From a virus, in the IMG/VR virus record IMGVR_UViG_3300028548_003314, positions 1 to 26,596 of that record: 26,596 bases of DNA; one strand, written 5' to 3'. The notes under the pieces are model-generated. The model worked only from the letters and a program-made list of their open reading frames with translations. It had not been told where the DNA came from and searched no databases. This document shows positions 1 to 26,596 of the stretch, in pieces; the first letter of the stretch is position 1, and the number at the start of each line of letters is the position of its first letter. The translations under genes were made by a program, and so were the position numbers.

Positions 1-1
1 A

Positions 2-391
2 ATGTTAAAAGTTTATATACTAATAGTAGTTCTTGGTCTTGTAGGTGGTGTTGTCTATGGTGGTTTCTATTACTACAAAGACACACAAGCACGTATTGCT
101 ACTCTCACAGAGAATAGTGCAAAACTAGAGATGGCTGCAAAAACACAAAAGAATACTATTGATACTCTTATTGCAGATGCAAAGAAGTTTCAACTACTAA
201 ATAGTGAACTGAATGTTAAGTTAGTACAGGCAACTAAATACAAAAATAATCTGTTAACTAAACTACGTAAGATTAACTTAGCTAAAGTAAGTGCAGAAGA
301 ACCAGCAGTTTGGGAAAAGAAGATAAACAATGCAAGTAAAAGATTATTGGAAAGTTTCGAGTCTACTACTAGTATCCCTGATATTAAGTAG
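2..391 (+). CDS. Membrane-anchored coiled-coil protein, probable i-spanin (Rz-like)
   Basis: 129 aa. Residues 3-24 form one hydrophobic N-terminal segment (signal anchor), followed by a charged, heptad-like stretch (about 30-100) that would lie in the periplasm. This is the architecture of Rz inner-membrane spanins, which join an outer-membrane partner and fuse the two membranes at the end of lysis. The next gene starts inside this one in another frame and encodes a short lipoprotein, the classical overlapping Rz/Rz1 arrangement. The ATG is the second base of the window, so a longer upstream start cannot be excluded, although the hydrophobic anchor starts normally. Spanins are too divergent to name from sequence alone; the call rests on topology and neighbour. 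Confidence 0.6.
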   Translation: MLKVYILIVVLGLVGGVVYGGFYYYKDTQARIATLTENSAKLEMAAKTQKNTIDTLIADAKKFQLLNSELNVKLVQATKYKNNLLTKLRKINLAKVSAEEPAVWEKKINNASKRLLESFESTTSIPDIK

Positions 392-716
392 TTGTAGTTC
401 TTGGAATCCGTTAAAGACTATTGAAGTTAAAACTGTACAGGTAGAAAGACAAATACCGCCACAGAATAGACCACAGCAGATTCAATTGAATACTAATATG
501 AAGTGGTGGGTAGTTACAGAAGAAAACTTTAAGGAGTTTAAGGAAAAGTTTCAAGCTGAAAATGGTGATCCTTTAGTTGCATATGTTATTAGTGTAAAGG
601 ATTATGAAACACTTGCATTGAATATGGCAGAGATTAAAAGGTATATAGAACAACAGAAATCAATTATTGTTTATTACGAAAACGCTATAAAACCAAAAGT
701 TGAAGAGGAAAAATGA
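330..716 (+). CDS. Lipoprotein, probable o-spanin (Rz1-like)
   Basis: 128 aa. A hydrophobic signal ends in a lipobox (LILSSC, lipidated Cys22), so the mature protein should sit in the outer membrane. A proline-rich stretch follows (about 40-50, QIPPQNRPQQ), as is common in Rz1 proteins, then a mixed region and a charged helix near the C terminus. It starts 62 bases inside the upstream gene in a different frame. At about 107 mature residues it is longer than lambda Rz1. It may be an o-spanin fused to extra sequence, or an unrelated phage lipoprotein. Its stop overlaps the next ATG (ATGA). Confidence 0.55.
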   Translation: MQVKDYWKVSSLLLVSLILSSCSSWNPLKTIEVKTVQVERQIPPQNRPQQIQLNTNMKWWVVTEENFKEFKEKFQAENGDPLVAYVISVKDYETLALNMAEIKRYIEQQKSIIVYYENAIKPKVEEEK

Positions 717-1192
717 AAATGAATTATGCAGATTTAAGATGGTCAATTATTCAAGAATGGAATAGTGACGCAAAATTTACAAATGACTATTTAATTGAAT
801 TGGCTTCAGCATCTGATGTTGTAATTAAAAATACACACGCTGATAGAAAGTCTATTGTTGCAACAGTTGCAGATGGAATAATTGTTGCTGGTGTAGAGAG
901 TGGAGAATATATAGTTGCTGATATGGGTGAAGATAATGATAGCAATATTCTTTTTAAAAATTATATGGGGGATTTGCCTATTCCTACTTCAAACATAAAA
1001 CTTGATTCAACTGTTACTGTTGCTGATAATGTTGAAGAATATTCTTATGAAGATAAGGAAGAAGAAGAACTTCCAGACTTTAAGAAAATGTCTAAGAAAA
1101 AACTTGACGATTGGGCTCTTGAGCGTGGTATAGAACTTGATCGTAGACAGACTAAATCTAATATGATTACGGAACTTGAAGAAAAGTTATAA
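713..1192 (+). CDS. Conserved phage-type protein with C-terminal LEM/SAP-like helical motif
   Basis: 159 aa, soluble, acidic centre (VEEYSYEDKEEEEL). The last ~40 residues (MSKKKLDDWALERGIEL then TKSNMITELEEKL) have the helix-extended loop-helix look of HeH/LEM, SAP or Rho-N type domains, which often bind nucleic acid. The N-terminal ~100 residues are not recognised. It starts by ATGA overlap with the lipoprotein gene, so translation is probably coupled; an ATG six bases later (719) is an alternative start. No catalytic motif is seen. Confidence 0.7.
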   Translation: MKMNYADLRWSIIQEWNSDAKFTNDYLIELASASDVVIKNTHADRKSIVATVADGIIVAGVESGEYIVADMGEDNDSNILFKNYMGDLPIPTSNIKLDSTVTVADNVEEYSYEDKEEEELPDFKKMSKKKLDDWALERGIELDRRQTKSNMITELEEKL

Positions 1193-1202
1193 AGGAAATC
1201 GT

Positions 1203-1685
1203 ATGGGAACTTTCAACAATAAAATAGAAGCTGAATTTAATCCACCTAAACAGTGGGTTTTATCTAGAGCTTTGTCATATCAAAATGATAAAATAAATAT
1301 TATGGCTCTCATGGATATAGGGGTAAAAGCAGCTGGTAATAGGATTACTTGCCATAAAGGATTTAAAACTGATCTTGCATCTACACCAAAAATTCTATGG
1401 AACTTAATAGCACCTTGGGATATTGCAAGGGCTGCAATTATCCATGATCTTTTATATCTTAGGATTCGTCAATATCGTAAGAAAAATTTACTCAACCCTA
1501 AAAAAAGCACAGAAAACCCAAGAATAATATCACAAGCAAAAAAAGCAGCAGATAATGTTTTCTTGATGGCAATGAAAGATTCCAATCCTAAAGTTTCATC
1601 TTGGAAAATTTGTGCGGCTTACTATGCTGTTCATCTATTTGGTAGGTGGTCTATTATTCCTAGAGAGGATGATCCAAATGAATAA
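1203..1685 (+). CDS. DUF1353-like phage protein
   Basis: 160 aa from the ATG at 1203, chosen because AAAGGAAA precedes it; an in-frame ATG at 1176 lies inside the upstream gene and lacks such a site. The central block (FKTDLASTPKILWNLIAP, then a run ending IIHDLLY) is the signature of the DUF1353 family, common in phages and prophages, often next to lysis or tail genes, with no established reaction. An HD pair sits in IHDLLY. The 3' end overlaps the next ORF by 8 bases. Confidence 0.75.
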   Translation: MGTFNNKIEAEFNPPKQWVLSRALSYQNDKINIMALMDIGVKAAGNRITCHKGFKTDLASTPKILWNLIAPWDIARAAIIHDLLYLRIRQYRKKNLLNPKKSTENPRIISQAKKAADNVFLMAMKDSNPKVSSWKICAAYYAVHLFGRWSIIPREDDPNE

Positions 1686-1833
1686 CTGTATTAATTGTGG
1701 ACACGAATCACATTGTGGTGTTCCGTTACGCAAAGAATTTCGTAGATATCCTTATAATAAAGGCCCAGAGGGTATGATTGAAGTTTGCAAAAGTTGTAGT
1801 TGTGAAAACTGCAACAAATCCAATTTAGATTGA
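1678..1833 (+). CDS. Cysteine-rich 51-aa microprotein, putative zinc-binding
   Basis: 51 aa beginning at the ATG at 1678, which overlaps the end of the preceding gene. There are eight cysteines: C4-x2-C7 near the start, a single Cys in HCGV, then VCKSCSCENC near the end, a pattern suggesting one or two zinc sites. Histidines near the first pair could also be ligands. A longer in-frame ATG at 1612 would run 66 bases into the upstream gene and is less likely. Function unknown. Confidence 0.55.
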   Translation: MNNCINCGHESHCGVPLRKEFRRYPYNKGPEGMIEVCKSCSCENCNKSNLD

Positions 1834-1844
1834 TCTTACATATA

Positions 1845-2093
1845 ATGTGGATATTTTTAATTAGTAGTATTACAAGCAGCATATTAGGAGGTGCAACAAA
1901 TAGTTGGTTTGCACAAACTAAAGCTGGTGTGTGGTTCTACAAAAAGGTTAATGATGTTTCGACATGGGCTTCTAAAAAGTTGGGATTGAAGGTTCTTACA
2001 GATGAAGAGAATTGGAAGAAAAAATATCCCCATGTTAATCAAAAGATTAACGAACTTGAAGCCAGAGTCATAAAATTAGAAAAAGGAGATTAA
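1845..2093 (+). CDS. Small membrane-anchored protein with C-terminal coiled coil
   Basis: 82 aa from the ATG at 1845; a TTG at 1830 overlapping the previous stop would add five residues. The N terminus (MWIFLISSITSSILGG) is hydrophobic, followed by a glycine-rich turn, amphipathic helices and a charged C-terminal coil (NQKINELEARVIKLEKGD). No recognised domain. It lies between a DUF1353-like gene and a holin-like gene, so a role in lysis or the membrane is possible but unproven. A strong AAAAAGGAGA at its 3' end serves the next gene. Confidence 0.6.
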   Translation: MWIFLISSITSSILGGATNSWFAQTKAGVWFYKKVNDVSTWASKKLGLKVLTDEENWKKKYPHVNQKINELEARVIKLEKGD

Positions 2094-2094
2094 T

Positions 2095-2265
2095 ATGATA
2101 AGTAGTTTTATTTCAGATAGAATAGGTGAAGCTTCTACTCATCAAGGAGTCATAGTTGTTGCAGCCGTTGTAGCAGTATTATTCTTTGCCATACCATTAA
2201 CCAAAGTTATTCTTTGGGGCGCCCTTGCTTGGGGTATCTGGTCTGTTATGAGAAGTGGTAATTAA
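2095..2265 (+). CDS. 56-aa two-TM protein, holin candidate
   Basis: 56 aa, starting at ATG 2095 after a strong ribosome-binding site (AAAGGAGA). Residues about 18-34 (VIVVAAVVAVLFFAIPL) and 37-51 (VILWGALAWGIWSVM) are hydrophobic, separated by a short TK turn, giving a helical hairpin. Small size, two TM segments and charged ends fit a class II holin, which would let the signal-less lysozyme encoded at 24915 reach the cell wall. The spanin-like pair and an XhlA-like protein are neighbours. Holins cannot be identified from sequence alone. Confidence 0.6.
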   Translation: MISSFISDRIGEASTHQGVIVVAAVVAVLFFAIPLTKVILWGALAWGIWSVMRSGN

Positions 2266-2268
2266 TTA

Positions 2269-2703
2269 ATGGCTGAGTTGGAAACAGAAGTAATGCTTCT
2301 CAAAAAAGAATTGCATGACCAAGCAAAAATACATGATCGTTTGGACGTTGCAATTGAGAAATTAACTGATGTTTCCAACTCAATCCATCGTATGCTTTCC
2401 GTACACGAAGAAAAAATTGCAAGACAAGAAGATGCAATTTTTGAAGCAGAACAGAAGATAGAAGAACGTAGAACTGAACTATCTTCAAAGATTGATGAAC
2501 TACATTCTCGTATCACTACAAACACTAAAGAGATAATGGGTGCTGCAGCATTACAACATTTAGAACAAAATAAAGAAATACAAAAAATAAGAGATGAGCT
2601 AAGTAGTAGAGTAGGAGTTCTAGAACGCTGGAGATGGATCATCATAGGTGGTTCAATTATTGCAGGATTTGTTATACAAAAATATATGATAATAGGGGGT
2701 TGA
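2269..2703 (+). CDS. Coiled-coil protein with C-terminal TM anchor (XhlA-like topology)
   Basis: 144 aa. Residues 1-115 are an almost continuous charged coiled coil (LETEVMLLKKELHDQ, later KIEERRTELSSKIDEL). They end in VLERWRWIIIGG and one TM helix (about 121-140) with a very short tail. Phage haemolysin/XhlA proteins have this order and often accompany holins. It starts three bases after the holin candidate's stop, suggesting co-translation. The stop codon overlaps the -35 box of the primase promoter. Confidence 0.65.
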   Translation: MAELETEVMLLKKELHDQAKIHDRLDVAIEKLTDVSNSIHRMLSVHEEKIARQEDAIFEAEQKIEERRTELSSKIDELHSRITTNTKEIMGAAALQHLEQNKEIQKIRDELSSRVGVLERWRWIIIGGSIIAGFVIQKYMIIGG

Positions 2704-2728
2704 CAAAACTCCTCAAATGATGTAATAT
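2700..2728 (+). promoter_or_regulatory. Sigma70-like promoter for the primase-RNR operon
   Basis: TTGACA (2700-2705), a 17-base spacer, and TAATAT (2723-2728). The predicted transcription start, seven bases past the -10 box, is the A of the primase ATG at 2735, giving a leaderless mRNA. The same geometry recurs at 14166 and 25361. Confidence 0.75.
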
Positions 2729-2734
2729 CTGTTA

Positions 2735-3745
2735 ATGAGTTCATACATTGACATAAAATATCTTAATATTATTTCTCCACAACTCCAAAAATTCAAAAAG
2801 AAAGGTGATAATCTTTGGAATTTTAGGTGTCCTTATTGTGGTGATTCTCAAAAGAATAAAACAAAAGCCAGAGGATTTGTTTATCAAAAGAAAAATGATT
2901 TATTTTTCAAGTGCCATAATTGTGATGTTGGTACTACTTTAGGTAAGTTGATAGAGTATCTAGACTCTAAAACTTACAAAGACTATATAATGGAACGATA
3001 TAAAACAGGTAGTGGTGGTACTAAAGGTACGATCACTCCAAAACCAGAGTTTAAATTTAATGCACCAGTTTTTCGCAAAAAAGATATCTTCAAGCCTCTC
3101 AAGTCCATTGCAGAGCTTAATTCAGATCATCCAGCTAGGAAAATTGTTGAACGAAGAAGTCTACCAAAAGAATCGCTCAAAGATATCTACTTGTGCGAAT
3201 CATTCTTTAAATTTACCAATACATTAATACCGAATAAATTTCCTTCTTTGGGTGGTGATCATCCAAGATTGATGATACCGTTTCGTAATGAGGAAGGAGA
3301 AATATTTGCATATCAGGGAAGAGCGTTTGGAATTGAAACACCTAAGTATATCACCATCAAATTAAAAGAACGTGATAAAATATTTGGGTTGGATAAAGTA
3401 GATAAATCCAAACACTTCTATGTATGCGAAGGCCCATTGGATAGTTTGTTTATAGATAATTGTCTTGCAGTTGGTGGTTCTGATTTTGATAGACTTGAAG
3501 GAAACTTCACAGTTATATTTGATAATGAACCTAGAAACAAAGAAATTAATAAACAAATAGAAAAGACTATTAATAAAGGTTGTAGTATAGTTCTATGGCC
3601 AGAAATAATTAAAGAGAAAGATATTAATGACATGATACTGTCAGGAATGTCAAAAGAAGAATTAGAAGAAATCATAAGAAATAATACCTTTTCTGGCGCT
3701 GGTGCTAAGTTGAGGTTTGCAGAATGGAGAAAGATAAATGCCTAG
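2735..3745 (+). CDS. DNA primase, T4 gp61-like
   Basis: 336 aa, close to T4 gp61 in length. The N-terminal zinc ribbon uses C32/C35 (CPYCGDS) and C60/C63 (FKCHNCD). A linker and the catalytic core lead to a Toprim fold: E232 in CEGPLDSLF, D263 in IFDNEPRNK and D296 in KDINDM, which should bind the metals for RNA primer synthesis. In T4 relatives it works with a gp41-type helicase on the lagging strand; no helicase is visible here. The ATG sits seven bases after a perfect-spacing promoter and has no Shine-Dalgarno, so translation is probably leaderless. It overlaps the RNR gene by 8 bases. Confidence 0.9.
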   Translation: MSSYIDIKYLNIISPQLQKFKKKGDNLWNFRCPYCGDSQKNKTKARGFVYQKKNDLFFKCHNCDVGTTLGKLIEYLDSKTYKDYIMERYKTGSGGTKGTITPKPEFKFNAPVFRKKDIFKPLKSIAELNSDHPARKIVERRSLPKESLKDIYLCESFFKFTNTLIPNKFPSLGGDHPRLMIPFRNEEGEIFAYQGRAFGIETPKYITIKLKERDKIFGLDKVDKSKHFYVCEGPLDSLFIDNCLAVGGSDFDRLEGNFTVIFDNEPRNKEINKQIEKTINKGCSIVLWPEIIKEKDINDMILSGMSKEELEEIIRNNTFSGAGAKLRFAEWRKINA

Positions 3746-5657
3746 TAATCAACTACCAACATCATACCAAGAGTTTATACACCTATCACGATACTCAAGA
3801 TGGTTGCCAGAAAAAGAACGTAGAGAAACATGGGATGAAACAGTTGCAAGGTATTTTGATTTCTTCACTGAACATTTAACTGAAACACATAATTTTAAAT
3901 TGCAGCCTGCATTACGAAAAGAACTAGAAGATGCTGTTCTTGATTTACGAGTGATGCCATCGATGCGTTGTCTTATGACTGCTGGTGAGGCACTTAAACG
4001 TGAAAACATTGCAGGGTATAATTGTTCTTATGTTGCAGTCAATCGTGTTCATGCGTTTGATGAAATCCTTTACATTCTAATGAATGGTACTGGTGTAGGA
4101 TTTAGTGTAGAACGTCAGCACGTAGCACAACTACCACACGTTGCAGATGATTTTCATGATACAGAGACTACTATCACGATTTCTGATTCTAAGCTTGGTT
4201 GGGCAAAGGGTCTTAAAGAATTGATTGGTATGTTGTATATTGGACAGATACCTCGTTGGAACTTATCTAAGATACGTCCAGCAGGCGCTCCCCTTAAAAC
4301 CTTTGGTGGTAGAGCATCTGGCCCAGAACCATTAGAAGCTCTATTCAATTTTGCAGTAAATATATTTAAAAATGCAAAGGGACGTAAATTATCATCTGTG
4401 GAATGTCATGATATTGTTTGTAAGATTGCAGAGGTAGTAGTTGTAGGGGGTGTAAGAAGAAGCGCACTCATAAGTCTCTCTAACCTCTCTGATGACCGTA
4501 TGAGACAGGCTAAGACAGGACAGTGGTGGAATACAGAACCACAACGTGCATTGGCAAACAACAGTGCTTGTTACACAGAAAAACCAGATATTGGTACATT
4601 CATGGATGAGTGGAAGTCTCTTTATGATTCTAAGTCTGGAGAACGTGGTATTTTCAATCGTGAAAGTGCAATGAAACAAGCTGCAAAGAACGGCCGCAGA
4701 AATGCAGAACATGACTTTGGTACAAACCCCTGTTCAGAAATCATTTTGCGTAGTAGAGAGTTCTGCAATCTATCTGAGGTTGTAGTTCGTCCTACTGATA
4801 CACGCGAAACTCTTTTAGAAAAAGTTAGACTTGCTACAATTCTTGGTACAATACAAGCTACACTTGTTAACTTCAAATATGTATCTTCTGTATGGAGAAA
4901 TAATTGTGAAGAAGAAAGACTTTTAGGAGTCTCTCTTACTGGTATCATGGACAATAAATTACTTAACGGTAAGGGATTGGATCATGCATTACCAGCAATA
5001 TTGCAAGACTTACGAAACGAAGCAGTTAGGACTAATGAAGAGTTTGCAAAGAAAATTGGTATCAATCAATCTGTTGCAGTTACCTGTGTTAAACCATCTG
5101 GTACAGTAAGTCAGTTAGTTGATGCAGCTTCTGGTATTCATGCAAGACACAATCCTTTTTATGTTCGTACAGTACGTGGAGATAAGAAAGACCCACTTAC
5201 TAAGATGATGACTGATATGGGTTTCCCTGTAGAAGATGATGTTATGAATCCTAGTCACACAGCAGTATTCTCTTTTCCTATGAGTGTTCATAAGGATGCA
5301 GTCTTTCGTACAGACATGAGTGCAATAGATCAATTGAAGTTGTGGAAAATATACCAAGAACATTGGTGTGAACATAAACCCTCTGTAACCATCTCTGTTA
5401 AAGAGGAAGAGTGGTTAGCTGTTGGTGCGTGGGTATATGACAACTTTGATATGATGAGTGGTGTCAGCTTCCTTCCATTCAGCGAACATACATATAAACA
5501 AGCACCCTACCAAGACATTGAGAAAGAGGAGTTTGATTTGTTATTAAATAATATGCCAAAAGAAATTGATTGGTCTAAACTTTCAGATTACGAATTAACA
5601 GACATGACTATCGGCTCTCAAGAATTAGCTTGTGTTGCTGGTGGTTGTGAGATTTAA
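3738..5657 (+). CDS. nrdJ: Class II (adenosylcobalamin-dependent) ribonucleotide reductase, monomeric type
   Basis: 639 aa. It converts ribonucleoside triphosphates to deoxy forms using coenzyme B12, so the phage depends on host cobalamin. Key residues match the Lactobacillus leichmannii-type enzyme: the NPCSE motif supplies N330, thiyl Cys332 and E334; C343 lies 11 residues later, the spacing of the redox partner; C96 (YNCSYV) is the other redox cysteine; and C632-x4-C637 at the C terminus is the re-reducing pair. GTGVGFSVE and KPSGTVSQL are further class II blocks. There is no R2 subunit gene and no B12 riboswitch was recognised upstream. It is shorter than the ~739-aa bacterial enzyme, as phage forms often are. 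Confidence 0.93.
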   Translation: MPSNQLPTSYQEFIHLSRYSRWLPEKERRETWDETVARYFDFFTEHLTETHNFKLQPALRKELEDAVLDLRVMPSMRCLMTAGEALKRENIAGYNCSYVAVNRVHAFDEILYILMNGTGVGFSVERQHVAQLPHVADDFHDTETTITISDSKLGWAKGLKELIGMLYIGQIPRWNLSKIRPAGAPLKTFGGRASGPEPLEALFNFAVNIFKNAKGRKLSSVECHDIVCKIAEVVVVGGVRRSALISLSNLSDDRMRQAKTGQWWNTEPQRALANNSACYTEKPDIGTFMDEWKSLYDSKSGERGIFNRESAMKQAAKNGRRNAEHDFGTNPCSEIILRSREFCNLSEVVVRPTDTRETLLEKVRLATILGTIQATLVNFKYVSSVWRNNCEEERLLGVSLTGIMDNKLLNGKGLDHALPAILQDLRNEAVRTNEEFAKKIGINQSVAVTCVKPSGTVSQLVDAASGIHARHNPFYVRTVRGDKKDPLTKMMTDMGFPVEDDVMNPSHTAVFSFPMSVHKDAVFRTDMSAIDQLKLWKIYQEHWCEHKPSVTISVKEEEWLAVGAWVYDNFDMMSGVSFLPFSEHTYKQAPYQDIEKEEFDLLLNNMPKEIDWSKLSDYELTDMTIGSQELACVAGGCEI

Positions 5658-5660
5658 TTT

Positions 5661-5828
5661 ATGAAACTTATAGTATGTGAAGAATGTGAAGCAGAATATA
5701 AAATATTCCATAACATGAATGATATGTATTATGTTATGGAATATTGCACTTTTTGTGGTAACATTCTAACACAAGAAGAATTGCAAGATGAAGTAGAGCT
5801 AGAAGGTTATGATGAAGAGGATGAATAG
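5661..5828 (+). CDS. 55-aa zinc-ribbon microprotein
   Basis: 55 aa, starting three bases after the RNR stop. Two CxxC knuckles (VCEEC and YCTFC) are about 26 residues apart, a classic zinc-ribbon layout, followed by a strongly acidic tail (about 41-55). Such small ribbons can bind polymerase, ribosomes or nucleic acid; no specific role can be assigned. Its TAG stop directly abuts the TTG start of the next gene. Confidence 0.65.
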   Translation: MKLIVCEECEAEYKIFHNMNDMYYVMEYCTFCGNILTQEELQDEVELEGYDEEDE

Positions 5829-6482
5829 TTGAGTGGAACATTATTTGGTTTTCCTGTCTATAATTTTAGGATTAACCCTGATTCTTATGATAAACAAAAA
5901 ATAGTCAGCGACATAAAACAAAATTATGAGATAGATGGTAATAGGAATGAGTGGGGCTCTAGTAATCTCCACCATCCCTATGGTGATTGGGAAAACGAAA
6001 AGTTCATAGATATAAACTATAATAAACTAAAAGAAGTATATCAAAAAACTTTTGATATGTTCTTTCATGATGATGGTTGGAATAGGGGTTTTATTGGTAA
6101 TAAACCTTTTAATTTCCATTGGAACATTGTTAACTATACAGCAATTAAAACAGGTCAATACATGAAAGCTCATACTCATCCAGAGTATGATTTTTCTTGC
6201 ACACATTATATCAATTATAATCCAGAAATACATAGTTCTTTACGGTTCGTAAATAGTAGTCCTACTGGTTTATTTGGTAGAGAAATAATGAACGAACAGT
6301 ATGATATTGCAGATAGATCAAATTTATCAAATTCATATTTGTATGGTGATTATGACTATCCAGCTGTTGAAGATGATATGATAATATTTCCAGCAACATT
6401 ACAACACGAAGTTCCTGTTCAAAAAGAAACAGATGAACTTAGAATAGTTGTAGTAACTAACATAAAACTTTTAAATGCTTAA
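5829..6482 (+). CDS. 2-oxoglutarate/Fe(II)-dependent oxygenase (TIGR02466-like)
   Basis: 217 aa from a TTG start immediately after the previous stop. The jelly-roll core shows the HTHPEYDFS block (candidate ligands H115/H117 and D121), a late IIFPATLQHEVP strand with the distal ligand H193, and an Arg (R205, LRIVVV) placed to bind 2-oxoglutarate. This resembles the phage-abundant TIGR02466-type oxygenases, whose substrates are unknown. It is one of three 2OG-oxygenase-like genes in the window. The exact first ligand (H115 or H117) is uncertain. Confidence 0.8.
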   Translation: MSGTLFGFPVYNFRINPDSYDKQKIVSDIKQNYEIDGNRNEWGSSNLHHPYGDWENEKFIDINYNKLKEVYQKTFDMFFHDDGWNRGFIGNKPFNFHWNIVNYTAIKTGQYMKAHTHPEYDFSCTHYINYNPEIHSSLRFVNSSPTGLFGREIMNEQYDIADRSNLSNSYLYGDYDYPAVEDDMIIFPATLQHEVPVQKETDELRIVVVTNIKLLNA

Positions 6483-6497
6483 TAACATACCCTATAT

Positions 6498-6620
6498 AAT
6501 ATGAAAACAATAATAAATCGTCTGAAACAATGGTACAAAATTAAGCTGGATGGGCCTCCTGTTCCCAAATATTTATCAGGTAAACAGACATTGAAAGTAA
6601 AAAATATGAAAACAATAATA
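6498..6620 (+). repeat. 18-bp direct repeat flanking the N-terminal extension of the HAD gene
   Basis: AATATGAAAACAATAATA occurs at 6498-6515 and again at 6603-6620, exactly 105 bases (35 codons) apart and in the same frame. Each copy includes an ATG, so the HAD gene has two near-identical start regions. Confidence 0.85.
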
Positions 6621-6974
6621 TGTGATATTGACGGCACTCTATTAAACTACTTACATGACAGACCATTAAGTGAACGTGGTAAGACAGACCATGTTGCATT
6701 GCCCGGCACAGTTGAACGAATGCGGCAATGGGAAGTAGATGGTTGTAGAATTATAATCATCACAGGCCGCAGAGAAAGTGAACGAACTAGAACGATTGCA
6801 GAACTAGAACGTGTTGGTATTCCATATGATATGTTACTCATGGGATTTGCTGATAGTGGTAGAGTTCTTATTAATGATGTTAATAGTAAGGGTACGGTTA
6901 AAGCTCACGCCGTATCTTTACCCAGAGATCAAGGTTTTAACGAATATGATTGGACTCAAGTTGGACTTAAATGA
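6501..6974 (+). CDS. HAD-superfamily phosphatase
   Basis: 157 aa from ATG 6501, or 122 aa from ATG 6606. The HAD motifs are clear: motif I DIDGTL (D42, D44), motif II IIIITGR (T88), and the motif III/IV region INDVNSKG (D126, K130). It resembles the phosphatase half of phage polynucleotide kinase/phosphatases and small nucleotidases; no kinase P-loop is present, and the substrate is unknown. Neither start has a good Shine-Dalgarno, though a TATAAT abuts ATG 6501. The conserved domain begins at the second ATG, so the first 35 residues may be a late addition made by the direct repeat. Confidence 0.8.
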   Translation: MKTIINRLKQWYKIKLDGPPVPKYLSGKQTLKVKNMKTIICDIDGTLLNYLHDRPLSERGKTDHVALPGTVERMRQWEVDGCRIIIITGRRESERTRTIAELERVGIPYDMLLMGFADSGRVLINDVNSKGTVKAHAVSLPRDQGFNEYDWTQVGLK

Positions 6975-7393
6975 CTTGGTATTATGGCGGTAAACCATTT
7001 ACAAGTGAGATGATAGATGACAATCTTGGTTTTGTTTATATAATAACTAACACAAAAAATAGTAAGTTATATATTGGCAAAAAAGGTTTGATGTCAAAAA
7101 GAAGATTGCCTCCTTTAAAGGGCACGAAAAGAAAAAGAATAAAGATAGTAGAAACTGATTGGAAAACTTATTGTGGTTCAAGTGAAGAAGTAAAGTTGTT
7201 AGTAGAAGAAAACGGAATTGATTTATTTCATAGAGAAATAATTAGGCTGTGTAAAACTAAGGGTGAACTAAATTACTACGAAGCTAAACTTCAGTTTGAG
7301 ACAGATTGTTTATTAAAACCAGATGAATATTATAATGCGTTTATCGGTTGTAAGATAAATCGCTCACACCTATTGACTAAAGTAAAAAAATGA
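6971..7393 (+). CDS. GIY-YIG-like nuclease-family protein
   Basis: 140 aa, overlapping the HAD stop by ATGA. Residues 20-36 (GFVYIITN then KLYIGKK) match the GIY-YIG strand pair, and an invariant-type Glu is found at E104 (NYYEAKLQ). The family includes T4 Seg homing endonucleases and non-homing phage nucleases. No DNA-binding C-terminal module is obvious, and the gene is tightly embedded in the operon, which argues for a resident gene rather than a mobile one. Lysine-rich stretches (RRLPPLKGTKRKRIK) could contact DNA. Confidence 0.65.
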   Translation: MTWYYGGKPFTSEMIDDNLGFVYIITNTKNSKLYIGKKGLMSKRRLPPLKGTKRKRIKIVETDWKTYCGSSEEVKLLVEENGIDLFHREIIRLCKTKGELNYYEAKLQFETDCLLKPDEYYNAFIGCKINRSHLLTKVKK

Positions 7394-7797
7394 ACGGATG
7401 GATTGAAGGATACAAAAAGTTTCAAGCTGATATGACTGTTAATGATATACACATATCAGATTTAATTAGTGACACTAAATCAGAAAAGGTGTTACAATAT
7501 ACTGGAGATATAATTCAAGAAAAATTTGATGGTATCTACACATATGAAACAATAGAGAAACTTCCAAAAGAACAGTTACCAGAAGTTCTTGGAGAGATTT
7601 ATTCAAAGTCAGAAAGATTTGTTTATCTGGGAATATCTACTAAGAATGGTGTAGAGCCTATTGGTTGGTGGAAAACTATGATAGAGAAATATGCTTCAAG
7701 AAAAGTTTACACTCATATAAAGACATATGGTAATTGCAACAATTATGAAATATTGTGGGAAGAAGAATATTTAGAATGGTATATTGATAACATTTGA
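7390..7797 (+). CDS. Hypothetical protein resembling the C-terminal half of a class I methyltransferase
   Basis: 135 aa, ATGA overlap with the GIY-YIG-like gene. The segment EKFDGIYTYETIEKLP, then LPEVLGEIYSKSERFVYLGI and an IGWWKTMIEKY helix, follows the order of the latter half of Rossmann methyltransferases (strand 4, an 'E..P' helix, strand 5 and the WW motif). The glycine-rich SAM-binding motif I is absent, and the 40 residues before strand 4 do not supply it. It may be a shortened, inactive derivative. Assignment rests on pattern only. Confidence 0.5.
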   Translation: MNGWIEGYKKFQADMTVNDIHISDLISDTKSEKVLQYTGDIIQEKFDGIYTYETIEKLPKEQLPEVLGEIYSKSERFVYLGISTKNGVEPIGWWKTMIEKYASRKVYTHIKTYGNCNNYEILWEEEYLEWYIDNI

Positions 7798-7834
7798 CCT
7801 AAATATTCTTAACAACAGATTACCTACATTTTAT

Positions 7835-7842
7835 TATAAATA
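7835..7842 (+). promoter_or_regulatory. T4-like late promoter
   Basis: TATAAATA, identical to the T4 late -10 consensus, lies in the 64-base gap before the secreted-protein gene at 7862. No convincing -35 box is seen, as expected for late promoters recognised by a gp55-type sigma. A good ribosome-binding site (AGAGGAAA) follows. Confidence 0.65.
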
Positions 7843-7861
7843 GTAATAGAAGAGGAAAACC

Positions 7862-8320
7862 ATGAAACTAAAAGCAATAATACTTGCTTTGGTGTTGTTT
7901 TATCCTTCTATATTATTTGCTGCCGACACTAACACATCGTCTACAGTAGTGACTGATAAAGCACCACCAACAGCATCTGCCCCATCAATCGTTATTAATA
8001 ATAGCGATGTATGTAAGAGCGCGGCCAGTGCGGCAATCCAAACACAGATACTTGGATTTGCTTCTGGTATAACTATTACAGATGAAAACTGTGAGAGGCT
8101 TAAGCTTGCTCGTTCTATGTACGGTATGGGAATGAAGGTTGCTGGTGTTGCATTATTATGTCAAGACGCTAGAGTGTTTGATGCAATGTGGATGGCTGGA
8201 ACACCTTGTCCATATAAAGGTCAGATTGGTGATTCTGCTCAAGCATCTTGGTTAGCAAATCCAAATGATGCTCCTTCAGAAAGTTTGTTTGTTAAAAAAA
8301 AAGTAAAGACAAACGAGTAG
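7862..8320 (+). CDS. Secreted conserved phage protein, possibly extended by a -1 frameshift
   Basis: 152 aa with a clear Sec signal peptide (hydrophobic 4-19, ILFAAD cleavage region). The mature part has a low-complexity Thr/Ser/Pro linker (about 22-45) and a Cys-containing helical domain (SDVCKSAASAAIQ, DENCERLKLARSMYGMGMKV, TPCPYKGQIG), four Cys in all, suggesting disulfides in the periplasm. Function unknown. Near the 3' end an A9 run (8294-8302) precedes the stop. A -1 slip there would bypass the stop and give a 199-aa product ending in a TM helix at 8460. The gene follows a T4-like late promoter. Confidence 0.8.
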   Translation: MKLKAIILALVLFYPSILFAADTNTSSTVVTDKAPPTASAPSIVINNSDVCKSAASAAIQTQILGFASGITITDENCERLKLARSMYGMGMKVAGVALLCQDARVFDAMWMAGTPCPYKGQIGDSAQASWLANPNDAPSESLFVKKKVKTNE

Positions 8321-8331
8321 AATCTTATGGA

Positions 8332-8460
8332 ATGCCTGATGATTACTCAACTGAAGAACGAATTACAGAAGCTCCAAAAAGTGGTGTCTATGTCACAGGG
8401 GGTGTTGTCCTTAGTATTGTTGGTATGTTCTTTGGTATTCCTCCCTTCCTCATATTCTAA
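8332..8460 (+). CDS. -1-frame tail ORF with TM helix (frameshift extension or separate 42-aa protein)
   Basis: 42 aa from ATG 8332, but the frame is open back to the A9 run at 8294-8302, where it could join the preceding gene by a -1 shift. It begins MPDDYSTEERITEAPKSG and ends in a well-formed hydrophobic helix (GVVLSIVGMFFGIPPFLIF) before TAA. No Shine-Dalgarno precedes the ATG, which favours the fusion reading. It overlaps the signal-peptide coding region of the next gene, which is in the third frame. Confidence 0.5.
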   Translation: MPDDYSTEERITEAPKSGVYVTGGVVLSIVGMFFGIPPFLIF

Positions 8461-9922
8461 CGCAGGGGATGGTGTAAACTCAAATACAATTATAGATGGG
8501 TCATCTACATCTGCTGTTACGAGTGGTTCTCCAATCAGTACAACTGTAACCAATGAAGATGGCTCAACAACCACAACTGATGTCACTACAATTACAACAA
8601 CCACAACTACGAAAAATGTTACTCAAACTGAGGTTCCTAATGTCGTAACAAACCCCACATTTACAAATCACTTAGGTGGTGGTTCAAGTAGTGGTTGGTC
8701 TATCACAACTTGCCCAGGCGGTTGTGCATTTAGTTCTAGTGGTGGATTTAAAGCAGGCAACGGTGGTACGATAACACAGACATATAGTCAGTCTGATCTT
8801 TTTCCAGATGCAATTGATTCGACAGAAGAAGCACAAGGAATGTCATTTTCCTTTGGTGCAGAAGTAGATAATAATCAAGTAGGCGCTGGTAATAGAGCAG
8901 ATACTTGGTCAATAAAATTAGAATTGTTTGATTCGAATAATTCATCATTAGGACACACTGAAATTGGTAGTACGGTAATATTTGCCCCAACCATTAAAAC
9001 TGGTACATTAGATATAGATTCTGGTAATGTCGTTAATTCTGGTGTATTAACTATATTTGGAGATACGGCTCTCAATGGTGATTGGAGGTATGGGCCTTTC
9101 TTTACTGACGTATTTACTACTTTTTTATATAACAGTATAGAAGATTCTATAACATCCACATTGGCATACGAAACACTCATTACTAATATTAGTTGCGAAA
9201 TCTTAGACACTTGTGCTGTTACAACTGTAAGCACAGCAGAAGATATTGCTACAGGAACGATTGATGTTGTTAGTGATACAAGTGTAACAGAAACAGTCAT
9301 AGCTACACCTGTTGTAGTAGCACCACTACCCACAGTTGTTGCGACAGTAGAAACTACTTTAGAAGTTGCTGAAATAGCACAGATATCGGAGATAGCAAAT
9401 GATACAACCAATTCATCTGATACAGGAACATCCGTGGAGTCAGAATCAATATCGGAATCCCTTGATGTTGAACCAGAACCAGAAGCTAAACCAAATCAAC
9501 ATAGCCATACCAAAAAAAGTGAGAAACTCAAAGTTTCAAATGTTGTGTCCAAAAAATCTGGAGGTGTTAATCCAAGCGCAAAACTACGAGCTGAGTCAAA
9601 AGGAAAGAAAGCTACTGTCAAACAGAAGGCGGCGGTAAAGAAGAAGGCTATGTCAAAGGCTGGAAATAAAGCAGTTAAGAAAATGGGTAACAAAAAATAC
9701 TCTGATACCAATCAAGTAAAAACACTTGTTATTATGCAAGTGTTGGGTAACACTAGAAGTTTCTTTAATGCACAAGCACAACTAAAAGATACTCCTAATT
9801 TCTTTAGTGACAAAACAATACCTGATAATAATATATCAGATAATAACTATACATCATATTTTTTATTCGGTGGCAGTGACAGTGATCACGATGCATTAAT
9901 AGAAACACAGTATAGGAGATAA
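8390..9922 (+). CDS. Large secreted low-complexity protein with beta-rich domain
   Basis: 511 aa from ATG 8390, chosen because it places a signal peptide at residues 4-25 (LSLVLLVCSLVFLP...NA); an in-frame ATG at 8327 adds 21 residues without a better binding site. Order: signal peptide; Ser/Thr-rich linker with a long Thr run (about 45-75); a beta-rich domain (about 85-260, NPTFTNHLGGG start, CPGGCAF Cys pair, WSIKLELFDSNNSS) that looks like a lectin or carbohydrate-binding sandwich; Val/Thr/acidic linker; a Lys/Ala-rich segment (about 380-440); and a short C-terminal conserved-looking block. It may be a periplasmic or surface protein made late. No homologue is recognised. Confidence 0.7.
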   Translation: MSQGVLSLVLLVCSLVFLPSSYSNAGDGVNSNTIIDGSSTSAVTSGSPISTTVTNEDGSTTTTDVTTITTTTTTKNVTQTEVPNVVTNPTFTNHLGGGSSSGWSITTCPGGCAFSSSGGFKAGNGGTITQTYSQSDLFPDAIDSTEEAQGMSFSFGAEVDNNQVGAGNRADTWSIKLELFDSNNSSLGHTEIGSTVIFAPTIKTGTLDIDSGNVVNSGVLTIFGDTALNGDWRYGPFFTDVFTTFLYNSIEDSITSTLAYETLITNISCEILDTCAVTTVSTAEDIATGTIDVVSDTSVTETVIATPVVVAPLPTVVATVETTLEVAEIAQISEIANDTTNSSDTGTSVESESISESLDVEPEPEAKPNQHSHTKKSEKLKVSNVVSKKSGGVNPSAKLRAESKGKKATVKQKAAVKKKAMSKAGNKAVKKMGNKKYSDTNQVKTLVIMQVLGNTRSFFNAQAQLKDTPNFFSDKTIPDNNISDNNYTSYFLFGGSDSDHDALIETQYRR

Positions 9923-9924
9923 TT

Positions 9925-10518
9925 GTGGCTGAAGTAGAATTTGCTGGAGTAAAATTTAAAGGTGGCAAGATGATTGCTATCGTCATGGCATTATCAACTC
10001 TTGTTGGTGGTTTGTATGGTGCGTTTGAAGTGTATAAAGATTATATGGATATGAAAGAGAAGATTGAACAATACACAGCACCAGATTTGTCAGAATTTGA
10101 CAAGAAACTTGCAGTATTGCATGAGGAAATGTCTTCTCTAAAAACAGAGATGGCAGGAGTGGTACAACTTGAAGGAATAATCAAGGAGTCTGCTGATGAT
10201 GCTAGAGATTATACAAAGGATATTAAGAGAGATTTAAAGGAAGAAATCCACCATATGTCCATACAAATGGACAGTGTAGAACAACGTGGTAAGGAAGCAT
10301 TTCGTTTAGTTCGTGAGAGTATTGAAACTAATGACACTAAAGTTCGTAAGATGGTTTCTGATGCAACAGATCGTTTTGATAAACGTAGAGAACAGACACG
10401 AAATGATATGGATGCTATGGAAATTAGAAACAAATCTGAAATGAAAAATTTAAAAGATGAGATAAATAATAAGATAAAGAAAGCTTTAGAAAATCCTTTA
10501 GCAAATATGAGGAAATAA
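9925..10518 (+). CDS. Membrane-anchored long coiled-coil protein
   Basis: 197 aa from GTG 9925, supported by GGAGA seven bases upstream. An N-terminal basic patch (VKFKGGK) precedes one TM segment (about 16-34, MIAIVMALSTLVGGLYGAF), and the rest is a charged coiled coil to the end. Conserved proteins of this form occur in T4-like marine phages with unknown function. Located downstream of the secreted proteins and probably in the same transcript. Confidence 0.7.
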   Translation: MAEVEFAGVKFKGGKMIAIVMALSTLVGGLYGAFEVYKDYMDMKEKIEQYTAPDLSEFDKKLAVLHEEMSSLKTEMAGVVQLEGIIKESADDARDYTKDIKRDLKEEIHHMSIQMDSVEQRGKEAFRLVRESIETNDTKVRKMVSDATDRFDKRREQTRNDMDAMEIRNKSEMKNLKDEINNKIKKALENPLANMRK

Positions 10519-10523
10519 AAAAA

Positions 10524-10742
10524 ATGAATTTATATGAAGTGGGTGTATATAATAAATATGTCAGAGATGCTGTTAGACAAGGCAATGACTTGCCTTTTGG
10601 TATGAGTTCTAAATGGGAAGATGTTTTGTTGTTTGAGTATTTAGCTGAAAACGAATCTGGTGCAAAGAAAAAAGCAGAGTTTGAATTTTCACCCAAACTT
10701 GGTTATGTTGTTGATGGTATAAACAAGGTTGGTATAGGGTAG
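10524..10742 (+). CDS. Small soluble hypothetical protein
   Basis: 72 aa, ATG 10524, five bases after the preceding stop. Acidic and Lys-containing with no TM segment; VRDAVRQGNDLPFGMSSKW and AENESGAKKKAEFEF are the most distinctive parts. It looks like a compact alpha/beta protein with many aromatic residues. No family recognised. Confidence 0.65.
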   Translation: MNLYEVGVYNKYVRDAVRQGNDLPFGMSSKWEDVLLFEYLAENESGAKKKAEFEFSPKLGYVVDGINKVGIG

Positions 10743-10751
10743 GGTAAAAAC

Positions 10752-11300
10752 ATGGTAGTAGCTGAAACAATGGCCGCAATTGCTCTTGCAAGGAGTGCAG
10801 TAAGTGGAGTTCAAAGTGTAATCAACACTTGTAAAGATGTTTCTGAAATTTCTGGACAGATTGATCAGATGTTTCATGCTCATGAGCAAGTGCATAAAAA
10901 ATCTAGCGCTAAAGGTAATAAAGAGTGGAATAATTATCTCACACAAAAACTCAAAGATGGTGGAGAAGAAGAAGGAGAATCTTTTTCTGATATCACTGCT
11001 GAAATTATAGAAAAAAAACAAATAGAGGAACAACTTGAGCAAATGAAACGTATGCTCAACAAACGATTTGGCCCTGATACTTGGATTGATATTGTAGAAT
11101 TGCGTGAGAAACGAATGGCAGAAAATAAGATAAAACGTGCAAAATCAAAAGTAAAATTTTTGGAAGATAGGGAAATTAAAAGAAAAAAAACTATAAAAGT
11201 TTTGGAATGGATTATGAATGCCTCAATATTAATAATAACTCTTGGGGGTTTTGCATTGTTTTTGCGATACCTAGCAAAATGTGCTGGTAATTGTTTTTAA
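10752..11300 (+). CDS. Conserved phage protein with C-terminal TM helix
   Basis: 182 aa. The N-terminal 45 residues form an Ala/Ser/Val-rich helix (AIALARSAVSGVQSVINTCK); the middle is a highly charged coiled coil (KQIEEQLEQMKRMLNKRFGP, later KRAKSKVKFLEDREIKRKK); and residues about 154-174 are a TM segment (ILIITLGGFALFLRYL) with a Cys-containing tail. Similar tail-anchored proteins are frequent in T4-like marine phages, with no known role. A hairpin terminator lies 33 bases after the stop. Confidence 0.7.
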   Translation: MVVAETMAAIALARSAVSGVQSVINTCKDVSEISGQIDQMFHAHEQVHKKSSAKGNKEWNNYLTQKLKDGGEEEGESFSDITAEIIEKKQIEEQLEQMKRMLNKRFGPDTWIDIVELREKRMAENKIKRAKSKVKFLEDREIKRKKTIKVLEWIMNASILIITLGGFALFLRYLAKCAGNCF

Positions 11301-11332
11301 AATAACTCTCTAGTCATACTAAATTTGCAGAC

Positions 11333-11361
11333 ATGGTGTGTCAAATAGACATACCATTTTT
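11333..11361 (+). terminator. Rho-independent terminator
   Basis: A ten-pair hairpin, ATGGTGTGTC (11333-11342) with GACATACCAT (11348-11357) and one G-U pair, has a five-base loop (AAATA) and is followed by TTTTT. It closes the 7835-11300 transcription unit. Confidence 0.7.
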
Positions 11362-11373
11362 GCATACCTCTGT

Positions 11374-11383
11374 TATATATAAT
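11374..11383 (+). promoter_or_regulatory. Extended -10 promoter for the 11421 microproteins
   Basis: TG-T-TATATATAAT at 11371-11383 offers an extended -10 element directly after the terminator; no -35 box is evident. Transcription would start near 11386-11390, leaving a roughly 30-base leader with AGGAAA before ATG 11421. Confidence 0.45.
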
Positions 11384-11420
11384 AGTACACAAACTACTTA
11401 TAACATAGGAAAAAATACTA

Positions 11421-11573
11421 ATGACAAACTTTTTAAAACAATTCGCAGATTGTTTATCTCGCAAGGTTCCAAATGAAAACTCAGGAATGGCAAGATATTA
11501 TCAAACTGAGTATGGCCGCGACGAAGGTAAAAGATTATACTCAGAATTTATAAGAAATGGGAGGGTTCGCTAA
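11421..11573 (+). CDS. 50-aa basic microprotein
   Basis: 50 aa, ATG 11421 with ATAGGAAAA upstream. Helical and basic (FLKQFADCLSRKV, GRDEGKRLYSEF) with one Cys and no TM segment. Its last codons contain GGGAGG, which acts as ribosome-binding site for the overlapping next gene. Not recognised; its placement behind its own promoter suggests an early host-interaction protein, but this is inference only. Confidence 0.55.
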   Translation: MTNFLKQFADCLSRKVPNENSGMARYYQTEYGRDEGKRLYSEFIRNGRVR

Positions 11574-11725
11574 TGTGGTCTTATACATCAGATGAAAACT
11601 CTTGGCTTTCACGTACTGGTAAATCTATTGTGACATACTTGGATAAAGTTGGCACTGCTAGAGCAAGTAATCGTGTAGCTCAGAATCATGATATTCTTAA
11701 ATCAATAGAAAAGCATCTCCGCTAA
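11573..11725 (+). CDS. 50-aa microprotein, translationally coupled
   Basis: 50 aa; the ATG overlaps the preceding stop (TAATG) and has a strong GGGAGG site eight bases upstream. The predicted fold is helical (LSRTGKSIVTYLDKVGTARA) and basic at the C terminus (ILKSIEKHLR). The size and layout match its upstream partner, so the two may act together. No family recognised. Confidence 0.6.
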   Translation: MWSYTSDENSWLSRTGKSIVTYLDKVGTARASNRVAQNHDILKSIEKHLR

Positions 11726-11772
11726 TTATTTAAATAAAAATCAAAAAAAAATCAAATAATAACAAAAAGTAC

Positions 11773-11801
11773 TTGACAAACTTACTTTGATAGTCTATTA
11801 T
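11773..11801 (+). promoter_or_regulatory. Sigma70-like promoter for the envelope-protein operon
   Basis: TTGACA (11773-11778), 17 bases, TATTAT (11796-11801), with an overlapping TATAAT at 11799-11804. The predicted start near 11808 leaves a 30-base leader before ATG 11838. It lies in a very AT-rich gap (11726-11837) that holds no other recognisable feature. Confidence 0.7.
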
Positions 11802-11837
11802 AATAATATATGATGACTTGAACGGATAAATAATATT

Positions 11838-12074
11838 ATGGAATTAAACGAATACACTCACACTCTACTTGCTATAGGATGCCTGTATGGAACATATTTT
11901 TTAGGTGGTTATTTAAAATCTAAAAAGGCTATTGAAGATGTAGTTGGTATCACTTTAGAGAGTCTAAAAAAAGAAGGGTTGATACTCACCAAAGAAGATA
12001 AAAATGGTGAAGTTGACATTATCCCTATTTCTGAAATTATAGCAAAAGCAACAAGAGATGCAATCACCAAATAA
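11838..12074 (+). CDS. Small N-terminally anchored membrane protein
   Basis: 78 aa. Residues about 9-26 (LLAIGCLYGTYFLGGYL) form one TM helix, followed by a soluble acidic/basic region (VVGITLESLKKEGLILTKED, IIPISEIIAKATR). Short proteins of this shape are common in T4-like marine phages. It is the first gene of the operon and overlaps the next by 17 bases. Confidence 0.65.
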   Translation: MELNEYTHTLLAIGCLYGTYFLGGYLKSKKAIEDVVGITLESLKKEGLILTKEDKNGEVDIIPISEIIAKATRDAITK

Positions 12075-12513
12075 AATAGTTACATTATTCTGTACACTAT
12101 TGACTTCTACTGCCCTCGCAACTGAAACACCTTGCGATTACACAACCAAAACTAAGGTTGTGTATGAGGGTAGCATTGAGTCTGTTCGTGTAGTCAAGAA
12201 AGATGTACAAAAATATGTAGAAGATACTCGCAAATGTACGATGAATATAGAAGCTCGTATAAAAGGTGTGTGGTATCCATCTAAAGCAAATTATATCTTT
12301 GGGCCTGATATGTCTGAAATAGACGCTTGTAGTCTAGCAGAGAATCGTGCAAAAACCAAAGTTATGAGAACTATTATACCCGAAACATTAAAAAGTGAAA
12401 ATAATTTAAAATGTGACTTGACAAGTCCTAAGAAATCGTGTAAAGTAGTATTAATTGATGCAGAAGTGTCAGGTTATGGAAAACAACAGATAAGGATGTT
12501 AAGTTGTGAATGA
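12058..12513 (+). CDS. Secreted cysteine-rich protein
   Basis: 151 aa. A Sec signal peptide (IVTLFCTLLTSTALA, cleavage before TETPC) exports a mature protein with six cysteines, probably three disulfides in the periplasm. The block MSEIDACSLAENRAKTKVMR has the Ala/Asn/Arg helix seen in LPP20-type lipoproteins, and an LPP20-like gene lies 0.4 kb downstream, so the two may be structurally related. Function unknown. It starts within the upstream gene and overlaps the following entericidin-like gene by 8 bases. Confidence 0.7.
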   Translation: MQSPNKIVTLFCTLLTSTALATETPCDYTTKTKVVYEGSIESVRVVKKDVQKYVEDTRKCTMNIEARIKGVWYPSKANYIFGPDMSEIDACSLAENRAKTKVMRTIIPETLKSENNLKCDLTSPKKSCKVVLIDAEVSGYGKQQIRMLSCE

Positions 12514-12679
12514 AAAGAATGTGAAAATGGTTAGTTGTTTAGCCTTGTTAGTAATTGGTTTGTCAGGTTGTGGTAATACCATTAATGGACTTGGAAAAGA
12601 TATCAGTGATGTAGGTACAAAAGTTACTGATTGGCAAAACAAACCAGCTAAAGTTGAAGTGGAAAAGAAAGTTGATTAA
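12506..12679 (+). CDS. Entericidin-like small lipoprotein
   Basis: 57 aa from GTG 12506 (AGGA ten bases upstream; ATG 12527 would shorten the signal). The signal ends in a lipobox, LSGC, with lipidated Cys22, and the mature start CGNTINGLGKDISDVG follows the entericidin EcnA/EcnB pattern (CNT..G.G.DI...G). Entericidins are tiny bacterial cell-envelope lipoproteins of an antidote/toxin pair that promotes lysis. This is a single copy without an obvious partner. The similarity is short, so the family call is moderate; the lipoprotein call is strong. Confidence 0.65.
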   Translation: MNEKNVKMVSCLALLVIGLSGCGNTINGLGKDISDVGTKVTDWQNKPAKVEVEKKVD

Positions 12680-12812
12680 TTTAAAATATTCTATTAATCC
12701 TGTAGAAGACTATAAAAAGTTAAGTATGGGCAGAAAGTTGTATATTGAAAAACGTGCAGCTAAAAAAGGTGTTTCTCTTGAAGAATATCTTGAGGAAAAA
12801 TATAATGATTAA
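12672..12812 (+). CDS. 46-aa basic microprotein
   Basis: 46 aa from TTG 12672, overlapping the previous stop; an in-frame ATG at 12726 would give 28 aa. It is helical and charged (MGRKLYIEKRAAKKGVSLEE), without a TM segment. Overlaps at both ends with real genes suggest it is translated, but the start lacks a strong ribosome-binding site. Not recognised. Confidence 0.45.
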   Translation: MINLKYSINPVEDYKKLSMGRKLYIEKRAAKKGVSLEEYLEEKYND

Positions 12813-12948
12813 AATTATTATTGGAATTGTAATCGGATTTATGTTATGTAATTATTACCCATCAATAGTTCCAGTTGCAAAATATAAATTTCTTGAGTCA
12901 GGTGGCCCAAGAGATTCGTTGGTAAATACATTGAAGGAGATTAAATAA
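12805..12948 (+). CDS. 47-aa single-TM microprotein
   Basis: 47 aa from ATG 12805, which overlaps the previous stop; a longer in-frame ATG at 12745 would merge it with sequence belonging to the preceding frame. Residues 2-15 (IKIIIGIVIGFMLC) form a TM helix with a short C-terminal tail containing RDSLVNTLKEIK, a pattern seen in small T4-like marine phage membrane proteins. Its TAA overlaps the next ATG (TAATG). Confidence 0.6.
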   Translation: MIKIIIGIVIGFMLCNYYPSIVPVAKYKFLESGGPRDSLVNTLKEIK

Positions 12949-13625
12949 TGAACGCCAAACTACTCGCAACCGTATCGGTGGTTGCACTCACTCTTGGCGC
13001 CTGTGGTGTCTCTAGTCCTGTTTCAATGGTGGATACACCAGAGATTCGTTATCAAACCGCAAAGGTTGAAGCTGCTGTTTCTATTATACCGTCATGGTAT
13101 AAGAAGATGCCTGAGAAGAAAGGTTCTATCTTTACAGTTGGTTCTGCTACTGCACCAGACTTACAACTTGCAGTAGACATTGCTACGTTGAATGGTAAGG
13201 TTGTTCTTGCTGATCGTATCAATGGTAAACTTAAAGCTATGACTAAATCATGGATTGCAAAGTTTGGTCAATCTGATGTTGATGCTCGTGTTATGACAGA
13301 GATTGAAAAGGTTGCAAAGAATGTAATTGCAAATGTCGATGTTGCTGGTTATAGTCCAGTTGAGATAGACGTTTCTCCAGCTGGTACTCAGTATCGTGCA
13401 TTTGTTCTTTTAGAATATTCTGATAAGGAAGCATCTAAGATAATCTTCAATCGGTTACGTAAAGATCGTCTAGTATATTCTCGTTTACGTTCCACAGAAG
13501 CGTGGAAAGAACTTGATAAAGAAGTCAACACATCTGAAAAGAAAGATGAAGGTCAGTCTCTTGATAATCTTGAAAAAGTAATTAAGAAGAATAGGGAAGT
13601 GACTGTTGAAAAACCTTCTGCTTAG
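12948..13625 (+). CDS. LPP20-family-like lipoprotein
   Basis: 225 aa. Signal peptide with lipobox LGAC (Cys19), then IPSWYKKMP, a GSIFTVGSATAPDLQLA strand-helix and AVDIATLNGKVVLADRINGK, the order typical of LPP20/DUF400-type outer-membrane lipoproteins. The C-terminal 45 residues are charged and low in complexity. In bacteria these are surface or flagellar-sheath-associated lipoproteins; a phage copy could change the infected cell's outer membrane. A GGAGA site lies ten bases upstream. It overlaps the next lipoprotein gene by 20 bases. Confidence 0.7.
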   Translation: MNAKLLATVSVVALTLGACGVSSPVSMVDTPEIRYQTAKVEAAVSIIPSWYKKMPEKKGSIFTVGSATAPDLQLAVDIATLNGKVVLADRINGKLKAMTKSWIAKFGQSDVDARVMTEIEKVAKNVIANVDVAGYSPVEIDVSPAGTQYRAFVLLEYSDKEASKIIFNRLRKDRLVYSRLRSTEAWKELDKEVNTSEKKDEGQSLDNLEKVIKKNREVTVEKPSA

Positions 13626-14157
13626 TAGTACTTTGGTTCTCTCTTTAAGTGGGTGTTTAGGTGGTGGGTTGATGCCCTCTGGTGTAAACCCCTCTCTAGG
13701 GTGCAGTCCAATAACAGGATGTACATCTAAAGATTACTATATTCCCGGCCGTGGAGTATGGGCTCCTAAAAATAATGGAATAACAAAATCTACTATGGGT
13801 GCTGTTGCTGGTGCTGGTGTTGGTGCAATGATGGGAGCTGGAAAAGGCCCTATCACCGCAGCAGCTTATTCTGTTGCTGGTCTTGTTTTAGGACATCAAG
13901 TTGGATCACACTTTGATAAGGTAGATCAAATACACGCTACATTACTATTGAAACAAACCCTAAGTAGTAATAGTGATGGGCAGATGTCTAACTGGACAAA
14001 TGAACAGAAAGGGTTTAGTGTAACACAAGGCCCTGTTGCAACAAAAGGTAATTGTAGAGAGTTTATATCTAATGTTGCCGTTGGAAAAGAATTTAAAAAA
14101 TTGAGAGGTACTGCTTGTTTAGAAAATAAAGTTTGGGTTATGAAAAATGTTTATTAA
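13606..14157 (+). CDS. Glycine-zipper lipoprotein, Rickettsia 17-kDa surface antigen-like
   Basis: 183 aa from TTG 13606, which gives a complete lipoprotein signal (LVLSLSGC, Cys17). A glycine zipper at about 65-100 (GAVAGAGVGAMMGAGKG, later VAGLVLGHQVGSHF) is followed by a C-terminal domain with CREF and RGTAC, matching the CREY...YGTAC pattern of 17-kDa antigens. Such proteins sit in the outer membrane of Alphaproteobacteria, which hints at the host. A gene captured from the host is plausible, but base composition matches its neighbours. It ends the envelope cassette; promoter 14166 follows. Confidence 0.75.
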   Translation: MKNLLLSSTLVLSLSGCLGGGLMPSGVNPSLGCSPITGCTSKDYYIPGRGVWAPKNNGITKSTMGAVAGAGVGAMMGAGKGPITAAAYSVAGLVLGHQVGSHFDKVDQIHATLLLKQTLSSNSDGQMSNWTNEQKGFSVTQGPVATKGNCREFISNVAVGKEFKKLRGTACLENKVWVMKNVY

Positions 14158-14165
14158 AATAACCC

Positions 14166-14194
14166 TTGACAAATCTTCTTTACTGTAGTATATT
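14166..14194 (+). promoter_or_regulatory. Sigma70-like promoter upstream of the tRNA-containing gene
   Basis: TTGACA (14166-14171), 17 bases, TATATT (14189-14194). The predicted start is the A of ATG 14201, giving a leaderless transcript that would also carry tRNA-Pro and the bS21 gene. A second TATAAT (14195-14200) lies directly against the ATG. Confidence 0.75.
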
Positions 14195-14200
14195 TATAAT

Positions 14201-14554
14201 ATGACAATGCATCTATTACCAGTTTACTTTAGTACTACTAGTACACGTAAACGCAAAAAATCCAAGAAATCAAAATCTCTGTTAATGGCAGAGATTATTC
14301 ACCAGAAGTTTCTTAAAAAAACTATTCGGGGTGTAGCGCAGTCTGGTAGCGCATTCGCTTTGGGAGCGAAGGGTCAGAGGTTCGAATCCTTTCACCCCGA
14401 CCAACCCAATCTAGCACCACTTTCTAATGATATTCCTGTAGGGATAGCAAAGAAGAAAGAAGTGATGGATCACAATTTCACAATCGCACCAGCTTATAAC
14501 AAGGGTGCATATCAAGTAATCAGTAAAAACAGTATAAAGGATATTGGAAGATGA
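14201..14554 (+). CDS. Phage small protein whose reading frame contains a tRNA gene
   Basis: 117 aa if read through. The N-terminal part (MTMHLLPVYFSTTSTRKRKK) is very basic and resembles small conserved marine-phage proteins known to me. The C-terminal part (FTIAPAYNKGAYQVI...KDIGR) likewise looks like a real conserved tail. Between them, codons of tRNA-Pro (14327-14403) are read in frame as a GVAQSGSAFALG-type peptide. Either the tRNA gene was inserted and kept the frame open, or only one half is made (internal ATG 14464 for the C-terminal part). The start is leaderless by promoter position and has no Shine-Dalgarno. Processing of the tRNA would destroy the message. Confidence 0.5.
   Translation: MTMHLLPVYFSTTSTRKRKKSKKSKSLLMAEIIHQKFLKKTIRGVAQSGSAFALGAKGQRFESFHPDQPNLAPLSNDIPVGIAKKKEVMDHNFTIAPAYNKGAYQVISKNSIKDIGR
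14327..14403 (+). tRNA. tRNA-Pro(UGG)
   Basis: 77 bases including an encoded CCA. The acceptor stem CGGGGTG/CACCCCG is perfect, the D stem is GCGC/GCGC, the anticodon stem TTCGC/GCGAA holds loop TTTGGGA (anticodon TGG), and the T arm is AGAGG-TTCGAAT-CCTTT. All invariant positions are normal, so it should be functional. CCA is the favoured proline codon in many genes here, which this tRNA reads. The gene sits inside an open reading frame. Confidence 0.97.
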
Positions 14555-14628
14555 TTTTAGGTTTAACTATTTTAGGTGTAATCGCAACTGCTAACTTTGC
14601 AGTTGGTTTGATTAAGTGGGTACTTTAA
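14551..14628 (+). CDS. 25-aa single-TM microprotein
   Basis: 25 aa, almost entirely one hydrophobic helix (ILGLTILGVIATANFAVGLI) ending KWVL. Its ATG overlaps the previous stop (ATGA), and AAAGGATATTGGAAG precedes it. The stop abuts the bS21 start. Very short, but phage microproteins of this kind are common. Confidence 0.5.
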   Translation: MILGLTILGVIATANFAVGLIKWVL

Positions 14629-14832
14629 ATGAGAGTAGAAGTTAGAGGTAATAATGTTGATAAAGCATTGAAGATTTTAAAAAAGAAACTTCAACAAGAT
14701 GGTTTCTTTAATGAATTACGAGAACGTGAATTTCATATGACTAAAGGTGAAAAAGGTAGGAGATCAAAAGCTGCTGCCATCCGTAGAGAATTTAAAGCAA
14801 AACAAAAACAATTTGAAGAACTTGGATTTTAA
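14629..14832 (+). CDS. rpsU: Viral ribosomal protein bS21
   Basis: 67 aa, the usual length for bS21. MRVEVRGN matches the N-terminal strand; then ALKILKKKLQQDGFFNELR and the diagnostic REFHMTKGEKGRRSKAA helix and the basic C terminus appear in order. In bacteria bS21 joins the 30S platform beside the anti-Shine-Dalgarno and helps initiation. Viral bS21 genes are known from marine phages, including pelagiphages, and may replace the host copy in ribosomes. The ATG lies directly after the stop of the 25-aa gene. Leaderless early mRNAs in this genome make a change in initiation preference an attractive but untested idea. Confidence 0.92.
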   Translation: MRVEVRGNNVDKALKILKKKLQQDGFFNELREREFHMTKGEKGRRSKAAAIRREFKAKQKQFEELGF

Positions 14833-14835
14833 TTA

Positions 14836-15105
14836 ATGACACACGAAACAACAACAAGTACTCCTCTTAAAGAACATCAAGAGGTAGTATGGTATATTAA
14901 ATGGGCTTCATCTATTATTCTTGTTATTGCAATGATTGCAACTACAAATAATTTATATCCATATAATATGTTTTTACAATTTTTTGGTTGTTTAGGATGG
15001 TTGTGGGTTTCTATTATATGGAATGATAGAGCATTAATTATTGTAAACTCTGTTGCTTGTGCAATATTCATCAATGGTTTCGTTATGTATTATAAGGAAT
15101 TTTAA
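14836..15105 (+). CDS. Small integral membrane protein
   Basis: 89 aa with three hydrophobic segments (about 19-38 WYIKWASSIILVIAMIAT, 45-62 and 66-84), separated by short polar turns, and a short soluble N terminus. It starts three bases after bS21. No recognised family; a minimal transporter-like or holin-like topology is possible but not supported by motifs. Confidence 0.7.
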   Translation: MTHETTTSTPLKEHQEVVWYIKWASSIILVIAMIATTNNLYPYNMFLQFFGCLGWLWVSIIWNDRALIIVNSVACAIFINGFVMYYKEF

Positions 15106-15107
15106 TT

Positions 15108-15662
15108 ATGGATATTGATGAATATTATAACGCATCATACGAAGTTAAAGATAATTTTCTATCAGAAGTAGAGTTTGCAAAATTAGAAGAAGCAATTATG
15201 GGCCCAGAATTTAATTGGAACTATAGTTACAATGTTTCTGATGGTGGTGATCCTGAGAATGACATATATTTTATGCATTTATTTTATATAGGTTTAGGTT
15301 CAAAACCTAAAATAGATTTTCATGGAAATCCAATACCACCAGAAAAAAGTCCTTTCTATAAGTTTATAGAACCATTTCTAGAAAAACTTCCTGACTTTCA
15401 AACTTTAATAAGAGCAAAAGCAAATCTTTATGTTGCAAGAAAAAAATTAATTCATCATAAAGATCATACAGATATGGAGTTTTCACATAAAGGAGCTATA
15501 TTATATATGAATGATAATGATGGATTTACTGTACTAGAAGATGGTACAGAGATTGAAAGTAAAGCAAATAGAGTATTACTTTTTGATCCAAGTAAGCCAC
15601 ATCATAGTACTTCATGTACTAAAGATAATCGCCGTGTAAATATCAACATCAACTACCTATAG
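15108..15662 (+). CDS. 2OG-Fe(II) oxygenase (prolyl 4-hydroxylase-like)
   Basis: 184 aa. The double-stranded beta-helix core carries the HxD ligands in HHKDHTDMEF (H120, D122), a distal His in SKPHHSTS (H165 or H166), and Arg in DNRRVNINI (R175/R176) for 2-oxoglutarate. The order and spacing fit the prolyl 4-hydroxylase-like branch common in marine phages. Substrate unknown; candidates include proteins or nucleobases. It sits two bases after a membrane-protein gene within a long operon. Confidence 0.82.
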   Translation: MDIDEYYNASYEVKDNFLSEVEFAKLEEAIMGPEFNWNYSYNVSDGGDPENDIYFMHLFYIGLGSKPKIDFHGNPIPPEKSPFYKFIEPFLEKLPDFQTLIRAKANLYVARKKLIHHKDHTDMEFSHKGAILYMNDNDGFTVLEDGTEIESKANRVLLFDPSKPHHSTSCTKDNRRVNININYL

Positions 15663-15670
15663 AGGATAAG

Positions 15671-16204
15671 ATGGCTAAAAAGAAAATTACTTCAGTTACA
15701 GATAATAGTAAGTGGGTTGCTCCTAAAACTAGGAAGAAACGTAAACCTATGTCTGATGAACAGAAGGTTGCAGCTGCAGAACGTCTTGCACTTGCAAGAG
15801 AAAAACGTGCTGAGTTAAACCCTACTTATGGTAAAAGTAATATTCATGTGTCTTTACATGACTTACCAAAAGATCACAATCTACATCCCGATAAAGTTAA
15901 GTTGTGGATGAAAACACAGAAAGAACTTGCAGCTGCAGAACGTGCTAATGTTAAGAAAGAATTTAAAGGTTCTATTGCCAGACTTGCAAGCCATGAGGGT
16001 TATGTTAGACAAATACAAAGTTACCTTAAACATGGTGATTGGGTGAGTAACTTTTATGGTGAATACCAAGATAAGAAAATTAAATGGAAGAATGTAGCAC
16101 TTGCTTATTATTTTGAGGGGCCTAAGAAGGGTCAACCAAAACGTGATGTTGGTACATTTTATCCAGACTTGGGTTTAGTATGGGAAAGTGGTATGGTAGA
16201 ATGA
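15671..16204 (+). CDS. Conserved basic phage protein
   Basis: 177 aa, with a lysine/arginine-rich N terminus (APKTRKKRKPMSDEQK) and helical Ala/Glu-rich repeats (AAAERLALAREKRAELN, ELAAAERANVKKEF), then a compact C-terminal domain with many aromatics (YLKHGDWVSNFYGEYQ, LAYYFEGPKKG). Possibly nucleic-acid binding. Proteins of this kind occur in T4-like marine phages without a known role. A GAGGA site precedes the ATG. Confidence 0.7.
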   Translation: MAKKKITSVTDNSKWVAPKTRKKRKPMSDEQKVAAAERLALAREKRAELNPTYGKSNIHVSLHDLPKDHNLHPDKVKLWMKTQKELAAAERANVKKEFKGSIARLASHEGYVRQIQSYLKHGDWVSNFYGEYQDKKIKWKNVALAYYFEGPKKGQPKRDVGTFYPDLGLVWESGMVE

Positions 16205-16602
16205 ACGAAGAAAAACCTTCAGCTGAAATCATAAAGGGCCCTTGGAAAAAAACAATCAATACTCCAACAGAAGACCAACTTATGAAAGCAGAGCAACTTG
16301 CATTTTGTGATGAAATTTCTCACAGTTGTTTGATGGCTGTTATAACAATATTAGTTGAAAATGGTATAGATGCTACTGAGAAATCTTTTATTAAAGATAT
16401 TACTTTTATAACAGAAGCAATTACAGCATTAATATTAAAATCAAATGATATGCACCACCCTTTACAAGTAATAATGGATATGACTACTGCTTTAGAAATA
16501 GACCCAGACAATACTCCACATTGTGAAATGGATTATCACACTGTTGATGATATGGTTGCAAGTTATAATTCCGTGATGGAGCCACCTGATGATATTGGTT
16601 GA
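16201..16602 (+). CDS. Conserved phage helical protein
   Basis: 133 aa from ATG 16201, which overlaps the previous stop. All-helical core with SHSCLMAVITILVENGID, IKDITFITEAITALIL and an acidic C terminus (about 115-133). EIIKGPWK near the N terminus is distinctive. The hydrophobic segments look like buried helices rather than TM spans. No known function; its neighbours are replication genes. Confidence 0.7.
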   Translation: MNEEKPSAEIIKGPWKKTINTPTEDQLMKAEQLAFCDEISHSCLMAVITILVENGIDATEKSFIKDITFITEAITALILKSNDMHHPLQVIMDMTTALEIDPDNTPHCEMDYHTVDDMVASYNSVMEPPDDIG

Positions 16603-17422
16603 TATGAATCAAATTTCTCTTGCAAGTATTATGATGCATATGCATATACAGAAAGAGTCAGATATTGATGAGAACATGGTAAGACATATGATTCTCAGTT
16701 CACTAAAAATGTATCGTTCAAGATTTGTGTCTGAGTTTGGTGAGCTTGTTTTGTGCTATGACTCAAGACATTATTGGAGGCGTGATTATTTTCCAGAATA
16801 CAAACACAGTCGTAAAAAAGGTAGAGAAAAAGATGCTAAAAATTGGGATAGTATATTTAGTTGTCTTAACAAAATCAAAGAAGAGATAAAGAACAATATG
16901 CCATACAAGTTCTTAGAAGTGTATGGTGCTGAAGCTGATGATATTATTGCTGTTCTTTGTTCAGAATCTTCTGATGAAGTTATGATACTTTCTGGTGATA
17001 AAGATTTCATTCAGTTACAGAAATATCCAAATGTTAAACAGTACAGCCCTATCACCAAGAAAATGATAAATGGTTTTAATCCAGATGACTATTTAAAAGA
17101 ACACGTATTGAAAGGTGATACAAGTGATGGTGTTCCTAATGTTCTTTCACCAGACAATTCTTTTGTAGATGGTATTCGACAGAAACCACTAAGTAAGAAG
17201 AAGATAGCTGCAATGGTAGATGGAAACTTTCCTAATGATGAAGTTAAAAGAAACTATCAAAGGAATAAAACTTTGATTGATTTGGGATGTGTTCCAGAAG
17301 AACTACGGTCAGAGATACTGCATATATATAAAGAGGCACCAGAGAACAGTCGCAGTAAAATACTAAATTATTTTATAAAACAAAGACTAAAAACACTTAC
17401 AGAATCCATAGGAGAATTTTAA
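16589..17422 (+). CDS. rnh: RNase H / 5'-3' exonuclease, T4 rnh-like (FEN family)
   Basis: 277 aa; it overlaps the previous gene by 14 bases. The T4 RNase H signature is present: an early Asp (LVDMN, D5), CYDSR (D58), GAEADDII (E115, D117, D118), SGDKDF (D137, D139) and GDTSDGVPN (D177, D180), the acidic set that binds two metals in FEN nucleases. T4 Rnh removes RNA primers from Okazaki fragments, matching the gp61-like primase in this window. Length is slightly below T4's 305 aa. The basic C-terminal region may bind DNA or the sliding clamp. Confidence 0.88.
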   Translation: MILVDMNQISLASIMMHMHIQKESDIDENMVRHMILSSLKMYRSRFVSEFGELVLCYDSRHYWRRDYFPEYKHSRKKGREKDAKNWDSIFSCLNKIKEEIKNNMPYKFLEVYGAEADDIIAVLCSESSDEVMILSGDKDFIQLQKYPNVKQYSPITKKMINGFNPDDYLKEHVLKGDTSDGVPNVLSPDNSFVDGIRQKPLSKKKIAAMVDGNFPNDEVKRNYQRNKTLIDLGCVPEELRSEILHIYKEAPENSRSKILNYFIKQRLKTLTESIGEF

Positions 17423-17424
17423 TA

Positions 17425-17889
17425 ATGGAATTGTTAATATCAGAAATCTTAGACAAGGTTTCAAAAATCAAATCAAAGAAAGAAAAGGTAAACTTTCTAC
17501 AAAAGAATAATAGTGATTCGCTTCGCATGGTAATTAAGTCTGCTTTTGATCCTAAGATTAAGTGGTTATTACCAGAGGGCGATGTTCCATATGCACGTAA
17601 TGATGCTCCAGAAGGAACAGAACATTCTGTTCTTGCATATGAGTCTCGTAAACTATACCATTTCCTTGAAGGTGGTAATGCTAGTATTACTCAGAACAAA
17701 CGTGAATTAATGTTTGTACAGATGCTTGAAGGTTTGCATGAGAGTGAAGCAGATGTTCTATGTGCAGCCAAAGACAAGGTATTACATCAGAAATATAAAG
17801 GTCTATCAGAACCAGTTGTGAAGGAAGCTTTTGGTTGGAATGATGAATATATGAAGATGGATGGCCCTGATCCCAGACAAGGCCGATAA
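17425..17889 (+). CDS. DUF6433-like conserved phage protein
   Basis: 154 aa, two bases after rnh. The pattern LLISEILDKVSKIKSKKEK, IKWLLPEGDVPY, KRELMFVQMLEGLHESEADVL and a C-terminal LSEPVVKEAFG matches the DUF6433 family that accompanies replication genes in T4-like marine phages. Its role is unknown. It ends the operon; a short all-AT palindrome and T7 run follow but give only a weak terminator. Confidence 0.75.
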   Translation: MELLISEILDKVSKIKSKKEKVNFLQKNNSDSLRMVIKSAFDPKIKWLLPEGDVPYARNDAPEGTEHSVLAYESRKLYHFLEGGNASITQNKRELMFVQMLEGLHESEADVLCAAKDKVLHQKYKGLSEPVVKEAFGWNDEYMKMDGPDPRQGR

Positions 17890-17950
17890 ATTAATTTAAT
17901 CTTTTTTTGAGTTTTGTTTAATATCAATGACTTACTGTGTACGATTTCTA

Positions 17951-18011
17951 TTGACAAATGTTATTCTATGTGTTACTATTAGTAATAATCAAGAGAGGGA
18001 TTCTTCTCTTG
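17951..18011 (+). promoter_or_regulatory. Sigma70-like promoter and 5' leader hairpin
   Basis: TTGACA (17951-17956), 17 bases, TACTAT (17974-17979). The transcript would start near 17986 and almost at once form the hairpin CAAGAGA (17990-17996) / TCTCTTG (18005-18011). A hairpin at the 5' end typically protects an mRNA from decay. The promoter serves the gene at 18040. Confidence 0.6.
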
Positions 18012-18039
18012 GAAACGAAACAAAGAAAGAGATTATATT

Positions 18040-18408
18040 ATGACTACTGAAATTAGAAAAACTTTTAAGACTGTTGAAGCTGGTATAGAAAATATGCTTG
18101 CTGCAGCAGTTGCTGACTATGTTGGTTGGGCAAATAAATTGGGTGGAAAATCTGAAATTCGCCTTAAAATGGATGAAGATTTCAAGAATAGTTTCACTGT
18201 TAAGAACGGTTCTAAGTACATTAAGATTTCTAATGAAAGCGGTGGCACTTGGGGTTTTGTTGTCAACACTGACAATGACAAAAAATTCAAAAAAGGTGAC
18301 TTATTAAAAGCTGCTGGTTATAGTGCGCCTGCACGTAACGCTGCTCGTGGAAACGTCCTTAAAGGTGGTTTTGCCATCCAGTGGACTGGCCCTTTGTATT
18401 TGGTATAG
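18040..18408 (+). CDS. Conserved small soluble phage protein
   Basis: 122 aa. A helical N terminus (VEAGIENMLAAAVADYVGWA) is followed by a beta-rich part (SKYIKISNESGGTWGFVVN) and a Gly/Ala-rich stretch (KAAGYSAPARNAARGNVLKG). Its own promoter and stabilising leader suggest high expression soon after infection. It resembles conserved hypothetical proteins of T4-like marine phages. No enzymatic motif. Confidence 0.7.
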   Translation: MTTEIRKTFKTVEAGIENMLAAAVADYVGWANKLGGKSEIRLKMDEDFKNSFTVKNGSKYIKISNESGGTWGFVVNTDNDKKFKKGDLLKAAGYSAPARNAARGNVLKGGFAIQWTGPLYLV

Positions 18409-18420
18409 GAGAATATTGAT

Positions 18421-18588
18421 ATGAGTGGAATGAAAGATTTGTCAATGGATTTAGAAGATATGGTTGTTTTTGCATTAGAGAACGGTGCAAAAACAGTTGA
18501 AGATGTTATTTCTTATTGCAGAGCAGAATTTGTTTTTGTTGATGAAGAATATGTTTCTAAATTATATATTGAATTTTGTGGAGAATAA
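18421..18588 (+). CDS. 55-aa acidic microprotein
   Basis: 55 aa, ATG 18421 preceded by TAGGAGAATATTG. Acidic helices (KDLSMDLEDMVVFALENG, TVEDVISYCRAEF) and two Cys, no TM segment. Not recognised; its good ribosome-binding site and operon position support it. Confidence 0.6.
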   Translation: MSGMKDLSMDLEDMVVFALENGAKTVEDVISYCRAEFVFVDEEYVSKLYIEFCGE

Positions 18589-18590
18589 TT

Positions 18591-18680
18591 ATGAATTTTA
18601 ATAAAAAAATTGTTGGTGATATTATTGGTGAATTAATCATATTTGGTATGGTTATTGTAGCATTTATAATGTTCGTATGA
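18591..18680 (+). CDS. 29-aa single-TM microprotein
   Basis: 29 aa, ATG 18591 with GGAGAATA upstream. MNFNKKIVGD leads into a hydrophobic helix (IIGELIIFGMVIVAFIMFV) that fills the rest. Its stop overlaps the start of the SprT-like gene (ATGA). Probably membrane-bound; function unknown. Confidence 0.55.
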   Translation: MNFNKKIVGDIIGELIIFGMVIVAFIMFV

Positions 18681-19120
18681 ATGAAGTTTTTGTAGAAGGT
18701 TCTTACAAATCTCGGCGTATTCTTGCCGAGAATGTAGTTAATTTCTGCATTAAAGAATTGATGCCTCGTATGAAAACCCTATGCATAGAAGTTTCTCTTA
18801 TCAGCTTGAAAGGTCAAGATGCTGTTGGATGGTTTGTAGAGGGTAATAACAATAGAGAATATCACCTAGAGATTGAAAAATCTTTGACTGAAGATGAATT
18901 TATAGAAACTTTAGCTCATGAGATGGTTCATGTATATCAGGGATCAACTCTCAGAATAAAAGACAAAAAAAGTAAAAGATTTTGGAAATGTAAGGATGGT
19001 AAATATCGTAACTACAATGATGTTGACTATGCCAAACAACCTTGGGAAGTTGAAGCATATAGAATGGAAGGCCCTTTGTTGAAAAAATATAAGGAAATAA
19101 ATTGTGGAGATACATCTTGA
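18677..19120 (+). CDS. SprT-like zinc metalloprotease domain protein
   Basis: 147 aa. The zinc motif HEMVHVYQG (H81, E82, H85) follows LTEDEFIETLA, and a later PWEVEAYRME (E124/E126) can supply the third ligand, as in SprT/Spartan and related minimal metallopeptidases. Spartan proteins act on DNA-protein crosslinks; phage versions are uncharacterised. The first 70 residues form a beta-rich subdomain. It overlaps the next gene by 19 bases. Confidence 0.78.
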   Translation: MNEVFVEGSYKSRRILAENVVNFCIKELMPRMKTLCIEVSLISLKGQDAVGWFVEGNNNREYHLEIEKSLTEDEFIETLAHEMVHVYQGSTLRIKDKKSKRFWKCKDGKYRNYNDVDYAKQPWEVEAYRMEGPLLKKYKEINCGDTS

Positions 19121-19629
19121 TTAATGAAATATTATTAGGTGGACTTATGTTGATTAGTCCTGTAAATGCTGAAGAACCTATACCTATATTTGATGAACAT
19201 TCAGTTGAATGTCTTGCGTTGAATATGTATCATGAAGCAAGAGGGCAGGGTACTGCTGGTTTGTTAGCAGTATCTTCAGTTGTTATGAATAGGGTTGCAG
19301 ATGAAAGATTCCCTAATACTATATGTGGAGTGATCAAACAAGCACAAACCCGCCCATCTTGGAAAAATAAAAACAAGATGATTCCAATTCGTGATAAGTG
19401 CCAATTTTCATGGTTCTGTGATGGCAAGAGTGATGTTCCTACTGATAAAGAAACTTACAAAAGACTATTGACAATAGCCAAAACATTGTTGTATAATGAT
19501 GTTATAATTCCAGATATTACAGATGGTGCTCTATTCTATCACGCTGACTATGTGAAACCAGCTTGGAGTAAAACTAAAACTAAGACTGTAGAAGTACAGG
19601 ATCATATTTTTTACAAGTGGGACAAATGA
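19102..19629 (+). CDS. SleB-like cell wall hydrolase (Hydrolase_2)
   Basis: 175 aa from TTG 19102 (AAGGA six bases upstream); TTG 19117 with GGAGA is equally possible and gives a cleaner signal peptide ending PVNA. The enzyme core shows NMYHEARGQG (catalytic Glu45), AVSSVVMNRV, a Cys-Cys pair (ICGVI, DKCQFSWFCDG), and GALFYHADYVKPAW, the order of SleB/CwlJ-type hydrolases that cleave peptidoglycan. Exported by signal peptide, unlike the T4-type lysozyme at 24915, so the phage has two wall-cutting enzymes. Confidence 0.85.
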   Translation: MWRYILINEILLGGLMLISPVNAEEPIPIFDEHSVECLALNMYHEARGQGTAGLLAVSSVVMNRVADERFPNTICGVIKQAQTRPSWKNKNKMIPIRDKCQFSWFCDGKSDVPTDKETYKRLLTIAKTLLYNDVIIPDITDGALFYHADYVKPAWSKTKTKTVEVQDHIFYKWDK

Positions 19630-20153
19630 GTAACTTTAGATTTATAGAATATGATGTAGATGTTCGTGATATTCTAGCAGATATTAAAGATGAAGATTGG
19701 GGTGTTGCTGGAAGCTTAAAGGGAGCCTCTGGTGATACTGCACCATATGGTTTTCTTCCTCTTACTATGGCACTTGTAAAAAATGCTGATGACGATCCTA
19801 AGAAAACAGAGATGCAAACAAATACACCTATGTTTAAAACCTATAAAGGAATTAGAAGGTGGTTAAAATATTGGAAACTCCATCGACATTCACGGGCAGC
19901 ATTCTTTAAGTTGCGGCCAGGAGAATCACTAGGAAGGCATATTGATGAAGGTGATTATTATCTAACAAGAGATAGATATCATTTATCATTACAGGGAACT
20001 TATCTATACACTGTTGGAGATGAAGTTCACCAAATAAATCCAGGCACTTTCTTCTGGTTTGATAATAAGAAAGTTCACGAATCATATAACAATAGCGATG
20101 TCGATAGATTGACATTCGTTTTCGATGTCCCAAAAGGAAAGAATAACCCATGA
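19626..20153 (+). CDS. Aspartyl/asparaginyl beta-hydroxylase-like 2OG oxygenase
   Basis: 175 aa from ATG 19626, overlapping the previous stop; GTG 19617 would add three residues. The core includes [15 protein letters not shown] (H105, D107), [24 protein letters not shown] (H151) and DRLTFVFDV (R161). The H...H...R pattern and strand order follow the Asp/Asn hydroxylase family (2OG oxygenases seen in phages as well). Whether it modifies a protein side chain is unknown. Third oxygenase of this superfamily in the window. Confidence 0.8.
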
Positions 20154-20458
20154 CGTTTGATGAATACCAAGAGTTTGCACGATCAACAGCAATATATCCA
20201 GATGAGTGTAAAATAACTTATCCAACACTAGGATTGTGTGGTGAAGCTGGTGAGGTTGCAGAAAAAGTAAAGAAGAACATTAGAGATGGTAAGTCTCTTG
20301 ATGGTGTAGGTTTAGAGTTAGGTGATGTACTCTGGTACATCTCAGCACTTGCTGATGACCTTGGTGTGACGCTTGAAGAGGTTGCACAGGCAAATGTAGA
20401 CAAACTAAAGTCTAGAATGGAACGTGGTAAGATTAGTGGTAGTGGCGATCACCGATGA
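20150..20458 (+). CDS. mazG: MazG-like nucleotide pyrophosphohydrolase
   Basis: 102 aa, a single MazG domain. The acidic EXXE pair ([10 protein letters not shown]32/E35) and ELGDVLWY (E56/D59) supply the metal ligands. MazG hydrolyses NTPs, and phage forms have been proposed to act on ppGpp or on dGTP/dCTP from host DNA. The [12 protein letters not shown] loop and the final SGSGDHR tail are normal. ATGA overlaps on both sides show tight translational coupling. Confidence 0.85.
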
Positions 20459-20688
20459 CAAGTGATATAATATCACTCACTGATTTAATAGAATCTAAGC
20501 TTAAAAAAGAACAAGAGATAGATTACTATAAAGAAACACTTCTACAATTACAAAAAAAGATTGGTGTTCTCAGTAAAGAAGTATCTATAACAAGTTTAAT
20601 TATTGACATGATTGAGCAAGAAAGGGTATTGACTTTAAGTGATAAAAGGAGTAGTATTATAAAACTAGAAGAGAAGGTTAAAAAATGA
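20455..20688 (+). CDS. Small coiled-coil protein
   Basis: 77 aa, almost fully helical with charged heptads ([32 protein letters not shown]) and a lysine-rich end. No TM helix, no recognised family. It overlaps mazG by four bases and the next gene by four. A 17-base perfect palindrome lies within its first codons. Confidence 0.6.
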
Positions 20689-21227
20689 AACTACCAAAAA
20701 ATATTAACGATTGGGAAACCACAGAAGAATGGGAAAACATTTGGGTTTCCCAAAGAAGATATGAAAATATCTATAATGAAGCAGTAGATTGTGCTAATGA
20801 TGGAGATGTGAAAGGGTTTATCAAAACAATGACCTCTCTTGCTGATGTTGAAGAAATTGATGAGAATGATTTGTATGCTTTACCCCAAGACCCAAAACAT
20901 GAGATTGTTGCTAAAGCACAAATGCAACTTGGAAATTTTTTTCTTTTTGGAGCTAAAGCATCTGAAGACGGTAAAGTTATTAAAACTAAAAAAGACTTAA
21001 ATAAAGCCGTTCATTACATTAAGAGTTCTGCTAAGAATGGTAATGTAGATGCTCAACAAAATCTTGCTACAATGTATGAAGATGGGATTGGCCCAGATGG
21101 TAAATCTTTACCCAACATAAAACAAGATTATAAAAAAGCATTAAAATGGTACTCTTATGCTGCAAAACAAGGTTCTGCACTTGCAAAGAAAGATGGTTTA
21201 AAAGTGTATAACAGGATTAGAGGTTAA
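20685..21227 (+). CDS. Sel1-repeat protein
   Basis: 180 aa. After a helical N terminus (NDWETTEEWENIWVSQRRYE), at least two Sel1-like helical repeats appear: AQMQLGNFFLFGAKASEDGK plus DLNKAVHYIKSSAKNGN, then AQQNLATMYEDGIG plus DYKKALKWYSYAAKQGS. Sel1 arrays are scaffolds for protein-protein contacts. Phage Sel1 proteins may bind host factors, but no target can be named. No signal peptide, so it is cytoplasmic. Confidence 0.8.
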   Translation: MKLPKNINDWETTEEWENIWVSQRRYENIYNEAVDCANDGDVKGFIKTMTSLADVEEIDENDLYALPQDPKHEIVAKAQMQLGNFFLFGAKASEDGKVIKTKKDLNKAVHYIKSSAKNGNVDAQQNLATMYEDGIGPDGKSLPNIKQDYKKALKWYSYAAKQGSALAKKDGLKVYNRIRG

Positions 21228-21230
21228 AAA

Positions 21231-21404
21231 ATGAAACATATTGAAATATCGTTAATGAGAGAAAATGAATTATCTATTGATGGCCAAAGCAAACCAGATG
21301 GAAATATAGAAATTCGTGAATTTGAAGATGGTGAGTGGATGGGTGGCGGTTATGCTACCTATGATAATCTCGTAGAGAAAGTGAAAGAGGCGTTAGAAGA
21401 ATGA
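21231..21404 (+). CDS. 57-aa acidic microprotein
   Basis: 57 aa, ATG 21231, three bases after the Sel1 gene. Acidic, beta-rich middle (GNIEIREFEDGEWMGGG) and a helical end (NLVEKVKEALEE), a compact fold-like sequence. It overlaps the next gene by ATGA. Not recognised. Confidence 0.6.
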   Translation: MKHIEISLMRENELSIDGQSKPDGNIEIREFEDGEWMGGGYATYDNLVEKVKEALEE

Positions 21405-21931
21405 ACATTTTTTTCCTTGATAAAGACCCTGTAATTGCAGCACAGATGATGTGTAACAAACACGTTGTCAAGATGATATTAGAAAGTGCTCAAATGCTTT
21501 CAACTGCTCATCGTGTTTGTGATGGTGATACATATGCAGATGAAGTAGGTTTGTACAAGTTGGCTCATAAGAACCATCCTAGTACGAAATGGGTTCGTAG
21601 TAATCCTTTTCATTATCTGTGGTTATATCATCATATGGTTGGTCTTATGAATGAGTATACGCATAGATACGGTAAAGTTCATGCTACAGAAAGACTTAAA
21701 TCTGGCCTTGAACCAGTTCCTAAACAGATGCTATTAGAAACTTTTACTGATTTTATTGATCCACCTCAGTGTATGCCTGAGGAATGTAAAAAAGATGATA
21801 CTGTGTTTGCATATCAAACTTACTATATAGTAGAGAAGTCTAAAATTGCAAAGTGGGTTAAACGTGAAATACCAAAATGGTTTATAGGGGGGTCTGATGG
21901 TAAGAGAGAGTCGGTCAAATTGGGTGCTTAG
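21401..21931 (+). CDS. Widespread phage protein of unknown function
   Basis: 176 aa. Conserved-looking blocks are MNIFFLDKDPVIAAQMMCNK, HVVKMILESAQMLSTAHRVC, THRYGKVHATERL and a C-terminal PKWFIGG. This pattern is shared by many T4-like marine phages and some bacteria, but I know of no proven activity. Several His/Cys residues (CNKH, HR, HKNH) could be metal ligands or an active site. Soluble; no signal. Confidence 0.7.
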   Translation: MNIFFLDKDPVIAAQMMCNKHVVKMILESAQMLSTAHRVCDGDTYADEVGLYKLAHKNHPSTKWVRSNPFHYLWLYHHMVGLMNEYTHRYGKVHATERLKSGLEPVPKQMLLETFTDFIDPPQCMPEECKKDDTVFAYQTYYIVEKSKIAKWVKREIPKWFIGGSDGKRESVKLGA

Positions 21932-21935
21932 AAGT

Positions 21936-22172
21936 ATGAAAGAATCTAGAGAAATATCACCAGAAGAACGCTATACTACATTTGTTCCAAATTTAAATGA
22001 AAAAAGTTATAAGTCGTTATTATATTCATTTGGTGAAGATGAGATTATAAAATTATCAAAAGAAAATAAAACTCTTTGCTACAATATAAAAGAATTACAG
22101 AAACAGCTGCAAAACGCATATATACGTATCAAGGAATTAACCAACGATACAAAACAAATGGAACTTTTTTGA
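21936..22172 (+). CDS. Coiled-coil hypothetical protein
   Basis: 78 aa from ATG 21936; an in-frame ATG at 21897 would overlap the upstream gene. The N-terminal part (SREISPEERYTTFVPNLN) is polar; the C-terminal half (IIKLSKENKTLCYNIKELQ onward) is a coiled coil. It ends EL-F and overlaps the next start (TGATG). Weak ribosome-binding site. Function unknown. Confidence 0.55.
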   Translation: MKESREISPEERYTTFVPNLNEKSYKSLLYSFGEDEIIKLSKENKTLCYNIKELQKQLQNAYIRIKELTNDTKQMELF

Positions 22173-22489
22173 TGCCAACTTATAAATTTCATGATAAAAA
22201 AACAGGTGAAGAGTGGGATGAGTTTCTCACTATGAGTGAACGAGAGGAGTTTCTTGCAGATAACAAACATATCAGGCAAGTACCTGTGCCGTTTGCTTAT
22301 ACAGGAGATCATATTATGGGCGTAGGGCCTAAGACTGATGCTGGATTTGAAGACAGAATGGGACAAATTGCAAATGCTCATCCTGGCAGCCCTCTTGCAT
22401 CTAGGTATAAGAGTAATGAAACTCATGCACAGATTAACGCAAGGAATGTAGTAGAAAAACATAAGAAGAAAAGGCCAATAGTTTCTTGA
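22172..22489 (+). CDS. Conserved phage protein of FmdB-like N-terminal pattern
   Basis: 105 aa from ATG 22172. It begins MPTYKFHDKKTGEEWDEFL, the opening of FmdB-type regulatory/zinc-ribbon-like proteins and of a family common in T4-like marine phages, but the CxxC pairs of true FmdB proteins are absent. It continues with MSEREEFLADNKHI, GVGPKTDAGFEDR and a basic tail. Role unknown. Confidence 0.65.
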   Translation: MPTYKFHDKKTGEEWDEFLTMSEREEFLADNKHIRQVPVPFAYTGDHIMGVGPKTDAGFEDRMGQIANAHPGSPLASRYKSNETHAQINARNVVEKHKKKRPIVS

Positions 22490-22521
22490 TTTAATTTCAT
22501 TTTCTTAACTACATTTTAACC

Positions 22522-22561
22522 CCTTGTATGGTATACTAATAGAATAGGAAATCATACAAGG
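22522..22561 (+). promoter_or_regulatory. Extended -10 promoter within a hairpin covering the ribosome-binding site
   Basis: CCTTGTATG (22522-22530) is the exact reverse complement of CATACAAGG (22553-22561); with two more pairs (one G-U) the stem is 11 pairs and the loop 18. The loop side holds the extended -10 element TG-G-TATACT (22529-22537). The 3' arm covers the start of the AAGGAAG site of the gene at 22569. Confidence 0.5.
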
Positions 22562-22568
22562 AAGATAA

Positions 22569-22709
22569 ATGAAAAAGAAACCAGTTATATTGGTAGATGT
22601 TAAGATAAAAATACCATCTTGGTATTGCTTAAAATATGAAAAGTCTCATAAAAAAGTAGAACCAGATATTAAATTAGTTAATGAAATTAAAATAGATATG
22701 ACAATATGA
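22569..22709 (+). CDS. 46-aa lysine-rich microprotein
   Basis: 46 aa, ATG 22569 with AAGGAAG upstream. Beta-strand-like KPVILVDVKIKIPSWYC followed by a basic helix. One Cys, no TM segment. Expression may depend on the hairpin described at 22522-22561, which would hide the ribosome-binding site in read-through transcripts. Not recognised. Confidence 0.55.
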   Translation: MKKKPVILVDVKIKIPSWYCLKYEKSHKKVEPDIKLVNEIKIDMTI

Positions 22710-22722
22710 CGTATAAGTAATA

Positions 22723-22803
22723 TGGTACAGGCGAGAAATACCAAACTTCAGCACCGATGCACAGCATTGACGCAAGCTGGGAAGTCCCTCCGCCTATGTG
22801 CCA
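22723..22803 (+). ncRNA. Structured RNA of unknown class upstream of phoH
   Basis: 81 bases that fold as a nested rod: TGGTACA (22723-22729) pairs with TGTGCCA (22797-22803, one G-U); GGCG (22730-22733) with CGCC (22791-22794); ACTTC (22745-22749) plus AGC with GCT plus GAAGT (22776-22785, two-base GG bulge); and an apical CGATGC/GCATTG hairpin with loop ACA (22755-22769, one G-U). No ORF covers it, and its sequence matches no riboswitch, ribozyme or tRNA I know. A GC-rich hairpin follows. It could be a trans-acting RNA or a cis-acting leader for phoH. Confidence 0.55.
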
Positions 22804-22845
22804 GAGGGGGAGTCATTTCACAAACTCCCCCTCACCTTAATTTTT
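22804..22845 (+). terminator. Strong hairpin, terminator-like
   Basis: GAGGGGGAGT (22804-22813) pairs perfectly with ACTCCCCCTC (22824-22833) around a ten-base loop. The T-run (TTTTT, 22841-22845) begins eight bases later than ideal, so termination may be partial or the stem may be part of the RNA element upstream. Confidence 0.55.
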
Positions 22846-22861
22846 ATGAAAGAAAAGTATA

Positions 22862-23572
22862 ATGACTACAAAGAAAAATAAAGAGATTAGCAATAGTAAT
22901 TTAGTTGCAGTAAAACCAATTACTGACAGTCAAAAAGATGTTTTTGCTTCTTGGAAAAAAGATAAGAATCAATTTCTTTTTGGTTGTGCTGGAACAGGAA
23001 AGACTTTTGTTTCTTTATATTTAGCACTACAATCAGCATTAGATTCAAAGAGTAAACATGATAAAGTAGTTATTGTTCGTTCTTTAATTCCTACAAGAGA
23101 GATTGGATTTCTGCCAGGCGATGAGGAAGATAAAGCTGCACTCTATCAAGTACCATATCAAAACATGGTGCAGTTTATGTTCGAGCAACCTAATGAACAA
23201 TCTTTCAATAATCTTTATGACCGCCTCAAAAGTCAGGGTACACTTTACTTTCTATCAACTTCTTTTCTTAGAGGTTTAACATTTGATAACACTATTGTTA
23301 TAGTTGATGAATGTCAAAATATGAACTTCCATGAGCTGGATACTATTATTACGAGGATAGGCCAAGATTCTAAAATTATCTTCTGTGGTGATTTTGATCA
23401 AACTGATTTACAGAGGACAAATGAGATAAATGGCTTACATAACTTCTTACGTATTTTAGAAGAAATGGATGAGTTTAATTGTACAGAATTTACGATTGGT
23501 GATATAGTACGATCTGGTTTTATACGTAGCTATTTGATTAATAAAATCAAACTTGGTATTGGTATGGATTAA
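22862..23572 (+). CDS. phoH: PhoH-like P-loop ATPase
   Basis: 236 aa. Walker A GCAGTGKT (41-48), a switch-like RSLIPTREIGFLPG (73-86), Walker B IVIVDECQN (D149/E150), and GDFDQTD (176-182) define the PhoH family, a helicase-like ATPase group that often carries RNA-related partner domains. PhoH is among the commonest auxiliary genes in marine phages; its biochemical role in infection is not settled. The ATG has only a weak AAAGAAAAG upstream, and the leader contains an unusual structured RNA with a strong hairpin. Confidence 0.9.
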   Translation: MTTKKNKEISNSNLVAVKPITDSQKDVFASWKKDKNQFLFGCAGTGKTFVSLYLALQSALDSKSKHDKVVIVRSLIPTREIGFLPGDEEDKAALYQVPYQNMVQFMFEQPNEQSFNNLYDRLKSQGTLYFLSTSFLRGLTFDNTIVIVDECQNMNFHELDTIITRIGQDSKIIFCGDFDQTDLQRTNEINGLHNFLRILEEMDEFNCTEFTIGDIVRSGFIRSYLINKIKLGIGMD

Positions 23573-23745
23573 TGAAGTACACACAACGCCAATGGGATAG
23601 AGAAGTGGGTTGGGGATTAGTTCCACATGAATACAAATACAATTGTCCTAAGTGTGAAGATACTGGCGTAATACCTTTTCTTAAATTAACTCCAGAAAAT
23701 AAAAAATCTAAACTAATAAAATGTGATGAATGTGTAGAAAACTAA
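23572..23745 (+). CDS. 57-aa zinc-ribbon microprotein
   Basis: 57 aa; the ATG overlaps the phoH stop (TAATG). An N-terminal basic segment (YTQRQWDREVGWGLVP) precedes CPKC (C25/C28) and CDEC (C51/C54), a 22-residue-spaced zinc ribbon. It is probably co-translated with phoH and may be a partner, but no direct evidence exists. Third such microprotein in the window. Confidence 0.65.
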   Translation: MKYTQRQWDREVGWGLVPHEYKYNCPKCEDTGVIPFLKLTPENKKSKLIKCDECVEN

Positions 23746-23775
23746 ATACTACTGATTTACAAGGGAGAACTTTAT

Positions 23776-24891
23776 ATGCCAGCACGTAAGCACACTCAGT
23801 GGTTATCACAACCAACTATCGAATATGTAGATAGTCGTATTTACAGCGATTGGGATATCTTTCATGAAGAACAAGAGAAAATCTTTTCTAAATGTTGGAT
23901 GCCACTATGTCATGAATCAGAACTAGAAAATCATTTAGATTTTAGAACAGCTACTATTGCTGGTTCTAAAGTAGCAATGATTCGTGACAAAGAAAGAGTT
24001 GTTGCGTTTCAACATAACTTTCAATCTTTACCAGTGAGTGGTAACTTAGAAGCTGACGGTGGTTACGATCACTGGAACTGCCCAGAACTACATTGTGAAG
24101 TTAAGTTTGGTGGTATGGTTTGGGTTACAATTAATCCAGAACCTTCTCAGGATGTAGAAGGTTGGGCTGCTGGTGCGTTTGATTGTATTCGCCCAGCACT
24201 TGACACAGAACCATTAGAAGTATTCCATTATCACAAAGCAGTTATTGGTAGTAACTATAAATTATGGCATGATACAAACAGTGAATTTTATCACGATTAT
24301 ATGCATTACTTCAATCGTACAACAGGATTTAATGATGAATACTTTGCTCGTAAGTGTACAGGGTTTGATAATGGTCACGTTAATGTAGGAAGTTTTGAAG
24401 TACAATATACAGCAATGGAGAATGGTAAAGATCGTGGAGAATTAAGTTTTCCTACTTTACCACCCAATCAGTGGTATATGATTGATTTATTTCCCGGCAT
24501 GAACTTCAATTTACGTGGTAGTGCATTGCGTACAGACGTTGTAACTCCACTAGGCCCAGATAAAGTAATGATAGAGTTTCGTGGATTTGGTCTTAAAAAA
24601 GATACTCCTTTGGAACGCAAAACTCGTATAGAACATCACAACACAATCTGGGGCCCATTTGGTCGTAACTTGCATGAAGACTTACTTGGTATTCAAGGTC
24701 AAGGATCAAGTATGCAGCCTGGCTCAGAACATAGACATATATTACATGGTCGCCATGAAAATGAAACTATTCATGATGAAGTAGGTATGCGGCACTTCTA
24801 TAATGAGTGGGGTGCTTGGATGGGTCGTGACCCTGCTAACCCAATGAAGGAAAATGCAATTTGGGAAAACCAAGAAGAACTTGTTGCGTAA
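23776..24891 (+). CDS. Rieske-type ring-hydroxylase alpha-subunit homologue lacking the Fe-S cluster ligands
   Basis: 371 aa with AAGGGAG upstream. The overall order is that of aromatic-ring-hydroxylating oxygenases: an N-terminal YSDWDIFHEEQEKIFSKCW, a Rieske domain region (40-120, ending KFGGMVWVTINPEP), and a catalytic domain with SNYKLWHDTNSEFYHDYMH (H173, H177) and NLHEDLLGIQGQG (D302). The Rieske CxH and CxxH pairs are not intact: the first aligns with F82 and S84, and in NCPELHC only C102 is in register. So it may work without a cluster or do something else. The catalytic HxxxH spacing is also one residue shorter than usual. Confidence 0.75.
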   Translation: MPARKHTQWLSQPTIEYVDSRIYSDWDIFHEEQEKIFSKCWMPLCHESELENHLDFRTATIAGSKVAMIRDKERVVAFQHNFQSLPVSGNLEADGGYDHWNCPELHCEVKFGGMVWVTINPEPSQDVEGWAAGAFDCIRPALDTEPLEVFHYHKAVIGSNYKLWHDTNSEFYHDYMHYFNRTTGFNDEYFARKCTGFDNGHVNVGSFEVQYTAMENGKDRGELSFPTLPPNQWYMIDLFPGMNFNLRGSALRTDVVTPLGPDKVMIEFRGFGLKKDTPLERKTRIEHHNTIWGPFGRNLHEDLLGIQGQGSSMQPGSEHRHILHGRHENETIHDEVGMRHFYNEWGAWMGRDPANPMKENAIWENQEELVA

Positions 24892-24914
24892 TAAATATTA
24901 GATAGGATAATAAA

Positions 24915-25355
24915 ATGAATATTGAAAGATTAAGAGAACAGTTAGAAATAGATGAGGGTGTTAAATATGAAATATATAAAGATCATCTTGGCTACCCTAC
25001 TTTTGGGATTGGTCATCTTATTTTGGATTCCGATGCTGAACACGGACAAGATACAGGAACCGCCGTTAGTGAAGAAAGAGTCAAAGAAGCCTTTGAAGCC
25101 GATCTCGTTTCAGTCTTGTCTGACTGCGAATCTCTCTACGGAGATTTTGGAGATTTGCCAGAAGATGCTCAGGAAATAATTGCTAATATGATATTCAATA
25201 TGGGGCGGCCGCGTTTGAGTAAGTTCAAGGGAATGAAACGTGGTGTTGATGCTCGTGATTGGAACGCAGCTGCTGATGAGATGGTAGATAGTGCTTGGTA
25301 TCGTCAAGTACCAAATCGTGCAAAAAGACTTGTAGAAAGAATGCGTAACGTATAA
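24915..25355 (+). CDS. T4-type lysozyme endolysin (GH24)
   Basis: 146 aa. E14, D23 and T29 keep the exact spacing of T4 lysozyme's catalytic Glu11, Asp20 and Thr26 (IDEGVKYEIYKD, then GYPTFGIGHL). It cleaves the beta-1,4 bond between MurNAc and GlcNAc. No signal peptide, so it needs a holin; the two-TM protein at 2095 is the best candidate. It is slightly shorter than T4 lysozyme (164 aa). The C-terminal helices include FNMGRPRLSKFKGM and WYRQVPNRAKRL. Confidence 0.92.
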   Translation: MNIERLREQLEIDEGVKYEIYKDHLGYPTFGIGHLILDSDAEHGQDTGTAVSEERVKEAFEADLVSVLSDCESLYGDFGDLPEDAQEIIANMIFNMGRPRLSKFKGMKRGVDARDWNAAADEMVDSAWYRQVPNRAKRLVERMRNV

Positions 25356-25360
25356 GTGAC

Positions 25361-25389
25361 TTGACAAATCTAAATAAATAAGGTATAGT
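25361..25389 (+). promoter_or_regulatory. Sigma70-like promoter for the exonuclease
   Basis: TTGACA (25361-25366), 17 bases, TATAGT (25384-25389). The predicted start is the A of ATG 25396, again leaderless, with no Shine-Dalgarno. Confidence 0.75.
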
Positions 25390-25395
25390 TATATA

Positions 25396-26106
25396 ATGTT
25401 TAATCATATGAATGTGGAGTTGCCCCCTATAAGCGCAACAACAACTAATGGTGTTCGTCTTTATGAAACACCAGAAGGAAACAAGTATCCTTCAATTACA
25501 ACTATTCTATCAGTCCGTAATAAATCTGGATTGGTGGAATGGCGTAAACGTGTAGGTGAAAAGACTGCAAACTACATTGCTGGTAAGGCTGCAGCTCGTG
25601 GTACTAAGGTTCACCATATGTGTGAAGATTATCTCAATAATGATAATATAGATCATCATCAGAAAGATTTTCTACCTTGGTGTTTGTTTACTCAATTACA
25701 GAAAGTTATGTCAAAAATAGATAACATCCATGCACAAGAAGCGGGACTCTATAGTGATAAATACAAGGTAGCGGGTAGAGTTGACTGTATTGCAGAGTAC
25801 AATGGTGTACTGTCTATTATAGACTTCAAGACTTCAACTAAAGAACGCAATGATGAATGGAATGAAAACTATTACATCCAATGTTCAGCTTATGCAGAAA
25901 TGTACGAAGAAAGAACTGGTACAGAGATAGATCAGATTGTTATTCTATGTGTAACCGAAGATGGTACTGTACAAGAGTTTGTAAAAGAGAAGTTTGATTA
26001 CCTAGATGCATTGGTAGAAACTGCCACCATATGGAGAGAACAAAATGAAACACCTAGCCACAATATTGGCGGTGGTTCTGTTAATGGGTTGTCAGACCAA
26101 CAGTAA
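25396..26106 (+). CDS. PD-(D/E)XK (RecB-like) exonuclease
   Basis: 236 aa. After a TTNGVRLYETPEGNKYPSIT opening, the nuclease core shows RGTKVHHMCEDYL (H73), E115 in HAQEAGLYS, GRVDCIAEYNG (D130) and LSIIDFKTS (D143, K145), then an Ile/Gln helix (YYIQCSAYAEMYEE). This is the PDDEXK_1/Cas4-RecB-like order, seen in many T4-like marine phages as a putative exonuclease. The start lies seven bases after a promoter -10 box, so its mRNA is predicted to be leaderless; ATG 25408 is a less likely alternative. It overlaps the lipoprotein gene by 62 bases. Confidence 0.82.
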   Translation: MFNHMNVELPPISATTTNGVRLYETPEGNKYPSITTILSVRNKSGLVEWRKRVGEKTANYIAGKAAARGTKVHHMCEDYLNNDNIDHHQKDFLPWCLFTQLQKVMSKIDNIHAQEAGLYSDKYKVAGRVDCIAEYNGVLSIIDFKTSTKERNDEWNENYYIQCSAYAEMYEERTGTEIDQIVILCVTEDGTVQEFVKEKFDYLDALVETATIWREQNETPSHNIGGGSVNGLSDQQ

Positions 26107-26488
26107 TACTCCCAAAGACCTAACATCGTCAAAACCAGTAGTAATAGAAACAGATCAACAACTGGCCGAAAAGTCTCAAAAAAAACCAACAGAAGATAAA
26201 AAAGATAAACCAGTGGTGGAAGGATTTATAATACAGAAACCTGTTCTTTGCGGTCCAGTTGATGTTTTCCTAGAAGGTATTGAAAGAACTTCCCAAGAAA
26301 AACCTATCGGTTTTTGGATAGATTCCCAGTATGGAAATAAAGTTATGGTGTTGCGTAATGCTGATACAGGATCGATAAGTGTTCTTGAGTTCATAAAAAA
26401 TGAGTATGCTTGTTTTATCTCTGTTGGTCAACAATCACAGATGGTTCCTACTGGGCCTACGAAAAAGGGTGAAAAAATTAAATTTTAA
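26045..26488 (+). CDS. Lipoprotein of unknown function
   Basis: 147 aa. Lipobox LLMGC with lipidated Cys16, a Lys/Thr/Pro-rich linker (about 20-58), then a small beta-rich domain (VEGFIIQKPVLCGPVDVFL, GFWIDSQYGNKVMVLRN, SISVLEFIKNEYACFISVG) with two Cys that may pair. Fifth lipoprotein in the window. It starts inside the exonuclease gene in another frame, as overlapping spanin genes do, but no partner was found. The rest of the gap to the promoter at 26496 is short. Confidence 0.7.
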   Translation: MKHLATILAVVLLMGCQTNSNTPKDLTSSKPVVIETDQQLAEKSQKKPTEDKKDKPVVEGFIIQKPVLCGPVDVFLEGIERTSQEKPIGFWIDSQYGNKVMVLRNADTGSISVLEFIKNEYACFISVGQQSQMVPTGPTKKGEKIKF

Positions 26489-26495
26489 AAGTGCC

Positions 26496-26524
26496 TTGAC
26501 TTTACTCTAAAGCTGTGGTATAAA
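26496..26524 (+). promoter_or_regulatory. Sigma70-like promoter for the tmRNA
   Basis: TTGACT (26496-26501), 17 bases, TATAAA (26519-26524), and the T4 late-type octamer TATAAATA at 26519-26526. The predicted start is near 26531, directly upstream of the tmRNA acceptor piece. Confidence 0.75.
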
Positions 26525-26530
26525 TATAAT

Positions 26531-26594
26531 ACAATTTGATGATACGGATCGAAGACTGAACTGGACGAGGGTGCAATTCCCTCCGCCTCCACCA
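26531..26594 (+). ncRNA. ssrA: Acceptor piece of a circularly permuted tmRNA (ssrA), incomplete in window
   Basis: The segment ends with a tRNA-like 3' half: T stem GAGGG (26567-26571) / CCCTC (26579-26583) with loop TGCAATT, acceptor strand CGCCTCC (26584-26590), A, CCA (26592-26594). The acceptor U70 position (T26588) is the one alanyl-tRNA synthetase requires as a G-U pair, and A73 is present. No GGGG-type 5' half or tag-reading frame lies upstream: a promoter begins 35 bases before the predicted RNA start. In permuted alphaproteobacterial and cyanobacterial genes the acceptor piece comes first and the coding piece follows the CCA. The coding piece would therefore lie just beyond the window edge. 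tmRNA rescues stalled ribosomes. Confidence 0.75.
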
Positions 26595-26596
26595 AA

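Follow-up and report, generated by a model that had tools for sequence, protein, structure and literature searches.

Circularly permuted tmRNA genes as such are already known from phages. The authors of Methylophilales phage Melnitz described a permuted ssrA with alphaproteobacterial affinity and an early promoter upstream (PMC9004378, 2022), and found a permuted tmRNA in 17 of 47 contigs related to that phage (PMC9004378). The ssrA gene of Melnitz (EXVC044M; MZ577097) is of the same alpha type as the tmRNA considered here and lies in the same order of exonuclease, small ORFs, permuted tmRNA and late-transcription coactivator. Its two halves are likewise separated by a spacer, of 142 nt. The differences are the T loop (GGCAGTA) and the lack in that spacer of the nested gene described below (protein core WSICADI), although an unrelated ORF traverses the spacer. 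Pelagibacter phage Mosig (EXVC030M; MT647606) likewise has an annotated ssrA between exonuclease and late-promoter accessory genes, but this gene is shorter (339 nt), and tblastn matched the nested ORF to none of the isolated phages in the collection.

Two further systems invite comparison. The two-piece tmRNAs of Alphaproteobacteria (RF01849 / RF04321) share with the phage genes the order acceptor half–spacer–coding half, the G3-U70 pair, the encoded CCA and a T loop with G55. In these hosts, however, the spacer measures 3–48 nt in 60 of the 63 genes sampled, and the two host spacers longer than 90 nt contain no ORF of 30 aa, whereas many phage spacers are 120–290 nt long and protein-coding. 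Intron-type tmRNA genes have a group I intron in the region of the T loop, and some contain a homing endonuclease gene (PMC11915505). They too can enclose a protein gene in a segment lost on maturation, but there a self-splicing intron interrupts the mature RNA, whereas the phage gene lies, with no intron involved, in the spacer, an element peculiar to permuted genes. A protein gene within the spacer that a split tmRNA discards appears to be undescribed: it is not mentioned in the accessible portions of the Melnitz paper, the 2025 tmRNA database or the open-licence literature.

The sequence analysed here (the window) covers an entire IMG/VR virus record, 26,596 bases long. We put at roughly 0.85 the probability that it breaks off within the first half of a functional tmRNA gene, circularly permuted and belonging to a marine T4-like phage of the Melnitz/HTVC008M group, and that the spacer is a mini-operon in the matching allele class. 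Positions 26538..26596 (+) read directly as the acceptor (3′ tRNA-like) half, which comes first in gene order. GGAC (26563-26566) precedes a T arm (26567..26583) whose stem strands, GAGGG (26567-26571) and CCCTC (26579-26583), form 5/5 pairs around the loop TGCAATT (26572-26578). The acceptor 3′ segment (26584..26594) follows, with the strand CGCCTCC (26584-26590) containing U70 (26588), then A73 (26591) and an encoded CCA (26592-26594). The record stops at 26596, two bases past the CCA; since the window spans the complete record, the truncation of the acceptor half is simply the record end.

Immediately 5′ of this half is a tmRNA promoter on the + strand, with a −35 box TTGACT (26496..26501) and, after 17 nt, TATAAATA (26519..26526). 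The latter is a sigma-70 −10 box (TATAAA) and also fits the T4-type late promoter octamer; TATAAAT was the late promoter query of the Melnitz authors (PMC9004378). Among 138 distinct viral permuted tmRNA genes with enough upstream sequence, TATAAATA precedes 74, and TTGAC with an 18-nt gap to it precedes 58, with a 19-nt version in 4 more. Upstream lie a 147-aa lipoprotein-like ORF (26045..26488, +), which has no significant family in Pfam or PHROGs, and a PD-(D/E)XK exonuclease gene (25396..26106, +; PF12705, E 2e-6) that is the syntenic anchor of the tmRNA locus. Because the promoter stands directly upstream, after a protein ORF that ends at 26488, the mRNA-like half cannot lie on that side; a one-piece bacterial tmRNA is thereby ruled out. 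A plain tRNA was also rejected, as the single tRNA that ARAGORN calls in the window is a tRNA-Pro (TGG; 14327-14403, +, inside the mechanically called ORF 14201-14554). No tmRNA is called by ARAGORN anywhere in the window, an expected outcome when half of the gene is missing. Rfam models match the window end as a 3′-truncated permuted tmRNA (RF04321, 35.2 bits, E 8e-4) and a truncated beta_tmRNA (RF01850, 29.5 bits, E 9e-6); neither score reaches the gathering threshold, since the second half is missing. The acceptor half with CCA and U70 and the promoter before it, both proposed in a first-pass annotation made from the sequence, thus hold up.

The remaining half was sought in relatives. The exonuclease gene (25396-26106) was used to gather 80 viral loci, and relatives of the exonuclease at 70–99% identity have a tmRNA downstream. 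Both halves are found in 66 of the 80 loci, with the coding half 369–715 nt after the exonuclease; the other 14 comprise six with an acceptor-type match only, five that are too short and three with neither half. In the relatives the coding half starts with GGGGGCG or GGGGGTG, 18 to ~290 nt after the CCA, and the spacer reaches at least 100 nt in 40 of the 66 loci and stays below 100 nt in 26. ARAGORN reports permuted tmRNAs with ANDN...ALAA tags in relatives (for example, ANDNIAYDDFALAA), although it calls none in L006, L206 and L207, where both halves are present. The acceptor 3′ strand also covaries with the GGGGGCG start of the second half. With that half located by its D-loop motif alone, so that pairing was not required, complementarity at acceptor positions 5-68 and 6-67 holds in 162/162 distinct viral genes, with the pair types GC/GC (95), GT/AC (62), GA/TC (3), CT/AG (1) and one with a G-U. 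This pattern is one of compensatory change across the spacer.

These relatives bear out the permuted order proposed in the first-pass annotation, with the mRNA-like part after the CCA: the coding half follows in the 66 loci and in all ten of the contigs that share the last 36 bases of the window. The predicted coding piece, with a GGGG start and a tag ending in Ala-Ala, is likewise found downstream in relatives. They also decide against a broken remnant, a tmRNA 3′ fragment left as an attachment-site scar by imprecise prophage excision. tmRNA genes are common integration sites, and half a gene alone is visible in the window. But the complete gene occupies the same place in relatives, the promoter, U70, CCA and stems are all intact, and the cut coincides with the record end; we rejected the scar, which we regard as extremely improbable.

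The alphaproteobacterial character of the tmRNA is also supported. Relatives score 99–146 bits against alpha_tmRNA (RF01849); for the truncated window itself, the best models are RF04321 and RF01850. The first-pass annotation had linked the permuted form to the host lineage, and had singled out the T loop TGCAATT as unusual at the position normally modified to pseudouridine. The first of these points is supported by the RF01849 scores and by G55, whereas the second does not stand. Position 55 is G in 63/63 parsed alphaproteobacterial host tmRNAs (mostly GGCGGTA or GGCAGTA; the sample is biased toward high-scoring matches), and G55 is common to the phage relatives as well as the window. G55 is thus a mark of lineage, and a T-loop anomaly invented by phages was discarded. 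In a genome scan, TGCRAYT loops seemed rare in bacteria (mostly Melainabacteria, Omnitrophota, Elusimicrobia and Bacillota), a result that was also set aside, as it reflects only the T54 requirement of the search pattern.

What lies in the spacer is the more unexpected feature of these loci. The last 36 bases of the window recur exactly in ten other viral contigs, some of them nearly identical to each other, and all ten have a matching coding half downstream and an ORF in the spacer. After the CCA, these contigs read AGGAGATTAG, with a T-to-C change in one and AGGAGATTGT in another; an ORF like MKNPLVREVSKWMFKAYILWSICADITLLAGIIYLVFF follows that start and leads at once into the coding half. 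The nested ORF encodes a small membrane protein of about 38 aa with the core WSICADI. Two loci, L006 and L207, have another ORF of 34–35 aa first in the spacer.

Whether the window's own allele belongs to this class depends on its last ~100 bases. Over ~25390 to ~26480, the window agrees at about 98–100% with L002 and L005, the closest contigs on that side, which carry a tmRNA allele with a spacer of 18 nt. At ~26480-26503, no more than 120 bases from the record end, identity to these two falls from ~100% to ~82%, while that to L006 climbs from about 50% to reach 43/44 near the window end; the end also matches L206 at 96% over 81 nt. The final bases therefore leave L002/L005 for ORF-bearing alleles, either because alleles were exchanged or because the contig end is chimeric. 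An assembly chimera, with the last ~100 bases taken from the tmRNA allele of another strain, would account for these shifts so close to the record end, and we consider it possible, if on the unlikely side. The junction, however, lies in an intergenic/promoter region where natural allele exchange also happens, and several T-loop types accompany the same spacer gene among relatives, which makes recombination around the tmRNA plausible. Alternatively, the phage could have an ordinary permuted tmRNA whose spacer is short and non-coding, like those of L002-L005 and Mosig, and this genome would then lack the nested gene; such a reading would agree with the near-identity to L002/L005 upstream and with the 339-nt length of the Mosig tmRNA. 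We find it improbable, as the acceptor half of the window is unlike that of L002/L005 (T stem GAGGG versus GGGAG; CGCCTCC versus CACCTCC), and every allele that matches the window's last 36 bases has a gene in the spacer (ten of ten). If the contig end is genuine, the allele match makes it quite likely that the window's own tmRNA contains the nested gene, its spacer and second half lying outside the window.

The distribution of the nested ORF extends beyond this allele. A search with the back-translated WSICADI core, combined with loci already in the set, recovered 113 distinct places; both tmRNA halves surround the ORF in 75, seven have one half with the other lost at a contig end, and 31 show neither by this test. 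Because this search selects for the ORF, the ORF-bearing share of phage tmRNAs that it implies is biased. Rfam found a permuted tmRNA in five of 18 loci where the ORF had appeared free, and in four of these (L424, L399, L327 and L422) the ORF is directly upstream of the tmRNA. Near other copies no tmRNA was detected; that in L334, for example, lies between tail genes. The nested protein has no significant match in Pfam or PHROGs; a hit to DUF2542 (E 0.014) was below the cut-off. Other phage tmRNA spacers hold unrelated ORFs, for example L168, L189 and L173 (52, 50 and 32 aa), and the spacer may thus be a general site for small genes.

Several lines of evidence indicate that the nested ORF is a gene. 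Over 58 distinct 28-codon blocks, its pN/pS is 0.21, as under purifying selection, and differences fall at the three codon positions as 9557/4397/17461; the pairwise counts depend on one another, although the direction they give is clear. The ratio is 0.25 in a 16-sequence subset less than 85% identical and 0.36 in the free homologues. Stops are absent from the nested frame (0/58) and present in the other two frames in 58/58 and 51/58. Hydropathy predicts one membrane helix (19-residue maximum 2.1–2.3). Translation signals are also widespread: an SD-like motif precedes the membrane ORF in 63/68 and stands at the spacer start in 71/73. There, a start codon at spacer offset 11–14 (72/74), usually 6 nt after AGGAG, opens a short acidic leader ORF, typically of 18–23 aa, that overlaps the start of the membrane ORF in most cases.

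The geometry of the spacer ties this gene closely to the tmRNA. A single base separates the stop codon from the first G of the coding half in 72 of 82 nested cases; in nine of the others the stop is one base closer, and in the last, two bases closer. The ends of ORF-bearing spacers pair with each other (mean 12.2 pairs versus 4.9 in shuffles), and L052 folds with a z of −7.6. The 3′ strand of this stem consists of the last codons of the ORF, CTA-GTC/ATC-TTT-TTT-TGA, and the 5′ strand contains AGGAG. A 5′ strand with GACT is matched by the codon GTC in every case (10/10), and one with GATT by GTC (36) or ATC (26); small as the number is, these combinations agree with what pairing would predict. 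The ORF could in principle be a by-product of a conserved RNA stem, given that the stem includes its last codons. This we judge to be very improbable in view of the third-position substitution pattern and pN/pS of 0.21, the lack of in-frame stops and the protein homologues outside tmRNA spacers, such as those in the tail-gene cluster or just upstream of a tmRNA. End-to-end pairing also occurs in non-coding phage spacers (9.9 versus 4.5) and less so in hosts (5.9 versus 4.6). The gene therefore seems to have been inserted into the loop of a pre-existing processing hairpin.

A working model can be built on what is known of two-piece tmRNAs. A single precursor would be cleaved by RNase P at G1, where the coding half starts, and by 3′ processing at the CCA; the two pieces would pair and receive alanine by way of G3-U70. 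Together with host SmpB they would then rescue ribosomes that have stalled and mark the products of these for proteolysis. For alleles that share the last 36 bases of the window, the spacer would act as a mini-operon. An AGGAG Shine–Dalgarno sequence directly after the CCA would start the short ORF (usually 18–23 aa), overlapping that of the single-pass membrane protein (~38 aa), which ends one base before the predicted RNase P site. As the spacer ends would form a long closing stem of the precursor, the last codons of the protein gene would double as that stem. Most likely, the nascent precursor would first be the mRNA of the small protein(s) and only afterwards the source of the tmRNA, with ribosome passage and stem closure competing; more speculatively, the spacer ORFs might be translated before or instead of maturation. 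RNase P cleavage would leave a single base after the stop codon of the mini-mRNA, so that trimming would yield a non-stop message, in turn a natural substrate of the tmRNA.

Together, purifying selection, the position of the stop next to the coding half and the stem of the spacer ends suggest that the pre-tmRNA probably doubles as a mini-mRNA. The fuller proposal is one to which we give about even odds on these comparative data: that in a large marine phage group the pre-tmRNA is also the messenger for a leader ORF and a conserved single-pass membrane protein, that the final codons of the latter form the processing stem with the stop one base from the RNase P site, and that translation and maturation compete or are timed. 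If so, one transcript would be both message and rescue RNA. Such an arrangement would explain the long spacers in some phage tmRNAs, and also why gene finders miss the tmRNA (ARAGORN in the three loci named above) and the protein (Pfam and PHROGs). It also raises the question of whether cutting the precursor turns the protein's message into a substrate of the very tmRNA that accompanies it.

Other features were recorded at these loci. A glutamine riboswitch (RF01739, 52.8 bits; L202:5472-5520) overlaps the annotated 3′ end of the Melnitz tmRNA; none reached the gathering threshold in the eleven relatives scanned, and as a feature of Melnitz only among the twelve loci it was dismissed as part of the window locus. 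In the window, the gene at 23776-24891 (+), between phoH and a phage lysozyme, may be an auxiliary metabolic gene: its 371-aa product is an alpha subunit of a ring-hydroxylating oxygenase (PF00848, E 8.5e-8) and matches nothing in PHROGs. Two iron(II)/2-oxoglutarate oxygenase matches (PF13759; PF05118 Asp/Arg hydroxylase) occur among the ORFs at 5829-6482, 15108-15662 and 19617-20153 (+), of which that at 15108-15662 has no Pfam match and resembles such oxygenases by eye. The phage permuted tmRNA in L399 is followed ~180 nt downstream by a manA RNA motif (RF01745, 72 bits; L399:1813-1987). Finally, the permuted tmRNA at L081:4505-5025 has an unusually long predicted tag, ANDNVAVDNVVYANFGSQKALVSYENFALAA.
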